A DNA stretch of 64,000 nt. Origin: Neisseria subflava (GTDB lineage Bacteria > Pseudomonadota > Gammaproteobacteria > Burkholderiales > Neisseriaceae). Positions 1-64,000 of the stretch are shown one piece after another. Where the stretch lies: the NCBI RefSeq assembly GCF_003044935.1, contig NZ_POXP01000002.1:186001-250000 (forward strand), given 5' to 3'. The notes under the pieces are model-generated. The model was not told the origin of the DNA. It saw only the letters and a program-made list of their open reading frames with translations, and searched no databases. Both the position numbers and the translations under genes were made by a program. Numbering within the stretch: position 1 is the stretch's first letter; every line of letters starts with the position of its first letter.

Positions 1-86
1 AATACCTCGCCCAGCAGATGGAACAATACTTCTTCGGCGACGGAGCAGATGCCGTACAAGGCTACGTTCCGCAAGAGCCTAAATAA
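1..86 (+). CDS. 3' end of an unidentified gene
   Basis: An open frame enters from the left edge and ends at a TAA at 84-86, giving a 27-residue C-terminal tail that begins YLAQQMEQYFFGDG and ends QEPK. It is followed at once by an inverted-DUS terminator, which supports this being a genuine gene end. The tail is too short for me to assign a family. Confidence 0.6.
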   Translation, partial: YLAQQMEQYFFGDGADAVQGYVPQEPK

Positions 87-99
87 GCATTGAAAAGCC

Positions 100-134
100 A
101 AGGCCGTCTGAAACCCGATTTTCAGACGGCCTTT
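100..134. terminator. Inverted-DUS terminator
   Basis: AAGGCCGTCTGAAA and its reverse complement are separated by a short loop and followed by T-rich sequence. The hairpin is an AG-DUS pair 14 bases after the stop of the left-edge gene. Confidence 0.8.
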
Positions 135-249
135 AAAATTCCCGATTGCCCCGCATATTAGGCAAATAGAACAGATAAATCATACAAACCCATGATTCTC
201 TGTTAGAATCCAAATTTCATTTATTTCAATCCACACTGGAGCAAACGCC

Positions 250-936
250 ATGCAAAACGACGTTTACGACTATACCTCGCAAGGCTCGGTTGCCAAAAAT
301 ACCGTCCTGCAAAAAACCTACCGCCTGCTCGGCCTGTCTTTCATTCCTGCCATTGCCGGCGCATTCTTTTCCGCCAAAACAGGCTTTAACATTTTCGCCA
401 TGTTCGGTTCATACTATGTTGCCCTGGCCGCCTTCTTCGGCTTTTTCTACGGCATGACCTTCCTGATCGAGAAAAACCGTTACAGCAACGTCGGCGTAGC
501 CCTGTTGATGATCTTCACTTTCGGTATGGGCCTTGCCATTAGCCCTATGTTGCAATACACCCTGTCTATTAACAACGGCGCGCAAATCGTCGGCACAGCC
601 GCCGCCATGACCGCCGGTGTATTCTTCACCATGTCCGCTATGGCACGCCGCACCACAATGAACATGAACAAACTCGGCAGCTTCCTCGGTGCCGGCGCCA
701 TCGTGCTCATGATTGCCGTTGTGGCCAACATCTTCCTCAACATCCCTGCCCTGAGCCTGACCATCGCGGCCGGCTTCGTTGTCTTCAGTTCCCTGATGAT
801 TATGTGGCAGGTGCGTGCCGTTATCGACGGTGGTGAAGACAGCCACATCAGCGCGGCGCTGACCATCTTCATCTCCATCTACAACATTTTCAGCAGCCTC
901 TTGAGAATCCTCATCTCTATTAGCGGTGACGACTGA
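250..936 (+). CDS. Bax inhibitor-1 / YccA family membrane protein
   Basis: A 228-residue integral membrane protein with about seven hydrophobic segments, matching the BI-1/YccA (UPF0005) family in length and layout. A soluble N-terminus (residues 1-25) precedes back-to-back helices, and the C-terminal part has the family-typical 'DGGEDSHISAALTIFISIYNIF'-like acidic-then-hydrophobic pattern. In E. coli, YccA interacts with the FtsH protease; a role in membrane-protein quality control here is inferred. It starts at ATG 250 behind a GGAG 9 bases upstream. It is monocistronic, flanked by inverted-DUS terminators on both sides. Confidence 0.85.
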   Translation: MQNDVYDYTSQGSVAKNTVLQKTYRLLGLSFIPAIAGAFFSAKTGFNIFAMFGSYYVALAAFFGFFYGMTFLIEKNRYSNVGVALLMIFTFGMGLAISPMLQYTLSINNGAQIVGTAAAMTAGVFFTMSAMARRTTMNMNKLGSFLGAGAIVLMIAVVANIFLNIPALSLTIAAGFVVFSSLMIMWQVRAVIDGGEDSHISAALTIFISIYNIFSSLLRILISISGDD

Positions 937-945
937 TAAAGCCGC

Positions 946-977
946 AAAGGCCGTCTGAAATTTCAGACGGCCTTTTT
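946..977. terminator. Inverted-DUS terminator
   Basis: AAAGGCCGTCTGAAA and its inverse lie almost back to back, followed by TTTTT. It sits 10 bases after the stop of the BI-1 family gene. Confidence 0.85.
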
Positions 978-1042
978 GATTTTTGACATCACCGGCAAAC
1001 TCCCCTATCCTGAACGTACACAAACCCCATTCCCAACCCAAA

Positions 1043-1555
1043 ATGACCACGACCACTCCGCGCCGTGCAGTGTACGCAGGCAGCTTCGACCCTCCCACCC
1101 TCGGCCACCTGTGGATGATACAGGAAGCCCAATCCCTCTTTGACGAACTCATTGTCGCCATCGGCACCAATCCCGAAAAGCGCAGCACCTACACCATAGA
1201 AGAACGCCGCGCCATGCTCGATGCCATTACCCACCCCTTCCCCAATGTCCGCATCAGCGTGTTTGAAAACCGCTTTTTGGTCGATTATGCCCGCGAAGCC
1301 AAAGCCAATTTTATCGTCCGCGGCATCCGTTCCGCCGCCGACTACGAATACGAACGCTCGATGCGCTACATCAACAGCGACATCGCCCCCGAAATCTCCA
1401 CCGTCTTCCTGATGCCGCCGCGCGAAATAGCCGAAGTATCCTCCACCATGGTCAAAGGCCTGGTCGGCCCACAAGGCTGGCGCGACATGATAGGCCGCTA
1501 CCTCCCCGACCCCGTCTATCAAAAAATCCTGCAAGACCACGAAACAAACACATAA
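1043..1555 (+). CDS. coaD: Pantetheine-phosphate adenylyltransferase (CoaD-type nucleotidyltransferase)
   Basis: A 170-residue protein of the HxGH nucleotidyltransferase fold. CoaD transfers AMP from ATP to 4'-phosphopantetheine, the penultimate step of coenzyme A synthesis. Visible motifs: [11 protein letters not shown] (residues 12-22), IVRGIRS in the middle, and VSSTMVKG, equivalent to the ISSSxVR signature. The frame is open from 983, but ATG 1043 gives a normal family length and places the first beta strand 8 residues in. The C-terminus is more divergent than in typical CoaD ([18 protein letters not shown]), so a paralogous cytidylyl/adenylyltransferase is possible. It ends before a DUS hairpin. 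Confidence 0.72.
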
Positions 1556-1559
1556 AACA

Positions 1560-1588
1560 AAGGCCGTCCGAACATTTCAGACGGCCTT
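1560..1588. terminator. Inverted-DUS terminator (one arm degenerate)
   Basis: AAGGCCGTCCGAA (one T-to-C change from AG-DUS) pairs with TTCAGACGGCCTT. It lies between the convergent coaD and the minus-strand membrane-protein gene, so it can serve both. Confidence 0.75.
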
Positions 1589-1602
1589 CCAATTTTCATT
1601 GA

Positions 1603-2241
1603 TTATTTACGGGCAGACGTCAACGCCTGCAGGTTTTGATTCAACGTTTCCATGTCCAACCAACCGGCGGCAATAAACAGCATCAAAATCACCGTACCCA
1701 CACACAGCACGCCGATACCATACAACAGATAGCCCACCAAAACACGGCCTACCGTCGCATTCCCCATCCACATCAAACCGCGTACCTGCACCACAAAAAC
1801 CCAAGCCTGCCACAGCAGCGCAAACGCAGCCAACGCCGGCACATACAACACCAGCAACAGCGGCAGCAGCAAAGCCTCAGACACCAAAATAAAGCCCCAC
1901 AAAGGCAACCGGGGCGCACCGTAATAATGCAGCACCTTGCGCATCGAGCGGCTCAACACCAACCATTTCACAATCACCAAAATCACCGACAGGCACACCG
2001 CCGCCGCGCCACTGCCAAACAAAGGCGACATGCTGGCCGCGTTCACCACACCCAACAGCAGCAACACCGCCGCCATCACCAAAGGTGAATACAAATACGT
2101 CTCCGGCGAACGATAGCGCAAACGCAAAACATCCCACATATCACGAACAAACACATACAGCATGGCATAAATCCAAAGCAAAAAAGCCGATTGTATCTTA
2201 GGCCGTCTGAAAATCAAACCAGCAAACCTAAAAACCGCCAA
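1603..2241 (-). CDS. Uncharacterised membrane protein (Yip1-like layout)
   Basis: A hydrophobic protein of up to 212 residues with five or so membrane segments. I do not recognise a named enzyme family; the pattern of a short cytoplasmic start with WDVLRLRYRSPETY followed by clustered helices resembles Yip1-domain proteins. The start is uncertain: ATG 2241 places a reverse DUS inside the coding sequence (FRRPKIQS) and lacks a visible Shine-Dalgarno, whereas ATG 2163 (MLYVFVRDMWDVL, 186 residues) begins just after that DUS. I favour 2163 biologically but give the longest frame. It converges on coaD. Confidence 0.6.
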   Translation of the reverse strand: MAVFRFAGLIFRRPKIQSAFLLWIYAMLYVFVRDMWDVLRLRYRSPETYLYSPLVMAAVLLLLGVVNAASMSPLFGSGAAAVCLSVILVIVKWLVLSRSMRKVLHYYGAPRLPLWGFILVSEALLLPLLLVLYVPALAAFALLWQAWVFVVQVRGLMWMGNATVGRVLVGYLLYGIGVLCVGTVILMLFIAAGWLDMETLNQNLQALTSARK

Positions 2242-2367
2242 TTAAAACGAAAAATAATTCAATACAAAACAAAATCTTAATTTACCGCCTCAAAAATAAA
2301 GCCTACAAACGCTTGCACAAGGCAACGAAATTTGGTTTAATTCACATCTCGCAACGAAACACGCGAA

Positions 2368-2443
2368 GGCCAGATAGCTCAGTTGGTAGAGCAACGGATT
2401 GAAAATCCGTGTGTCGGCGGTTCGATTCCGCCTCTGGCCACCA
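2368..2443 (+). tRNA. tRNA-Phe (GAA)
   Basis: A complete 76-nt cloverleaf with the CCA encoded. The acceptor arms GGCCAGA (2368-2374) and TCTGGCC (2433-2439) pair perfectly; the D-loop carries AGCTCAGTTGGTAGAGC; the anticodon arm ACGGA-TTGAAAA-TCCGT gives GAA; the T-arm has GGTTCGATTCC. It stands alone, with no other tRNA adjacent. Confidence 0.97.
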
Positions 2444-2540
2444 CCAACCGCATTGAAGCGGTTATTTTTTTGTCTATACAATTTGCACGCATGTTTTAAG
2501 CGCAAATCCCGTTCCAGACCATGCGTCCCGATTTCCACAC

Positions 2541-2569
2541 AAGGCCGTCTGAAAAATTTCAGACGGCCG
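2541..2569. terminator. Inverted-DUS hairpin downstream of tRNA-Phe
   Basis: AAGGCCGTCTGAAA and TTTCAGACGGCC are separated by two bases, about 100 bp after the tRNA. It is a plausible tRNA transcript terminator and uptake site. The rest of 2444-2752 holds no gene I can support. Confidence 0.65.
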
Positions 2570-2704
2570 TTGTTCATGTTGGCATGGCATAAAAATCCGC
2601 TTCTCCGCTCCATTCCGACAGAATACGGCGCTTCCATCCAAATCGGTTGAAACCTTCGTGAACATACTGAATATGAATAAAGTTCAAGGCAGGTCGGTTT
2701 ACTA

Positions 2705-2710
2705 TATAAT
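2705..2710 (+). promoter_or_regulatory. Putative -10 box of the dar-type cluster
   Basis: A perfect TATAAT lies 43 bases before the first ATG of the cluster. The matching -35 region (around TTCAAG) is weak, so this could be an activated or low-strength promoter. Confidence 0.45.
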
Positions 2711-2752
2711 ACCGTCCAAACCAACCATAACTTACTCATTGCAGGGAAGATA

Positions 2753-3661
2753 ATGAAAAAAGTGCTGATTATGCATTACTCGCAAACGGGGCAGCTCTCC
2801 AGCCTGGCGCGAAATTTTGCCGCGCCGTTGCAAACAGCCGGGATACAGGTCGATTGCGTCAATATCGTACCGGAGCAGGCATTTCCGTTTCCATGGCCGT
2901 TTTGGCGTTTTTTCGATACTTTTCCTGAAACCGTCCATTTAAAACCCGCCCCGATTCTGCCACCGCAAATTCCATCCGAAGATTACGATGTGGTGGTTAT
3001 TGCCTACACCGTTTGGTTCCTCTCTCCTTCGCAACCGATTACCGCCTTTTTGCAACGCGAAGAAACGCGCCGCCTGTTAGACGGCAAACCGGTCATCACG
3101 CTTATCGGCTGCCGCAATATGTGGCTGGGCGCGCAGGAAAAAATGAAATCTTTGCTGAAACAAAACGGCGCCAAACTCATCGGCAACATCGTAAAAATCG
3201 ATGACTGCAACAGCGCGGCAAGTTTCATTACCACGCCCGCATGGATGCTGACCGGCGACAAACGCTATTTCCGCTCCCTGCCCTCCGCCGGCATTGCTGA
3301 AGAAGAATTGGCGGATGCGGCGCGGTTTGGGACGAAATTGCGCGATACACTATTGAACCAACAGCCTTTGGACGAAACCCTGTTTCAAAATATGGGTGCG
3401 GCGACAGTGAATGAAAAACTGATTTTCAGCGAACGCGCCGCCGGTCGCAGCTTCTTCATCTGGGGCAAGCTTTTGATGGCGGCAGGCCGTATTTCTCCGC
3501 TCTTGCGCCATGCCTTGTTGTGCTTCTACATCGTCTTTTTATTGGCGATGATTTTGGTGGTTTTACCCATCAGTGTAATTTTGAAAAAACTGCTGCATCC
3601 GCTGCTCAAAGGCCGTCTGAAAAAGCTGGCGGACTATTATGAACAACCGTCAGGCAGATAA
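2753..3661 (+). CDS. DarA-type dialkylresorcinol biosynthesis protein (flavodoxin-like)
   Basis: A 302-residue protein. Residues 1-180 look like a flavodoxin/NAD(P)H-oxidoreductase fold: a beta strand, then HYSQTGQLSSLA (residues 8-19) as a phosphate-binding loop, and later VVIAYTVWFLSPSQP and VITLIGCRNMWLGAQ. Residues about 245-285 form one or two hydrophobic helices, so it is probably membrane-anchored. Proteins of this size and layout are called dialkylresorcinol condensing enzyme DarA in flexirubin-type clusters; an oxidative, aromatising role is my inference. The pairing with a DarB-type ketosynthase two genes downstream supports the call. Naming of DarA/B/C differs between published systems. 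Confidence 0.6.
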   Translation: MKKVLIMHYSQTGQLSSLARNFAAPLQTAGIQVDCVNIVPEQAFPFPWPFWRFFDTFPETVHLKPAPILPPQIPSEDYDVVVIAYTVWFLSPSQPITAFLQREETRRLLDGKPVITLIGCRNMWLGAQEKMKSLLKQNGAKLIGNIVKIDDCNSAASFITTPAWMLTGDKRYFRSLPSAGIAEEELADAARFGTKLRDTLLNQQPLDETLFQNMGAATVNEKLIFSERAAGRSFFIWGKLLMAAGRISPLLRHALLCFYIVFLLAMILVVLPISVILKKLLHPLLKGRLKKLADYYEQPSGR

Positions 3662-3695
3662 TCTGTTTCAGACGGCTTCAAACCAGGAATCCATC

Positions 3696-3941
3696 ATGCC
3701 CGAAGTTATCCACTACCCCGAACGCCGTCGCTTTCAAATCGACATTGACGGTTTGGAAGCAGGCTATATCAGCTATACCGAACATAATGGCGGCTGGGAC
3801 GTAAACCATACCGTGGTCTCGCCCAACTTCCGTCATCGCGGCATTGCCAAACTGCTGGTGAGCGCGCTGATGGAATACGCCGAAACACACAACATCCCGT
3901 TAACTGCAAGCTGCGACTACGCGGCGCGGTTTATCGGTTGA
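3696..3941 (+). CDS. Small GNAT-family acetyltransferase (YidJ/Gcn5-like)
   Basis: An 81-residue protein with the compact COG2388-type GNAT core: a short sheet, then VVSPNFRHRGIAKLLVSALMEYA-like acetyl-CoA loop (RHRGIA) and helix, ending in ASCDYAARFI. Such mini-GNATs lack the N-terminal half of normal acetyltransferases, and their substrates are mostly unknown. I start at ATG 3696, preceded by AGGAA, rather than at the in-frame ATG 3639, which overlaps the upstream gene and would place a DUS in the coding region. It sits between darA-like and darB-like with short gaps, so it is probably co-transcribed. Confidence 0.7.
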   Translation: MPEVIHYPERRRFQIDIDGLEAGYISYTEHNGGWDVNHTVVSPNFRHRGIAKLLVSALMEYAETHNIPLTASCDYAARFIG

Positions 3942-3960
3942 TTATTTTGACAACCACATC

Positions 3961-5127
3961 ATGACATCGAATAACACACTCAAAGACGTTTATCTCAACC
4001 GCGTTTCTGCCTTTTTGCCCAATGCCCCTGTCGGCAATGACGAGATGGAAGCCGTCCTCGGCATGGCAGGCGATGTGCCTTCACGCGTGCGCCGTATGAT
4101 TTTGCGTTCCAACGGCATTTTGTCGCGCCATTACGCCATCGATCCCGAAAGCCGCCGCACGACGCACACCAATGCCGAGTTGGCTGCCGAAGCGGTCAAT
4201 GGCCTGTTTGCCCAAGGCGTTCCAGCAGAAGCCATAGGCAGCCTGGCGTGCGCCACTTCCTACCCTGACCAAACCATGCCCGGACACGGTGTGATGGTGC
4301 ATGGTTTGCTGGATATGCCGCCTTGCGAAGTGTTCAGCATGGCAGGCGTATGCGCGGCAGGCATGGCGGCGATGAAACACGCCTACAACGCCGTGCGTAC
4401 CGGCGAACACGCACATGCGCTTTCCGTTGCTTCCGAAAACGCCTCGGCGGTCATGCGGGGCGAAGTATTTCAAAGTGAAACCGACCATAAAAAACTGGAA
4501 AACGCGTCCCCCGAAATCGGGTTTGAAAAAGACTTTTTGCGCTGGATGCTGTCTGACGGCGCAGGCGCGGTGTATCTGTCCGACCGCCCCAATTCAGACG
4601 GCCTCAGCCTGAAAATCCATTGGATAGACCTGCTTTCCTACGCCAACGAAATGCCGCCCTGCATGTATGCCGGCGCAGAATTCCGCGACGGCGTCTTTGA
4701 AGGCTGGAAACATACCGATGCCGATTACGGCCGCCGCCACAGCCTGATGGCGGTCAAGCAGGACGTCAAACTGCTGAACGAAAACATCGTCCGCTATACG
4801 GTGGAAAAACCCCTCTCCCAAATCGCCGCCAAACACGGCATCCGCGCCGAAGAAATCGATTGGTTCCTGCCCCACTACTCTTCCGGCTTTTTCCGCGACC
4901 GCCTTTCAGACGGCCTGAAAAACATCGGCTTCGACATTCCGCAGGAAAAATGGTTTACCAATCTGCACAGCAAGGGCAACACGGGTTCGGCCTCGATTTA
5001 CATCATCCTTGAAGAATTTCTGCGCACCTTTCCCATCGAACACGGCCAAAAAATCCTGTGTTACGTTCCGGAAAGCGGACGCTTTTCAACATGTTTCATG
5101 CTTTTGGAAGCAGTAAAGGCCGTCTGA
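3961..5127 (+). CDS. darB: DarB-type beta-ketoacyl-ACP synthase III
   Basis: A 388-residue thiolase-fold ketosynthase. The KAS III catalytic triad is visible: Cys131 in AGVCAAGM, His305 in LPHYSSGF and Asn340 in SKGNTGSAS. DarB enzymes join two acyl units (a beta-ketoacyl and an unsaturated acyl chain) and cyclise them to 1,3-cyclohexanediones, later aromatised to dialkylresorcinols, which are pigment parts or signals. It is distinguished from FabH by length and by the extended N-terminus with GDVPSRVRRMILRSNGI. The C-terminus KAV and stop are formed by an AG-DUS (AAGGCCGTCTGA). The stop abuts the next start directly. Confidence 0.72.
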   Translation: MTSNNTLKDVYLNRVSAFLPNAPVGNDEMEAVLGMAGDVPSRVRRMILRSNGILSRHYAIDPESRRTTHTNAELAAEAVNGLFAQGVPAEAIGSLACATSYPDQTMPGHGVMVHGLLDMPPCEVFSMAGVCAAGMAAMKHAYNAVRTGEHAHALSVASENASAVMRGEVFQSETDHKKLENASPEIGFEKDFLRWMLSDGAGAVYLSDRPNSDGLSLKIHWIDLLSYANEMPPCMYAGAEFRDGVFEGWKHTDADYGRRHSLMAVKQDVKLLNENIVRYTVEKPLSQIAAKHGIRAEEIDWFLPHYSSGFFRDRLSDGLKNIGFDIPQEKWFTNLHSKGNTGSASIYIILEEFLRTFPIEHGQKILCYVPESGRFSTCFMLLEAVKAV

Positions 5128-5523
5128 ATGAAAATTGACGACATTCCTCAAGACAACAGCGCCAGCTACCACGGCCACCGCAAAGTCATCTACGGCACTC
5201 GCGACGGCCACTACGAAGCGGCCACCAGCAACGGTTGGCAGGACGAAGCCTACGCCACCGAAATGGCGGTGTGCGAACTCGATGCCCAAACGCAGGCCGC
5301 GCGCGAAGCCGTCGAAAAAGGCGAATATTCGCCGCTGTACTACCATATGTTCCGCTGTCGTTATGATGAAACCGGCTTGGCCATGGCGGCAGGCGTATGG
5401 AAATGGCAGCTGCGTCGGCATTTCCGTCCCGAAGTGTTCGCCAAACTACCTGCCAAAACCCTGCAAAAATACGCCGATGCCTGCCAAATCAGCATAGATG
5501 ACCTCAAACAAACCGATATTTAA
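5128..5523 (+). CDS. Conserved hypothetical protein in the dar-type cluster
   Basis: A 131-residue soluble protein that begins immediately after the ketosynthase stop, with no spacer, so it is almost certainly translationally coupled. It has no signal peptide or membrane segment. It is rich in aromatic and charged residues (YHGHRKVIYGTRDGHYEA, WKWQLRRHFRPEVF) and ends in a helical segment with LPAKTLQKYADAC. I do not recognise the family. Position suggests an accessory role in the same pathway as the DarA/DarB-like proteins. Confidence 0.7.
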   Translation: MKIDDIPQDNSASYHGHRKVIYGTRDGHYEAATSNGWQDEAYATEMAVCELDAQTQAAREAVEKGEYSPLYYHMFRCRYDETGLAMAAGVWKWQLRRHFRPEVFAKLPAKTLQKYADACQISIDDLKQTDI

Positions 5524-5531
5524 AGTCCCTC

Positions 5532-6206
5532 ATGATTACCCTGCATTCGCTCGATCAATCCCGCGCCCTGCGCATTGTTTGGCTGCTTGAAATCCTCGGC
5601 ACGCCCTACCGCCTGCAAACCTACCGCCGTCATCCCGACACTTTGCTCGCCCCTAACGAACTCAAAGCCATCCATCCCTTGGGCAAATCGCCCTTATTGG
5701 ATGATGACGGCTTTATCTTGGCGGAAAGCGGCGCGATTACCGACTATCTGATTCAAACCTACGGCAACGGCCGCTTGATGCCCGAACGCGGCAGCCGCGA
5801 ATACTGGCAATATCAACGCTGGCTACATTATGCCGAAGGTTCGCTGATGCCGTTATTGCTGCTCGGACTGGTGTTCCGCCGGATTGAAAGCGCGCCCATG
5901 CCGTTTTTCGTCAAACCGATTGCCCGCAAAATCAGCGGCAGCGTCAAAAGCAGCTTTATCCATCCGCAAGCCGCCCTGCATCTTTCCCACATTGACAGCG
6001 AGTTGGAAAACCGCGAATGGTTGGTCGGCAACAGCCTCAGCGGTGCCGACATCATGATGAGCTATCCGCTGCAAGCCGCGGCCGACCGCTTCGACTTTGC
6101 CGACTACCCCAATATCCGCGCTTATTTGCAGCGCATCGAAGCGCATGAAGCCTACCGCCGCGCCGTTGAAAAAGCTGGTTCGCCTTTATTGAAACTCGAC
6201 CAATAA
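5532..6206 (+). CDS. Glutathione S-transferase family protein
   Basis: A 224-residue protein with the canonical two-domain GST layout. The N-terminal thioredoxin-like domain has SLDQSRALRIVWLLEILG (residues 6-23), HPLGKSPLL and the glutathione-contact LAESGAITDYL. The all-helical C-terminal domain has NSLSGADIMMSYPLQAA, the usual N-capping box. Active-site Ser/Tyr assignment is uncertain. It starts 8 bases after the upstream stop and ends the dar-type transcription unit before a DUS terminator. A role in conjugating or protecting lipid-like products of the cluster is possible but unproven. Confidence 0.85.
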   Translation: MITLHSLDQSRALRIVWLLEILGTPYRLQTYRRHPDTLLAPNELKAIHPLGKSPLLDDDGFILAESGAITDYLIQTYGNGRLMPERGSREYWQYQRWLHYAEGSLMPLLLLGLVFRRIESAPMPFFVKPIARKISGSVKSSFIHPQAALHLSHIDSELENREWLVGNSLSGADIMMSYPLQAAADRFDFADYPNIRAYLQRIEAHEAYRRAVEKAGSPLLKLDQ

Positions 6207-6209
6207 AAC

Positions 6210-6240
6210 AAGGCCGTCTGAAATATTTTCAGACGGCCTG
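6210..6240. terminator. Inverted-DUS terminator
   Basis: AAGGCCGTCTGAAA / TTTCAGACGGCCT with a 3-base loop, 4 bases after the GST stop. It closes the dar-type cluster. Confidence 0.8.
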
Positions 6241-6309
6241 AAACCTTGGTTCACTTATCGAATAGCTTTGCGGTAAACGGCGTTTTTACCCAAACGCCGT
6301 CCGAGTGCT

Positions 6310-6337
6310 TTGTTCCCCATCGCCGTTCCACTATAAT
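6310..6337 (+). promoter_or_regulatory. Putative sigma-70 promoter of tsaB operon
   Basis: TTGTTC, 16 bases, then a perfect TATAAT (6332-6337), 33 bases before the tsaB start. Confidence 0.6.
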
Positions 6338-6369
6338 GGCAACCCATATCCTTCTAAAAAAATAACACC

Positions 6370-7044
6370 ATGCCAACCGACAACCGCCCGACTCTTGCCA
6401 TCGACACCAGCACATCCTTTCTGTCCATCGCATTGGAACATCAAGGCGAAATCCGCCTGTTTCACGAAAACGTCGGCACCAAGCAATCCGAACAAATCCT
6501 GCCGCAAATCGAACGCCTCTTCAAAGAAGCAGGCATCACGGCCGCCGATTTGGGCTGCATCGTTTATGCACAAGGTCCCGGCGCATTTACCGGCCTGCGT
6601 ATCGGCGCGGCGGTTGCACAAGGTTTGGCCACGCCGTTTGACACGCCCATGATCGGCATTCCCTGCCTCGATGCCGCCGCTTCGCTGCTGCCGCCATCAA
6701 GCTGCATACTGGCGGCCACCGATGCGCGCATGGGCGAAGTGTTCTACGCATGGTTTGATACGCAAAACCACGTCCGCTTGAGCGATTACACGGTTGGCAA
6801 AGCCGCCACCATTATTGCGCCCGAAGGCCAAACGCCTAGCGGCGGCGTCGGCAATGCCTTTGCCCTCGCCGACAAACCGCCTTTTGACGGTCAAGCCGAT
6901 ATGCCGACTGCCGCCGACTATCTCAAACTTGCCCGCAGCGGCCGCTATCTTGCTACTGACGCGGCGCACGCCGAGCTACTCTACGTCCGCAACAAAATTG
7001 CCCTGACCGCGCAAGAGCAAGCCCAACAAAAGGCCAAACCGTGA
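6370..7044 (+). CDS. tsaB: tRNA threonylcarbamoyladenosine biosynthesis protein TsaB
   Basis: A 224-residue ASKHA-fold protein, partner of TsaD in making t6A37 on ANN-decoding tRNAs. Visible signatures: the N-terminal AIDTSTSFLSIAL phosphate loop, GTKQSEQILPQIERLF, and AQGPGAFTGLRIGAAVAQGL (about residues 60-80), which is highly characteristic. Length is typical. The last four bases overlap the next start (GTGA), so it is coupled to rimI, the usual tsaB-rimI order. Confidence 0.93.
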   Translation: MPTDNRPTLAIDTSTSFLSIALEHQGEIRLFHENVGTKQSEQILPQIERLFKEAGITAADLGCIVYAQGPGAFTGLRIGAAVAQGLATPFDTPMIGIPCLDAAASLLPPSSCILAATDARMGEVFYAWFDTQNHVRLSDYTVGKAATIIAPEGQTPSGGVGNAFALADKPPFDGQADMPTAADYLKLARSGRYLATDAAHAELLYVRNKIALTAQEQAQQKAKP

Positions 7045-7484
7045 ACCTGCCCCCAGCCGTACTTGCCGACTGCCCCGCCCTTGCCGCCATCGACGCACAA
7101 GGTAATCCTTCGCCGTGGACGGTGCAGCAGTTTGAATCGGCGGTTCAACACCATCCCGACAGCATTTGGCTCAGCCAGACCGACCACCAAATTACCGGTT
7201 TTATCGTATGGCAAACCGTATTTGACGAGTCCGAGCTACACCTGATTGCCGTCGCGCCCGAATACCGCCGCCAAGGCATTGCGTCCGCCCTGCTGCAACA
7301 CTGGCAAAACGCAGTGCAACAGCAAGGCGCGACCCGATTGCTGCTCGAAGTCCGCGCAAGCAATGAAACCGCGCAACAGCTCTACCGCAAACACGGCTTC
7401 CAAACCTGCGGCCGCCGCAAAAACTACTACGCCCTGCCCGACGGTGGCAGCGAAGATGCCGTATTGATGGAGAAATCATGTTAA
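7041..7484 (+). CDS. rimI: Ribosomal protein S18-alanine N-acetyltransferase RimI
   Basis: A 147-residue GNAT enzyme that acetylates the N-terminal alanine of S18. The acetyl-CoA pyrophosphate loop is YRRQGIASALL (residues 75-85), followed by LLLEVRASNETAQQLYRKHGF, the RimI hallmark. It uses a GTG start overlapping the tsaB stop and itself overlaps the next gene by 7 bases, giving a tight three-gene operon. Confidence 0.9.
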   Translation: MNLPPAVLADCPALAAIDAQGNPSPWTVQQFESAVQHHPDSIWLSQTDHQITGFIVWQTVFDESELHLIAVAPEYRRQGIASALLQHWQNAVQQQGATRLLLEVRASNETAQQLYRKHGFQTCGRRKNYYALPDGGSEDAVLMEKSC

Positions 7485-8245
7485 GCAGCCGCTACCTGCA
7501 CCTGCACGAAGCCTTGGGCTTGGGCCCGATGTGGCTGAACCGAAACGCCAAAATCATCCATGCTGCGCCTCAAACCGCAGCATCAGCCGCACCCGTCCGC
7601 CCCAAAACCATTGCTGCCGATACCGCGCAAGCCGTGCGCACTTTATCCGCAGGCGCCCATCATGCACGCACTGCCGCCATTGCCACTGCGCAAACGGCCA
7701 AACCTGCTGCCCGCATTCCCGAAGCGGCACCCAAAGCCATTTACGAAACACCGGCAAAAACAGAAAAAGCCGCGCATTCAGACAATCTGCCCCGTCTTGA
7801 CGTAACCATCAGGCCGTCTGAAATCATGGTGGTCAGCATTTGTCCGTCCACCGAAGACAGCCTGCACGGTACGCTGTTTAGCGGCGACGTCGGCACGCTT
7901 CTCGACAACATCCTCGCCGCCATCGGCCTCAAACCCGAGCAGGCGCACAAAACCGCGTGGGTCAAAACCGCGCCTGTATTTACCGCCCTGCCCGATGCCG
8001 AACACATCCGTTCCGAGCTTGCCGAAATGCAAAACGAGCTGACCGCTTCGCAAGCGCGCGCAGTCTTGTTCCTCGGCAAAATCTTTGATAGCCCAGACAT
8101 GATCGGGCTGATGAATGAATTGTGCGCAGAGCGGCCGCATTTCGTCATCCCCCATCCCGCCCGCCTGCTGATGCAGCCGCAACTCAAAGCGCAGGCATGG
8201 CAAATCTTAAAGCCATTGAAACAGCTTTTGGCCAAGGCCGTCTGA
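7478..8245 (+). CDS. Uracil-DNA glycosylase-like protein with long N-terminal linker
   Basis: A 255-residue protein. After an N-terminal SRYLHLHEALGLGPMWL motif comes an Ala/Pro/Thr-rich, probably unstructured stretch (about 28-100). The C-terminal part (about 115-250) follows the family-4/5 UDG pattern: ICPSTEDSLHGTLFSGDVG for the uracil-binding motif, KTAWVKTAPVF, and HPARLLMQPQLKAQAWQ for the HPxxLL motif. The first motif differs from the usual GEAPGxxED, so activity is uncertain. Its place after tsaB-rimI is conserved as a DNA-polymerase-related gene in many proteobacteria. An AG-DUS supplies the final KAV and stop. Confidence 0.65.
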   Translation: MLSSRYLHLHEALGLGPMWLNRNAKIIHAAPQTAASAAPVRPKTIAADTAQAVRTLSAGAHHARTAAIATAQTAKPAARIPEAAPKAIYETPAKTEKAAHSDNLPRLDVTIRPSEIMVVSICPSTEDSLHGTLFSGDVGTLLDNILAAIGLKPEQAHKTAWVKTAPVFTALPDAEHIRSELAEMQNELTASQARAVLFLGKIFDSPDMIGLMNELCAERPHFVIPHPARLLMQPQLKAQAWQILKPLKQLLAKAV

Positions 8246-8287
8246 ACATTCTGTTCAACCTGACATCAGGTTTTTCACCAACAAAAA

Positions 8288-8306
8288 GGGCGTGTTCGAC
8301 ACGCCC
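8288..8306. terminator. Bidirectional terminator between UDG-like gene and thiG
   Basis: GGGCGTG-TTCGA-CACGCCC with A-rich sequence on the left and TAATATTTTT on the right, so it terminates both convergent operons. Unusually for this genome, it is not made of DUS. Confidence 0.8.
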
Positions 8307-8315
8307 TAATATTTT

Positions 8316-9104
8316 TCAATATTCCGCCGAATGCCAGAAAGGCTGACCCACCGTCGGCGTGCTGGCGCGCGCTTTCTCACGCGCCTCCACAGGTTCCGCC
8401 TCATAAGCCAGACGGCCCGACTCGACCGCAAGCGCAAAAGCGCGTGCCATATTGACCGGATCGCCGCTACGGGAAACGGCAGTGTTCAGCAACACGCCGT
8501 CAAAACCCCATTCCATCACTTGTGCCGCCTGCGAAGGCAAACCCAAACCGGCATCAATAATCAACGGCGTGTCGGGCAGACGTTCGCGCAGGACTTTCAA
8601 CGCATAAGCATGAACCGCGCCCAAACCCGTGCCAATCGGCGCCGCCCACGGCATCAACGCCTGACAGCCTGCGTCAAGCAGTCGGCGGCAGGCAATCAAA
8701 TCTTCAGTGCAATAAGGCAGCACCTTGAAGCCATCTTTAATCAGGATTTCCGCCGCCTCGACCAGTTGGAACACGTCGGGCTGCAACGTGTCATCATCGC
8801 CGATAAGTTCGAGCTTAATCCAATCGGTATCAAACACTTCGCGCGCCATTTGCGCAGTGGTCACAGCTTCCTGTACGCTTTGACAGCCTGCGGTATTGGG
8901 CAACACAGGCACACCCATTTCTTCCAACAACGACCAAAAACCCTGCCCGTGCGCTTCGCCGCCGCTGCCGGCGCGGCGCAATGAAACGGTAATCATCGCC
9001 GGTTGCGCGATTTGAACAGACTGCTTGAGGATTTCCGGCGTCGGATAAGCAGCCGTACCGAGTAGCAGCCGTGAAGGGAAAGTTTCTCCATATAGGGTAA
9101 ACAT
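8316..9104 (-). CDS. thiG: Thiazole synthase ThiG
   Basis: A 262-residue TIM-barrel enzyme that makes thiazole phosphate from deoxyxylulose 5-phosphate, dehydroglycine/iminoglycine and ThiS thiocarboxylate. Visible are [14 protein letters not shown] at the start, the Schiff-base lysine in [11 protein letters not shown] (near residue 97), PIGTGLGA and [26 protein letters not shown]. It is last in a minus-strand thiE-thiS-yciI-thiG order. No thiazole-pathway oxidase gene (thiO/thiH) is in view. Confidence 0.93.
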
Positions 9105-9158
9105 GATGGATTCCTTTGTAATATTATTTTTGGGGCGATAGCCTTCTGAAAAATCGGT

Positions 9159-9452
9159 TCAGATAGTTTCCAAATAGTTTTCAAGTCCTTCCGCGACCTT
9201 AGTCGGAATAAACTCGGTAATTGTGTATTTCGCTACGCCTTCTCGGTGAAATGGGTCTTCTGCAATTAACTTTTCCACCTGTTCCCTGCCTGATGCTTTC
9301 ATCAGGATAATGCCGCCTGTCCGCGGCTGTTTGCGTCCAGACATCACAAATACACCTGCTTGATAATACCGTTCAAGATACGCAATATGCTCGGACAGGT
9401 AGGTTTCAACCGCAGCCAAGTCTTTAATATATTCCAACGATACGATAAACAT
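9159..9452 (-). CDS. YciI-like protein inside the thiamine operon
   Basis: A 97-residue protein of the YciI/YCII ferredoxin-like fold: MFIVSLEYIKDLAAVETYLSEH at the start, then RYYQAGVFVMSGRKQPRTGGIIL, and KLIAEDPFHREGVAKYTITEF, the family's AEDPF signature. I chose ATG 9452, preceded by AAAGGAAAAGAA, over the upstream frame start. It lies between thiS and thiG, which is not a standard thiamine gene, and reads visibly more AT-rich than its neighbours. A link to thiamine synthesis is possible but unproven. Confidence 0.8.
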   Translation of the reverse strand: MFIVSLEYIKDLAAVETYLSEHIAYLERYYQAGVFVMSGRKQPRTGGIILMKASGREQVEKLIAEDPFHREGVAKYTITEFIPTKVAEGLENYLETI

Positions 9453-9510
9453 TTCTTTTCCTTTTCTCAGCATTAAACCAATAGCGCAGCTATACACGCA
9501 GTAAAACCGC

Positions 9511-9705
9511 TTATCCGCCGACTACGGGGCGCACAATGTCCACTTTGTCGTTTTCGTTTAAAACCGTTTCCGCATACGCGCCTTTGGCGACAAACTGGGT
9601 ATTGACGGCAACGGCAAACGGTTTCTGCGGCGCGGTTTGGGCGATAAGGTCGGCAACGGTTGTGCCGTTTAATGTGATGGCTTCATTGTTTAATATAATC
9701 TTCAT
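9511..9705 (-). CDS. thiS: Sulfur carrier protein ThiS
   Basis: A 64-residue ubiquitin-like protein beginning MKIILNNEAI and ending in the essential Gly-Gly (RPVVGG). The C-terminus is adenylated by ThiF-type enzymes and converted to a thiocarboxylate that supplies sulfur to ThiG. Size and position beside thiG and thiE are typical. Confidence 0.93.
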   Translation of the reverse strand: MKIILNNEAITLNGTTVADLIAQTAPQKPFAVAVNTQFVAKGAYAETVLNENDKVDIVRPVVGG

Positions 9706-9746
9706 AATGCTGCTCCTCTTGTCAGACTTCTTATTTTCAGACGGCC

Positions 9747-10364
9747 TTATTCATCCCACAAAGCCTGAAACGCTTTAACCACGGCTTCGGGATTTTCCGC
9801 TTCGGTAACGGCGCGGACGACGGCGAGGGAGGAAACGCCGGTGGCAAGTACATCTTCAGCGTTGTTCAAATCGATGCCGCCGATGGCGACGACGGGTATG
9901 CCGCGAGCCTGTTTCACATATTCGCGCAGTTTCTCCAAGCCTTGCGGGGCGGTGGGCATTTGTTTGGTCGTGGTCGGAAAAATCGCGCCGCTGGCGACGT
10001 AGCTAGGTTGTACGGACAAGGCGCGATCGAGTTCGGCAACAGAGTGCGTACTCAAGCCCAAGCGCAAACCGGCAGCTTCAATCGCGGCTAGGTCGGCAGT
10101 GTCCATGTCTTCCTGCCCGAGATGCACGCCGTATGCACCTGCGGCAATCGCTTCGCGCCAGTGGTCGTTGATGAAAAGCTGGGTTGCACTGTTTTGACAG
10201 GCTACGACGCAACGTTCGATTTCGCGTTTCAACTCGTCGCCATGCAGGATTTTACAGCGCAGTTGCACCGTGTCGGCACCTGCTTTGACCATGCGCTCGA
10301 CCCAGTCAGCAGTGGGAACAACGGCGTAAAATTTCAGGGGAGATTTGAGTGGCGGGAAGGTCAT
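9747..10364 (-). CDS. thiE: Thiamine-phosphate synthase ThiE
   Basis: A 205-residue TIM-barrel enzyme coupling HMP-pyrophosphate and thiazole phosphate. Family features: KAGADTVQLRCK, QLFINDHWREAIAAGAYGVHLGQEDM and GIPVVAIGGIDLNNAEDVLATGVSSLAVVRAV. It is first in the minus-strand thi operon. I looked upstream for a TPP riboswitch and saw none. Confidence 0.92.
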   Translation of the reverse strand: MTFPPLKSPLKFYAVVPTADWVERMVKAGADTVQLRCKILHGDELKREIERCVVACQNSATQLFINDHWREAIAAGAYGVHLGQEDMDTADLAAIEAAGLRLGLSTHSVAELDRALSVQPSYVASGAIFPTTTKQMPTAPQGLEKLREYVKQARGIPVVAIGGIDLNNAEDVLATGVSSLAVVRAVTEAENPEAVVKAFQALWDE

Positions 10365-10406
10365 AACGGCTCCGAAAGGAATAATTCGTTGTTATATTAT
10401 CAGAAA

Positions 10407-10441
10407 AGGCCGTCTGAATAATATTTGTTTTCAGACGGCCT
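10407..10441. terminator. Inverted DUS upstream of thiE
   Basis: AGGCCGTCTGA at 10407 pairs with TCAGACGGCCT ending at 10441. It lies between the divergently oriented thiE and the secreted-protein gene, so it is more likely uptake DNA than a needed terminator. Confidence 0.5.
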
Positions 10442-10555
10442 GATTGAAAAAATGAATATTGCCCTATTCGGCTTTGGCTTTATAAAAATATGAACATACT
10501 GATGGGTTATCAAAATGAGTGCCATATTGGCGCCCCACATTCGGAGACCCAACCC

Positions 10556-10955
10556 ATGAAAAAAATTTCTCTTGTTAGCCGCCCTTCCCTTACTGTTTAC
10601 CACTTATTCAAATGCCGCCACGCCTAAAGCGGAAGCTTCAAAACCAGCTTCGGCACACAAACAAACCAAGCAGCGTTTTTCCGGCAAAATCACCGGCTAT
10701 CAAACCGCCGAGCATTTGTTCTCCGTACGCAAGGGCGACCGCCTGCGCATCAGTAAAACCGGCAGCCCTAACGCCTATTTCAACGTATGGGCACCCAAAG
10801 ACGATGAAGCCGTATTTAACGGTTCGGCACAAGGCGATAAATTTGACGGTATCGCTACCCAATCGGGCAAATATAAAGTGCAGGTCTATATGATGCGCGC
10901 CCAAGCCCGCCGTAACACTACTGCCCATTACGCCGTAAACGTCATCAAAAACTAA
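10556..10955 (+). pseudogene. Secreted protein gene with +1 poly-A frameshift in its signal peptide (possibly phase-variable)
   Basis: ATG 10556, behind GGAG, is followed by a run of seven A. With six A the frame would read MKKFLLLAALPLLFTTYSNA, a textbook signal peptide joined to a 106-residue mature domain. With seven, translation from ATG stops early. The remaining open frame begins only at TTG 10572. The mature part (RFSGKITGYQTAEHLFSV, NAYFNVWAPKDDEAV, KYKVQVYMMRAQARRNT) resembles small beta-sandwich periplasmic proteins such as lysozyme inhibitors; that family call is weak. The stop codon lies in an IS target duplication. Confidence 0.7.
10948..10955. repeat. Left target-site duplication of the IS1595-type element
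   Basis: AAAACTAA lies directly outside the left inverted repeat and contains the stop codon of the secreted-protein gene. It is identical to 12017-12024. Confidence 0.9.
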
Positions 10956-10976
10956 GGGGCTGACGTAGATTAGCCC
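10956..10976 (+). repeat. Left terminal inverted repeat of the element
   Basis: 21 bp, exact reverse complement of 11996-12016. It adjoins the transposase stop codon at 10976-10978. Confidence 0.9.
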
Positions 10977-11488
10977 TAAATTCCACACCAATCTCGCAGG
11001 ATTTTAAGCTGTTGAGACGGTGTGCCGAAGTTAAATCGAAATTCGCATTCTTTCAAGAACAGCGGGAAAGATTTGCGATCGATTCCGTTGTATTTTCGCA
11101 AGAAACGTTTTGCCTGATTCCAAAAATTCTCAATGCCGTTAATGTGGTTCTGACGGTCGACAAATTCCTTGGAATGGTTGATGCGGTAATGGATAAAACC
11201 GCTCACGTCCAACTTATCATAGCTGCTCAGGCTATCCGTGTAAACAATGCTGTCCGGCATGATTTTCTTTTTGATGACAGGGAATAACGTTTCAGACTTG
11301 GCATTATCCACCACAACGGTATAGACCCGTCCGTTGCGTTTCAGAATGCCGAAGACAACCACTTTTCCTGCCGCACCTCGACCACGTCTGCCTTTACGCT
11401 GTCCGCCGAAATAGCTTTCGTCCAGCTCGACAGAGCCCTCGAAAACCTCATCGGCAGCCAAGGCCAAATGATGGATGATGACATACAT
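10976..11488 (-). pseudogene. IS1595-family (IS1016-like) transposase, 5'-truncated
   Basis: A 170-residue frame covering the catalytic core: VELDESYFGGQRKGRRGRGA with the first Asp, YTDSLSSYDKL with the second, and NHINGIENFWNQAKRFLRKYNG near the C-terminus, all hallmarks of IS1595/ISXO2-type DDE(N/D) transposases. Intact relatives have about 50 more N-terminal residues (zinc ribbon and helix-turn-helix). Upstream sequence keeps traces in another frame (ITLFYRK), so the 5' part is frameshifted, then lost near 11515. Confidence 0.88.
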
Positions 11489-11526
11489 ATTTTGCGGTAG
11501 AATAGAGTTATTTATCCTGCGACTAG

Positions 11527-11664
11527 GTAGAAGGCGCGGAAAGTCCGGCAGAACTGGTCAGCCTGATTGAAAGCGGCGACTACGAAGCCCTGCTTGCCGA
11601 AGATTCGGACGAACATGGCCAAGGCCACGAACATCATTGCGGCTGCGGCTGTTCCCTCGGCTGA
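11527..11664 (+). pseudogene. C-terminal fragment of a gene with a His/Cys-rich tail
   Basis: An open frame without a start codon that codes for about 45 residues: a helical segment (SPAELVSLIESGDYEALLAED), then a His/Cys cluster (HGQGHEHHCGCGCSLG) and stop. It looks like the 3' end of a gene captured next to the SemiSWEET gene when the element formed. The tail suggests metal binding; I cannot name the family. Confidence 0.6.
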
Positions 11665-11723
11665 GTCAGCCTGCCCATATTATCTACCGCCTCGATTTTC
11701 ATATTAAAAGGAGACTTACCAGC

Positions 11724-11990
11724 ATGATAAGCAAAGCAAAATTCAATACCGTTGTCGGCAGCATAGGAGCGGCAATAGGTATTTTCGTATTTGTCGCCTA
11801 TATCCCCCAAATTATCGCCAATATGCAAGGGGCAAAGGCGCAGCCGTGGCAACCTCTGTTTGCAGCAGTATCCTGTCTGATTTGGGTTTTGTACGGTTGG
11901 AGCAAAGAACCCCGGAAAGACTGGATTCTGATTATACCCAACGCAGTCGGCGTGATATTGGGATTTCTGACTTTTCTGACTTCGCTTTAA
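11724..11990 (+). CDS. SemiSWEET sugar transporter
   Basis: An 88-residue, three-helix membrane protein of the SemiSWEET family, which dimerises to move sugars passively. Signatures: VGSIGAAIGIFVFVAYIPQIIAN with the conserved Tyr-Ile-Pro-Gln of helix 1, QPLFAAVSCLIWVLYGW, and IIPNAVGVILGFLTFL with the helix-3 Pro-Asn. Start ATG 11724 follows AAAAGGAGA. The gene is intact and lies inside an IS-like unit, 5 bases from the right inverted repeat, so it is cargo. Expression may come from its own upstream sequence. Confidence 0.85.
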   Translation: MISKAKFNTVVGSIGAAIGIFVFVAYIPQIIANMQGAKAQPWQPLFAAVSCLIWVLYGWSKEPRKDWILIIPNAVGVILGFLTFLTSL

Positions 11991-11995
11991 ACAAG

Positions 11996-12016
11996 GGGCT
12001 AATCTACGTCAGCCCC
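11996..12016 (-). repeat. Right terminal inverted repeat of the element
   Basis: 21 bp, exact reverse complement of 10956-10976; it begins six bases after the SemiSWEET stop. Confidence 0.9.
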
Positions 12017-12024
12017 AAAACTAA
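12017..12024. repeat. Right target-site duplication
   Basis: AAAACTAA, identical to 10948-10955. Confidence 0.9.
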
Positions 12025-12057
12025 ACGCCCTCATGATGTAAAGCTTTAAAAAACAGC

Positions 12058-12094
12058 AAAGGCCGTCTGAAAATTGAAATTTCAGACGGCCTTT
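12058..12094. terminator. Inverted-DUS terminator downstream of mgtE
   Basis: AAAGGCCGTCTGAAAAT pairs with ATTTCAGACGGCCTTT and T/A-rich flanks; it probably ended the secreted-protein gene before the IS insertion and serves mgtE on the minus strand. Confidence 0.8.
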
Positions 12095-12139
12095 TAAACG
12101 GTTTGAAAAGGACGTATCGAACACGTCTTTTTTTTCCTA

Positions 12140-13612
12140 TTACAACAGGAACATGGTTGCTAATCCCAAGAAAATCAGGAAGCCGCCGGAGTCGGTAACC
12201 GCGGTAATCAGCACCGAGCTGCCCAATGCCGGGTCGCGTCCGGCTTTGTCCATCATGACGGGAATGAGGACGCCGACGGTCGCGGCCAGCAAAAGGTTCA
12301 AGGTCATCGCGGCCACCATGACCAAACCGATGCCGATGTTGCCGTAGAGCAGCCATGAAATCACGCCCATTACCGTGCCCCAAATAATGCCGTTGACGAG
12401 GGCGACGCCGACTTCTTTTTTCAGCAGGCGGCCTGCCTGCGTACTGGTCATTTGTCCCATTGCCATGGCGCGGACGATCATGGTGATGGTTTGGTTGCCG
12501 GAGTTGCCGCCGATGCCGGCGACGATGGGCATCAGCGCAGCCAGTGCGACGATTTTCTCGATACTGCCTTCAAATGCGCCAATTACGCGGCTGGCGATAA
12601 AGGCGGTACACAGGTTGATGGCAAGCCACATCCAGCGGTTTTTCACCGAGTCCCAAATCGGGGCGAACAAGTCCTCTTCTTCTTGCAAACCGGCCATGTT
12701 AAACATGTCGGCTTCGGATTCTTCACGGATCACGTCCACCATTTCGTCAATGGTGATCCTGCCGATCAGCTTTTTGTTTTCATCGACAACCGGCGCGGTG
12801 ACCAAGTCATAACGTTCAAACGCCTGTGCCGCTTCTTCCACGTCGTCTTCGGGACGGAAGCGCACGACATCGGTGGCCATCACGTCCGCCACCATGTCTT
12901 CGGGGTCGGCGACCAAGAGTTTGCGGATGGGCAACACGCCTTGCAACACGTCGTTTTCATCAACCACGAAAATCTTGTCGGTATGGTCGGGCAGGCTGTC
13001 GAAACGGCGCAAGTAGCGCAATACGACTTCACACGCCACATCGGCGCGGATGCTGACCAATTCAAAGTCCATAATCGCGCCGACTTGGTTGTCTTCGTAA
13101 GACATCGCCGCTTTGACCTGCTCGCGTTCTTCTTCATCACGCGTTTGCAGCGCTTCGTACACCACTTGGTGCGGCAGGTCGTCTGCCAGCTCTGCCAATT
13201 CGTCTGCATCCAAATCATCGACGGCGGCCAACAGCTCGTCTTTGTCCATGGACTCGATCAGCGTTTCGCGTACGGCGTCGGATACTTCCAGCAATACTTC
13301 GCCGTCGTCTTCCGGGGCGACCAAAAGCCAGACGATGTTACGCTCGCGCGGCGGCAGGGATTCCAAGACGGCGGCCACGTCGGCAGGGTGCAGCTCGGCC
13401 AAGAGGACGGTCAGCTCGGTGAACTTGTCGCGCAGGCTTTCGTCTTCAATCGGCACGCCTGCTTCGATTTGTTCAAAGGACGGCTCGAGGATTTCGCATA
13501 AGGCGTGGATGCGGTCGATATCGTCAGAGATGCGATCGTCAGAAATGCGGTCTTCCACCGCTTCATTGTCGGGGGTATGGTCGAGATTCGGAGGGGTTTG
13601 TTCGATGCTCAT
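12140..13612 (-). CDS. mgtE: Magnesium transporter MgtE
   Basis: A 490-residue Mg2+ channel of the inner membrane. Order: an acidic N-terminal superhelical domain (about 1-170, with LHPADVAAVLESLPPRERNIVW), a CBS pair (about 170-300, with VEEAAQAFERYDLVTAPVVDE), then five membrane helices (about 320-490) including GIGGNSGNQTITMIVRAMAMG, the conserved pore segment. The acidic N-domain is the known Mg2+ sensor that gates the pore. Full length. It starts at ATG 13610-13612. Confidence 0.95.
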   Translation of the reverse strand: MSIEQTPPNLDHTPDNEAVEDRISDDRISDDIDRIHALCEILEPSFEQIEAGVPIEDESLRDKFTELTVLLAELHPADVAAVLESLPPRERNIVWLLVAPEDDGEVLLEVSDAVRETLIESMDKDELLAAVDDLDADELAELADDLPHQVVYEALQTRDEEEREQVKAAMSYEDNQVGAIMDFELVSIRADVACEVVLRYLRRFDSLPDHTDKIFVVDENDVLQGVLPIRKLLVADPEDMVADVMATDVVRFRPEDDVEEAAQAFERYDLVTAPVVDENKKLIGRITIDEMVDVIREESEADMFNMAGLQEEEDLFAPIWDSVKNRWMWLAINLCTAFIASRVIGAFEGSIEKIVALAALMPIVAGIGGNSGNQTITMIVRAMAMGQMTSTQAGRLLKKEVGVALVNGIIWGTVMGVISWLLYGNIGIGLVMVAAMTLNLLLAATVGVLIPVMMDKAGRDPALGSSVLITAVTDSGGFLIFLGLATMFLL

Positions 13613-13795
13613 AAATGCTCCGCCCGCCGGACGCGGGGAGGCATTTCGGCGGGATGATTATGGTTGTTGTGTGTCTGATGGGAAGTTCAAAGGCGAACTG
13701 GGAAGGTCCATAATTCGAGCCTGCTGAGAGGCGCAGAGTTGTAAACGGTGCATATTCTACTCTTTTTTAGGCCGTTTTACCATTTTTAACGGGAA

Positions 13796-13846
13796 AGGCC
13801 GTCTGAAAGCGGGTGATAACGACACCCCTTTTTTTTCAGACGGCCT
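13796..13846. terminator. Inverted DUS with long loop, 3' of the LysR gene
   Basis: AGGCCGTCTGA pairs with TCAGACGGCCT across a 29-base loop that contains a T run. It serves the minus-strand LysR gene. The rest of 13613-13858 holds no gene. Confidence 0.6.
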
Positions 13847-13858
13847 GATGATTTGATT

Positions 13859-14752
13859 TTATTTGTTTCGCCTGCCGAACGCTTCCCTGACCACGTCCAA
13901 CCAAGCCCTTAAGGCCGGCGTCGGGCGTTGGTGTTTTTTCCATGCCATGGTGAGCTGCCAGCGGATTTCGGGTTCGACCAAAGGAATGGCGGCAAAGACA
14001 TCGGGATTGATTTTTCGGGCATAGTATTCGGGCAACAAGGCAATGCCCATATTGTGCGCCACCATGTCGGCAACCAAATTCCATTGTCCGGTACGGCAGA
14101 CAACATTGGGCGTAAAACCTTGATTGCGGCAGGCCGTCTGAATGGTTTCGTTGAGGGAAAAACCGGCGCCGAACAGAATGAAGGGCTCGTGTTGCAGGCT
14201 TTTGAGCGTCAGTGCATCGTGTCTTGCCCGACTTTTCGGCATCAAGACCACCAGCGGATAGTCGCACAACGTGATGCTGTCGAAGTCTTCGTGAACCGGC
14301 GCGAGCAGCTGTCCGGCATCGAGTTCGTTGTTGCGCAATGATTGCTCGATGGCGAGCGAGCCTTGTTCCAAAAACGACAATTCGATGTCCGGCCATTTTT
14401 GGTGGAAATCAAACAGCGCATGACTGAGCAAATCGCTGCCAAACAAAGCCAAGCCCAAACGCAGCGTCCCGCTTTTGACATGGCGGTAATCGTCAATGCG
14501 GGCCAGTAGCAAATCGCGTTCGTGTAGAAGGTTTAACGCGTGGCGATAGACTTCTTCGCCGATAGCAGTCGGCTGTACCTGCCGCTTTTTGCGTCCGTTT
14601 TCTTTGCACAAAAGCGGTACGCCCAATTCTTCTTCCAAAGCCTGAATGATTTTGCTGACCGTCGGCTGCGTCAAATTCAACGCGGAAGCCGTGGCCGAAA
14701 AACTTTGCAGGCGGATGAGTTCGGCAAAACAATACAGGCTTTTGAAGTCCAT
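13859..14752 (-). CDS. LysR-type transcriptional regulator of lrgAB/cidAB type
   Basis: A 297-residue LysR regulator. The winged helix-turn-helix is at residues 1-60 (FAELIRLQSFSATASALNLTQPTVSKIIQALEEELG) and the periplasmic-binding-like effector domain at about 90-290. It is transcribed divergently from lrgA-lrgB, the same arrangement as CidR with cidAB in Gram-positives, which respond to acetate/overflow metabolites. The 95-bp intergenic region carries a 17-bp dyad that is a natural binding-site candidate. Confidence 0.88.
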   Translation of the reverse strand: MDFKSLYCFAELIRLQSFSATASALNLTQPTVSKIIQALEEELGVPLLCKENGRKKRQVQPTAIGEEVYRHALNLLHERDLLLARIDDYRHVKSGTLRLGLALFGSDLLSHALFDFHQKWPDIELSFLEQGSLAIEQSLRNNELDAGQLLAPVHEDFDSITLCDYPLVVLMPKSRARHDALTLKSLQHEPFILFGAGFSLNETIQTACRNQGFTPNVVCRTGQWNLVADMVAHNMGIALLPEYYARKINPDVFAAIPLVEPEIRWQLTMAWKKHQRPTPALRAWLDVVREAFGRRNK

Positions 14753-14769
14753 TATTCCTCTAGGGCATG

Positions 14770-14786
14770 ATTATTCGTTTAATAAT
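14770..14786. promoter_or_regulatory. Putative LysR operator dyad between regulator and lrgA
   Basis: ATTATT-CGTTT-AATAAT, a perfect 6-bp inverted repeat with T-N(11)-A LysR-type spacing, located 17 bases upstream of the regulator start and 61 bases upstream of lrgA. Confidence 0.5.
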
Positions 14787-14847
14787 TCATATTATGCAGA
14801 AACCAGGTTTCTATAATCAAGCCTTTCATTCAACACACACCCATATC

Positions 14848-15240
14848 ATGGATTCCCTCACCAGATTTTTTCAGACGGCCTTGCCGCTTGCCATCATCGG
14901 CGCAGTATGGGGCGTCTCCGACCTTATCGTCCGCTTCACGCATCTGCCTATTTCTTCAGGCGTATTGGGCTTGTTCCTCATGCTCGCCCTTTTGGGGCTC
15001 GGCATCATCCGCCCAGGCATGGTTGACCGCGGCGCAAAATGGGCATTGGGCGAACTCGTCTTTTTCTTCATCCCCATCATGGTTTCCGTCTTGCAATATC
15101 AAGACCTGCTGATGTCCGAAGGTTGGCAGCTGATTTTGACCATCGCCGTCGGCACCGCGCTCGTGATGATCAGCACCGCCCTAACCCTCGATTTCTGCTA
15201 CCGCTGGAAACGCCGTCTCTACAAAAAACTCCACTCCTAA
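14848..15240 (+). CDS. lrgA: CidA/LrgA family holin-like protein
   Basis: A 130-residue membrane protein with four hydrophobic segments: LPLAIIGAVWGVSDLIVRF, LPISSGVLGLFLMLALLGLG, LGELVFFFIPIMVSVL and LILTIAVGTALVMIS. The SSGVLGLFLML and FFFIPI motifs are diagnostic of the family. The frame is open upstream, but ATG 14848 gives normal length. A reverse DUS encodes FQTAL near the N-terminus. It pairs with lrgB 15 bases downstream; together they are thought to modulate murein hydrolase activity or metabolite export. Confidence 0.9.
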   Translation: MDSLTRFFQTALPLAIIGAVWGVSDLIVRFTHLPISSGVLGLFLMLALLGLGIIRPGMVDRGAKWALGELVFFFIPIMVSVLQYQDLLMSEGWQLILTIAVGTALVMISTALTLDFCYRWKRRLYKKLHS

Positions 15241-15255
15241 AAATAGAGAATAAAA

Positions 15256-15951
15256 ATGGACTACACCGCCCTCGCCTGCTTCATCTGGACTTGCTTTGCC
15301 TATGTCGTTGCCAAAAAAATCCACCGCAAAAAACCCTTAATGATTTTCTCCCCCGTCGTTACCGTCTCCGTCAGCACCATCCTCCTGCTGCTGGCATTCG
15401 GCATCAATTACGACACCTACCATAAATATACCCAAGGCATCGTCTTCCTGCTCACTCCGGTTACTGTTGCCTTTGCCGTCCCCATTTATGAAAACCGCGA
15501 AGTCATCCGCCGCCAACTGCCCATCCTCTCCATCGCCATTATGGTGGGCATGTTTGTCGGCATAGTCAGCGCATTCCTCATGAGCCATATGTTCCATTTC
15601 AACAACGAAGTGACCAACAGCCTGATGGCGCGCTCCATCTCCACCCCGTTTGCCGTCGTCCTCGCCAGCGAAATCCACGGCTCCGCCTCGCTCGTTTCCC
15701 TGTTCACCATCATCACCGGCTTTGTCGGCATGATATTCGGCGACCTGTTTTTGGCCTTTACCCGCATCCGTTTCCATACCGCCAACGGCGTGGCATTCGG
15801 CAATGCCGCCCACGGCTTCGGCACATCGCGCGCCGGACAACGCCACGAAACCGAAGGCGTGATGGCCAGCCTGACCATGATTTTGGCCGGACTTTTTATG
15901 GTATTGTTTGGCCCGACCATGGTGCATTTGGTAATCTGGATGATGAGTTAG
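15256..15951 (+). CDS. lrgB: LrgB/CidB family protein
   Basis: A 231-residue polytopic membrane protein, the obligate partner of LrgA. Family signatures: YKYTQGIVFLLTPVTVAFAVPIY, MARSISTPFAVVLAS, GFVGMIFGDL and GVAFGNAAHGFGTSRAG, matching the highly conserved C-terminal 'GxAxGxxxHGxGTARA' box. An RBS (AGAGAA) precedes ATG 15256. It ends at an inverted-DUS terminator. Confidence 0.93.
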   Translation: MDYTALACFIWTCFAYVVAKKIHRKKPLMIFSPVVTVSVSTILLLLAFGINYDTYHKYTQGIVFLLTPVTVAFAVPIYENREVIRRQLPILSIAIMVGMFVGIVSAFLMSHMFHFNNEVTNSLMARSISTPFAVVLASEIHGSASLVSLFTIITGFVGMIFGDLFLAFTRIRFHTANGVAFGNAAHGFGTSRAGQRHETEGVMASLTMILAGLFMVLFGPTMVHLVIWMMS

Positions 15952-15975
15952 GCCCCGTCCTGATGACCATACACA

Positions 15976-16017
15976 AAAAGGCCGTCTGAAACATATATTG
16001 GTTTCAGACGGCCTTTT
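15976..16017. terminator. Inverted-DUS terminator between lrgB and the tandem-repeat gene
   Basis: A 17-base perfect stem containing AAAAGGCCGTCTGAAAC and its inverse, between convergent genes and usable in both directions. Confidence 0.85.
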
Positions 16018-16031
16018 ATATTATGGAACGA

Positions 16032-16661
16032 TTACAGTTTGAAAATAGAAGCCTCTGCTAAATCATGGATGGTATCCAACGCAGATGAACCCGTACCATT
16101 GCTTGAATAGGTCGCATTGTCTGAGGAAAGACCGGCAGAAGAATCAAGAGGATCAGCCTCACCAAACGCACGGCTCAAAAGTTCATCACCATCGAAAGCT
16201 TTGGATTCCAATATCGGCTTCGCGGCCGGCTGCGCAGGCTCGAAACCTTCCCACTCACGCGGATCAAGGCGGATGATATGGTCATCATCATAGCCGTCAT
16301 TAGGACCTTTGCCTTCTCCTGAAAAAGTGCCATCCCATTCGCGCGGATCGAGGCGGATGGTATGGTCATCATCATAGCTGTCATTAGGACCTTTGCCTTC
16401 TCCTGAAAAAGTACCGTCCCATTCGCGCGGATCGAGGCGGATGGTATGGTCATCATCATAGCCGTCATTAGGTCCTTTGCCTTCTCCTGAAAAAGTACCG
16501 TCCCACTCGCGCGGATCGAGGCGGATGGTATGGTCATCATCATAGCCGTCATTAGGACCTTTGCCTTCTCCTGAAAAAGTACCGTCCCATTCGCGCGGAT
16601 CGAGGCGGATAACAAAATCTTCAGAATCACCTTCTTTACTTGGTTGATGTACTTTAGCCAT
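16032..16661 (-). CDS. Protein with 28-residue tandem repeats, unknown function
   Basis: A 209-residue acidic protein with no signal peptide or membrane helix. After a short leader (MAKVHQPSKEGDSEDF) come repeats of 28 residues: IRLDPREW occurs five times (starting at residues 18, 46, 74, 102, 130), each of the first four followed by DGTFSGEGKGPNDGYDDDH with at most one change. The C-terminal 70 residues are Ser/Gly/Ala/Asp-rich and end in a hydrophobic IFKL. The start has a perfect AAGGAG. I do not recognise the family. Multi-core peptide precursor, surface or secreted repeat protein are options; no maturase or secretion gene is adjacent. Confidence 0.85.
   Translation of the reverse strand: MAKVHQPSKEGDSEDFVIRLDPREWDGTFSGEGKGPNDGYDDDHTIRLDPREWDGTFSGEGKGPNDGYDDDHTIRLDPREWDGTFSGEGKGPNDSYDDDHTIRLDPREWDGTFSGEGKGPNDGYDDDHIIRLDPREWEGFEPAQPAAKPILESKAFDGDELLSRAFGEADPLDSSAGLSSDNATYSSNGTGSSALDTIHDLAEASIFKL
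16259..16611 (-). repeat. 84-bp tandem repeat array (about 4.2 units)
   Basis: An 84-bp unit repeats in frame within the preceding CDS; copies differ by only a handful of bases (for example G/A in the Gly/Ser codon of copy 3). Near-identity at synonymous sites points to recent expansion or conversion and a likely variable copy number. Confidence 0.9.
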
Positions 16662-16916
16662 AAAATTCTCCTTAACAAATAAACGGATACTGTACCTAAT
16701 GCCTCATAAAGGCATTGCGGACTTTATTCTAAAACAAAGAAAACAGCGGGCAAAGATTGAAGGGAACAACGGTTTATTAACACGATAATCGGATTTAAAT
16801 CTTTTTAAAACAAATAGATATAATTTATACATCATACCTGGTCATCCATTATTAAAAATCTCGCCCATGCCGTCCACCAAGATGATTCCCCCTCTTCCGT
16901 CCCCTTGCCATGCGGC

Positions 16917-16955
16917 AAAAAGGCCGTCTGAAAAATGACTTTCAGACGGCCTTTT
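16917..16955. terminator. Inverted-DUS terminator of the metP-metS operon
   Basis: AAAAGGCCGTCTGAAA / TTTCAGACGGCCTTTT with a 6-base loop, 15 bases past the metS-like stop. The remainder of 16662-16969 has no gene; it contains the repeat-protein promoter region. Confidence 0.85.
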
Positions 16956-16969
16956 CATTTGCTCAAGCC

Positions 16970-17062
16970 TTATTCTTTAGGCAGGCGCAGGACGGAGACG
17001 ATGAATCCGCCCCAAATGACAATCAGTGCGACAAGCATCATGACAATAGCTGAAGTGCTCAT
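16970..17062 (-). CDS. MetS-like small subunit of an NSS transporter
   Basis: A 30-residue membrane peptide: short N-terminus (MSTSA), one hydrophobic helix (IVMMLVALIVIWGGFIVSVL) and a basic-ended tail (RLPKE). Its ATG overlaps the stop of the large transporter gene by one base (TAATG), so the two are coupled. In Corynebacterium, MetS is the small partner required by the MetP methionine/alanine importer; size, helix, WGG motif and position match that family. Confidence 0.8.
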   Translation of the reverse strand: MSTSAIVMMLVALIVIWGGFIVSVLRLPKE

Positions 17063-18597
17063 TATTCTTCTCCTTCACGTTCGTGTTCATGTTCGTCTTT
17101 GACGTTGAAGCCCTGACCGTGTTTCCACGGCAAGAACGACAGCAAGACTGACAATACGAGGATGGCGCCCACCATACCCCAACCGAAGATATTGAGGAAG
17201 CTGTCAGGATAGCCGCTGTAATTCTCTTTTAAGAGGCCGGCAGTATCCTGATAAAGCATATAGCCGAGCATAGCGACAGTAACCACCACGCTGGCGGTCC
17301 ACACTTTGCCGACACGGATGGAAGACAGCGCGTTCAAGTGGTTGCGCAGTTCCGGCAGCTTGTTCAACAAGACAATCGCCAAAACGTAAACAAAACCGGA
17401 AGCCACAATGCCGTAAGTATTGATGAATTTGTCCAATACGTCCAACACAGGCAGGCCGGTGGTCGTACCGAACAGCAAGGTGGAAATAATCGCCATGGGA
17501 ACGCCTGCAATCAGCGTTGCGCTGACACGGCCGATGTTCATTTTGTCTTGAATCGCGGCCACAATCACTTCAACGATGGAAATCATGGAAGTTACACCGG
17601 CAAACACCAGCGAGCCGAAGAACAATACACCAATCAACGCACCCATCGGCGCTTGGTTAATGATGGTCGGGAACGCAATAAACGCCAAACCGATACCGTT
17701 GGATGCCACTTCGCTGACTTCTTTGCCTGCCGCGTGCGCCATAAAGCCCAATGCTGCGAATACGCCGATACCGGCGAGCAACTCGAAGCTGCTGTTGGCA
17801 AAGCCGACAACCAAGCCTGTGCCGCCCAAGTCGGTTTTTTTCTTCAGGTAAGAAGAATAAGTAATCATGATGCCGAAGCAGATGGAGAGCGAGAAGAAGA
17901 TCTGGCCATATGCGGCTACCCAGACTTTCGGATCCGCCAAGCGGCTCCAGTCAGGCGTAAACAAAGCGTCCAAACCTTTTGCCGCACCCGGCAGTGTCAG
18001 CGCAATGCCCACCATGATGACAAACATCACCACCAACAAAGGCATGAAGAATGTGGATGCACCGGCTACGCCTTTTTGCACGCCCAAAGCCATAATCGCC
18101 AGCGTAAACACCCACACGGCAATCAACGGACCGGCAACTTTGCCAACAAAATCCAAGCCCAAGTCTTTGGCATCGGCCATTTGCAGGAAGTCTTTGAAGA
18201 AGAATGCCTGCGGATCCGCACCCCATGCCGAAGTCAAAGAATAATAGGCATAGCTTGCCGCCCAGCCGACAATCACGGCGTAGTAGATACAGATGATGAC
18301 GTTGGTCAGGAAGTTCCACCAACCCATCGGCTCAAACAAACGGCCGAGGCGGCGGAAAGCCAAAGGTGGCGAGCCGCGGTAACGGTGGCCGATGGCATAG
18401 TCGAGCAGCAACAGCGGAATACCCGCCGTCAACAGCGCAACCAAATAAGGGAGGACGAAAGCACCGCCGCCGTTGTCGAAGGCGATGTAAGGGAAACGCC
18501 AAATGTTGCCTAAGCCCACGGCCGAGCCGATGGCGGCAAACATAAAGGCACGGCGACTGCTAAACGTCGCGCGTTCGCTGGATTGAGAATTTGACAC
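17062..18597 (-). CDS. Sodium-dependent amino-acid transporter, NSS family (MetP-like)
   Basis: A 511-residue polytopic protein with about 12 helices. The NSS signature lies at the N-terminus: [25 protein letters not shown] (residues 12-36), with the Na+-site residues and unwound TM1 region, then [13 protein letters not shown]6-8 ([27 protein letters not shown]) are also family-like. The substrate is not provable from sequence, but coupling to a MetS-type small subunit points to methionine/alanine. The C-terminal tail is charged ([11 protein letters not shown]). Confidence 0.88.
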
Positions 18598-19320
18598 AAT
18601 GAACCTCTTAAAAATCGAGTGTCGTCAAGGCCTCCCGGCCTTGCGCGTATATATTTAGAAATCAGGCCGGACAAACCGGCCGGTTAAAATAGATATTCGG
18701 ACAAGGATAATATCCGGTATTTAAAGAATGCACCGCTTATGGCCATGCAAACATAATCTGACCTTATCGTAAAAAAATTTAACACTGTTGGCAAGTCAGT
18801 ATTGCATTAAAATCGCAAGGAAAATCTTCATGCACTACGACTAAAATCTTCATACACTTCTTTATATACAAGCCAAACGCAACACCCAAGCCCCGTTTTT
18901 CCCTCCCCTTCCCACTGACAGCCGCCCTCGCCGCAAACCGCCTTTTCCTTATCCAGTAAGGAAAAGCGGCAACCCAACGCATTCAAATCCCCCGTCATCA
19001 AAATGTTTCAGACGGCCTGTTTTCCTTCCGTCCAATCCGGGCCGTCTGAAAATTTCACTGTTGCATGTTGTAATCAAGAAACCGTCCCAAAATTCCGTTT
19101 AATATAAACAAAAACAATCCGCCTTTTCCCGTTTCCTTCATTACCATGATTTAAAACGAACATAAAACACCAAAAAATGGAATTAATAAAAATAAAATTT
19201 CAAAAAATATTAAATAACATTAAATTTAAACCTGCATTTCTACTCTAATCATCTACAATCAAAAATAATCGAACCTAAATTTTTCAATAAAACATTAATT
19301 ACACAACACTACATTTTTGC
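18598..19320. other. Long intergenic region without a supported gene
   Basis: About 720 bp between the divergent NSS transporter and gapA. It contains a DUS inverted pair (19007-19050), and its right half is very AT-rich with poly-A/T tracts. The only minus-strand open frame (18779-18982) has no coding features I trust. A small RNA cannot be excluded. Confidence 0.6.
19007..19050. repeat. DUS inverted pair in the gapA upstream region
   Basis: TTTCAGACGGCC and GGCCGTCTGAAA are separated by 20 bases. No adjacent gene end, so an uptake site rather than a terminator is likely. Confidence 0.6.
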
Positions 19321-19326
19321 TATAAT
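19318..19326 (+). promoter_or_regulatory. Extended -10 promoter of gapA
   Basis: TTGC followed by TATAAT (19321-19326) gives an extended TGnTATAAT box, 48 bases before the gapA start and downstream of a strongly AT-rich tract that may act as an UP element. Confidence 0.65.
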
Positions 19327-19373
19327 TGCCGCCATTCAATCCACAACCCAAACCCAAAAGAAGAGGAAAAGCC

Positions 19374-20402
19374 ATGGGTATCAAAGTTGCCATCAACGGT
19401 TACGGCCGCATCGGCCGCCAAGTAGTGCGCGCTATTTTCGACTACAAACTGCAAGACCAACTCGACATCGTTGCCATCAACGCCAGCGGCAGCATCGAGA
19501 CCAACGCCCACCTGACCAAATTTGACACTGTTCACGGCCGCTTTGACGCCGATGTTTCCCATGATGAAAAACACCTCATCATCAACGGTAAAAAAATCCC
19601 TTACTTCTCCACCCGCAATCCTGCCGAATTGCCATGGGGCGAATTGGGCGTTGACCTGGTCATGGAATGTACCGGCGCGTTCACTAGCAAAGAGAAAGCC
19701 AAAATCCACTTGGAAAGCGGCGCGAAAAAAGTGCTGATTTCCGCTCCCGGCGGCGATGACGTTGACGCAACCATCGTTTATGGCGTAAACGACGACGTGA
19801 TTACCGGCGACATGACCGTTATCTCCAACGCGTCTTGTACCACCAACTGCCTGGCACCCGTAGCCAAAGTGTTGAACGAAAACATCGGCATCGTAAACGG
19901 CGTGATGACCACCATCCACGCGCTGACCAACGACCAAACCGTCACCGACGTACGCCACAAAGACCTGCGCCGTGCGCGTAGTGGCGTGGAAAACATGATT
20001 CCGACCAAAACCGGCGCGGCAAAAGCCGTCGGTTTGGTATTGCCGGACCTGAAAGGCAAACTCGACGGCCTCGCCATCCGCGTACCGACCGTCAACGTTT
20101 CCCTGGTTGATCTGAGCTTCCAGGCAAGCCGTGAGACTTCTGTCGAAGAAATCAATGCGCTGATGAAAGCCGCTTCCGAAGAAGGCCGTCTGAAAGGCGT
20201 TTTGGGTTACAACACCCTGCCGCTGGTTTCTATGGACTTCAACCACACTACCCAAGCCAGCACATTCGACTCTACGCTGACCAAAGTAACCGAAGGCAAA
20301 ATGGTTAAAGTGTTCGCATGGTACGACAACGAGTGGGGCTTCAGCTGCCAAATGCTGAACACCGCGCGCCGTATGTTCGGTTTGGAAGTACGTCCGTTCT
20401 AA
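19374..20402 (+). CDS. gap: Glyceraldehyde-3-phosphate dehydrogenase
   Basis: A 342-residue enzyme interconverting glyceraldehyde-3-phosphate and 1,3-bisphosphoglycerate. NAD(P)-binding GYGRIGRQ is at the N-terminus, the catalytic Cys155 lies in [12 protein letters not shown], and WYDNEWGFS is near the end. The start is ATG 19374 after AAGAGGAAAAG, not the upstream in-frame ATG. Neisseria carry two gap paralogues; [23 protein letters not shown] resembles the second, NADP-linked type (GapA-2/GapB), so cofactor choice is open. Monocistronic. Confidence 0.93.
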
Positions 20403-20416
20403 TCGGCTTCCAACGC

Positions 20417-20451
20417 AAAGGCCGTCTGAAACATCTTTTCAGACGGCCTTT
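20417..20451. terminator. Inverted-DUS terminator of gap
   Basis: AAAGGCCGTCTGAAA / TTTCAGACGGCCTTT followed by TG and T-rich sequence. Confidence 0.85.
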
Positions 20452-20502
20452 TGTATTTCCTTTAAAATATCGCATTCCCATTTATTTTCAGACGGCCTCT
20501 TC

Positions 20503-22710
20503 ATGTTTCCCAACGAATCCGCCCCCAACCTCCTGCAAGGCTTAAACCCCGAACAACTCTCCGCCGTAACCTGGCCGCCGCAATCCGCCCTCGTTTTGGC
20601 AGGCGCGGGCAGCGGCAAAACGCGCGTACTGACCACGCGCATCGCATGGCTTTTGCAAAGCGGACAAGCCAGCGTGCACAGCATTATGGCGGTAACGTTT
20701 ACCAACAAAGCCGCCAAAGAAATGCAGACCCGTTTGGGCGCGATGATTCCCGTCAACGTCCGCGCCATGTGGCTCGGCACGTTCCACGGCCTCTGCCACC
20801 GCTTTTTGCGCCTGCACCACCGCGACGCCGGCCTGCCCTCTTCCTTCCAAATCCTCGACAGCGGCGATCAGCTTTCCCTGATCAAACGCCTGCTCAAAAG
20901 CCTCAACATCGCCGAAGAAATCATCGCGCCGCGTTCGCTGCAAGGCTTTATCAACGCGCAAAAAGAATCCGGTTTGCGCGCTTCCGTGTTGAGCGCGCCC
21001 GATCCGCACACACGCCGCATGATTGAGTGCTACGCCGAATACGACAAAATCTGCCAACGCGAAGGCGTGGTCGATTTTGCCGAACTCATGCTCCGCAGCT
21101 ACGAAATGCTGCAAAACAACGAAATCCTGCGCCAGCACTACCAAAACCGCTTCAATCACATTTTGGTCGACGAGTTCCAAGACACCAACAAGCTGCAATA
21201 CGCGTGGCTGAAACTGATTGCCGGCAACCACGCCGCCGTCTTTGCCGTCGGCGACGACGACCAAAGCATTTACCGATTCCGCGGCGCAAACGTCGGCAAC
21301 ATGACCGCGCTGATGGAAGAATTCCACATCGACGCGCCCGTCAAACTCGAACAAAACTACCGCTCCGTCGGCAACATCCTCGCCGCCGCCAACGCCGTTA
21401 TCGAAAACAACGACGAACGCCTCGGCAAAAACCTGCGCACCGACGCCGAAGCAGGCGACAAAATCCGCTACTACTCCGCCTTTACCGACCTCGAAGAAGC
21501 CCAATTCATCGTGGACGAAACCAAAGCCCTCGAACGCGAAGGCTGGGATTTGGACGAAATCGCCGTCCTCTACCGCAGCAACGCCCAATCGCGCGTCATC
21601 GAACAAAACCTGTTCCGCAGCGGCATTCCCTACAAAATCTACGGCGGCCTGCGCTTTTACGAACGCCAAGAAATCAAACACGCCCTCGCCTACCTGCGCC
21701 TTGCCGTCAATCCCGACGACGACAACGCCCTCTTGCGCGTGATTAACTTCCCACCGCGCGGCATCGGCGCACGCACCATCGAAAACCTTCAGACGGCCTC
21801 AAACGAACAAGGCATCACCCTCTGGCAGGCAGCCTGCAATGCCGGCGCAAAAGCCACCAAAATCGCCGCCTTCGTCCGCCTGATTGAAGCACTGCGCAAC
21901 CAAGTCGGACAAATGCCCCTGTCCGAAATCATCGTCGGCATCCTCAAAGACAGCGGCCTGACCGAACACTACCAAACCCAAAAAGGCGACAACCAAGACC
22001 GCCTCGACAACCTCGACGAACTCGTCAACGCCGCCATCGAGTTCAAACCCGAAGACAGCAACTTTGAAACCCTGCCTGAAAACATTTCAGACGACCCCGC
22101 CTTCCCCATCCTCGCCTTCCTCAGCAACGCCGCCCTCGAATCCGGCGAAAACCAAGCAGGCGCAGGCGAAAAAGCCGTCCAACTCATGACCGTCCACGCC
22201 TCCAAAGGCTTGGAATTTAACGCCGTCTTCCTCACCGGCATGGAAGAAGGCCGCTTCCCCAGCGAAATGAGCCTTGCCGAACGTGGCGGCCTCGAAGAAG
22301 AACGCCGCCTCATGTACGTCGCCATCACCCGCGCCCGCAAACGCCTCTACATCACCATGGCGCAACAACGCATGCTGCACGGACAAACCCAATTCGGCAT
22401 CGTCTCCCGCTTCGTCGAAGAAATCCCACCCGAAGTATTGCACTACCTGTCGGTCAAAAAACCCGCCTACGACAGCTACGGCAGCACGCGCCAAACCACC
22501 GTACAACGGGACAAAATCATCGATAACTTCAAACAGCCGCAAACCTACGCAGGCTTCCGCATCGGCCAAAATGTCCGCCACGCCAAATTCGGCACCGGAG
22601 TCATCATCGATGCCGTGGACAAAGGCGAATCCGCCCGACTGACCATCAACTTCGGCAAACAGGGCGTGAAAGAGTTGGACACCAAGTTTGCAAAACTGGA
22701 AGAGATGTAG
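20503..22710 (+). CDS. uvrD: DNA helicase II (UvrD/Rep family)
   Basis: A 735-residue superfamily-1A 3'-5' helicase acting in excision and mismatch repair. Visible: the Q-motif LNPEQLSAV, Walker A AGAGSGKT (33-40), motif Ia FTNKAAKEM, Walker B/motif II ILVDEFQDTN (about 220), motif III AVGDDDQSIYRFRGA, motif V VHASKGLEF and motif VI RRLMYVAITRARKRLY. The C-terminal region ends with a Tudor-like GQNVRHAKFGTGVIIDA segment typical of UvrD. A DUS lies immediately upstream. Confidence 0.95.
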   Translation: MFPNESAPNLLQGLNPEQLSAVTWPPQSALVLAGAGSGKTRVLTTRIAWLLQSGQASVHSIMAVTFTNKAAKEMQTRLGAMIPVNVRAMWLGTFHGLCHRFLRLHHRDAGLPSSFQILDSGDQLSLIKRLLKSLNIAEEIIAPRSLQGFINAQKESGLRASVLSAPDPHTRRMIECYAEYDKICQREGVVDFAELMLRSYEMLQNNEILRQHYQNRFNHILVDEFQDTNKLQYAWLKLIAGNHAAVFAVGDDDQSIYRFRGANVGNMTALMEEFHIDAPVKLEQNYRSVGNILAAANAVIENNDERLGKNLRTDAEAGDKIRYYSAFTDLEEAQFIVDETKALEREGWDLDEIAVLYRSNAQSRVIEQNLFRSGIPYKIYGGLRFYERQEIKHALAYLRLAVNPDDDNALLRVINFPPRGIGARTIENLQTASNEQGITLWQAACNAGAKATKIAAFVRLIEALRNQVGQMPLSEIIVGILKDSGLTEHYQTQKGDNQDRLDNLDELVNAAIEFKPEDSNFETLPENISDDPAFPILAFLSNAALESGENQAGAGEKAVQLMTVHASKGLEFNAVFLTGMEEGRFPSEMSLAERGGLEEERRLMYVAITRARKRLYITMAQQRMLHGQTQFGIVSRFVEEIPPEVLHYLSVKKPAYDSYGSTRQTTVQRDKIIDNFKQPQTYAGFRIGQNVRHAKFGTGVIIDAVDKGESARLTINFGKQGVKELDTKFAKLEEM

Positions 22711-22772
22711 AAGGGAGATGGCAGAGGCCGTCTGAAAACGGGAGGAGCAATTTTGCCGAAACCTCCGCCGTC

Positions 22773-22792
22773 ATTCCCTCGCAGGCGGGAAT
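22773..22792. repeat. dRS3-type neisserial repeat
   Basis: ATTCCC-N8-GGGAAT (ATTCCCTCGCAGGCGGGAAT), the 20-bp dRS3 core of neisserial intergenic mosaic elements. It lies in the gap between uvrD and the Dnd-like island and marks a recombination-prone junction. Confidence 0.8.
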
Positions 22793-22806
22793 CCAGAAGT
22801 AGAAAT

Positions 22807-22903
22807 GTAGGTTGGATACTCGTATCCAACAAAAACATTGACGCGTCTATCGTTTCCGAAAAAAACGCTGTTGGAAAATGTCGGATTCGAGAATCCGACC
22901 TAC
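22807..22903. repeat. MITE-like element with 24-bp inverted ends
   Basis: The left end (GTAGGTTGGATACTCGTATC...) and right end (reverse complement GTAGGTCGGATTCTCGAATC...) match at 20 of 24 positions around a 49-bp AT-rich centre. Each end is itself a small hairpin. It is similar in design to 63308-63413. Confidence 0.6.
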
Positions 22904-22928
22904 GGCTGCTGCTTTTGGGGCGATGAAA

Positions 22929-22940
22929 AAGCAGCCTGCA
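22929..22940 (+). repeat. Foreign-dialect DUS (AAGCAGCCTGCA)
   Basis: An exact match to the dialect described for some Kingella (AG-king3DUS), not the Neisseria AG-DUS. It sits 25 bases past the 3' end of the sulfur-binding-domain gene, at the island edge. Confidence 0.7.
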
Positions 22941-22965
22941 CTTTAAATTTCACTCGTTTCCCTGC

Positions 22966-23442
22966 TCATAAGATTTCAAACAATTGTGCCAACAGCACAT
23001 CCTGCAGCACCACCCGCGTTTCGGCCTGCCGAAGCAGCCGTGCGAGTAGTGCATCGATTTCTACGCCCGAAACAGTTTGACGCAGGCTGGATAAAGCCTT
23101 CATGCGGTTTTTTTGTTCGAATGCATCTTCCATACCAGGTTTGACACAAAAATACCAAAACGGCTCGGTCCTCATGTGGTAGAGCGGCATGCCGAAATTT
23201 TCTTGGTGGTATGCGTTTGCCACCCACCGCTGCCATTGCTGTCTGAATATTGCCTGCCATTCTTCCAAAAGCGTATCCGAAAAATCAATTTTTTCTGTGT
23301 GCAGGCTGCCTGATTCATACAGCAGGCATAAACTGTATAGAAGGATGAATTTATGCGGGGCACGGTTGTTTGCTTGTGTAAAACTTGTATGCAGGCTGCG
23401 GAATTGTTCCGCATATTTTAATAATGCTGCCAAATCTTTCAT
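22966..23442 (-). CDS. Orphan sulfur-binding-domain (phosphorothioate-DNA reader) protein
   Basis: A 158-residue protein. It matches the N-terminal SBD of ScoMcrA-type phosphorothioate-dependent HNH nucleases: NNRAPHKFILLYSLCLLYESG (the APHKxxLL box), a middle IDFSDTLLEEWQ, MPLYHMRTEPFWYF (the PFxHLxxxxFW box) and LLRQAETRVVLQDVLLAQLF (the RxxLxxxLLxxYF end). No HNH domain follows, so it may bind modified DNA without cutting, or be a deletion remnant. ATG 23442 overlaps the XRE stop as ATGA, so the two are one operon. Family call by motif memory, not by search. Confidence 0.65.
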   Translation of the reverse strand: MKDLAALLKYAEQFRSLHTSFTQANNRAPHKFILLYSLCLLYESGSLHTEKIDFSDTLLEEWQAIFRQQWQRWVANAYHQENFGMPLYHMRTEPFWYFCVKPGMEDAFEQKNRMKALSSLRQTVSGVEIDALLARLLRQAETRVVLQDVLLAQLFEIL

Positions 23443-23690
23443 ACCGCTTCCTTCTGCAAACTTTGCAATACCTCCTCCGGTTGCCAATTCAATGCGCGGC
23501 AATAATCAATAAACTCAAAGATATCCAGCCGCCTGTCACCTGTTTCCACTTTTCCTACGAACGAATGCACCACATTCATCCGTTCCGCCAATGCACGCTG
23601 CGACAACCCCAAATCCAATCTTCTGCGGATAAGGAGTTGTCGCAAATAGGTGTGTTCGGCAGAGTGTACCGACAAACGAATATTTCTCAT
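23439..23690 (-). CDS. XRE-family regulator of the Dnd-like island
   Basis: An 83-residue protein that is essentially one helix-turn-helix: LRQLLIRRRLDLGLSQRALAERMNVVHSFVGKVETGDRRLDIFEFIDYCRAL. A start at ATG 23690 (MRNIRLS) is more likely than 23711, which would run into operator repeats. It is divergent from dndC across a short region with a perfect inverted repeat, the usual layout of an autoregulated restriction-modification controller. Confidence 0.85.
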   Translation of the reverse strand: MRNIRLSVHSAEHTYLRQLLIRRRLDLGLSQRALAERMNVVHSFVGKVETGDRRLDIFEFIDYCRALNWQPEEVLQSLQKEAV

Positions 23691-23697
23691 GCGCTCC

Positions 23698-23736
23698 GAT
23701 TTTAGGTACAATCACGCATGCACCTGTTTTAGGTGC
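23698..23736. promoter_or_regulatory. Putative operator of the XRE regulator
   Basis: GCACCT-GTTTT-AGGTGC (23720-23736) is a perfect 6-bp inverted repeat. Its right arm extended leftwards, TTTTAGGTGC, recurs as TTTTAGGTAC at 23698. The sites sit between the xre and dndC starts, so occupancy would affect both promoters. Confidence 0.6.
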
Positions 23737-23747
23737 AAATAAGAAAT

Positions 23748-24869
23748 ATGTATAAAATGACCGTAATACCCATACACCCTGCCAACCCGTTCGACGCTAT
23801 ACGCCAAAACATCACTGAAGAATATTTGAGCGAAACGCAGCACTACCCTTGGATTGTTACCTTTTCAGGCGGCAAGGACAGCACCCTTGTCGCCCATTTG
23901 GTGTTTGACATGCTGCTTTCGCTGCCGCCGATGCTGCGGACGCGGCAGGTGTTCTTCATTTCCAACGACACGCTGGTGGAAAGCCCGCTGGTAGTGAAAC
24001 ACATGCGCCAATCTTTGGCAGAAATTCTGCGTGCCGCTGAAATTTTCAGGCTGCCCGTCAGCGGCGAAATCACCGTGCCGAAATTGCAGGACACCTTTTG
24101 GACGCTACTCATCGGCAAAGGCTACCCCACGCCCAACCGCTCAATGCGCTGGTGCACCGACCGCCTGAAAATCCAGCCTACTAGCGGCTACATCCTGCAA
24201 AAAGTAAACGAAAACGGCAAAGCCATCATCGTACTGGGCGTGCGCAAAGACGAATCTGCCACCCGCAAAGCAAGTATCGAAAGCCACCAAAACTTGGAAA
24301 ACAGCAATCTGACCCCGCACAGTGATTTGAAAAACGCGTTGGTGTACCGACCGATTGTCGATTTGAGTACCGACGACGTGTGGGAATTCCTTGCTGCCAA
24401 CGACCCGCCCTGGGGAGGCGCACACAGCGATTTAATCAAGCTCTACCGCGAAGCCGCTGGCGGCGAATGCCCGATTGTACTGTCGCAGGAAGAAGCCCCT
24501 GGCTGTGGCACCAACTCTAGCCGTTTCGGCTGTTGGACGTGTACGGTGGTCAATAAAGATAGAAGCCTGCAAGGATTTGTGGATGCGGGGAAAACCGAAT
24601 TTGCACCGTTAATTGAATACCGCGACTGGCTGGTGGACATCCGCAACAAACCCGAATACCGCCAGGCCGAACGGCGCAACGGAAAACTTACGTTCAAAGG
24701 CGGCAAACACATCCCCGGCCCGTTCACCATAACGGCGCGGCAGGAAATGCTGGCGAAGCTGCTAAAAGTGCAGGCTGCTTTCGGCGAAGAACTGATTTCG
24801 CAGGACGAAATCGACCTAATCAAACAGATTTGGACGGAAGATATTTTGAAACAAGGAGACAGACGATGA
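23748..24869 (+). CDS. dndC: DndC-like phosphorothioation protein (PAPS-reductase-like)
   Basis: A 373-residue ATP-pyrophosphatase/PAPS-reductase family protein. SGGKDS (residues 40-45) is the ATP PP-loop; RSMRWCTDRLKI is the mid motif; a four-Cys set (ECPI, PGCG, FGCWTC) towards the C-terminus matches the DndC Fe-S cluster pattern. DndC activates the DNA for sulfur insertion, with sulfur from a cysteine desulfurase. No dndA is here, so a chromosomal IscS could serve. Starts at 23748 or 23757 are both possible (a GTG at 23733 lies in the operator). It overlaps the next gene as ATGA. Confidence 0.85.
   Translation: MYKMTVIPIHPANPFDAIRQNITEEYLSETQHYPWIVTFSGGKDSTLVAHLVFDMLLSLPPMLRTRQVFFISNDTLVESPLVVKHMRQSLAEILRAAEIFRLPVSGEITVPKLQDTFWTLLIGKGYPTPNRSMRWCTDRLKIQPTSGYILQKVNENGKAIIVLGVRKDESATRKASIESHQNLENSNLTPHSDLKNALVYRPIVDLSTDDVWEFLAANDPPWGGAHSDLIKLYREAAGGECPIVLSQEEAPGCGTNSSRFGCWTCTVVNKDRSLQGFVDAGKTEFAPLIEYRDWLVDIRNKPEYRQAERRNGKLTFKGGKHIPGPFTITARQEMLAKLLKVQAAFGEELISQDEIDLIKQIWTEDILKQGDRR
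24769..24780 (-). repeat. Foreign-dialect DUS inside dndC
   Basis: TGCAGGCTGCTT is the exact reverse complement of AAGCAGCCTGCA, the same dialect as at 22929. Confidence 0.7.
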
Positions 24870-25090
24870 ACCCGGAAACCGAAGCACAAATTGCCGACCT
24901 ACTGCTGTGGCGCGACCACGACGCGCGCCATTTGCTGGAAGTGGCCGCAAAAAAACACAATGTCAAAATGGAAGCGGCGGCGGAGCTTCTTGCTTGGGCG
25001 CGCCAGGTGCAGCGCAAGGGTGACAAATACGGCGGCATGAAGCAGAAGCTGGACAAAATCTTCGAACAACAGGATTTATGGGGGAAATAA
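24866..25090 (+). CDS. Small Dnd-system-associated protein
   Basis: A 74-residue, charged, helical protein (LLLWRDHDARHLLEVAAKKHNVKMEAAAELLAWARQVQRKGDKYGGMKQKLDKIF). ATG 24866 overlaps the dndC stop (ATGA) and has AAGGAGA, so it is translationally coupled; dndD follows by one base. I recall small proteins of this type annotated only as 'DNA modification system-associated'. It does not look like DndE. A scaffold or cofactor for the DndC-DndD complex is a guess. Confidence 0.75.
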   Translation: MNPETEAQIADLLLWRDHDARHLLEVAAKKHNVKMEAAAELLAWARQVQRKGDKYGGMKQKLDKIFEQQDLWGK

Positions 25091-25091
25091 G

Positions 25092-27146
25092 GTGTATATC
25101 AAGCGAATAAAACTGAAGAATTTCAAGTCCTACGCCGAAGCTGAATTTGAATTTCCCCCGCCTGAAAAAGGGCGAAACCTGATTTTGGTCGGGGCGGAAA
25201 ACGGGCACGGCAAAACTACGCTGCTGGAAGCGATATATCTGTGCCTGTATGACAAAGACGCGATTGACAATTTCCAGCGTGCCGGTTTGGTCGACAGCAG
25301 ATTCAAATACCGCGATTTCATCAGTCAGTCCTTATATAAGGAAGCCACTGCCGCCTTTGCGCGCTCTTATGAAATAGTGCTGGAAATGGATTTGATGGAA
25401 AGCTATGCCTTTGGCGAACAGGGTATCCGTATTGTTCGTAAATGGTATTTCGACCATTTGGGCCTCTATCAGGAAGAAAGCAACCAGCTGCTTTTGTATT
25501 ACATAGGCAAAGACGGCCTGAAAAAACCTATAGACGGTGAAGAAATCCAAGAATATTTGGAAGATTACGGCCTGCCGTCAGAATATTCTGCTTTTTTCTT
25601 TTTTGATGGCGAACAATTGGTCAATATCGCCAAGCAGTTTGGTGCGGGCGGCTGGATGAGCGGCGCACTGAACAAACTTTTGGGCATCGACCTGCTTAAA
25701 GCCTTGCAGGCAGAGGTGAGAGAATACGGGCAGAAGCTATACAGCGAAAAGGCGGGTGGCAAGCAAAAAGAGCAGCTTTCTGAAACCGAACGCCATTTTC
25801 AGGCTGCCTCTGAAGAGTTGGCGCGTCATACCGAAACCCTGCAACAGTGGCAGCGGCAGAAGCAGGAAACCGAAGCTCGGCAGGACGACTTGCAGATGCG
25901 GTTGCGGGGCGCGGGCAGCACTCAGCATTCCAAAGAGCTGATTGCCCAAATCGAACAATGTGAAGCCGAAACCGCCCAACTGAACCAAAACATTCAGGCA
26001 GCCTTGTTAGCCTTGCCGCTTGCCCTACTGCCTGAAAGCGATATCACCGCCCTGAAAACGCAGCTTCACGGTGATTACCGCCGCCTGCTGCACGAGCAGG
26101 GCAAAGAGCAGAACGCGCACCGGTTGGAAGAATTCTGGCAAGCGTTTTCCAACAATCCCAACACGCTGGAACTACTGACGCCGAAAATCCTGAAAGACGA
26201 ACTGCTCAAACGTGCTCTGAACGAATCATGGAACGTTCTGTTCGATAAACTGCCGCCAGATGCATCTGACCCCATGCAGCACAATTACTTGGACGATTCA
26301 TGCTTTCAGGCTGCCTTCGAAAACATCGCCCGCATCACATCGCCTGACAACGACCTCGGCAGCCTAAACAAAGAGAAAAATCGCCAGGAAACCACACTGG
26401 CCGAACTGAAACGCTGCTACGAACAGCAGAAAGACAGGCTTGTCGATTCCGACCGCCTGCGCGAAGAATTGGAGCGTGTTCAGAAAGAGCTGGCCGAAGC
26501 CAACCAAAAACTCGGCGGCGTGCAAAACAGCATCGAGCGCAGCCAAACCGAAGTCAACCGCCTGAAAACCGAATGGGAAACCCTGCAACAGGCACTGATA
26601 GACAGCCTGCCCAAACAGCAAAAGGCCGAGCGTGCCGAGGCCGTGTGCCGCCTGATAGACGACTTGGCCGTGCAACTACGCCGCAGCAAACTGGATGCAT
26701 TCCGCAAAACCGTAAACAGCCTGCACAAGAAAATCGCCCATGACAAACAAATCGGTGACATCGAAATCGACGAAAATGGCAACCTGTCGCTGTACAGTCA
26801 AAACGGCATGGCTATCGACTTCCAGCCGCTTTCCCACGGTGAAAAGAAAATACTGGTGCTGACCCTGATTGCCGCATTGGCTGAAATTACCGATTACCAA
26901 GTTCCCTTCGTGGTCGATACCCCGCTCACATCTTTGGACACGCGCCATTGCGACAACCTAGTGCACTACTGGATGAATTTAAACCGCCAAGTGATTATTC
27001 TGGTGCAGAGTGCCGAAATCGGTTCCGAAACCTATCAAAAGCTCAACGCACAAGGATGCATCGGCAAGAGCTACCTTATCCGTTCTCAAATCCTACAAGG
27101 TGGCGGAAAATGCGCCACCGTTACCCCGCACGCCTATTTTGAATAA
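25092..27146 (+). CDS. dndD: DndD-like SMC/Rad50-type ATPase
   Basis: A 684-residue ABC-type ATPase with long coiled coil. N-terminal IKLKNFKSYAEAEFEF, Walker A GAENGHGKTTLLEAIYLCLY (about 34-53; GHGKTT is a Dnd-type variant), then coiled coil about 210-310 and 425-530, and C-terminal LSHGEKKILVLTLIAALAE signature with Walker B VPFVVDTPLTSLD. No CxxC zinc hook is seen. DndD is a core phosphorothioation subunit. GTG start at 25092 with AAATAAGG upstream. Three foreign-dialect DUS lie inside the gene. Confidence 0.87.
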   Translation: MYIKRIKLKNFKSYAEAEFEFPPPEKGRNLILVGAENGHGKTTLLEAIYLCLYDKDAIDNFQRAGLVDSRFKYRDFISQSLYKEATAAFARSYEIVLEMDLMESYAFGEQGIRIVRKWYFDHLGLYQEESNQLLLYYIGKDGLKKPIDGEEIQEYLEDYGLPSEYSAFFFFDGEQLVNIAKQFGAGGWMSGALNKLLGIDLLKALQAEVREYGQKLYSEKAGGKQKEQLSETERHFQAASEELARHTETLQQWQRQKQETEARQDDLQMRLRGAGSTQHSKELIAQIEQCEAETAQLNQNIQAALLALPLALLPESDITALKTQLHGDYRRLLHEQGKEQNAHRLEEFWQAFSNNPNTLELLTPKILKDELLKRALNESWNVLFDKLPPDASDPMQHNYLDDSCFQAAFENIARITSPDNDLGSLNKEKNRQETTLAELKRCYEQQKDRLVDSDRLREELERVQKELAEANQKLGGVQNSIERSQTEVNRLKTEWETLQQALIDSLPKQQKAERAEAVCRLIDDLAVQLRRSKLDAFRKTVNSLHKKIAHDKQIGDIEIDENGNLSLYSQNGMAIDFQPLSHGEKKILVLTLIAALAEITDYQVPFVVDTPLTSLDTRHCDNLVHYWMNLNRQVIILVQSAEIGSETYQKLNAQGCIGKSYLIRSQILQGGGKCATVTPHAYFE
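25798..25809 (-). repeat. Kingella-dialect DUS inside dndD
   Basis: TTCAGGCTGCCT, reverse complement of AGGCAGCCTGAA (AG-kingDUS). Confidence 0.65.
25993..26004 (-). repeat. Simonsiella-dialect DUS inside dndD
   Basis: TTCAGGCAGCCT, reverse complement of AGGCTGCCTGAA (AG-simDUS). Confidence 0.65.
26305..26316 (-). repeat. Second Kingella-dialect DUS inside dndD
   Basis: TTCAGGCTGCCT, reverse complement of AGGCAGCCTGAA. Confidence 0.65.
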
Positions 27147-27157
27147 AGGGAAACGCC

Positions 27158-28753
27158 ATGTACGAATTGGACGACGACAAAATCTGCAACGACAAATACT
27201 GGGTAACGCTGACCGAAAACACCCACATCAAATCCAGCGGCGAAGCAGCCAAAATCCTAAAACAGCTCGAAAGCGACGGCGTGCTGCCTAAAATGCAGAA
27301 CCATGAATGGGCGCGGCTGTGCATCGCCTTCTGCTTTGCCAAAACCAAAAATATCAAAGATTGGGAACAGAAACCCAGCATGGACGGTGGTTTGGAAATC
27401 GCATCGTTCAACACCTGCTTTAATCAAAACGGCAAAAAAGGCGAAGAAAAATTTTGGCTAGCCTACATCAGCCAGCGCATGTTTGACGAAGTGCCAGAAC
27501 GGAAATTCACCAAAAAACACTTGTTTGCCTATATCCAACTGGCGTGGCACAACGGCGCGAAACTGCTGGAGGAACGTTACCGGAAAGCCTTGGACTACTG
27601 TGACGGCAGCATCGTGGAAGCCAAAAAAATATTCTTTGACGAACTGGCCGGCTTGGCGGCGCAACACCGGGGCAGTGGTTCGGACGGTGCTGCCCCTGCC
27701 GTTTCAGGCAGCCTGCACCCGGCCGCTTCCGGCACGGAAGAACAAACCTGCATCAAACTCAAAACCGCACTGGACAAAACAGTCGGCAAAGGCGGTACGA
27801 TACAGCCTGAATACGGCGGCGTGCGCTATGACTGCTTGCGCGTGCAGTTTGACCGCTATGTGGATTTGGAAAAATACCACAGCCAAATTTGCTCCGAATT
27901 GGGCATCGGCGATGACGAAATGCGCTGCGGACGCATACGCGGCGAAGCCAATACATGGCACATCAATATCCTGCGCCCGCAAGACACTTGGCGGCAATAC
28001 GGGCAAAGTGAGTTTCAGACGGCCTTACAGCAATACCGCGCATCGGCACAGCAATTCAGATTGCCAGTGTGTATCGGTTTGGACGAACGCGGCGAACCCG
28101 TGTTTCAAGATTTTGCCACCGCGCCGCATGTGATGGTAGGCGGGGAAACGGGGGCTGGGAAATCGGTACTGGTGCGCTCAATGCTGGCTTCCCTGTTCGA
28201 ACTCGCTCCTCAGAATGAAACGGAAATCGTCGTGTGTTATTGCAAAGTTTCTGCGGATTTCGCCGCCTTCAAAGACCGTCCGAATTTATGGCAGGGGCGC
28301 ATAGTCAGCGATGCGGAAGAAGCTGCTGAAATATTGTCGTCTTTTGCTGACGAGATGGATAAACGATACCGCCTGATGGACGAATACGCTGCAAAGGATA
28401 TTGCAGAAGTCCCACAGCACGCCCGTCCAAAATATGTTGTTATCGTGATTGACGAACTGGCCGACCTTATCGATGTCAGCAGTGACGCAGAAGGGCATTT
28501 GGTACGGCTGGCACAAAAAGCGCGCTCCGCAGGAATGTATCTGTTATTGGCAACGCAACGCCCCGATGCGAAAACACTCAGCGGCCGCCTACGTGACAAC
28601 CTGCCGACCAAAATTGCGTTGAAAACAGGCAAACGCCAGTCTTCCGAGATTATCTTGGGCGAGCGCGGTGCTGAAAACCTGACGGCCAAAGGCGATCATT
28701 TGGTCAAATGGAACAATGAAGCAGCACGTTTTCTGCACGGGTATAATGTATAA
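27158..28753 (+). CDS. DndE-FtsK fusion protein
   Basis: A 531-residue two-part protein. Residues about 20-165 resemble DndE (ILKQLESDGVLPKMQNHEWARLCIAFCFA, LEIASFNTCFN), the nicked-DNA-binding subunit. Residues about 180-270 form an FtsK-beta-like segment (CLRVQFDRYVDLEKYHSQICSELG). From about 300 comes a FtsK/SpoIIIE motor: Walker A VGGETGAGKSVLVRSML (about 326-342) and Walker B KYVVIVIDELADLI (about 424-437), then LLLATQRPDAKTLSGRLRDNLPTKIALK. It starts 11 bases after dndD. The fusion suggests a translocase that loads or moves the modification complex. One Neisseria AG-DUS lies at 28014. Confidence 0.75.
   Translation: MYELDDDKICNDKYWVTLTENTHIKSSGEAAKILKQLESDGVLPKMQNHEWARLCIAFCFAKTKNIKDWEQKPSMDGGLEIASFNTCFNQNGKKGEEKFWLAYISQRMFDEVPERKFTKKHLFAYIQLAWHNGAKLLEERYRKALDYCDGSIVEAKKIFFDELAGLAAQHRGSGSDGAAPAVSGSLHPAASGTEEQTCIKLKTALDKTVGKGGTIQPEYGGVRYDCLRVQFDRYVDLEKYHSQICSELGIGDDEMRCGRIRGEANTWHINILRPQDTWRQYGQSEFQTALQQYRASAQQFRLPVCIGLDERGEPVFQDFATAPHVMVGGETGAGKSVLVRSMLASLFELAPQNETEIVVCYCKVSADFAAFKDRPNLWQGRIVSDAEEAAEILSSFADEMDKRYRLMDEYAAKDIAEVPQHARPKYVVIVIDELADLIDVSSDAEGHLVRLAQKARSAGMYLLLATQRPDAKTLSGRLRDNLPTKIALKTGKRQSSEIILGERGAENLTAKGDHLVKWNNEAARFLHGYNV
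27703..27714 (-). repeat. Simonsiella-dialect DUS inside the DndE-FtsK gene
   Basis: TTCAGGCAGCCT, reverse complement of AGGCTGCCTGAA, in the linker between the two domains. Confidence 0.65.
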
Positions 28754-28782
28754 TTTGTTCAACCATCCTTTGCAAAGGTCTC

Positions 28783-28822
28783 AGGCCGTCTGAAACTTAA
28801 ATGGGGTTTCAGACGGCCTTTT
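28783..28822. terminator. Inverted-DUS terminator at the right end of the Dnd-like island
   Basis: AGGCCGTCTGAAAC / GTTTCAGACGGCCT followed by TTTTCC, in the native AG dialect, between convergent genes. Confidence 0.85.
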
Positions 28823-28839
28823 CCTTTGGGGATTAGTGA

Positions 28840-31800
28840 TTAGGCTTTAGGTTCGCCATCATTCTCTGCTTTGGGCGGAACGGGGGCAAACCAGCCGACC
28901 AGAAGCAGCAGCAGGCCGACGATGATGAAGGAGGCAATGCGCTCGATACCGCCGCTGTTGGAAAGCTCGATCAGGAAGAGTTTGACGACCACGATGCCCA
29001 TCAGCGTCGCGCCTGTCATCCAGTAGGAACGCTGTTTGCGGCGGTTGCCGAGTACCATCAAGATGATGGCGGTTACTGCCCAAACGACGGAGAGGCTGGC
29101 TTGCAGGCCGAAGGATTGGAGCATGATGTCGAGACGCCAAGTGATGCCGTCGTAGAAATGCCATACGCGCATCACGCCCGCGCTGATCAGCATAAATGCC
29201 AAGGCGGCGACTGTGGTTGCCGTGGTACGGCGAAGGTCGGGCGGCAAGGCTTCGGGCAGGGATTGCAGGGCAAACCAAAGCATGGCGGCACAGGCGAGTT
29301 CTAATGGGTTAAGCACGGGAATATACGGCAAAGGCGAGGGTTGGAACGGCGTGGAGAAGTTGGTCCACAGCATCCAACAAGCGGCGGCAAGGGCGCACAA
29401 CGGCAAGGCGAAATGCTGATAAATGGTTTGATGCCGTCTGAAAAATGCGCGTTGGCGCTGCGTATGGAAAACAATCCACATTGCCAAAGGCACGACCAGC
29501 CATGAAAGCTGAGTCCAAACGCCGGAGAGGAGGCCGCCGACATACAGCGCGGTCCAAAGCGTCCAAAGTATGCCGAGTATCGTGATATTGAGTTTGTGCA
29601 ACCAAATCAGATCATGGCGCGGATAGTTGTTCAGAATGATGAAGTTCAACACGGTGGCAGCCACAAGCGGCAAGGCTGCGGCGGCTGTCCATGCGTGTTC
29701 GGTATGATAGAAGACGAAATGCAGGGCAAACACGGGCAGGAATGCCAAGTTTGCCTGCAACAGCTCTTCCCATTTCAAACGTTTGGCAAACAGCAGCAAG
29801 CCGGCAAATATCGACCACATCCACAACTCGATAAACAGGGTTTCCTCGCCTGTCCATTGCATATAGAGGGCGTAGCTGCCTGTCGCCAACGCAGTAAGCA
29901 GGATGATCCAGCCTGAAACCTGCGCAAAGTAAACCTCGTTTCCTTCCGGCTTTTCGCTTGCAACCGGTACGCGCGGATATTGCAGCGCATAGGCAGCCGC
30001 AAACAGCAAAGGCGTAGCGGCAATAAGGTACAGATGGCTCAGGAAGCCTTGGGATTCATAAATAATACCGGCTTGCAGCAACAGGGCGAACAATACATTG
30101 CCCAAGGTAAATGTGATAAACACATTCGGCTCATGTTTGCGCCGGCAGAATGCCCACGCTGCCGCCAAAGCGGAGAGAGCGACAATGCTGCCTTGGTCGG
30201 CCAAGAAAAGCAAAGGCAAAATAGAGATGTACAGCAAGGCGGCAGACAACACGGCCGTCTGAACGGATTTTTCCCATTGCGCCGAACCTTCGCGACGCGA
30301 GAAATACCACAGCAAGTAAATCGCTGCTCCGCCAAGCAACACCACAACCGTTGTAAACCACTGCCCTTCCAGAACGGTATCCGTGCCGAAGCCCTGATAA
30401 TTGCCCAGCTGAATCAGTGCCGCCAAGAGATAAACAATCAGCGCACCCAAACGGATATGCGGACGCTGTTGGCGCAGACCGAAGAAATAAACCAGTGCGG
30501 ATTCGGCACTCCACAAAATGACCGTATTGCTCGGTTCAAAATAAAGCGGAACGGCAATCGTGAGGAACAACACCGCCAACGCAAAAAACGCCTGACGCAA
30601 AATATACAGCCCCTGCTGACGTTTCAGCAGCAGCGCCGCCAGTCCGTAAACCGCGGCAAAACCCAATGCGGAAAGCGCATCCGCGGACGGCCAATGCTCC
30701 ACCATGCGGTATTGCAGGCCAAACGCTGCCGCCATCGTGCCAAACAATAAAGTATGGTCGAGGACATGAACGCGCAGGCCGTGTGTATAAATACTCTTGC
30801 CGATTTCTTCCAAAGTCGCATTGTCGGCAATCGGCGTAACGCCGTCTTCGCTGTTTTCCGTCAGCTTACGGCGTGCGAACAGATACGCGATAAAGGTATA
30901 GAGCAGCCAGTGGTAAATCAAGAAAGGCTCGGTCGTGGCGAAATGTTGCGGCGTATAGCTGCGCATACCCCACAGCGCGGCAATGGCAAAAGTAGCGGCA
31001 AAACCCGTCAGATTCAGCGGACGCCATGCCTTAAACCAAGCAATCACGGCCACACCGCCATTGAGCAGGGCAAGATAAGAAAACAGCACCAAATAATTGC
31101 CGCTGCCGTCTGAAGTCAGCAAAGGCGCAGCCATACCGCCGATTAAAGCAACCTGCGCCATAATCTGCGCATTCTGCCTTACCGCCAGCCACGCCATCAG
31201 CACAACCATCGCCACCATCAGCCCGAACACGACCGACACAGGCAGCAGCGGATGCAGTTTCAACGCCGCCAACGCCGTCAAATACATCACCGCCACGCCG
31301 AAACCCTGCAACACCAAGCCATATTCACGCTTACGGCTTTGCAGCTTCCAGCCGCCGACCACCGCCGCCAAACCCGCGCCTGCCACAGTCAGATAACGCA
31401 GCTCCACCGGCACATGAACCCGCTCGGAAGCATAGCGCAGTAAAAACGCCAAGCCGAGGAACAGCACCACAATACCGGTTTTCAACAACGGATTGCCGCG
31501 CAAGAACCAAGCAACAATCGGATTGTCGGAAAACTTATAATACTCTCCGCCTTCCACCTTATCTTTATGGATAACGAATTGACGCGATGGCGCTTCTTCG
31601 CTTTCAGACGGCATCGAAGCAACAACAGCCTCTTCCTTAGGCAGTCCTGCTTGTTCAGCAACAACCGGAGCAACCGCCTCGACAACTTCTTCCACAACAG
31701 GCTCAGACGAAGCAGAAGCCTTGGCAGAAACAGGATCAATAGGTATAGAAAAAGAAGGGGCAAACGCTTCCTCAATTTTCTGCTTAACAGGTGCAGCTTC

Positions 31801-32130
31801 CGCCCCAGGCTCAACCCGAACCTGAAGCGGCTCGGAGGCCGTCTGAACATCGGCAACAGCCCGAGCCTCAAGCCCCTGTCCTACCTTCGCCTCATCACGG
31901 ACAGCCTCATGCTCCAACACCGACAAACGCCGTTTCAGCAGCTCGATTTCCTGCTCCAGCTTCTGCATCCTGTCGCCTGCCGTAGCAGATTCAGCCAAAC
32001 GCTCTTCTTGACGCTGTTTCGAGATTGACCAAGCAACCAGCCAAAACAACGACCCAATAATCACGCCCGTGGCCATCTCATCAAGAAAATAGCCGATAAT
32101 AATAGGAATAAGCAGGCCAAAAAACTGCAT
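28840..32130 (-). CDS. Very large DUF2339 membrane protein
   Basis: A protein of about 1,096 residues. ATG 32130 (MQFFGLLIPIIIGYF, after AGGTG) is preferred over an upstream in-frame start. A first helix pair is followed by a coiled coil (SKQRQEERLAESATAGDRMQKLEQEIELLKRRL, about 37-70), a Pro/Ala/Glu-rich linker to about 190, and then some 25-30 hydrophobic segments to the end. DUF2339 proteins are widespread in Neisseria and Bacteroidetes but have no established function. It is monocistronic, bounded by DUS hairpins. Confidence 0.85.
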   Translation of the reverse strand: MQFFGLLIPIIIGYFLDEMATGVIIGSLFWLVAWSISKQRQEERLAESATAGDRMQKLEQEIELLKRRLSVLEHEAVRDEAKVGQGLEARAVADVQTASEPLQVRVEPGAEAAPVKQKIEEAFAPSFSIPIDPVSAKASASSEPVVEEVVEAVAPVVAEQAGLPKEEAVVASMPSESEEAPSRQFVIHKDKVEGGEYYKFSDNPIVAWFLRGNPLLKTGIVVLFLGLAFLLRYASERVHVPVELRYLTVAGAGLAAVVGGWKLQSRKREYGLVLQGFGVAVMYLTALAALKLHPLLPVSVVFGLMVAMVVLMAWLAVRQNAQIMAQVALIGGMAAPLLTSDGSGNYLVLFSYLALLNGGVAVIAWFKAWRPLNLTGFAATFAIAALWGMRSYTPQHFATTEPFLIYHWLLYTFIAYLFARRKLTENSEDGVTPIADNATLEEIGKSIYTHGLRVHVLDHTLLFGTMAAAFGLQYRMVEHWPSADALSALGFAAVYGLAALLLKRQQGLYILRQAFFALAVLFLTIAVPLYFEPSNTVILWSAESALVYFFGLRQQRPHIRLGALIVYLLAALIQLGNYQGFGTDTVLEGQWFTTVVVLLGGAAIYLLWYFSRREGSAQWEKSVQTAVLSAALLYISILPLLFLADQGSIVALSALAAAWAFCRRKHEPNVFITFTLGNVLFALLLQAGIIYESQGFLSHLYLIAATPLLFAAAYALQYPRVPVASEKPEGNEVYFAQVSGWIILLTALATGSYALYMQWTGEETLFIELWMWSIFAGLLLFAKRLKWEELLQANLAFLPVFALHFVFYHTEHAWTAAAALPLVAATVLNFIILNNYPRHDLIWLHKLNITILGILWTLWTALYVGGLLSGVWTQLSWLVVPLAMWIVFHTQRQRAFFRRHQTIYQHFALPLCALAAACWMLWTNFSTPFQPSPLPYIPVLNPLELACAAMLWFALQSLPEALPPDLRRTTATTVAALAFMLISAGVMRVWHFYDGITWRLDIMLQSFGLQASLSVVWAVTAIILMVLGNRRKQRSYWMTGATLMGIVVVKLFLIELSNSGGIERIASFIIVGLLLLLVGWFAPVPPKAENDGEPKA

Positions 32131-32260
32131 GAAACACCTGTTTGATAACAATAAGAATATGCCGATTGTAACACTGGCAACATTATTGATGAAAAAAAGA
32201 GACAAAAGGCCGAGAATAAAAGCATACGGCGAATAGAATATAAAGAATCGGCATAGAAAA

Positions 32261-32299
32261 AGGCCGTCTGAAAATGTTTAGAAGGTTTTCAGACGGCCT
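32261..32299. terminator. Inverted-DUS terminator
   Basis: AGGCCGTCTGAAAA / TTTTCAGACGGCCT with an 11-base loop, downstream of the Sel1-repeat gene on the minus strand. Confidence 0.8.
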
Positions 32300-32340
32300 A
32301 ATATTATTGTCAGGTTAATTGAGCAACTACTTATTGAACC

Positions 32341-33309
32341 TTAAGACTCTTCACGAGGATACCCGTTGCTATAAGCCTTCTCAAACCATTCTTGAGCCAA
32401 CGTGTCATCCTGTTGAAAACCTTGGCCAAGTTTATACTTAATGCCCAAACGAAACTGAGCCGATGCAACTCCCTGCTCTGCCGCTTTACGATACCAATAA
32501 ATCGCCAATACATCATTTTGCGTCACGCCTACTCCATCATTGTACATCTGAGCCAATTCAAACTGAGCATCGGCATGCCCTTGTTCCGCCAATTTACGAA
32601 ATAAAGACAGTGCCTGCTTATAATCAATACCAAAAGAAGAGTCACATCGATCTACACTTCCACCGTATCGATACTGAAAGCCTAATTTGTATTGAGCCTC
32701 TATATCCCCTTCACTCGCCATGCGAGAATACATCATGAACAAGTGCCATCGAGGCTCACTATATGGTCCACCTTTAATAAACCATTCTTCTGCCTGTTTA
32801 TAGTCTTGAGGAACACCTATTCCATACTCGTACATTGTTCCTATTTGGCAATCAGCAGGGCCATATCCCTGGCTACTGGCAAGACGATACCAATACAATG
32901 CCTGTTCATAATCTGACAGCTTCAAATACAGCTTTCCCAAAGAAAATTTAGTTCTCCCATCTCCATTCTCTGCCTTTGCATGAAGCCACTGTTTCAACTG
33001 CTCATAATCCCGATTGGTCAAAAACCTTGAATACTCCATTATCAAAAGGCATTGCGCATCAAGATGTCCCTGCTCTGCTGCCTTCATATACCAATGCACT
33101 GCCTTTCGATAATCTTTAGGCTCTTTATTACAACATAACCCGGCTAATTCATATTGAGCCTGGACATTTCCTTCTTCTGCCAACTGAGTAATAGCTTGAA
33201 TAGGATCAGAAGTCTGGACAGGAGCATATTCCTTAACCGCACTCCGTCGCATAAGCCTAAAAAGAAAAATCACGACAGCTATTAAAAAACAAGCGAGTAA
33301 CAATTTCAT
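32341..33309 (-). CDS. Sel1-like repeat protein, membrane-anchored
   Basis: A 322-residue protein. Residues 1-20 form an uncleaved-looking signal anchor (LLLACFLIAVVIFLF followed by RLMRR). The rest consists of seven or so Sel1-type TPR-like repeats of about 36 residues, such as AQYELAGLCCNKEPKDYRKAVHWYMKAAEQGH and AQFELAQMYNDGVGVTQNDVLAIYWYRKAAEQGV. Such repeats bind proteins in the periplasm or at the envelope; the partner is unknown. It is AT-rich relative to neighbours, like the nuclease gene upstream. Confidence 0.85.
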   Translation of the reverse strand: MKLLLACFLIAVVIFLFRLMRRSAVKEYAPVQTSDPIQAITQLAEEGNVQAQYELAGLCCNKEPKDYRKAVHWYMKAAEQGHLDAQCLLIMEYSRFLTNRDYEQLKQWLHAKAENGDGRTKFSLGKLYLKLSDYEQALYWYRLASSQGYGPADCQIGTMYEYGIGVPQDYKQAEEWFIKGGPYSEPRWHLFMMYSRMASEGDIEAQYKLGFQYRYGGSVDRCDSSFGIDYKQALSLFRKLAEQGHADAQFELAQMYNDGVGVTQNDVLAIYWYRKAAEQGVASAQFRLGIKYKLGQGFQQDDTLAQEWFEKAYSNGYPREES

Positions 33310-33434
33310 CTTATATTCCCAGTCTTATTCATTTTTTTATTTTCGATACCATAATTATTTTTTAATTACACCCATTGAAATGGTGGTTGCCATTAAATCA
33401 AATTCTTAAAATCTAGTAATGTTGAATATAACAT

Positions 33435-33464
33435 CGTCTGAAAACCTTGAAAGGTTTTCAGACG
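33435..33464. terminator. DUS-like hairpin after the nuclease gene
   Basis: CGTCTGAAAACCTT pairs perfectly with AAGGTTTTCAGACG around a 2-base loop. The flanking bases (ACAT, AACTTG) do not extend it to a full DUS. Confidence 0.7.
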
Positions 33465-33495
33465 AACTTGGATATATTTTGAATTCAATCTACAA

Positions 33496-34989
33496 CTACT
33501 TAATCAATACACGTTTATCTGCCAATCCTGTCAATCTTGAAAAATTTTCTTTTTGTTTCAATTCACTCCAAGAAAACTTATGCAATCGCTCCCACTTAAA
33601 GTCATCTTGCCGAGTTGAAATCCATACCCCTTCAAGCGCAACCAAGCCAAAGCCATCACACCCCAAACGCAAAGCATAAGACTTTGCCTGCAGGAAGGCA
33701 TCTTTTAGCTGTCTTTCATTAGCAATACGATATTTGGCTTCCCAAATAAATCGAGCATTCTCTTCTCCACGTCGATCATTTGCAAATAGGGCATAATCAG
33801 GAAAAACACGATCATTACGCCCCATTCTTAAAGTCATCTGCCTTAGCCAATCATCTTCATCAAAACCTAATTGTTTCAACAACGGTTCAAGTAAAGTAAT
33901 TTCTACATCCCGTTCATTACTTAAATTGCCAAAATCAGGCTCGTCTAAAAATGGTAATTTTGGCAGTATAGAAATATCAAAGTTTTTAGATTTTAAAATC
34001 TCTATGATTGCATTGTATTCATCTGATGTGCATTCCCTTCCATTCACTCCTTGCATATTGGCTTTAACCAAACCTTTTTCTTTCCAAACTGGGTTACTTT
34101 TCAATTCAGATAAATGAATCGTTGGAATGACTATGGGAAAGCCTACCCAAACTCGTTCAGGATAGTAACTAAATGGATCATAGTAGGTAGGAGATACCGC
34201 GCGGAAGATAGCCGTCAATCCACTATACGGGGACAAACTATACAATAAAATAATATCCCCTATTTTCGTTTGTGAATTTCCCTGCCAAAAAGTTTGATAT
34301 TTTTCCCCATTCTTGCTTAATAAATCCGTATCCTCTTTGGTTCCTCCGCTGATATAAATATTGATCGCATCAGGCAATTCATCGGTATTGATAAAGTCAG
34401 GTAGGGTTTTTAACGAAAAATCATATAGAAAACAACTTAATTCTATATAGTCTAATGAATATTTTTTCCGAAATTCGTAAATATCTCGGCATAAATTTCC
34501 ATAGTAAAAGAAACGATCACGGTATTTCTGTTTACTTGGCAGTATTGGCAAAGGTATATCAAATGACTGGAAAACTCTTTCCAACAAGAAAAACCGGTTA
34601 GTAAAAAAGTACGGAATATAATGTTCAGGGTCTTTTAGATACAAAAACAATGAAATTCCATCTAACCATGCCAATTTGTTCCTACATTCCTTTTTATCAC
34701 TCTCAGCAAGAAAAGAATCAACAAATCCTTCAAACTTTTCAATTGCCTGCTCAATATTCTCAGCACGTTCCCAATCTGAAAAATTTTCTAATAGGTTTTG
34801 TATAAAGACAAAAGTTTCTATCCAATAACCTTCGCTTTCCTGTGTATATCCTTGCTTAAATAAGTAAGAGTATATTTCCTTCCATTTTTCTTCTTTTACC
34901 CATACAGATAAATTCTCAAAAAAGTTTTTAGTTTCTCTTGCTGAATCAGTTTGCAGATAACAATCAAAAATATAGCGATTAAAATACAT
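33496..34989 (-). CDS. Putative modification-dependent nuclease: EVE-like plus PD-(D/E)XK domains
   Basis: A 497-residue protein. N-terminal 190 residues: alpha-helical, unknown. Middle (about 205-330): INIYISGGTKEDTDLL, KIGDIILLYSLSPYSGLTAIFRAVS and ERVWVGFPIVIPTIHLSEL resemble an EVE/PUA-like reader of modified bases. C-terminal (about 360-470): VEITLLEPLLKQLGF, then RVFPDYALF and ARFIWEAKY, a PD-(D/E)xK core like the HsdR N-terminal nuclease. It reads as a type IV-like restriction enzyme. Its Shine-Dalgarno GAGGAAG overlaps the polA stop. It is strikingly AT-rich, suggesting transfer. Confidence 0.55.
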   Translation of the reverse strand: MYFNRYIFDCYLQTDSARETKNFFENLSVWVKEEKWKEIYSYLFKQGYTQESEGYWIETFVFIQNLLENFSDWERAENIEQAIEKFEGFVDSFLAESDKKECRNKLAWLDGISLFLYLKDPEHYIPYFFTNRFFLLERVFQSFDIPLPILPSKQKYRDRFFYYGNLCRDIYEFRKKYSLDYIELSCFLYDFSLKTLPDFINTDELPDAINIYISGGTKEDTDLLSKNGEKYQTFWQGNSQTKIGDIILLYSLSPYSGLTAIFRAVSPTYYDPFSYYPERVWVGFPIVIPTIHLSELKSNPVWKEKGLVKANMQGVNGRECTSDEYNAIIEILKSKNFDISILPKLPFLDEPDFGNLSNERDVEITLLEPLLKQLGFDEDDWLRQMTLRMGRNDRVFPDYALFANDRRGEENARFIWEAKYRIANERQLKDAFLQAKSYALRLGCDGFGLVALEGVWISTRQDDFKWERLHKFSWSELKQKENFSRLTGLADKRVLIK

Positions 34990-34998
34990 ACTACTTCC

Positions 34999-37794
34999 TC
35001 AATGCGCTTCTTCCCAATTCATCCCCACGCCCACTTCTGCCACCAGCGGCACGTTCAACTTCCCTTCATCCACTTTCGCCATAATCTGCGGCAGTTTTTC
35101 TTTGACCAAATCCAGCTCGACTTCAGGTACTTCCAACACCAATTCATCATGCACCTGCATAATCAGCTTGCTCTTCAGGTCATCTGAAGCCAGCCAGCGG
35201 GACACGTCTATCATGGCGCGTTTGATGAGGTCAGACGCGGTGCCTTGCATGGGGGCGTTGATGGCGGCGCGTTCGGCTCCGGCGCGGGCATTGGCGTTTT
35301 TGTTATGGATGTCGGGTAGGTAGAGGCGGCGGCCGAACAGGGTTTCGACGAAGCCTTGGGCGGCGGCTTGTTCTTTGGTGCGCTGCATGTATTCGGCGAC
35401 GCCGGGGTAGCGGGCGAAGTAACGGTCGATAAAGTTTTTGGCGGAGATGTTGTCGATGCCCAATGATTTGGCAAGGCCGTATTGGCCCATGCCGTAAATG
35501 AGGCCGAAGTTGATGGTTTTGGCGTAGCGGCGTTGTTCGGACGAGACGTTTTCGGGGGAGATGCCGAACACTTCGGCGGCGGTACGGCGGTGTACGTCTT
35601 CTCCGTTTTGGAACGCGGTAATCAGGGTTTTGTCGCCGGAGAGGTGCGCCATGATGCGCAGCTCGATTTGGGAATAGTCGGCGGAAACGATGACGCTGCC
35701 TTGCGGTGCGGTGAAGGCGCGGCGCACGCGGCGGCCTTCTACGGTGCGGATGGGGATGTTTTGCAGGTTGGGGTTGTTGCTGGCGAGGCGGCCGGTAATG
35801 GCGACGGCTTGGGCGTAAGTGGTATGCACGCGGCCGTCTTTAGGAGAAATCATTTCGGGCAGTTTGTCGGTATAGGTGGATTTGAGTTTCGCCAGGCTGC
35901 GGTTTTGCAGGATGATTTTGGGCAATGGATAGTCGGGCGCGAGCTGTTCGAGCACGGCTTCGTTGGTGGAAATGCCGCCTTTGGCGGTTTTTTTCAGGCC
36001 TTTGGTGGGAATGCCCATTTTGTCGAACAGGATTTCTTGAAGCTGTTTGGGCGAGTTGAGGTTGAACGGCTGGCCTGCGGCGGCATAAGCTTCTTGTTCG
36101 AGCTTCATCAGCTCGGCGCCGAGTTCCGCGCTTTGACGGGCGAGTTCGGCGCGGTCGATTTGCACGCCGTTGCGTTCCATTTCAAACAATACCTGCGCGA
36201 CGGGCAGCTCCATTTTTTCATACATTTCAAGCTGTTTGGCGTCCATTTGCGCGCGCAGGTGCGCTTCGAGGCGCAGGGCGAAATCGGCGTCTTGGGCGGC
36301 GTATTCGGTCGCCTGCCCGATGGCGACATCGGCAAAACTGATTTGCTTCGCGCCTTTGCCACACAGCGATTCGTAGGTAATGGTTTCCAAGCCGAGCCAT
36401 CGTTCGGACAATTCGTCCAAACCGTGTCCCAGATGGCTCTCGATGATGTAGGAAGCGAGCATGGAATCGCCGGCAATGCCGTTCAGGGCGATGTCGTAGT
36501 TGGCGAAAACGTGTTGGTCGTATTTGAGGTTTTGCCCGATTTTTTTCAGGGCGGGGTTTTCCAAATGCGGTTTCAGACGGCCTAATACGTCTTGTAAATC
36601 AAGCTGTTCGGGTACGGCAGTCAGGCTGTGTCCTACGGGGATGTAAACCGCCTCCCCTGCTTGGAACGCGATGCTGATACCGACCAGCGCGGCGTTCATC
36701 GCGTCTAGGGACGTGGTTTCCGTATCGATGCCGATTTTGTCCGCCTGAGCCAGTTTGTCCAACAAGGCGGCAAACTGAGCTTCGGTGGTAACGGCTTGAT
36801 AATCCAGTTTTTCAGGGGCTGGAGCGAGTTCGGGTTGTTTTTCAGGCTGCGTTTCCATCGCCAATGCGGCTTGTTCGCCGATATGCTCGCTACCGAACAA
36901 ATCAGTGTTTTGCGCTTCGTGCATACGGCTTTCCGCCTCTTTCAGCCAAGTGCGGAAGCCCCAGCGTTTGAAATCGACAACCAGCTGCGCCCATTTAGGC
37001 GTAGTGCGGCGCAGGCTTTCGAGGCCGTCTGAAAGCTCGGTGTGCAAATCCACATCGGTTTTAATCGTTACTAAGTCATACGACAGCGGCAGTTGTTCCA
37101 AAGCGGCTTGCAGGTTTTCGCCGACCTTGCCTTTGACTTCGCCAGCGTGTTCCATCACGCCGGCCAGCGAGCCGTAGGCTTCCAGCCATTTCACCGCGGT
37201 TTTCGGGCCGCACTTCTCCACGCCCGGCACATTGTCCACTTTGTCACCCATCAACGCGAGATAATCGCGAATCTGGTCGGGGCGCACGCCGAATTTTTCC
37301 TTCACGCCTTCAATGTCCAGCGTTTCGCCGCTCATCGTGTTCACCAGCGTCACGCGCTCGTTTACCAACTGCGCCATGTCCTTATCGCCGGTGGATACCA
37401 CCACGTTCCACCCTGCTTCGCTAGCCATCTTAGCCAAAGTTCCGATAACGTCGTCCGCTTCTACCTGCGGAATCACCAATACCGGCCAGCCCATCAGGCG
37501 CACCAAATCCGGCAAGGCTTCCGCCTGCGGGCGCAAATCGTCCGGCATCGGCGGGCGCGTCGCCTTATAGTCGGGGAACATCTCGTGGCGGAAATTCTTG
37601 CCCTTCGCATCAAACACCACTGCGCAATAGTCGTGTACATAATCCGCCCTCAACCGGCGCAGCATGTTCAACACACCGTACATCGCCCCAGTCGGCGCAC
37701 CGTCTGGCGCAGACAAATTCTGCCCCATAGCATGATAGGCGCGGTAAAGATAAGAAGAGCCGTCAACGAGAAGGAGTGTGGGTTTGTTGGACAT
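34999..37794 (-). CDS. polA: DNA polymerase I
   Basis: A 931-residue, three-domain enzyme. 5'-3' exonuclease at about 1-290 (LLLVDGSSYLYRAYHA, GDKVDNVPGVEKCGPKTA), 3'-5' exonuclease at about 325-510 with IGIDTETTSLDAM keeping the catalytic Asp-Glu, so proofreading looks intact, and the polymerase domain to the end (SADYSQIELRIMAHLS, KTINFGLIYGMG, QVHDELVLEVP). Full length. The stop codon is directly followed by an unrelated AT-rich nuclease gene 9 bases on. Confidence 0.96.
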   Translation of the reverse strand: MSNKPTLLLVDGSSYLYRAYHAMGQNLSAPDGAPTGAMYGVLNMLRRLRADYVHDYCAVVFDAKGKNFRHEMFPDYKATRPPMPDDLRPQAEALPDLVRLMGWPVLVIPQVEADDVIGTLAKMASEAGWNVVVSTGDKDMAQLVNERVTLVNTMSGETLDIEGVKEKFGVRPDQIRDYLALMGDKVDNVPGVEKCGPKTAVKWLEAYGSLAGVMEHAGEVKGKVGENLQAALEQLPLSYDLVTIKTDVDLHTELSDGLESLRRTTPKWAQLVVDFKRWGFRTWLKEAESRMHEAQNTDLFGSEHIGEQAALAMETQPEKQPELAPAPEKLDYQAVTTEAQFAALLDKLAQADKIGIDTETTSLDAMNAALVGISIAFQAGEAVYIPVGHSLTAVPEQLDLQDVLGRLKPHLENPALKKIGQNLKYDQHVFANYDIALNGIAGDSMLASYIIESHLGHGLDELSERWLGLETITYESLCGKGAKQISFADVAIGQATEYAAQDADFALRLEAHLRAQMDAKQLEMYEKMELPVAQVLFEMERNGVQIDRAELARQSAELGAELMKLEQEAYAAAGQPFNLNSPKQLQEILFDKMGIPTKGLKKTAKGGISTNEAVLEQLAPDYPLPKIILQNRSLAKLKSTYTDKLPEMISPKDGRVHTTYAQAVAITGRLASNNPNLQNIPIRTVEGRRVRRAFTAPQGSVIVSADYSQIELRIMAHLSGDKTLITAFQNGEDVHRRTAAEVFGISPENVSSEQRRYAKTINFGLIYGMGQYGLAKSLGIDNISAKNFIDRYFARYPGVAEYMQRTKEQAAAQGFVETLFGRRLYLPDIHNKNANARAGAERAAINAPMQGTASDLIKRAMIDVSRWLASDDLKSKLIMQVHDELVLEVPEVELDLVKEKLPQIMAKVDEGKLNVPLVAEVGVGMNWEEAH

Positions 37795-37842
37795 GGAGAA
37801 CCTGCTGTGTGTATGAAAATAATGTACGGATTATAAAGGAAA

Positions 37843-37881
37843 AGGCCGTCTGAAAACCGAAAATCAAGTTTCAGACGGCCT
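37843..37881. repeat. Inverted DUS between divergent polA and the RHH-like gene
   Basis: AGGCCGTCTGAAA / TTTCAGACGGCCT with a 13-base loop, in a divergent promoter region rather than at a gene end. Confidence 0.6.
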
Positions 37882-37938
37882 GATGTTTACATAAATATAC
37901 GGTTTCAGGTATTGCGCCTCAGAATCCCATCTTGTATA

Positions 37939-37960
37939 TTTGTATTCAAATGAATACAAA
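37939..37960. promoter_or_regulatory. 22-bp perfect palindrome (putative operator)
   Basis: TTTGTATTCA-AA-TGAATACAAA: 10-bp arms around 2 bases, located 15 bases upstream of the RHH-like gene start. No T-run follows, so it is not a terminator. It probably autoregulates the stress cluster. Confidence 0.65.
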
Positions 37961-37975
37961 CCAAATCAAACGAAT

Positions 37976-38476
37976 ATGAATGCAACGAACCGTATCCCAA
38001 TTAGTGTGCGCATCACTCAGGAAGATGCTGATTTTATTGCCGAACTTAAAATCGAAGGTGCGAATACGCCGTCTGAAAAAATCCGCGAATTGCTCAAGCT
38101 GGCACGCTTGGCGCATACGCAGACACGCGATTACGGCTCCGCACTGACGGCGCAGGAGCAGTTTTTCCAAGCGGCAAAACACGAAATCTTGCACGCTGAA
38201 AAACAGGCCGGAGTGCATTCGCATATCGTGGCGAGGTTGTTTGAACAACTGCCCGACTTAGGCGCAACACTCGCTGCCGACCTGCCCGAAGAAGCTGACC
38301 TCGACGATTTGAAAAAATACGAGCGCGAACTGATGTGGCGCATCGTCCGCCTGACTGACAGCATCCTGCAACTCGCCGTAACCGGCAAAGGCGCGGCATA
38401 CGACGACAGCGTGTTGCAACAGCTTGAAAATACTTTGAGACTGGCGAAGATTGTGCAACAGGCAAATGAAGTTTAA
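37976..38476 (+). CDS. Putative RHH-type regulator heading the PspA-flotillin cluster
   Basis: A 166-residue protein with start ATG 37976. The N-terminus RIPISVRITQEDADFIAELKIEGANTPSEKIRELLKLA has the beta strand-helix-helix pattern of ribbon-helix-helix DNA binders; the remainder is helical (LTAQEQFFQAAKHEILHAEKQAGV, LMWRIVRLTDSILQLAV). A perfect palindrome lies just upstream, consistent with self-regulation. It is first in a plus-strand set leading to pspA, yqiJ and yqiK, and may respond to envelope stress. The family assignment is by pattern only. Confidence 0.6.
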   Translation: MNATNRIPISVRITQEDADFIAELKIEGANTPSEKIRELLKLARLAHTQTRDYGSALTAQEQFFQAAKHEILHAEKQAGVHSHIVARLFEQLPDLGATLAADLPEEADLDDLKKYERELMWRIVRLTDSILQLAVTGKGAAYDDSVLQQLENTLRLAKIVQQANEV

Positions 38477-38517
38477 GGCCGTCTGAACAACGCCCCTTCC
38501 CCCATTCCTAAATACCA

Positions 38518-39294
38518 ATGCTCAACATCGAAGACAGAAGCGACAAGATGGAAAAATGGATAGCAGAAGCATACGAATTATTTGCACCTTACAGCGTGCG
38601 CTTCCCGCTGAATATCTGCACTTGCAATAGCTGTTCTCCCGAGGATTTCCAACAGACGTTGTTGGAATATCCGTTACGCGAAATTCCTGCTGATATGTTG
38701 CAAGCGTATTTGGGCAGCGCGCCTTTAGACGATGGAGCCGCGACAGCTTTAGACATGAAGCATTTTCTGCCGCGTATTTTGCAGGCTTTGGTCAACAAAG
38801 AAGATGTCCGATCTCTTGATGAAACATTGCTCGATAAATTGCATTGTGATTTACCTGAATGCTGGACAGAAGAAGAAATCGATTGGCTAAAACGTTTCGC
38901 CGTCGCTTGGTTTGACTCGCAACTGACTGCGCCACGCTACGAAGGCTGCTTGGTCGTTTGGCTGAATATGTTTCAATTTGCCGGATTGGATGTTATCGAC
39001 GCACTGCTGGCATTGTGGACGGAACAGGCAGATAAAACGGCAGCTTTACGCGAATTTATCGACTTGTACTTAGAAATTCCGTATGGAAGCGACAAGCCGG
39101 ATTGGTACAAAGTCTGCTATCTGCCCGAGCATTGTCCGAATAGAACGCAATTCGACACCCAACTGTCGGCTTGGTTTACCCACCCGGATACCCGCGCCAC
39201 ATTCAGACGAGCTTTAGAACAAGCCCTGCTGGAAGGCAAAGAAGACGAAAACGAAACATTGCCATGGGAGCAATGTTACGACTGGTTGGCGTAA
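38518..39294 (+). CDS. Conserved hypothetical protein in the PspA-flotillin cluster
   Basis: A soluble protein of 258 residues, or 248 if ATG 38548 is used; neither start has a strong Shine-Dalgarno. It has a Cys-rich NICTCNSCSPEDF segment near residue 35 that could bind metal, and several Trp-rich helices (WTEEEIDWLKRFAVAWFDSQL, VVWLNMFQFAG). No signal peptide or membrane helix is seen. I do not recognise the family. It lies 41 bases after the RHH-like gene and 57 before pspA. Confidence 0.7.
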   Translation: MLNIEDRSDKMEKWIAEAYELFAPYSVRFPLNICTCNSCSPEDFQQTLLEYPLREIPADMLQAYLGSAPLDDGAATALDMKHFLPRILQALVNKEDVRSLDETLLDKLHCDLPECWTEEEIDWLKRFAVAWFDSQLTAPRYEGCLVVWLNMFQFAGLDVIDALLALWTEQADKTAALREFIDLYLEIPYGSDKPDWYKVCYLPEHCPNRTQFDTQLSAWFTHPDTRATFRRALEQALLEGKEDENETLPWEQCYDWLA

Positions 39295-39351
39295 TCGGAT
39301 GCCGGCTAAACACAAAATTTCTCATGATTTCATAAAGAAAGGAAAATCCAA

Positions 39352-40020
39352 ATGAGCGAAACCCTATCCCGCCGAGTAGGCCGTCTGGTAAGCGGCGGTT
39401 TTCATGCCCTGATTGATGCGGCGGAAAACCTTGCGCCTGAAGCGGTCATGAACGAAAGCATCCGCGAAATCGAGCGCGCAGTAGATGAAGTGCGTGCTGA
39501 ATTGGGCAAAGTGTTGGCGCAGAAACACCTTGCCGCCAAGAAAATGGTCGATGAAAGCAACCGCCACGAGGCCATCGATGCCAATCTGCAAGCCGCCGTA
39601 GATGCCGGTCGCGATGACCTTGCCGAAGCAGGTATCGCCGAACAGATAGACATCGAAGCGCGTCTGCCCATCTTGGAAAATACCATTGCCGATTGTGCCG
39701 CACAAGAAAAAGAGCTCGAAGGCTTTATCGCCGCCTTGCAGGCGAAAAAACGCGAGATGCAGCAGCAGTTGCAAGACTGGCGTGCCACACAGCAAAGCAT
39801 GGGCACAGGCAAAACAGCCGGTGGCAACGGCAGCGACCTCAATCGCATTGTCCGTGATGCCGAAAAAAGCGGCAACGCTTTCGACCGTGTGATGGGTCGC
39901 CAAAACTCAGTACACAGCAGCACCGATGCGGCGCAGTTGGCCAAGCTGAAAGAACTGGAAGACTTAAGCCGCAACAACCGCATTGCCGAAAGATTGGCGG
40001 CATTGAAAGCGAAATCATAA
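39352..40020 (+). CDS. pspA: PspA/IM30 family envelope-stress protein
   Basis: A 222-residue ESCRT-III-like protein that binds stressed inner membrane. The N-terminal amphipathic start (SETLSRRVGRLVSGGFHALIDAAENLAPEAVMNESIREIERAVDEVRAELGKV) is characteristic, followed by long coiled coil to about 150 and a C-terminal helical tail. RBS AAAGAAAGGAAAA. No pspF or pspBC genes are near; the association here is with yqiJ-yqiK, a known alternative genomic partner. Confidence 0.9.
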   Translation: MSETLSRRVGRLVSGGFHALIDAAENLAPEAVMNESIREIERAVDEVRAELGKVLAQKHLAAKKMVDESNRHEAIDANLQAAVDAGRDDLAEAGIAEQIDIEARLPILENTIADCAAQEKELEGFIAALQAKKREMQQQLQDWRATQQSMGTGKTAGGNGSDLNRIVRDAEKSGNAFDRVMGRQNSVHSSTDAAQLAKLKELEDLSRNNRIAERLAALKAKS

Positions 40021-40041
40021 GCTATATTGAGAAAATCGCGG

Positions 40042-40078
40042 TTTCAGACGGCCTTTATCTTCACGGGGCCGTCTGAAA
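40042..40078. terminator. DUS inverted pair after pspA
   Basis: TTTCAGACGGCC pairs with GGCCGTCTGAAA, followed by AAAAAG rather than a T-run on the plus strand. Partial termination between pspA and yqiJ is possible. Confidence 0.5.
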
Positions 40079-40235
40079 AAAGAAAACCATACACGCTTCA
40101 ATAACAAAAAGATGCCGGATTGGGAAAAATCCTGTCAGTTACGACAAATTAATAAAAATACCCATATCCAATCGGCTTAACTTTAAAATAAAATATATGC
40201 CGTCTGAAAATTAAAAAGAATAAGGAAATGCAATT

Positions 40236-40901
40236 ATGTGGAATCTAATCAACGCCCCCGAAACTGAAATCTTCGGCATTGCCATTGCGCTGATGGTTTT
40301 GCTCGGTGTGTTTGAAGTCATTTCCATGCTGGCAGGCGGTATCAGCGACTGGTTGGACAACCTGTTGCCCGACAGCCTGACCGAAACCGCGCACGCCGAA
40401 GTCGGATTGGATGTGGCGGACGCAGGCATATTCGTGCGTTTCCTGAGTTGGCTGTATGTCGGACGTATCCCGGTGTTGATGTTAATGGTGGTGTTTCTTG
40501 CCGTATACGGACTGACGGGTTATCTGTTTCAGACGGCCTTTGCCACTGTATTCGGCAGCTACCTGAATGGCACGCTGGCAGCAGTCATCGTTTGGTTTAT
40601 TTCCCTGCCCTTAGTGCGGGTAACGGCTAGCGGTTTGTACAAAATTATGCCGAAAGATGAAACCACTGCCGTTTTGCAGGAAAGTTTAATCGGCCGCGTC
40701 GGCACGGTGGTATTGGGCGAAGCTCGGGTAGGCAATGCGGCGCAGGTGCGCGTGAAAGATGCTTACGGCCAACAGCATTATGTGATGGTAGAGCCTGACT
40801 CTGAAGATGTATTAAAACAAGGTGATGCGGTATTGCTGGTGTCGTTGGACGGAAATACATTTAAAGCGATTTTGAATCCGAGCGGCAGCTTGGTAGATTA
40901 A
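40236..40901 (+). CDS. yqiJ: YqiJ family inner-membrane OB-fold protein
   Basis: A 221-residue NfeD-like partner of flotillins. Three to four hydrophobic segments (IFGIAIALMVLLGVFEVISML, GRIPVLMLMVVFLAVYGLTGYLF, GTLAAVIVWFISLPLVRV) precede a cytosolic OB-fold domain (LIGRVGTVVLGEARVGNAAQVRVKDAYGQQHYVMVEP). It is positioned immediately upstream of the flotillin gene, as in E. coli yqiJK. A reverse DUS encodes FQTAF inside a helix. Confidence 0.88.
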   Translation: MWNLINAPETEIFGIAIALMVLLGVFEVISMLAGGISDWLDNLLPDSLTETAHAEVGLDVADAGIFVRFLSWLYVGRIPVLMLMVVFLAVYGLTGYLFQTAFATVFGSYLNGTLAAVIVWFISLPLVRVTASGLYKIMPKDETTAVLQESLIGRVGTVVLGEARVGNAAQVRVKDAYGQQHYVMVEPDSEDVLKQGDAVLLVSLDGNTFKAILNPSGSLVD

Positions 40902-41112
40902 GGCCGTCTGAAACTTCTGATTTATCGATACGGTAAAAATAGATGCTTCACCGCCCTATCCTCACCATTTAGAAATTTGAAATAACAATCAGAAAAACAA
41001 CCACCCTATTATTTCAACCCATATTTTTAACCCTTTCAGACGGCCTCTCTCCCTCAAAGCCTTCTGAATCCACCGCCCCCAAAGGCATATTAACAAGAAG
41101 AAAGGAAAAACC

Positions 41113-42825
41113 ATGAACTTGGTCTCCATCGGCACTATCGCCGGCGTCATACTCGTCGCGCTGTTTGTACTCGGCCTCATCCTGACCCGTCTGTATCGCC
41201 GTGCCAGCAAAGAAGTTTCATTTGTCCGCACCGGTTTTGGTGGCGAAAAAGTCATTATGAACGGCGGTGCGATGGTGCTGCCCGTATTGCACGAAATCAT
41301 CCCCGTCAACATGAATACACTGCGCCTTGAAGTGCGCCGCGCTGCCCAACAAGCGCTGATTACCCGCGACCGTATGCGCGTTGACGTAATGGCGGAATTT
41401 TACGTCCGCGTTAAACCCAGCGCCGAGAGCATTGCGACCGCCGCACAAACGCTGGGTATGAAAACCATGTCTCCCGATGAGTTGAAAGACCTCGTCGAAG
41501 GTAAATTCGTTGACGCTCTGCGCGCCGTTGCCGCCGAAATGGCGATGGAAGAACTGCATGAAAAACGTGTTGATTTCGTTCAGAAAGTGCAACAAGTCGT
41601 GAGTGAAGACTTGTTCAAAAACGGTCTCGAACTCGAAACCGTTTCCCTGACCGGCCTCGACCAAACCAGCTTTGAGTTCTTTAACCCGCAAAACGCCTTT
41701 GACGCGGAAGGTTTGACCAAACTGACCGAAACCATCGAAGGCCGCCGCAAAAAACGTAACGAAATCGAACAAGACACCGACTTGGCAATCAAAACCAAAA
41801 ACCTCGAAGCCGAGCAGCAACGCCTGAAAATCTCGCGCGAAGAAGAATACGCCAAACTCGAACAAGAGCGTGAGATTGCCGTCCGCCGCGCCGAACAAGA
41901 GGCCAGCATTGCCGAGCAAGAATCTCAGAAAAAACGTGAAGCGGAAGAAGCGAAAATTGCCGCCGAACGCGAAGTGGATTTGAAACGCATTGCCGCCGAA
42001 CGCGATATTAAAAACGAAGACATTAGAAAAGCACAAGCCGTTGAGCAGGCAGAGGTTGAACGCCGTAAAGCCATCGAATTGGCCGAGCAAGACCGCGCCA
42101 TCGCCGTTGCTGAAAAATCGCGTGCCGAATCCGAAGCCAAGGCCGAAGCCGACAAAGCCCGCGCCGCCGCCGTTCGCGAAGAAGAGAGCGTGATTACCGT
42201 ACGCGAAACCGAACGCGCCGAGCGTGCCAAAGCGGTTGAATTGATTGTCGCAGAAGAAGCCGCGCAAAAAGATGCGATTTCGCTCACTGTTGCCGCTGAA
42301 GCTGAAAAACAAGCTGCACAAGACCGCGCTGAAGCAGTGCGCATTGCCGCCGAAGCAGAAGCCGAAAAACACCGCCTGCAAGCCAAAGGTGAGGCCGATG
42401 CCAAAATTCTGTTGGCACAAGCGCAAGAGCAACAATACAAGGTTGATGCAGAAGGTACACGCGCTGTGAACGAAGCTGCCAACGTCCTGAGCGTTGAACA
42501 GGTTGAAATGCAAGTCCGCCTTGCCCTCTTGAAACATCTGCCTGACATCATCCGCGAATCCGTCCGCCCGATGGAAAAAATCGAAGACATCAAGATTTTG
42601 CAAGTCAATGGTCTAGGTGGCTTTGCCAGTGGTGCAAACGGTACTGAAGGTGTTTCAGACAGCCAAACCACACAAGCCAGCCTTGCAGACCAAATGGTCA
42701 ACAGCGCCCTGCGCTACCGCAGCCAAGCCCCGTTGGTCGACGGTCTCTTGAAAGAGTTGGGACTGAATGGTGGCGATATCAACGGTCTGACCCAAGGACT
42801 GGATAAAACCATCGACCAATCATAA
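41113..42825 (+). CDS. yqiK: Flotillin family protein YqiK
   Basis: A 570-residue flotillin. One N-terminal membrane helix (TIAGVILVALFVLGLILTRLY), then the SPFH/band-7 domain (about 35-210, RTGFGGEKVIMNGGAMVLPVLHEIIPVNMNTLRLEV), then a very long Ala/Glu-rich coiled coil (about 215-440) and a C-terminal region with Gly/Ser linker. Flotillins organise membrane microdomains and work with NfeD/YqiJ proteins. It is last in the stress cluster before a DUS terminator. Confidence 0.93.
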   Translation: MNLVSIGTIAGVILVALFVLGLILTRLYRRASKEVSFVRTGFGGEKVIMNGGAMVLPVLHEIIPVNMNTLRLEVRRAAQQALITRDRMRVDVMAEFYVRVKPSAESIATAAQTLGMKTMSPDELKDLVEGKFVDALRAVAAEMAMEELHEKRVDFVQKVQQVVSEDLFKNGLELETVSLTGLDQTSFEFFNPQNAFDAEGLTKLTETIEGRRKKRNEIEQDTDLAIKTKNLEAEQQRLKISREEEYAKLEQEREIAVRRAEQEASIAEQESQKKREAEEAKIAAEREVDLKRIAAERDIKNEDIRKAQAVEQAEVERRKAIELAEQDRAIAVAEKSRAESEAKAEADKARAAAVREEESVITVRETERAERAKAVELIVAEEAAQKDAISLTVAAEAEKQAAQDRAEAVRIAAEAEAEKHRLQAKGEADAKILLAQAQEQQYKVDAEGTRAVNEAANVLSVEQVEMQVRLALLKHLPDIIRESVRPMEKIEDIKILQVNGLGGFASGANGTEGVSDSQTTQASLADQMVNSALRYRSQAPLVDGLLKELGLNGGDINGLTQGLDKTIDQS

Positions 42826-42847
42826 ACGAATGCCGCAATAATGATTT

Positions 42848-42882
42848 AAAGGCCGTCTGAAACTTTTCAGACGGCCTTTTTT
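42848..42882. terminator. Inverted-DUS terminator of yqiK
   Basis: AAAGGCCGTCTGAAA / TTTCAGACGGCCTTT followed by TTTG. The stretch 42883-43146 to its right holds no gene. Confidence 0.85.
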
Positions 42883-43146
42883 GTATACAAGCTCAGAAAA
42901 ACGCTAATATTTTCAATACTGATAAATTCAATACTATTGCGGTTGCAATAAATTAGGAATTATCCAATCTGTTTTTGAGGTTAAAAGATTGGGGGCTATT
43001 TTAAATGTGAATCACAAGGCTAACTGCTTCAATAATGATCCACCAACAATTTAGTCATAAAAGCCGGTTCTACCGTTTCGATTTCAAGCTTGCCATCTAC
43101 TCATCTATCGACATTTTAATATCAAACCGCTTATCTTCAGGCAAAT

Positions 43147-43176
43147 AAAAAAGCACAACATTTTGTTGTGCTTTTT
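43147..43176 (-). terminator. Terminator of the atp operon
   Basis: AAAAAGCACAACA-TTT-TGTTGTGCTTTTT, a perfect stem with A/T tracts on both sides, 15 bases after the atpC stop on the minus strand. It is not DUS-based. Confidence 0.85.
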
Positions 43177-43191
43177 CTTGATGAACCCACA

Positions 43192-43617
43192 TTACTTGTT
43201 TTTTTGCGAACGAAGGTAGTCCAAAGTTTTCAGCTGGGCAATGGCTGCTGCCAATGCTTTGTGCGCTTCGGCCAGAGATTTATCATCTTTGGCTGCAGAA
43301 ACACCTGCCTCGGCTGCTTTTTTAGCTGCTTCAGCACGCGCCTGATCCATTTCGGTACTGCGGACGGCAACGTCTGCCAATACGGTAATCTTGTCAGGCT
43401 GTACTTCTAAAACACCGCCGGAAACAGCAACCAGCACTTCTTCAGCTTCACCCGGAACAGTCAAACGCAATGCGCCGGGGCGTACCAAACTCATAATCGG
43501 CTCGTGTCGTGGATAAATACCAAGCTCACCTTGAACGGTCGGAACCACCACAAAGCTGGCCTCGCCCGAATAGATGTTTTGCTCGCTACTAACCACTTCA
43601 ACTTGCATGGTGCTCAT
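43192..43617 (-). CDS. atpC: ATP synthase epsilon subunit
   Basis: A 141-residue F1 central-stalk subunit that couples to gamma and can inhibit hydrolysis. N-terminal beta-sandwich (MQVEVVSSEQNIYSGEASFVVVPTVQGELGIYPRHEP) and C-terminal helical hairpin (RAEAAKKAAEAG... AHKALAAAIAQLKTLDYL). It is last in the operon, 10 bases after atpD. Confidence 0.95.
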   Translation of the reverse strand: MSTMQVEVVSSEQNIYSGEASFVVVPTVQGELGIYPRHEPIMSLVRPGALRLTVPGEAEEVLVAVSGGVLEVQPDKITVLADVAVRSTEMDQARAEAAKKAAEAGVSAAKDDKSLAEAHKALAAAIAQLKTLDYLRSQKNK

Positions 43618-43627
43618 GCCGGCCTCC

Positions 43628-45034
<1,407 letters not shown>

Positions 45035-45063
45035 CTAATTTCCTGTTCAGGCTTCAGACGGCA

Positions 45064-45939
45064 TTAAACTGCCGCTGCACCTGCTACAATTTCTGACAAT
45101 TCTGTGGTAATCGCGGCTTGACGCGATTTGTTGTACACCAAGCGCAATTCTTTGATGGCATTGCCTGCGTTGTCGGTTGCGGCTTTCATCGCTACCATAC
45201 GCGCGGCTTGTTCAGATGCCATGTTGTCGCTCAATGCCTGATAAACCACAGACTCTAAATAGCGGCGAACCAAATATTCCAATACGGCGATAGGACTCGG
45301 CTCATAGAGGTATTCCCAAGTAAATGAAGAATGACCTGTTCCGTCGTCAATAACGTTTTCACCGATAGGCAGCAAAACTTCCATACGCGGCTCTTGGCGC
45401 ATTGTATTGACGAAACGTGAGTAAACCATATGGATACGGTCTAATTCATGCTTCTCATAACGTTGGAAGATTTCGGTCAGAGGGCCGAGCAGCAATTCCA
45501 TTTTTGGGGTATCACCCAAATTGGTTGCGCTAGCAATAACATTCAAACCGATGCTTTGGCATGCAGCCAAACCTTTACTACCCAGGCACACGACTTCGAC
45601 TTCGATACCTTGTTCCTGATACTCTTGAACTTGCGCCAAAAACTTTTTCAGTACGTTTGCGTTCAAGCCACCGCACAAACCTTTATCCGAGGTAATCAAA
45701 ATGAAACCGGCACGACGCACTTCGCGGTGCGGCTCCAACAATTTGATACCATGATCGGCATTAGTCTGTGCAAGATGGCTCATCACTGTACGCACTTTTT
45801 CGGCGTACGGACGCGCTAAGCGCATCCGGTCTTGAGTCTTCCGCATTTTAGAGGTCGACACCATTTGCATCGCTTTAGTGATCTTTTGGGTATTTTGAAC
45901 ACTACGGATTTTGGTGAGAATCTCTTTTCCGACTGCCAT
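45064..45939 (-). CDS. atpG: ATP synthase gamma subunit
   Basis: A 291-residue rotor shaft. N-terminal GKEILTKIRSVQNTQKITKAMQMVSTSKMRK and C-terminal SEQAARMVAMKAATDNAGNAIKELRLVYNKSRQAAITTELSEIVAGAAA form the coiled coil that turns inside the alpha-beta hexamer. An AT-type DUS lies in the 38-bp gap to atpD. Confidence 0.97.
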   Translation of the reverse strand: MAVGKEILTKIRSVQNTQKITKAMQMVSTSKMRKTQDRMRLARPYAEKVRTVMSHLAQTNADHGIKLLEPHREVRRAGFILITSDKGLCGGLNANVLKKFLAQVQEYQEQGIEVEVVCLGSKGLAACQSIGLNVIASATNLGDTPKMELLLGPLTEIFQRYEKHELDRIHMVYSRFVNTMRQEPRMEVLLPIGENVIDDGTGHSSFTWEYLYEPSPIAVLEYLVRRYLESVVYQALSDNMASEQAARMVAMKAATDNAGNAIKELRLVYNKSRQAAITTELSEIVAGAAAV

Positions 45940-45963
45940 TTCAGACTCCTTTCATCTCAATAC

Positions 45964-47511
45964 TTATGCTTGATAAGCGTAAGAAGATTTGAAAGATTTC
46001 ATGGCTTCGGTCAATGCTTTTTCGCTTTCGTCAGACATTGCGCCTGATGCATTAATCGCTTCCAGAACCTCAGGATGTTGCGTACGTACGAAACTCAAGA
46101 ATTCTGCTTCGAAAGCCAAGGCTTTGGATACCAGAACATCTGCGTAAGAACCGTTGTTGATCGCCCACAAAGTCAATGCCATTTCGGCAGTGTTCAATGT
46201 GCTGAATTGTTTTTGTTTCATCAATTCAGTAACCACTTCACCGTGTTGCAGCTGTTTGCGTGTTGCTTCGTCCAAATCGGAAGCAAATTGCGAGAACGCC
46301 GCTAATTCACGGTACTGTGCCAACGCCAAACGGATACCGCCACCCAGTTTTTTGATGACTTTGGTTTGTGCTGCACCACCTACGCGCGATACGGAAATAC
46401 CGGCATTGATTGCAGGACGGATACCGGCGTTGAACAAGTCGGTTTCCAAGAAGATTTGTCCGTCTGTAATCGAAATTACGTTGGTTGGTACGAATGCTGA
46501 TACGTCACCGGCCTGGGTTTCAATAATTGGCAACGCAGTCAGAGAACCAGTTTTGCCTTTTACTTCGCCATTAGTCAGTTTTTCAACTTCGTTTTCGCTG
46601 ACGCGGGCTGCACGTTCCAACAGACGGGAGTGCAGGTAGAATACGTCGCCAGGATAGGCTTCACGGCCAGGAGGACGGCGCAACAGCAGGGAAATTTGAC
46701 GATATGCAACGGCTTGTTTAGATAAGTCATCGTATACAATCAACGCATCTTCACCACGGTCACGGAAGAATTCACCCATGGTACAACCGGAGTAAGGAGC
46801 GATGTATTGCAGTGCAGCGGCTTCAGAAGCAGTCGCAGCAACCACGATAGTATGCTCCATCGCGCCATGCTCTTCCAATTTGCGTACTACGTTGGCAATA
46901 GAAGATGCTTTTTGACCGATAGCCACATAAATACAGATTACGCCTGTACCTTTTTGGTTAACGATGGCATCCAGTGCTACGGCAGTTTTACCGGTTTGAC
47001 GGTCACCAATGATCAACTCACGTTGGCCACGACCAACCGGAACCATAGAGTCAATAGCTTTCAGGCCGGTTTGCATTGGTTGGTCAACCGATTTACGCGC
47101 AATCACACCTGGTGCAATTTTCTCGATTGGAGCAGTCAATGTTGTGTTGATTGGACCTTTACCATCGATAGGACGACCCAATGCATCAACCACGCGGCCA
47201 ACCAGTTCGCGACCAATCGGCACTTCCAAAATACGGCCGGTACAGGTAACTGTATCGCCTTCTTTAATGTGTTCGTACTCACCCAACACTACGGCACCGA
47301 CGGAGTCGCGCTCCAAGTTCATGGCTAGACCGAAAGTGTTACCGGGGAATTCGAGCATCTCACCTTGCATCGCGTCTGACAAGCCATGAATGCGCACAAT
47401 GCCGTCTGTAACAGAAACAACGGTACCACGGGTACGCACTTCTGCATTGACGGACAGATTTTCGATTTTGGCTTTAATCAAATCGCTAATTTCAGCAGGA
47501 TTAAGCTGCAT
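45964..47511 (-). CDS. atpA: ATP synthase alpha subunit
   Basis: A 515-residue non-catalytic nucleotide-binding subunit. Walker [16 protein letters not shown] (about 169-183), arginine-finger region [15 protein letters not shown], and N-terminal [19 protein letters not shown], which contacts delta. Full length. Confidence 0.98.
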
Positions 47512-47521
47512 GAAAACTCTC

Positions 47522-48055
47522 CTAATTTGTCATAGTCGCATACAAAGCATTCAGTTTGCCTTGTACGGACAAATCCAAGACCTGATCACCCACTTCTACT
47601 TTGATGCCGCCGATTAATTCAGGGGCAACTTTAGCTACCACATCCAATTTGCTGTTAAAGCGTTTTGTCAGGATATCGGCAACATCGGCCAGCTGCTGAG
47701 AACTGAGCTCATACGCGCTGTAAATTACTGCCGATTTCGTATTGTTGTGTATCAAGGTCAAATCTTGATATTGGGCATAAATTTCCGGCAATACCAGCAA
47801 ACGCTTTTGCTCGGCCAAAACGGTAATGAAATTTGCCAATTCGACATTTTTGATACCGACAAGACCTTTGAGCGTTTCTGCTTTTTCGGAAGCTCCCGTT
47901 TCCGGTTGCTCGATGAAAGCAATGACTTTCTCATCTTGAACAACCGCTGCGAGTTCTTTCAGTTCGCCCAACCAAGACTCGATTTGGTTTTTTTCCTGAG
48001 CCAGACTAAACAATGCTTTCGCATAAGGTCTGGCAATCGTTGCGAACTCTGCCAT
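47522..48055 (-). CDS. atpH: ATP synthase delta subunit
   Basis: A 177-residue peripheral-stalk cap. N-terminal helical bundle ([29 protein letters not shown]) and the C-terminal signature [29 protein letters not shown]. It lies 4 bases after atpF. Confidence 0.95.
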
Positions 48056-48059
48056 AAGA

Positions 48060-48530
48060 TTACAGCTCCTGTTTTAAGGCACTGAGCAGATCTGCATGTT
48101 TGGAAGCATCGACTTCTTTACGCAGGATAGATTCCGCACCTTTAACAGCCAATGAAGCGACCTGTTCGCGCAACACTTCGCGTGCACGGTTAACTTCTTG
48201 CTCTACATCAGCTTTTGCTTGGGCTGCAATGCGTGCTGCTTCATGAGAAGCTTGCTCTTTGGCTTCTTCTACAATTTTTGCAGCACGTTTTTCGGCGTTG
48301 GCAACCATTTCGGTTACCTGATTACGCCCTTCGGCCATAAGTTCTGCAACTTTTTTCTCTGCCTGCTCAAAATCGCTCTTACCGCGCTCGGCAGCAGCCA
48401 AGCCTTCGGCGATTTTTGCGGCACGCTCATCCAATGCTTTGGCGATCGGAGGCCATACGAATTTCATCGTAAACCATACCAAGCCAAAGAAAACTAGGAT
48501 TTGCGCAAATAAGGTTGCATTAATATTCAC
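48060..48530 (-). CDS. atpF: ATP synthase b subunit
   Basis: A 156-residue peripheral stalk. One N-terminal membrane helix ([33 protein letters not shown]) followed by a continuous charged helix that dimerises. A single b gene is present, with no b' duplicate. Confidence 0.96.
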
Positions 48531-48603
48531 GTTACTTAACCTTCGTATCTGGGTTAATCAAACAGACGGCAAGCCTGTATCTGAACGGATCGCTCCGTCT
48601 TGA

Positions 48604-48882
<279 letters not shown>

Positions 48883-48890
48883 CTACTTGA

Positions 48891-50100
<1,210 letters not shown>

Positions 50101-50132
50101 TGTACTTTGTACCCCAAAAAGCAAGGCAGGCT

Positions 50133-50161
50133 AATATAATCAAGAAGTTTGTTAACGTCAA
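50133..50161 (-). promoter_or_regulatory. Sigma-70 promoter of the atp operon
   Basis: On the minus strand TTGACG, a 17-base spacer, then TATATT, 33 bases ahead of the atpI start. Spacing and both boxes are close to consensus, fitting high constitutive expression. Confidence 0.8.
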
Positions 50162-50330
50162 GCAATATGTTAATCTTTGTGAACCTTTCACAAATAAATG
50201 ATTAACACATATAAAACAAATCTTTGCTGGAACGGAGTTTAACACAAATTACATGTTGTTACATAGATTTTACAGAAGATTTTGATTTGTATTGTAAACA
50301 TTTATACGCTCTACGCTTTTTCAAAAATTC

Positions 50331-50361
50331 AGGCCGTCTGAAAAACTTTTTTCAGACGGCC
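50331..50361 (-). terminator. Inverted-DUS terminator of parB
   Basis: GGCCGTCTGAAAAA / TTTTTTCAGACGGCC with a 1-base loop, 20 bases past the parB stop, insulating it from the atp promoter. Confidence 0.85.
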
Positions 50362-50380
50362 CGTTCTGTTTATAAAGCCG

Positions 50381-51241
50381 TTAGAACGCTTGATTGATGC
50401 CCAACTGCTTCAGCAAATATTCGAATGTTTCCGGCGTATCAAAATGCAGCACGATTTTGCCTTTTTTCTGATTACTGGTTTTGACTTCGGCATTAACGCC
50501 CAAATGCTCGGTCAATGCATCATTGATGCGGCGGATATCCGGGCTGATGGTTTTGGCTGCTTCGGGCTTGGCTTTTTGATGCGCCAATTGGCTGCGACGT
50601 TCTACCTCACGCACTGACCAACCGTTTTTTACAGCTTTCTGCGCCAACTCCAATTGGTCAACCACATGCAAGGTCAACAACGCACGGGCATGACCCATTT
50701 CCAGACGGCGTTGGTAAAGCATTTCCTGAACTGGCTCAGGCAGGCTCAACAGGCGCAGGCTGTTGGAGATGGCACTACGGCTTTTACCGACGGCTTTTGC
50801 GATGGTTTCATGAGTCAGGCCGAATTCGTCGGCAAGGCGTTTCAAACCTTGCGCTTCTTCAATCGGATTCAGGTTTTCACGTTGCAAGTTTTCAATCAAA
50901 CCCATGGCCAACGCAGTTTCGTCGCTGATGGTTTTAATGACGACGGGAATTTCGGTCAAACCGGCCAACTGGGAAGCGCGCCAACGGCGTTCGCCGGCAA
51001 TCAATTCATATTGAGACAGACCACGTTCGCGTACGATAACCGGCTGGATAATGCCTTGCGCTTTAATGGAGTCAGCCAGTTCCTGCAAGGCTTCGTCATC
51101 CATTTGCACGCGCGCCTGATAACGGCCGGGCTGAATATCGGCGATGGCAACCGTTGTCAGGCGGTCGCTACTGCTGCTGTCCACTGCATTGGAAATCAGC
51201 GAATCCAAACCGCGCCCCAATCCACCTTTTGCTTTTGCCAT
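50381..51241 (-). CDS. parB: Chromosome-partitioning protein ParB/Spo0J
   Basis: A 286-residue DNA clamp. Start ATG 51241 (MAKAKGGLGRGLDSLIS). CTP-binding/arginine patch IQPGRYQARVQMDDEALQELADSIKAQGIIQPV and GERRWRASQLAG; helix-turn-helix LTHETIAKAVGKSRSAISNSLRLLSLP; C-terminal dimer domain. parA is not adjacent; the next gene upstream is pabB-pabC. I saw no obvious parS 16-mer in the window. Confidence 0.94.
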   Translation of the reverse strand: MAKAKGGLGRGLDSLISNAVDSSSSDRLTTVAIADIQPGRYQARVQMDDEALQELADSIKAQGIIQPVIVRERGLSQYELIAGERRWRASQLAGLTEIPVVIKTISDETALAMGLIENLQRENLNPIEEAQGLKRLADEFGLTHETIAKAVGKSRSAISNSLRLLSLPEPVQEMLYQRRLEMGHARALLTLHVVDQLELAQKAVKNGWSVREVERRSQLAHQKAKPEAAKTISPDIRRINDALTEHLGVNAEVKTSNQKKGKIVLHFDTPETFEYLLKQLGINQAF

Positions 51242-51342
51242 ATTGTTTTCCCTTTCAGACGGCCTCATTGTTGAAATGACGTATTCTATCGGATATTGCC
51301 GCTTTACGACAATTTGAATCACTATGATTTGACTATTGCCAT

Positions 51343-53127
51343 TTATTTACGGAGCGAAACCGCAAACATGCCCCTTAAAGCGTTACTCAAACGGATTTCT
51401 TCCGCATTTTCCAACATCGCGCGCGTGATGTGGGTTTCCTTGATTGTATCCACACCTAAATATAGCTGCGGCTGCTTCAATACCGCTTGGCGCATTACCC
51501 CGTTCAAAATATCCAAATCCAAAGACGGCGTGAGCCATTGTCCTTGATATTTGACAAACACATTGCTTCTTCCACCCTCTAACAAAAGGCCGTCTGAATT
51601 GAAAAACAGGCTGTCAAATGCACCCTGCCCTTCTGCCGTTTTCCATGCTTGGTCAAAAATTTCACGGCGCGTGGTTTTGAAGCGGCGCAGATAATCGCGT
51701 TGACTTAATGTGTGCTCACTCAAGATGACGTATTGCTGCCCATCCAATTCAGAAACAGCCCCATGGCTCAATGAAAGGCCGTCTGAAAACAAAGCTGCTT
51801 TGACTCTAAATAACCCACTTGGCAACGTATCTATATAGTGTTGAATTTGCTCTATTGTATTTTCAGGCCAAGTCAGATTGAGCGCTTGTGCCGAGCTATT
51901 CAGACGGCCTAAGTGCAAATCAAGCAAACGACATTGTTTGTCTTGCACGCGCATGGTTTCAAAAATACCGAAATCAGGCCGCAAGTCATTCAGAAAACGC
52001 GCCTTCCAACCGCACTCGCGATATTCGGCTTCAGGGTCGCTATCAATCACAATCCCCGAACCCACGCCATAAACACCTTGATAAAGGCCGTCTGAAACGG
52101 GCTTCAGGGATAAGGTGCGGATCACAACATTAAACACACCTTCAAACCCCAAACCTGTATCGCACGGATGCAAAAAGCCAATGCTGCCTGTGTACAAACC
52201 ACGCGGTTCGGACTCAAGAGACTCAATAATGTGCATACTCATGCGTTTGGGCGCACCAGTAATACTGCCGCACGGGAAGGCTGCGCGGAGAATATCGGCA
52301 ACCGAAACATCAGGCAGCGCCTGCGCTTCGATGGCACTGGTCATCTGCCAAACACTGCCGAAACGGGAAACTTTAAACGGTTCAGGCACGCGTACTTTGC
52401 CTGTTTGCGCGATTTTACCGAGGTCATTGCGCAACAAATCGACAATCATCACATTTTCGGCGCGGTTTTTCGGGTCGTTTTGCAATTCAACGGCGCGGCG
52501 TTCATCTTTCCCATCGTGAAGAATCGGCGCAGTGCCCTTCATCGGCTCGGTTGTAATCAGGCCGTTTGAATCGATTTTGAGGAAAAGTTCGGGAGAAAAA
52601 CACAAAGTCCACGCTTCCTGCCCTGCCCCGTCGGGCAGACAAGACAAAACAGCATACGGCACAGGCTGGCGCAAACGGCGGTAAAGCTGAATCGGATTGC
52701 CGTAAGTTTGCAGGTGCAGGCGTGCGGTGTAATTGATTTGATAGGTATCGCCACGGCGGATGGCCTCGTGGATTTGGCGGATATGCTCGAGATAATCGGC
52801 TTCGGATATGGAGAATCGGGGAGTGGAGATGCCTGCCGCCAGGCCGTCTAAATGATTGGCCAGCCAGCTTTCGGCATCGATTTCGGAACAATCGGCAAAC
52901 CAGTGCAAACGCAAATTGCCACTGTGCGCGGATGAAATATCCATCAGTGGCAATCCGAATTCGTAGTCTGCAAACAACACTGCATGCAAACCCTTTTTCC
53001 AGCCGGCTTGCAAAATACTTGTTAACGAATCCAGTTCGTTATGATAAAACCGATGGCTTTCTACATGATTTTGATAGAGTTTTGCTCGGCCGCTCACGGC
53101 ATCGTCAAACAGGGCGAAATAAGGCAT
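51343..53127 (-). CDS. pabB: Bifunctional aminodeoxychorismate synthase / lyase (PabB-PabC fusion)
   Basis: A 594-residue fusion for p-aminobenzoate in folate synthesis. Residues about 1-360 are a chorismate-utilising PabB/TrpE domain (LRQPVPYAVLSCLPDG, EPMKGTAPILHDGKDERR, ENVMIVDLLRNDLGKIA, RAAFPCGSITGAPKRMSMHIIESLE). Residues about 385-594 are a class IV PLP enzyme like PabC (DFGIFETMRVQDKQCRLLDLHLGRL, LLEGGRSNVFVKYQGQWLTP). Such fusions are common. Two DUS sit within the gene, including near the interdomain linker. Confidence 0.9.
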   Translation of the reverse strand: MPYFALFDDAVSGRAKLYQNHVESHRFYHNELDSLTSILQAGWKKGLHAVLFADYEFGLPLMDISSAHSGNLRLHWFADCSEIDAESWLANHLDGLAAGISTPRFSISEADYLEHIRQIHEAIRRGDTYQINYTARLHLQTYGNPIQLYRRLRQPVPYAVLSCLPDGAGQEAWTLCFSPELFLKIDSNGLITTEPMKGTAPILHDGKDERRAVELQNDPKNRAENVMIVDLLRNDLGKIAQTGKVRVPEPFKVSRFGSVWQMTSAIEAQALPDVSVADILRAAFPCGSITGAPKRMSMHIIESLESEPRGLYTGSIGFLHPCDTGLGFEGVFNVVIRTLSLKPVSDGLYQGVYGVGSGIVIDSDPEAEYRECGWKARFLNDLRPDFGIFETMRVQDKQCRLLDLHLGRLNSSAQALNLTWPENTIEQIQHYIDTLPSGLFRVKAALFSDGLSLSHGAVSELDGQQYVILSEHTLSQRDYLRRFKTTRREIFDQAWKTAEGQGAFDSLFFNSDGLLLEGGRSNVFVKYQGQWLTPSLDLDILNGVMRQAVLKQPQLYLGVDTIKETHITRAMLENAEEIRLSNALRGMFAVSLRK

Positions 53128-53293
53128 GATTGCTGTACAAATAGGCTGATTATACGCTGCTTTTACATAAGTTAGCAGACAAATTCAAAAAAAGCACTCG
53201 AATGTAATTTTATGTAGTCGAACGAAGTATAAAAGGGTAGAATCAAACCATACCACACCATATCATTTAAAACTTAATCGATAAGGAGACTTT

Positions 53294-54223
53294 ATGGCAG
53301 ACCACCAATTAGAACCGTTCGAGAATGTTGAACTGGGCGAGAAACAAGACCAGCTGCAAGTATTCGAAAAGGCTGTTTTGGAACACGAAGGACGCGGCAC
53401 TGACGAAGATTCCAGCAGCGCACCGCTTCCTGCCAACTACCCATACAAACAACGTATGCGCCGCTCTGTTTACGAAAAAGAAAAACAGAAGCTGCAAATC
53501 GAATTGTTGAAAGTACAAAGCTGGGTTAAAGATTCCGGTCAGCGTATTGTCAGCCTGTTTGAAGGCCGCGACGCAGCCGGTAAAGGCGGTACCATCAAAC
53601 GCTTCATGGAACACCTGAATCCGCGTGGCGCGCGCGTGGTTGCTTTGGAAAAACCAACCACTACCGAACGCGGCCAATGGTATTTCCAACGCTACATCCA
53701 AAACCTGCCGACCGCAGGCGAAATGGTATTCTTCGACCGCTCATGGTACAACCGTGCCGGCGTAGAACGCGTAATGGGCTTCTGCGAACCTAACGAATAC
53801 CTGCTCTTCATGCGTCAAACCCCTGAATTGGAACGTATGCTTGTTGCCAGCGGCATCCATCTGTTCAAATTCTGGTTCTCCGTATCCCGTGAAGAACAAC
53901 TCCGTCGCTTCATCTCTCGCCGTGACGATCCACTGAAACACTGGAAACTGTCCCCTGTGGACATCCAGTCGCTCGACCGCTGGGACGACTACACCGAAGC
54001 CAAAAACGCCATGTTCTTCCACACCCATACCGGCGACGCGCCTTGGGTCATCATCCGCTCCGACGACAAAAAACGTGCACGTTTGAACTGTATCCGCTAC
54101 TTCCTGCACCAGCTGGACTATCCGGGCAAAGACGTGAAAGCCATCGGCAAAGTGGACGAGAAAATCGTTTTGGTTCCTGATACACGTTACAAAGACAAAA
54201 CTGTCGAGCTCGGACACGATTAA
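53294..54223 (+). CDS. ppk2: Polyphosphate kinase 2
   Basis: A 309-residue PPK2 of the P-loop kinase fold that transfers phosphate between polyphosphate and nucleotides. Walker A FEGRDAAGKGGTIKRFMEHLNPRGARVVAL (about 88-117), lid-side KPTTTERGQWYFQRYI, and Walker B FFDRSWYNRAGVERVMGFC; DDKKRARLNCIRYFL near the end. The roughly 75-residue N-terminal extension is typical. RBS TAAGGAGA. Monocistronic. Confidence 0.95.
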   Translation: MADHQLEPFENVELGEKQDQLQVFEKAVLEHEGRGTDEDSSSAPLPANYPYKQRMRRSVYEKEKQKLQIELLKVQSWVKDSGQRIVSLFEGRDAAGKGGTIKRFMEHLNPRGARVVALEKPTTTERGQWYFQRYIQNLPTAGEMVFFDRSWYNRAGVERVMGFCEPNEYLLFMRQTPELERMLVASGIHLFKFWFSVSREEQLRRFISRRDDPLKHWKLSPVDIQSLDRWDDYTEAKNAMFFHTHTGDAPWVIIRSDDKKRARLNCIRYFLHQLDYPGKDVKAIGKVDEKIVLVPDTRYKDKTVELGHD

Positions 54224-54237
54224 TTTGTAACATTACC

Positions 54238-54274
54238 AAAGGCCGTCTGAAATTTCATCTTTCAGACGGCCTTT
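54238..54274. terminator. Inverted-DUS terminator between ppk2 and the YhbP-like gene
   Basis: AAAGGCCGTCTGAAA / TTTCAGACGGCCTTT with a 7-base loop, between convergent genes. Confidence 0.85.
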
Positions 54275-54276
54275 TC

Positions 54277-54711
54277 TTAATCCTCGCGATTCCAGTACGT
54301 TTTTTGTGCGAATACCAATTTATTGTCAGTGAATTTTACATTATCTAAATTCAACGCCCAGACATCACTTTTCATCACTCGAGCAGCAGGATGCGCTTTG
54401 TAAAATAAAGACTGCGCCGCCTTCAAATCCGCTTCATCTTCAATCAAAGCGGCAGTCGCCGCAAACTGAACACCGTTGATTTTCGTGATACTGTCAGGCT
54501 GACCGGCGATGGTGCCGGCTACTTTGGCAGAACGGCTCATCAGTCCGCCATGCTTTGTTTTCAAAGAAGTCAGCACAATTAGGCGGGCATTGGCTTCATC
54601 AAACACATAAAAACAGCAAGCCGCCCAAACTTCGCCGTCTGCCGCAGCGGCAATACTGACGACATGATGATTGCTCAAAAATTTAACGATATTGGCAGGA
54701 ATCGCTTGCAT
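54277..54711 (-). CDS. YhbP-like (UPF0306) split-barrel protein
   Basis: A 144-residue protein of the FMN-binding split-barrel (pyridoxamine-phosphate-oxidase-like) superfamily: IVKFLSNHHVVSIAAAADGEVWAACCFYVFDEANARLIVLTSLKTKHGGLM and VAGTIAGQPDSITKINGVQFAATA follow the YhbP pattern. The substrate is unknown. It ends 2 bases from the terminator. Confidence 0.8.
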   Translation of the reverse strand: MQAIPANIVKFLSNHHVVSIAAAADGEVWAACCFYVFDEANARLIVLTSLKTKHGGLMSRSAKVAGTIAGQPDSITKINGVQFAATAALIEDEADLKAAQSLFYKAHPAARVMKSDVWALNLDNVKFTDNKLVFAQKTYWNRED

Positions 54712-54765
54712 GATTTTTATCCTCTTTCTCAGTGTATTAAATTTATTTTCAGGCCGTCTGAAACA

Positions 54766-55323
54766 TCAGCCCTGCCAGCGCGGCGCATCGGTTTGAAAAA
54801 TACCGAACAAGTCCAAAGCATGAGAGACGCTGTGTGTAATCATATCTTCGATGGATTCAGGCTTCTGATATAAAGCCGGAACGGGAGGAAACACAATACC
54901 GCCCATCTCTGTTACACGGCGCATATTGTCGATGTGTGCCAAGTTTAACGGCGCTTCACGCACCATCAACACCAGCCTGCGCCGCTCTTTCAACGTTACA
55001 TCCGCCGCACGGCTGAGCAAATTATCGGCAAACCCGTGAGCAACCGAAGCCAAAGTTTTCATTGAACACGGCGCAATCAACATTCCATCCGTCAAAAACG
55101 AACCGCTGGCAATACTTGCCCCGACATTACGGATAGAATGCACGACATCCGCCAAAGCATAAACGTCTTCTTTAGTGTAATCCGTTTCCAAAGCACGGGT
55201 CATCTCCGCCCCTTGCGAAACCACCAAATGCGTTTCTACCTGATGCTCACGCAAAAGCTGCAAAGCCTTCACGCCATACTGAAAACCGCTGGCACCGCTG
55301 ATGCCGACAACCAAACGCTTCAT
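54766..55323 (-). CDS. ubiX: Flavin prenyltransferase UbiX
   Basis: A 185-residue flavoprotein making prenylated FMN for UbiD decarboxylase in ubiquinone synthesis. Start ATG 55323 ([13 protein letters not shown]), then [53 protein letters not shown] and the C-terminal [28 protein letters not shown], all family hallmarks. The upstream in-frame ATG is rejected as too long. Confidence 0.93.
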
Positions 55324-55382
55324 TGTATTTCCCTGTCTCGGCCTAAAAATAAAGGAAAAGCAGATTCTCAAGACGAAAAAAT

Positions 55383-55400
55383 AACCGCTAAAAAGCGGTT
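55383..55400 (-). terminator. Terminator downstream of tRNA-Leu
   Basis: AACCGCT/AGCGGTT stem followed on the minus strand by ATTTTTT, 14 bases after the tRNA 3' end. Confidence 0.75.
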
Positions 55401-55413
55401 AGATTTTCTAATG

Positions 55414-55499
55414 TGGTGCCGACAGCGAGATTTGAACTCGCACAGCCTACGGCCACTACCCCCTCAAGATAGCGTGTCTACCAATTCCACCATGTCGGC
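55414..55499 (-). tRNA. tRNA-Leu (GAG)
   Basis: An 86-nt class II tRNA including encoded CCA. On the minus strand, acceptor GCCGACA pairs with TGTCGGC; the D-loop has GGTAGACAC; anticodon arm CTATC-TTGAGGG-GGTAG gives GAG; the long variable arm TGGCCGTAGGCTGT and T-arm GAGTTCAAATCTC follow. The order tpiA-secG-tRNA-Leu is conserved in beta-proteobacteria. Confidence 0.96.
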
Positions 55500-55514
55500 A
55501 TAAATCAAATTGTC

Positions 55515-55874
55515 TTACTGCTGCTGAGGATTCGGAGCAACAGGAGTTGTATTGTTTTGTGCAGGCGTTGCAGGCTTAGGAGCTTGCTGGGTCTGCTTCA
55601 CATCGCTGAAGTCTAAACCGTGCTTATTGGAGTGGGTGTGAATATACACCATTGCCATGCAGGTCGCAAAGAAAAATGTTGCAGCAACGGCAGTCGAGCG
55701 GCTGAGGAAGTTGGCATTACCGGCAGAACCGAATACGCCTTGCGCGCTACCGCTGCCGGAACCGAATGTTGCGCCGGCATCCGCACCTTTACCGTGTTGC
55801 AGCAATACTAACACGATTACAAATAGAGCGGAAATAATATTAATAATCCAGATAAGGGTTTTAAAGGCTTCCAT
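55515..55874 (-). CDS. secG: Preprotein translocase subunit SecG
   Basis: A 119-residue protein from ATG 55874 (MEAFKTLIWIINIISALFVIVLVLLQHGKGADAGATFGSGS). Two membrane helices flank the conserved LLQHGKGADAGATFG loop and NANFLSRSTAV; the tail is a Pro/Gln/Ala-rich low-complexity stretch. It is 7 bases from tpiA, co-transcribed. Confidence 0.95.
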   Translation of the reverse strand: MEAFKTLIWIINIISALFVIVLVLLQHGKGADAGATFGSGSGSAQGVFGSAGNANFLSRSTAVAATFFFATCMAMVYIHTHSNKHGLDFSDVKQTQQAPKPATPAQNNTTPVAPNPQQQ

Positions 55875-55881
55875 ATGTTTT

Positions 55882-56655
55882 CTACGAGGCTTGTGCTGCG
55901 TTGATGATGGCGGTAAAGGAGTCATATGATAATGACGCGCCCCCAACCAATGCGCCGTCTACATGAGGTACTGCGAAGATGTCGGCCGCGTTATCCGCTT
56001 TCACACTTCCGCCGTAAAGAACGCGGATTTTAACATCGCTTCCGCACAAAGACAAGATTTCTTTGTAGATAAATGCGTGCATGTCGGCGATTTGTTCGAC
56101 GGTGGCGACTTTGCCTGTACCGATCGCCCAAACCGGCTCGTAGGCAACGGCGATGTTTTTGGTGTTCAAACCTTGCAGGATGGAAAGCTGGTGGGCAATG
56201 ACTTCGTGTTCTTTACCGGCTTCGCGTTCTTCCAAGCTTTCGCCGACGCACAACAATGGAATCAGGCCGACGTTGAGGACGTTTTCCATTTTGCGGCGTT
56301 GGATTTCGTTTTTCTCGCCGAAATAAAGGCTGCGCTCGGAGTGGCCGATGAGGACGATGTCTGTACCGATGTCGGCAAGCATTTCGGCGGACACTTCGCC
56401 GGTGTATGCGCCGTTATTCGGGAAACGGCTCACGTCTTGCGCACAGGTCAAGATGCGGTTGTTCAAAACAATCTGCATGGCGTTGTGCAGTTGCAACAGA
56501 TAAACGGTCGGAGCGGCCAGGCCGATTAACACGCGTTCTGCGGTTGGCATGACACGGAAGCGGTGCATAAGTGCATTGTTGTTTTGGAGTCGGCCGTTCA
56601 TTTTCCAGTTGCCGATAACCCATTTTTGGTCCCACATTCCGATTTGGTGATACAT
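55882..56655 (-). CDS. tpiA: Triosephosphate isomerase
   Basis: A TIM-barrel enzyme of 257 residues. Catalytic Lys in VIGNWKMNG, His in [12 protein letters not shown], Glu in [14 protein letters not shown], and phosphate loops [10 protein letters not shown] and LVGGASL. ATG 56655 has GGAGC at good spacing; ATG 56637 (MWDQKW) is the other plausible start. Confidence 0.96.
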
Positions 56656-56839
56656 CTTTATTGCTCCGTGTGTTGGTTGTTGCTTGCTTGTAGCGTCGTG
56701 TAATGTGAAAGTTTAGTGGATATATGTGCGCTTGGCAATTATTAACGGGCCTCCGGGGCCGTCTGAAAGATGGCACACTCTCCGACAAGGATTTATAATG
56801 TATGCTTCGATAAAATTAAGAATTGAACGGAGCACAAAT

Positions 56840-57496
56840 ATGGACTTTGAAAAAGCGCGTTTCAATATGGTTGAACAGCAGATTCGTCCGTGGGATGTCT
56901 TGGACTTCGACATTTTGGATGCTTTGGAGGAGATCGAGCGCGAACATTTCGTCGGCGAGGCTTTTCAAGGCTTAGCCTATGCGGATATGGGGCTGCCGCT
57001 GGCCAACGGCCATAAGATGTTGGAACCCAAAGTCGTTGCCCGCCTGGCTCAAGGCTTGAAACTGAAAAAAGATGAAACCGTCTTAGAAATCGGTACAGGC
57101 TCAGGCTATGCAACCGCCCTGCTGTCCAAACTGGCCGGCACAGTCGTGACCGACGACATCGACGCCGAGCAGCAGCAACGCGCCAAAAAAGTTTTGGACG
57201 AATTGGGCTTTACCAACGTCGATTATGTGCAAAACAACGGCCTGACCGAAGCATCGCAAGGCGCTCCTTTTGATGCGATTTATGTGGGCGGCGCAGTAGA
57301 CAGTGTACCTGAAATTCTGAAAGAGCAACTGAAAGACGGCGGCCGTATGGTGGTCATCATCGGCCGCAAACCGGTACAACACGCGCTTTTGCTTACGCGC
57401 AACGGCAACGAGTTTTCCGAAAAGGTATTGTTCGACACCGTCGTGGCACACTTGGAAGACAAATCGGCCAATCCGTTCGGCGATTTCGATTTTTAA
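56840..57496 (+). CDS. Pcm-like SAM-dependent methyltransferase
   Basis: A 218-residue protein of the protein-L-isoaspartate O-methyltransferase family. ATG 56840 follows CGGAGC. SAM motif I is TVLEIGTGSGYATALLSKLAG (about 78-98); FDAIYVGGAVDSVPEIL and LKDGGRMVVIIG follow. N-terminal NMVEQQIRPWDVLD and LAYADMGLPLANGHKMLEPKVVARL diverge from true Pcm, so substrate may differ. Followed by a rhodanese gene beyond a DUS hairpin. Confidence 0.8.
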   Translation: MDFEKARFNMVEQQIRPWDVLDFDILDALEEIEREHFVGEAFQGLAYADMGLPLANGHKMLEPKVVARLAQGLKLKKDETVLEIGTGSGYATALLSKLAGTVVTDDIDAEQQQRAKKVLDELGFTNVDYVQNNGLTEASQGAPFDAIYVGGAVDSVPEILKEQLKDGGRMVVIIGRKPVQHALLLTRNGNEFSEKVLFDTVVAHLEDKSANPFGDFDF

Positions 57497-57501
57497 ACAA
57501 C

Positions 57502-57527
57502 AGGCCGTCTGAAAGTTCAGACGGCCT
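57502..57527. terminator. Inverted-DUS terminator
   Basis: AGGCCGTCTGAA / TTCAGACGGCCT with a 2-base loop, 5 bases after the methyltransferase stop. The rhodanese gene starts only 20 bases later. Confidence 0.7.
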
Positions 57528-57546
57528 CATACTTTTACCCAACCCT

Positions 57547-57876
57547 ATGACCGACATCATCCAACTCTCGCCCACCGAATTGAAACAATGGCAGGACGAA
57601 GGCCGCACATTTCATCTGCTCGACGTCCGCACCGATGAAGAACGTGCCATCTGCACCCTACCCGCCGCCATTCATATCCCGATGAACCTCATCCCCCTGC
57701 GTCAAAATGAGCTGCCCGACGATGATTTACCCATCGTCGTTTACTGCCACCATGGCATCCGCAGCCTGCACACGGCAATGTATTTGGAAGACGCCGGATT
57801 TGAAAACCTTTACAACCTGCAAGGCGGGATTGATGCTTGGGCAATGCAGGTGGACAACAAAATGATGCGGTATTGA
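57547..57876 (+). CDS. Single-domain rhodanese-like protein
   Basis: A 109-residue sulfurtransferase-fold protein. LLDVRTDEERAICTLPAAIHIPMNLIPLR is the CH2A-type motif; the active-site loop is VVYCHHGIRSL with Cys67, followed by MYLEDAGFENLYNLQGGIDAWA. A loop of CHHGxRS is shared with GlpE-like/ThiI-unlinked single-domain rhodaneses. Cytoplasmic; sulfur acceptor unknown. Confidence 0.88.
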   Translation: MTDIIQLSPTELKQWQDEGRTFHLLDVRTDEERAICTLPAAIHIPMNLIPLRQNELPDDDLPIVVYCHHGIRSLHTAMYLEDAGFENLYNLQGGIDAWAMQVDNKMMRY

Positions 57877-57891
57877 ATCGGTTTTATCAAT

Positions 57892-57928
57892 AAAAGGCCG
57901 TCTGAAACTGGATTTCAGACGGCCTTTT
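57892..57928. terminator. Inverted-DUS terminator between convergent genes
   Basis: AAAAGGCCGTCTGAAA / TTTCAGACGGCCTTTT, 5-base loop. Confidence 0.85.
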
Positions 57929-57942
57929 TCAAACCTTTCTGT

Positions 57943-59373
57943 TTACGCTTGTAAGCTAGCGACAAACTGCTGTACGGCCGGCACAGCCAAAATCAACAGC
58001 AATACCAATACGGCTTTTTCCATACGGTTGAACTGACAACTTCCGTAGTGTTTCTTTTGCGAATAGAGAAACAGCAATACGCCGGGCAAATAGAGCAAGA
58101 CTGACAGCAGCAAATATTCCGTGCCTGCCGCATAGACAATCCAAGCCGCATAAAGCGTTGCTGCCGCGCCGATAAGACGGTATTTTGCTGCAGCCTTTTG
58201 TGTCAGCGATAATTTGAGCAGATATGCACCAATTAACAGATACGGTATCAAAATCATGGAAGTCGATACCATCAGCAAAGCAGAATAATCCTCGCCTTTT
58301 AACCACACCAGCAATAGGCAAAACTGCACGGTCAAGGTGGTAAACATCAACGAACCCTGCGGCACTTCGTTTTTATTCAACGGGATAAACGATTTTGGAA
58401 ATGCGCCGTTTCTCGCACCCATGTGCGGAATCTCGGTCGCATACAGCGTCCAGCTTAAATAAGACGACAGCACAGACACAATCAGGCAGGAAGAAATCAA
58501 CACTTTACCCCAAGAGCCCACCATGTGCGCCAACACGCCCGCCATAGACGGATTAGCCATTGCAGCAATATCCGCACGAGGTAAAATGCCTTGAGCCAAG
58601 ACGGTAATTGCCACATACATTGCCAGCGTCAAGCTGACTCCGATAATGGTCGCTCGACCAACATCAGCACGACTTCGCGCATGCTTGGACAAAACCGCCG
58701 CACCCTCAATACCGGTAAACACCCACAGCGTAATCAGCATTGTGTTTTTCACCTGCGTCATCAGGCTGACATCAGGATTTTCAGGCGTAGCAAGGCTCGC
58801 CCCTGTCCAATCGGACATAAACACTTCGGTTTGAAAGAAATAGGCTGCCATACCAATAAATAAAATCAGCGGAAATACTTTGACTGCCGTCGCAATCAGG
58901 TTCACTCCTGCCGCTTCTTTAATACCGCGCACTACCAACCAGTAAATCAGCCACACAATTACTGATTCTCCAACAAAAGCAGCAAATGTGTTGCCTTTGC
59001 CGAAAATCACGTTGTCCGGCGTATCGACAAATCCGCCTACTGCTTCAAACGCAACCACCAAATAGCCGACAATACCGACCGTGGTGCAAAGCCAATAGCC
59101 CCACGCCGAGAAAAAACCCATCAAATCGCCGAAGCCGTTGCGGGCGTACGTATAAATACCACCGTCCAATTCGGGCTTAAGTTTGGACAAGGCCGAAAAT
59201 GATAGGCCGAGAAAGATAATGCCCACACCGGTAATCAGCCAACCCAACAGCAAAGCCTGCGAACCTGCAACGGCAGCCATATTCTGCGGCAGGCTGAAAA
59301 TACCCGAACCAATCATGGAACTGATAACCAAGGCCGTCAGTGCAACCAAGCCGATTTGAGATTTTTGCGACAT
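57943..59373 (-). CDS. Basic amino-acid antiporter, APC family (ArcD-like)
   Basis: A 476-residue, 12-helix APC-superfamily transporter. Start SQIGLVALTALVISSMIGSGIFSLPQNMAAVAG carries the GSGIF motif; KPELDGGIYTYARNGFGDLMGFFSAWGYW, VVRGIKEAAGVNLIATAVKV and VFTGIEGAAVLSKHARSRADVGRAT resemble arginine:ornithine antiporters. Substrate not provable. It follows the homocysteine S-methyltransferase gene by 98 bases on the same strand, so a methyl-amino-acid substrate is an alternative. Confidence 0.82.
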   Translation of the reverse strand: MSQKSQIGLVALTALVISSMIGSGIFSLPQNMAAVAGSQALLLGWLITGVGIIFLGLSFSALSKLKPELDGGIYTYARNGFGDLMGFFSAWGYWLCTTVGIVGYLVVAFEAVGGFVDTPDNVIFGKGNTFAAFVGESVIVWLIYWLVVRGIKEAAGVNLIATAVKVFPLILFIGMAAYFFQTEVFMSDWTGASLATPENPDVSLMTQVKNTMLITLWVFTGIEGAAVLSKHARSRADVGRATIIGVSLTLAMYVAITVLAQGILPRADIAAMANPSMAGVLAHMVGSWGKVLISSCLIVSVLSSYLSWTLYATEIPHMGARNGAFPKSFIPLNKNEVPQGSLMFTTLTVQFCLLLVWLKGEDYSALLMVSTSMILIPYLLIGAYLLKLSLTQKAAAKYRLIGAAATLYAAWIVYAAGTEYLLLSVLLYLPGVLLFLYSQKKHYGSCQFNRMEKAVLVLLLILAVPAVQQFVASLQA

Positions 59374-59471
59374 GTTTATTCCTGATTTTTATAATTATGT
59401 GTTTGTGAAGCGACGGCATTACCGGCTTTTTTAGCCTGTTCTAACCGTATCAAAATATTATGCAGCCGCTT

Positions 59472-60359
59472 TCAGACGGCCTTAAATCCTTGCGCCAACG
59501 CACGGATATGTTCAGGTGCGATACCGCAGCACCCGCCGATGATTTCCGCGCCCAAATCCGCCCATTGTCTCGCCCACGCCAAATAATTTTCCGGAGTGGC
59601 ATCGGCGCGAATCGGGTCCAAACCGTCGTTGGCCTCGTTCATCTGTCCTTTTACCGGTTCAAATGCATTGGCGTAAACACCCAGTTTCAGACGGCCTTGG
59701 GCTTCATGTGCCACTTTCAAAGCTTCCGCCATCACTTCAGGCTGACTGCAATTGAACAACATTGCCGCCGCACCTATTTCTACCGCGAAATCCGCCGCCT
59801 CGTGCACGTTTTCCCCCGAACGCAACACCGGTACATCATGCGGCATCGTATCTTCCAAAGTAAACGATACCCAAAACGGCTTACCGTCATCAGGCAGACT
59901 GCTGCGCCAGAAACGCGCTTCTTCCAAGCTGGATACGGTTTCTGCCAACCAAATATCAGCAAACGGCATCAAACCCGATATTAAAGGGCGAGCCAAAGCA
60001 GGTGCGACTTGTTTGTCAAACAAGTCAGGACGGTAAGAACCGAATAATGGCGGCAGGCTTGCGGCTACTTTTGCAGTAGTCCCGCTTTGTTCCACCGCTT
60101 CACGCGCCAAACGGCCGGCCTGCCTTGCCCATTCGGCAGCTTGAGCATCAAAGCGCTCCTGCCCGATATGAAATGGAACAAGCGCATAGCTGTTGGTCGT
60201 AATCACCTGTGCGCCTGCGCGAAGAAAGTCCAAATGCGTTTCGCGTACAATATCCGGCGCTTCCATCAAAGCCAAAGCAGACCATTCCGGCTGACGAAAC
60301 GGTGCGCCGCGCCGATGCAGTTCACGCCCCATTCCACCGTCTAAAATCGTTACCGTCAT
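59472..60359 (-). CDS. Homocysteine S-methyltransferase family protein
   Basis: A 295-residue barrel enzyme that would transfer a methyl group (for example from S-methylmethionine) to homocysteine. ATG 60359 has a strong GGAGGT. N-terminal TVTILDGGMGRELHRRGAPF and C-terminal LGAEIIGGCCGIAPEHIRAL provide the zinc-binding Cys pair; the third Cys is in LFNCSQPEVM. An MmuM-like function is likely. A DUS gives the final KAV and stop. Confidence 0.85.
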   Translation of the reverse strand: MTVTILDGGMGRELHRRGAPFRQPEWSALALMEAPDIVRETHLDFLRAGAQVITTNSYALVPFHIGQERFDAQAAEWARQAGRLAREAVEQSGTTAKVAASLPPLFGSYRPDLFDKQVAPALARPLISGLMPFADIWLAETVSSLEEARFWRSSLPDDGKPFWVSFTLEDTMPHDVPVLRSGENVHEAADFAVEIGAAAMLFNCSQPEVMAEALKVAHEAQGRLKLGVYANAFEPVKGQMNEANDGLDPIRADATPENYLAWARQWADLGAEIIGGCCGIAPEHIRALAQGFKAV

Positions 60360-60460
60360 GATCGACCTCCAATGATGAATTTTTAAAATCGCCATTCTAC
60401 GCTTTTTTAACTCCTTACCTTTAATTTATACAGAACTAAACTTATGCAGTTTCGTTATAT

Positions 60461-60496
60461 AAAAGGCCGTCTGAAACTGGATTTCAGACGGCCTTT
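60461..60496. terminator. Inverted-DUS terminator
   Basis: AAAAGGCCGTCTGAAA / TTTCAGACGGCCTTT, 5-base loop; downstream of the secreted-protein gene on the minus strand. Confidence 0.85.
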
Positions 60497-60500
60497 ACGA

Positions 60501-61193
60501 TTATTTCACAAACCGTGCATCTGCCATAAACGGCCGTGTAGCGGCTGGTTTAGCGGAATAGAAGCGGGAGAAAGTGCTGTCGATTTTAGTCTGTATCGGC
60601 TTACCGTCCAATGTTGCTGATGCTTCCAATTTCACACCACCGCCACTGGTTTCGCCCAATTTCATATTTGGCAACGTCAGTTTGGCAATATTGAGTTTCG
60701 CATTTTCCACTTTGGTATCCGGAGACATCAGCTGTTTGCCGACCGGACGGATTTTTTCACCCTCATCATGAGGCGCAGCACCACCGTTATCGTCAACCAC
60801 GCCGATATTAATCAATCTGGCAGACGCCAAATCCATCTTAGCGTTTTTGACCGGAATACCGACAAACAGTTTTACGCCGCGATGAATGAACGTATTGTCC
60901 CGCCACTGAGTTTGGCCCTCTTTCGGCGGTTTGGTTTCTGCCGCCACCGAATAAGTGCGGCCCATAATCATCAATTTATAACCTGGAATTTTTTTCGAAC
61001 CGAATCCATCAGTGATATCTTCGACCAGTTGCGGCGCAGTCAGGGTTTCGTTTGCCAAAATACGGGCTGAAGTTTCTGCCAAATGGGCAGGCTTGCCGTC
61101 TATGGTCAATGCCTGTTCATGGCCGAAATCAGATGCAAATGCAGGCACGGCGGCCAGCGCGGCGGCCAATGCCAGAATACGGATGGTTTTCAT
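60501..61193 (-). CDS. Secreted protein of unknown function
   Basis: A 230-residue protein with a clear signal peptide (KTIRILALAAALAAVPAFA, cleavage near residue 20). The mature part is mixed alpha/beta with no cysteine, an acidic PHDEGEKIR stretch, and repeated hydrophilic strands (VKLEASATLDGKPIQTKIDSTFSRF). I do not recognise a family. It is predicted periplasmic, monocistronic and flanked by DUS hairpins. Confidence 0.75.
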   Translation of the reverse strand: MKTIRILALAAALAAVPAFASDFGHEQALTIDGKPAHLAETSARILANETLTAPQLVEDITDGFGSKKIPGYKLMIMGRTYSVAAETKPPKEGQTQWRDNTFIHRGVKLFVGIPVKNAKMDLASARLINIGVVDDNGGAAPHDEGEKIRPVGKQLMSPDTKVENAKLNIAKLTLPNMKLGETSGGGVKLEASATLDGKPIQTKIDSTFSRFYSAKPAATRPFMADARFVK

Positions 61194-61317
61194 TGCAGAC
61201 TCCTGATAAAAATGTAATTGGGTTGATTACCCGATAAAATCCGGGCAATATTAATAGGAATCGGTATTTTCATACAAATGATACAGATTATCAAGAATAT
61301 TTGGCCTTTAAAATAAA

Positions 61318-61353
61318 AAAGGCCGTCTGAAAACCAAGTTTCAGACGGCCTTT
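61318..61353. terminator. Inverted-DUS terminator of fabF
   Basis: AAAGGCCGTCTGAAA / TTTCAGACGGCCTTT, 6-base loop, 22 bases after the fabF stop on the minus strand. Confidence 0.85.
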
Positions 61354-61375
61354 CAAATTTGCTTAAAACCTTCTA

Positions 61376-62623
61376 TCAGTCTTTGAAGCGTTTGAATACC
61401 AATGTGCCGTTGGTACCGCCAAAGCCAAAGGAATTGGAGATGGCAACGTCGATTTTCGCGTCACGCGCTTCGTTGGCACAGTAGTCCAAATCGCAACCGG
61501 CTTCAACGTCTTGTTCAAAGATGTTGATGGTTGGTGGAGATTTTTGCTCATGTACTGCCAATACACTGTACAACGCTTCCACACCGCCGGCCGCGCCGAG
61601 CAAGTGGCCGGTCATGGATTTGGTAGAGTTAACGATGACTTTGCGCGCATGATCGCCTAAAGCGCGTTTGATGGCTTTGGTTTCGTTGGCATCGCCCAAA
61701 GGAGTCGATGTACCGTGTGCGTTGACGTAATCAACGTCTTCAGGATTCAGGCCGGCATCTTTCAGGGCGCGGGTAACGGCCAATGCAGGGCCTTCTTCGT
61801 TAGGCGCGGTAATGTGGTAGGCATCAGAGCTCATACCGAAGCCGACGATTTCGGCGTAAATTTTCGCACCGCGTTTTTTCGCATGTTCCAATTCTTCCAA
61901 CACCAGCACGCCAGCGCCTTCGCCGATAACGAAACCGTCACGGCCTTTGTCCCACGGACGGGAAGCGGTAGCAGGATCATCGTTGCGGGTGGAAAGTGCC
62001 TTCATGGCGGCAAAACCGCCAACGCCCAAAGTGCTGATCGCGCCTTCTGCACCGCCGGCAATCATCACGTCTGCGTCGCCGTATTTAATCAGTCGCGCAG
62101 AGTCGCCGATGGAGTGTGCGCCGGTTGTACAGGCAGAAACCATGCCGTAGCTCGGGCCGCGGTAGCCTTTGAGAATGGTGACGTGGCCAGAAATCAGGTT
62201 GATCAGCGAGCCTGGGATAAAGAAAGGATTGATTTTGCGCGCGCCGCCTTCGATAACGGCTTTGCCGGTCGCTTCGATGCTGGGCAGGCCGCCGATACCG
62301 GAGCCGATGTTGACACCGACGCGGTCTTTGTCGAGGGTTTCCAAATCGTCCAAGCCTGAATCATTGATGGCTTGCAGGGCGGCGGCGATACCGTAATGGA
62401 TAAACACGTCCATGCGGCGCGCTTCTTTCGCGCTGATGTATTGGCCGATGTCGAAATCACGCACTTCGCCGGCGATTTGGCTGTTGATGTCGGATGCGTC
62501 AAAGCGGGTAATCCGTCCGATGCCGCTTTTGCCTGCGAGCAGATTGCTCCATGCGGTGGCGACGTCGTTGCCGACCGGTGATACTTGGCCAAGACCTGTG
62601 ATGACTACTCTTCTCTGACTCAT
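61376..62623 (-). CDS. fabF: Beta-ketoacyl-ACP synthase II
   Basis: A 415-residue elongating ketosynthase of fatty-acid synthesis. Start ATG 62623 (MSQRRVVITGLGQVSPVGN). Catalytic Cys in YGMVSACTTGAHSIGDSARL, His in YVNAHGTSTPLGDANE and second His in KSMTGHLLGAAGGVEAL. Downstream of acpP by 162 bases on the same strand, the classic acpP-fabF pair. Confidence 0.96.
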   Translation of the reverse strand: MSQRRVVITGLGQVSPVGNDVATAWSNLLAGKSGIGRITRFDASDINSQIAGEVRDFDIGQYISAKEARRMDVFIHYGIAAALQAINDSGLDDLETLDKDRVGVNIGSGIGGLPSIEATGKAVIEGGARKINPFFIPGSLINLISGHVTILKGYRGPSYGMVSACTTGAHSIGDSARLIKYGDADVMIAGGAEGAISTLGVGGFAAMKALSTRNDDPATASRPWDKGRDGFVIGEGAGVLVLEELEHAKKRGAKIYAEIVGFGMSSDAYHITAPNEEGPALAVTRALKDAGLNPEDVDYVNAHGTSTPLGDANETKAIKRALGDHARKVIVNSTKSMTGHLLGAAGGVEALYSVLAVHEQKSPPTINIFEQDVEAGCDLDYCANEARDAKIDVAISNSFGFGGTNGTLVFKRFKD

Positions 62624-62697
62624 GATAATCTCGCTGTTGGTTGTCGGGATTTTCGCGGCAGCCTTGCTCTTTTTCTTCGTGAAAACGGGCAAAACTC

Positions 62698-62709
62698 ATG
62701 CCGTCTGAA
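62698..62709 (+). repeat. AT-dialect DUS between acpP and fabF
   Basis: ATGCCGTCTGAA, the meningococcal/gonococcal dialect, in a genome otherwise rich in AGGCCGTCTGAA. Confidence 0.8.
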
Positions 62710-62785
62710 ATTTCAGGGGTTTAATAATAAGGTAAAAGCCTCTATTGCGATGGCGCAGCAGAGGCTGGATGTTTGGTGCGACCGA

Positions 62786-63022
62786 TTAGCCTTGGTGGGC
62801 GTTGATGTAGTCGATAGCCAATTGTACGGTAGTGATTTTTTCAGCGTCTTCGTCAGGGATTTCGCAGCCGAAAGCTTCTTCCAAAGCCATCACCAGTTCT
62901 ACGGTGTCCAGAGAGTCAGCACCCAAATCGTCTTGGAAAGAAGATTCGTTTTTCACTTCGGCTTCGTTTACGCCCAGTTGTTCAGCAACAATTTTTTTAA
63001 CTTGTTGTTCGATGTTTGACAT
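62786..63022 (-). CDS. acpP: Acyl carrier protein
   Basis: A 78-residue ACP. The phosphopantetheine site is Ser37 in [20 protein letters not shown]; ends [11 protein letters not shown]. Strongly acidic and helical. RBS GGAACGACTGACATG region; starts the acpP-fabF unit. Confidence 0.97.
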
Positions 63023-63231
63023 GTCAGTCGTTCCTTTTCGCCTTGCGGCAGGTTGTTTAAGGGAAATAATTCGTCGGTATTGTACCGAATTCGGATAGAG
63101 TTTTCCATCTAATCCTGCATTTTAGCACAGATTATTCTGGAAAAACCTGTTGTTGCGCATATTAGCATATGCTGATTTTAACCTACAAGCGGGAATTTGT
63201 TTTTCCTTGGTATCAATAAGTTAATAAGCGG

Positions 63232-63275
63232 AAAGGTCGTCTGAAAACTGATTTCCCCGTTTTCAGACGACCTTT
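63232..63275. repeat. Mucosa-dialect inverted DUS pair
   Basis: AAAGGTCGTCTGAAAAC pairs with GTTTTCAGACGACCTTT. AGGTCGTCTGAA is the dialect of the N. mucosa/sicca group, unlike the rest of this window. Confidence 0.75.
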
Positions 63276-63307
63276 TATTCAATCAAGGCAGATTTGGGAT
63301 AACCCAA

Positions 63308-63413
63308 GTAGCGTGGGCTTTCCCCACGAAATCCACCATCCAACAACTAAATCCGACAACAGTCACATAGACTTTCATTTTGGCATTCATCTCGTGGGTA
63401 AAGCCCACATTAC
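63308..63413. repeat. MITE-like element with inverted ends
   Basis: Left end GTAGCGTGGGCTTTCCCCACG and right end (reverse complement GTAATGTGGGCTTTACCCACG) match at 18 of 21 positions around a centre of about 60 bp; each end is also a small hairpin. Same architecture as 22807-22903. Confidence 0.6.
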
Positions 63414-63606
63414 GGCTTGCTGTAACGGCAACTTTGCCCTTCCTTCATCTAACGGAGGGAAAGTTTGCGGACGTATGCTAATATAGTATATTGCGGGAAG
63501 TGTGCCTGTCAGATTTAGCCGTAATGGCAAGGCATTATTTCATTACTCAAAAATTCTTTATGAATTAGATGCTTAAAATAAACTATTAAAACTTTAGGAT
63601 ACGCAT

Positions 63607-64000
63607 ATGCAAGATCAGGAAGAAAGTAAAAATCAGGAAATACAAGAAAAGCAGAAACAAGAAGACAATGGTGCCATGACCAAGTTGCAAGATGTGTTCA
63701 ATCTTGCGCATGACCAAGCTCATCCCGATAAGATCGATGCCACCATCCGCGCCAATACTCGGGTGACCGGAACCAGTATGTGGGTATTGATGTTTGCCAT
63801 TGCCGTGTCGAGTATCGGTCTGAATGTAAACAGCACGGCAGTAGTGATCGGAGCGATGTTGATTTCGCCGTTGATGGGGCCGATAGTCGGTATGGGTTAC
63901 GGTTTGGCGGTAGGGGATACTGCGCTGATCCGTCAAGCCGTGCGCAATATTATTATATTCGTCGTCATCAGCTTGATTACCGCTACGTTGTATTTCCTGT
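63607..64000 (+). CDS. DUF389 membrane protein (5' part, runs off the window)
   Basis: At least 131 residues. A charged N-terminus (MQDQEESKNQEIQEKQKQED) precedes RANTRVTGTSMWVLMFAIAVSSIGLNVNSTAVVIGAMLISPLMGPIVGMGYGLAVGD, the diagnostic DUF389 (TIGR00341-type) segment with helix pairs and the IGAMLISPLMGPI motif, then RNIIIFVVISLITATLYF. Function of the family is unknown. Confidence 0.88.
   Translation, partial: MQDQEESKNQEIQEKQKQEDNGAMTKLQDVFNLAHDQAHPDKIDATIRANTRVTGTSMWVLMFAIAVSSIGLNVNSTAVVIGAMLISPLMGPIVGMGYGLAVGDTALIRQAVRNIIIFVVISLITATLYFL

Follow-up and report, generated by a model that had tools for sequence, protein, structure and literature searches.

The window, by which we mean the whole 64,000-nucleotide stretch of Neisseria subflava DNA that was analysed, carries a group of six genes at positions 22966-28753. 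Two of them, encoding an SBD protein and an XRE-family regulator, are on the minus strand, and four, namely dndC, a gene for a 74-amino acid protein, dndD and a DndE-FtsK fusion gene, follow on the plus strand. This order, taken from the open reading frame (ORF) list, is the one given in the original prediction; we picked the start codons of the SBD, XRE, dndC and 74-aa ORFs inside the listed frames. The features, with the evidence for each, are the following.

22741..28782, no strand: whole inserted segment (repeats at its borders; island-free relative at the same site)
22966..23442, minus: standalone SBD protein, 158 aa, no nuclease domain (8h0l match)
23439..23690, minus: XRE-family regulator, 83 aa (HTH_31, HTH_3, PADLOC control protein)
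23691..23738, no strand: divergent promoter region with two boxes, putative XRE operators (alignment by eye)
23748..24869, plus: DndC core, 373 aa (TIGR03183; motifs)
24850..27750, plus: putative exchange cassette, made up of the last dndC codons, SP, dndD and the DndE part (~50% mean nucleotide identity to relative L034)
24866..25090, plus: Sp-DndD small protein (SP), 74 aa (PF20306; hhalign to DndC C-termini)
25092..27146, plus: DndD ABC-type ATPase, 684 aa (PADLOC DndD and PbeC; motifs)
27158..28753, plus: whole DndE-FtsK fusion gene (ORF list)
27158..27697, plus: DndE-like N-terminal part, fusion residues 1-180 (hhalign to canonical DndE)
27698..27800, plus: variable linker and module junction, fusion residues about 181-214 (identity switches near here)
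27801..28753, plus: FtsK/SpoIIIE motor part, fusion residues 215-531 (PF01580; FtsK structures; motifs)

The repeats that border the inserted segment contain the DNA uptake core GCCGTCTGAA, and an inverted repeat (22720-22737 / 28807-28824) flanks the island. The neighbouring genes encode a UvrD helicase on one side and a DUF2339 membrane protein on the other. In a related locus, L091, the flanks of the window (up to 22740 and from 28783) are about 700 bases apart and there is no match to the island. The ~6-kb segment would be considered an insertion, since L091 is without it at the same place. Elsewhere in the window, at 16245-16610, there is an 84-bp tandem repeat (4.4 copies, 95% matches) with a period divisible by 3.

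The DndC protein scores 371 bits against TIGR03183, above the cut-off of 290.4, and both its PP-loop SGGKDS and its cysteine motif CGTNSSRFGCWTC are intact. The match spans profile positions 4-364 of 447; at 373 aa the protein is without the C-terminal segment of canonical DndC, six ORFs of which, read whole, have 489-541 aa. The adjacent 74-aa protein belongs to the Pfam family Sp-DndD (PF20306, 8.2e-14) and gives a weak match (E 0.022) to positions 401-457 of the DndC-like model PRK06850. When 14 of these small proteins were aligned by hhalign with the C-termini of eight DndC proteins, P was 3.8e-6, and the real score of 38.6 compares with 16.4 for the best of 100 shuffles. In PMC12193691, DndD binding is mapped to DndC residues 433-482 and the last DndC helix. 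Because DndC is shortened and the small protein matches DndC C-termini, we infer that the latter is a separately made chain corresponding to the end of DndC that docks on DndD. The split would thus mark which piece of the sulfurtransferase is the likely docking adaptor that has to match DndD. The DndC that adjoins a DndE-FtsK fusion in another Pseudomonadota family (L103) is 436 aa long, unsplit and retains its C-terminal tail. The small protein had no tblastn match in L085, from another genus of the Neisseriaceae; at that locus the fusion gene is followed by an ORF of 232 aa (L085:1527-2225) for which neither Pfam nor PADLOC gave a match.

HMM searches had been proposed for five of the proteins. 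Those for DndC and FtsK gave clear matches, DndD fell under its TIGR03185 cut-off (228.7 against 245.85 bits) and DndE gave no match. DndD does match the PADLOC DndD model (259 bits, E 2.4e-77) and scores best on the PADLOC PbeC models (340 bits); it has an ABC signature, LSHGE, a Walker B motif, PFVVDT, and, by eye, a Walker A motif, GAENGHGKT. The FtsK domain is C-terminal in the same ORF as the DndE-like part, beside DndD, and was recognised both by FtsK_SpoIIIE (PF01580, 4e-30) and by FtsK structures (5e-34), with Walker A GETGAGKS and Walker B IVIDE.

The N-terminal part of the fusion is more difficult. None of the HMMs tried found DndE in residues 1-180, and TIGR03184 and PF08870 had no match in the window genome, so that the DndE homology claimed in the original prediction is at most remote. 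In a profile-profile comparison, 15 Neisseriaceae N-termini aligned with seven canonical DndE proteins over residues 22-138 (P 3.5e-5, probability 72%); in a rerun with other settings the real score was 37.8, whereas none of 100 column shuffles scored above 26.3. Structure prediction, which had been suggested as a check, was no help: the model is poor (pLDDT 54) and the structure search gave no useful match. The relative in L103 (500 aa) has an FtsK half that is 37.6% identical to that of the window; Pfam calls DndE in its N-terminus (residues 6-121, 1.7e-7), and FtsK alpha and FtsK domains follow. When the DndE part was aligned with that of fusions found in other Pseudomonadota families, the result was not significant (P 0.25). 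We take the N-terminus to be a divergent DndE because of the profile-profile match, its place after dndD and the L103 relative; this is remote homology, short of proof.

No ORFs for dndA, dndB, dndFGH or HNH proteins were seen at the locus in the ORF list. The absence of the dnd genes, as originally stated, therefore holds for the locus; genome-wide, the DndH model TIGR03237 was silent in the window genome, as it was on the positive controls. IscS can substitute for DndA. The window genome encodes an IscS (777.7 bits, cut-off 643.2) at G000:C1:640982-642187, and so the requirement for a desulfurase, DndA or IscS, would be covered.

No family in Pfam, NCBIfam or PADLOC matched the SBD protein above noise. 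Its predicted SBD fold is supported by a match to the solved SBDHga1 (8h0l, E 4.2e-12), and HMM searches of the 158-aa ORF found no HNH nuclease, in keeping with the earlier claim. The sulfur pocket of ScoMcrA includes H116, R117, Y164 and P165 (PMC6224610); by our own reading, the PHK and MP residues of the window protein line up with H116, R117 (K in most), Y164 (M here) and P165, and M in place of Y164 is reported in PMC6224610 as strengthening binding in ScoMcrA. The XRE protein has HTH_31 and HTH_3 domains and matches a PADLOC control protein (1e-5). The region that separates XRE from dndC contains a palindrome, TGCACCTGTTTTAGGTGCA, together with an imperfect copy of it; by eye, 12 of 14 aligned loci have both boxes and the other two have one.

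In all, 83 genomes of the family were surveyed, including 46 of Neisseria. The dnd module is present in 15 of the 46, with a full-length fusion gene in 12 (one of them a MAG in which the module is split over contigs, another with an incomplete dndC) and in degraded form in three (G008, G017 and G021). Three full-length relatives are in other Neisseriaceae genera (L075/L083, L076/L084 and L078/L085). Since the same layout recurs in other genomes, the arrangement is not due to chance. The module is found at different genomic sites and is decayed in some; the degraded copies in L044, L045 and L046, from three Neisseria genomes, have stops or frame breaks.

XRE is present at 13 of the 15 Neisseria dnd loci (missing from L036 and L046), and tblastn found no match to it in L084 and L085. 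SBD genes are present in eight of the 46 Neisseria genomes, all of them among the 15 that have dnd (Fisher 2.5e-5, with kinship ignored). A linked, intact SBD gene is present at only three of the 15 Neisseria dnd loci (the window, L034 and L090), plus L083 outside the genus, and so the SBD protein cannot be essential. Neisseria bergeri has a truncated SBD gene of 74 aa (L033:4068-4292) beside an intact XRE gene and dnd operon. Four dnd-bearing genomes have an SBD gene away from the operon, 32-39% identical; that of G016 is short and on another contig than dnd. The SBD genes of G001 and G016 are beside the same permease-like gene (L086:4049-5649 and L089:3929-5460), which could mark a second site of insertion. 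Also near the SBD sequence of G016 is a SIR2-like piece that matches the PADLOC candidate PDC-S25, and in G038 a DUF559 gene of a restriction-endonuclease-like family (L087:2015-2398) is ~1.5 kb from the off-operon SBD gene.

These patterns bear on what the SBD protein does. Instead of being a regulator, it could cover phosphorothioate sites and so act as a protector or anti-restriction factor, which we regard as possible, although we lean against it. The absence of a nuclease, the off-operon homologues in the four dnd-bearing genomes and the nine loci at which XRE has no neighbouring SBD, which indicate that XRE is independent of SBD, would all fit such a role. However, the SBD and XRE genes overlap by four nucleotides in the window, L034, L083 and L090, which suggests joint control.

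The island has a mosaic structure. The window and L034 have islands at the same site, and their SBD, XRE and DndC proteins and FtsK halves are 97-99% identical. Protein identity along the operon is 97% for DndC, 46% for SP, 37% for DndD, 33% for the DndE part and 99% for the FtsK part. The reverse situation is seen with L083, from another genus, where DndC (95%), SP (91%), DndD (89%) and the DndE part (98%) are alike and FtsK is only 44% identical; similarly, L038 and L043 are 94% identical in DndC, 87% in DndD and 47% in FtsK. At the DNA level, in 50-base blocks, the window and L034 are 100% identical at 23551-24450 and 86-100% to 24850, then ~50% on average to 27750, 86-98% to 27950 and 100% beyond. 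This profile has the pattern that a double crossover would leave, with one exchange in dndC and the other in the start of the FtsK part. In all three pairs (window/L034, window/L083 and L038/L043), the joint is in the linker of the fusion gene, near codons 170-215.

Across 13 loci, the pairwise identities of SP, DndD and DndE correlate with each other at 0.93-0.98, and with those of FtsK at 0.32-0.35 and of DndC at 0.43-0.44 (12 loci for DndC). The blocks would be loosely, not fully, independent, because even these weaker cross-module correlations exceed permutation (Mantel p 0.0005-0.006). The AU tests (LG+G4), for which the clades were picked after the identities had been seen and long branches were flagged, rejected a grouping of the window with L034 and L033 for the cassette (p 2.4e-66) and, for FtsK, groupings of the window with L083 (p 3.2e-59) and of L038 with L043 (p 2.3e-110), the latter a motor swap. 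In the DndC tree, the window groups with L083 (95/96, bootstrap not settled) and apart from L034, which is what a donor tract at 24450-24850 would produce. Judged by these alignments and trees, homologous recombination explains the mosaic pattern, and the putative SP adaptor travels with DndD in the exchange. Between 25800 and 27710, the cassette has DNA uptake motifs of the Kingella and Simonsiella dialects (two of each) and none of the host type, whereas 85 host-type cores are present in the rest of the window, outside the island; the foreign dialects hint at the donor lineage.

One might ask if the mosaic is an artefact of assembly or mis-binning, as the window genome is in nine contigs and one relative (L032/L047) is a MAG. 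We consider this very improbable. The L034-type cassette recurs in N. bergeri L033 and the window type in L083 and G032 (L047, L090); because cassette and motor types both recur in separate genomes, an assembly error is unlikely, and L034 and L083 are each on a single contig of more than 2 Mb.

Taken together, we think it rather likely that the window contains a mobile island for writing phosphorothioates, of the DndE-FtsK kind already published, the three blocks of which have recombined separately. Its probable function is to introduce sulfur into the DNA backbone. The original proposal, in which a DndCDE-type writer includes a DndE-FtsK fusion and is accompanied by a lone SBD reader, is supported. 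In the scheme that we favor, housekeeping IscS would supply sulfur to the DndC core, which the 74-aa protein would dock onto DndD; the DNA would be held by DndD and the DndE part, and the FtsK half would move it through or along the complex. XRE, bound at the twin boxes, would repress or tune both divergent transcripts, and the lone SBD protein would bind phosphorothioated DNA as a reader and feed back on the XRE switch, without cutting. The chemistry, the action of the motor, the roles of XRE and SBD and the effect of the exchange are what we infer from the genes.

Alternatively, the island may amount to a complete defence system: either the FtsK-fused complex itself would restrict invading DNA that lacks the modification, or the nuclease would be encoded by a distant gene. 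HerA/FtsK capture has been tied to defence in print (PMC10853773), XRE resembles the control proteins of restriction-modification systems, and a module that sits at varying sites and is sometimes decayed (three of 15 Neisseria loci) would fit with defence, as would the DUF559 gene in G038. In L103 the two genes directly after the DndC-DndD-DndE-FtsK operon resemble AriA and AriB of PARIS (L103:10527-12501). However, when the ORF lists for the 2.5-3 kb or so around the Neisseria dnd operons were inspected by eye, no nuclease gene was recognised, the neighbours of the window island are UvrD and DUF2339, and DndH had no match in the window genome, with the controls silent too. We regard a complete defence system as unlikely.

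Returning to the writer island, the exchange raises the question of what determines where the sulfur goes. Two specificity models have been published. In one, the core motif is determined by a loop of DndC (PMC12193691); in the other, DndE is proposed to set the target together with its ATPase, through a DNA-binding interface that is highly variable (PMC10853773). We tentatively suggest, while leaning toward doubt, that SP-DndD-DndE is a natural specificity cassette, that the FtsK half is a second unit traded separately and that the SBD protein reads the mark, closing a feedback loop. If this is true, strains sharing DndC and the motor would mark different sequences, as happens with the target-recognition subunits of type I restriction systems. 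Alternatively, the DndC loop alone sets the motif, and cassettes are swapped as a way of evading phage inhibitors, or so that DndD, SP and DndE stay matched when recombination has occurred by chance; to us this is an evenly balanced proposition. The loop is GYPTPNRSMRW in the window, L034, L033, L083 and L090 and GYP[TS]PNR[SN]MRW in 17 of 17 rows (16 genomes, with two of the loci degraded), and its NRS resembles the TRS given for GAAC/GTTC in PMC12193691. With so conserved a loop, the DndC model predicts one motif, or nearly so, for all of the strains, whereas under the DndE-with-ATPase model a swap of the cassette should change the motif. The window and L034 are a natural swap of DndD-DndE under a nearly unchanged DndC and motor, and the window and L083 a natural swap of the motor under a little-changed DndD-DndE. 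These natural chimeras can separate the two models without any designed change, and relatives with separately traded cassettes and motors are ready-made strains for asking where the sulfur goes.

Several parts of the island are already known. The DndE-FtsK fusion, DndE with a helicase domain, Sp-DndD and a solved SBD (8h0l) are all in the published record, and oral Neisseria strains with phosphorothioation genes are listed in PMC7464106. The original prediction could match the fusion to no named system, and this has to be corrected: fusions of DndE with HerA/FtsK domains, next to an ATPase related to DndD, are in print (PMC10853773; Rakesh, Aravind and Krishnan 2024), and 'DndEi' (Zheng 2016), a DndE with an added helicase domain, is cited in PMC7464106. 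Absence of DndA, DndB and DndFGH is likewise common in print. No precedent was found in the open-access papers searched for the module exchange, the split-DndC reading or the operator-XRE-SBD unit; the first two, absent from the original prediction, are the more unusual features of the island.

In comparison with known systems, the window has the DndC, DndD and DndE-like core of canonical dndABCDE plus dndFGH, but its locus is without dndA, dndB and dndFGH, its DndC is probably split, its DndE-like part is fused and XRE would be the local regulator. With the PbeABCD/CxC systems it shares a DndD that scores best on PbeC models, whereas it has DndC and no PbeA-type gene was seen at the locus. 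Its SBD sequence and sulfur-pocket residues are as in SBDHga1 (8h0l) and the ScoMcrA-type SBD restriction enzymes; unlike the latter, as described in PMC6224610, it has no HNH or SRA domain and is encoded with XRE. DndEi, compared by its description in PMC7464106, likewise belongs to a phosphorothioation cluster and joins DndE to an ATPase/helicase domain, although it is described as a helicase and the window protein has an FtsK-type motor. In layout the window probably resembles the clade-3 DndE-HerA/FtsK fusions (PMC10853773), which have DndE and an FtsK-type ATPase in one polypeptide beside a DndD relative; to these the window adds features that the available text of that paper does not describe for them, namely a putative split DndC, module exchange, a putative XRE operator region and a standalone SBD protein.
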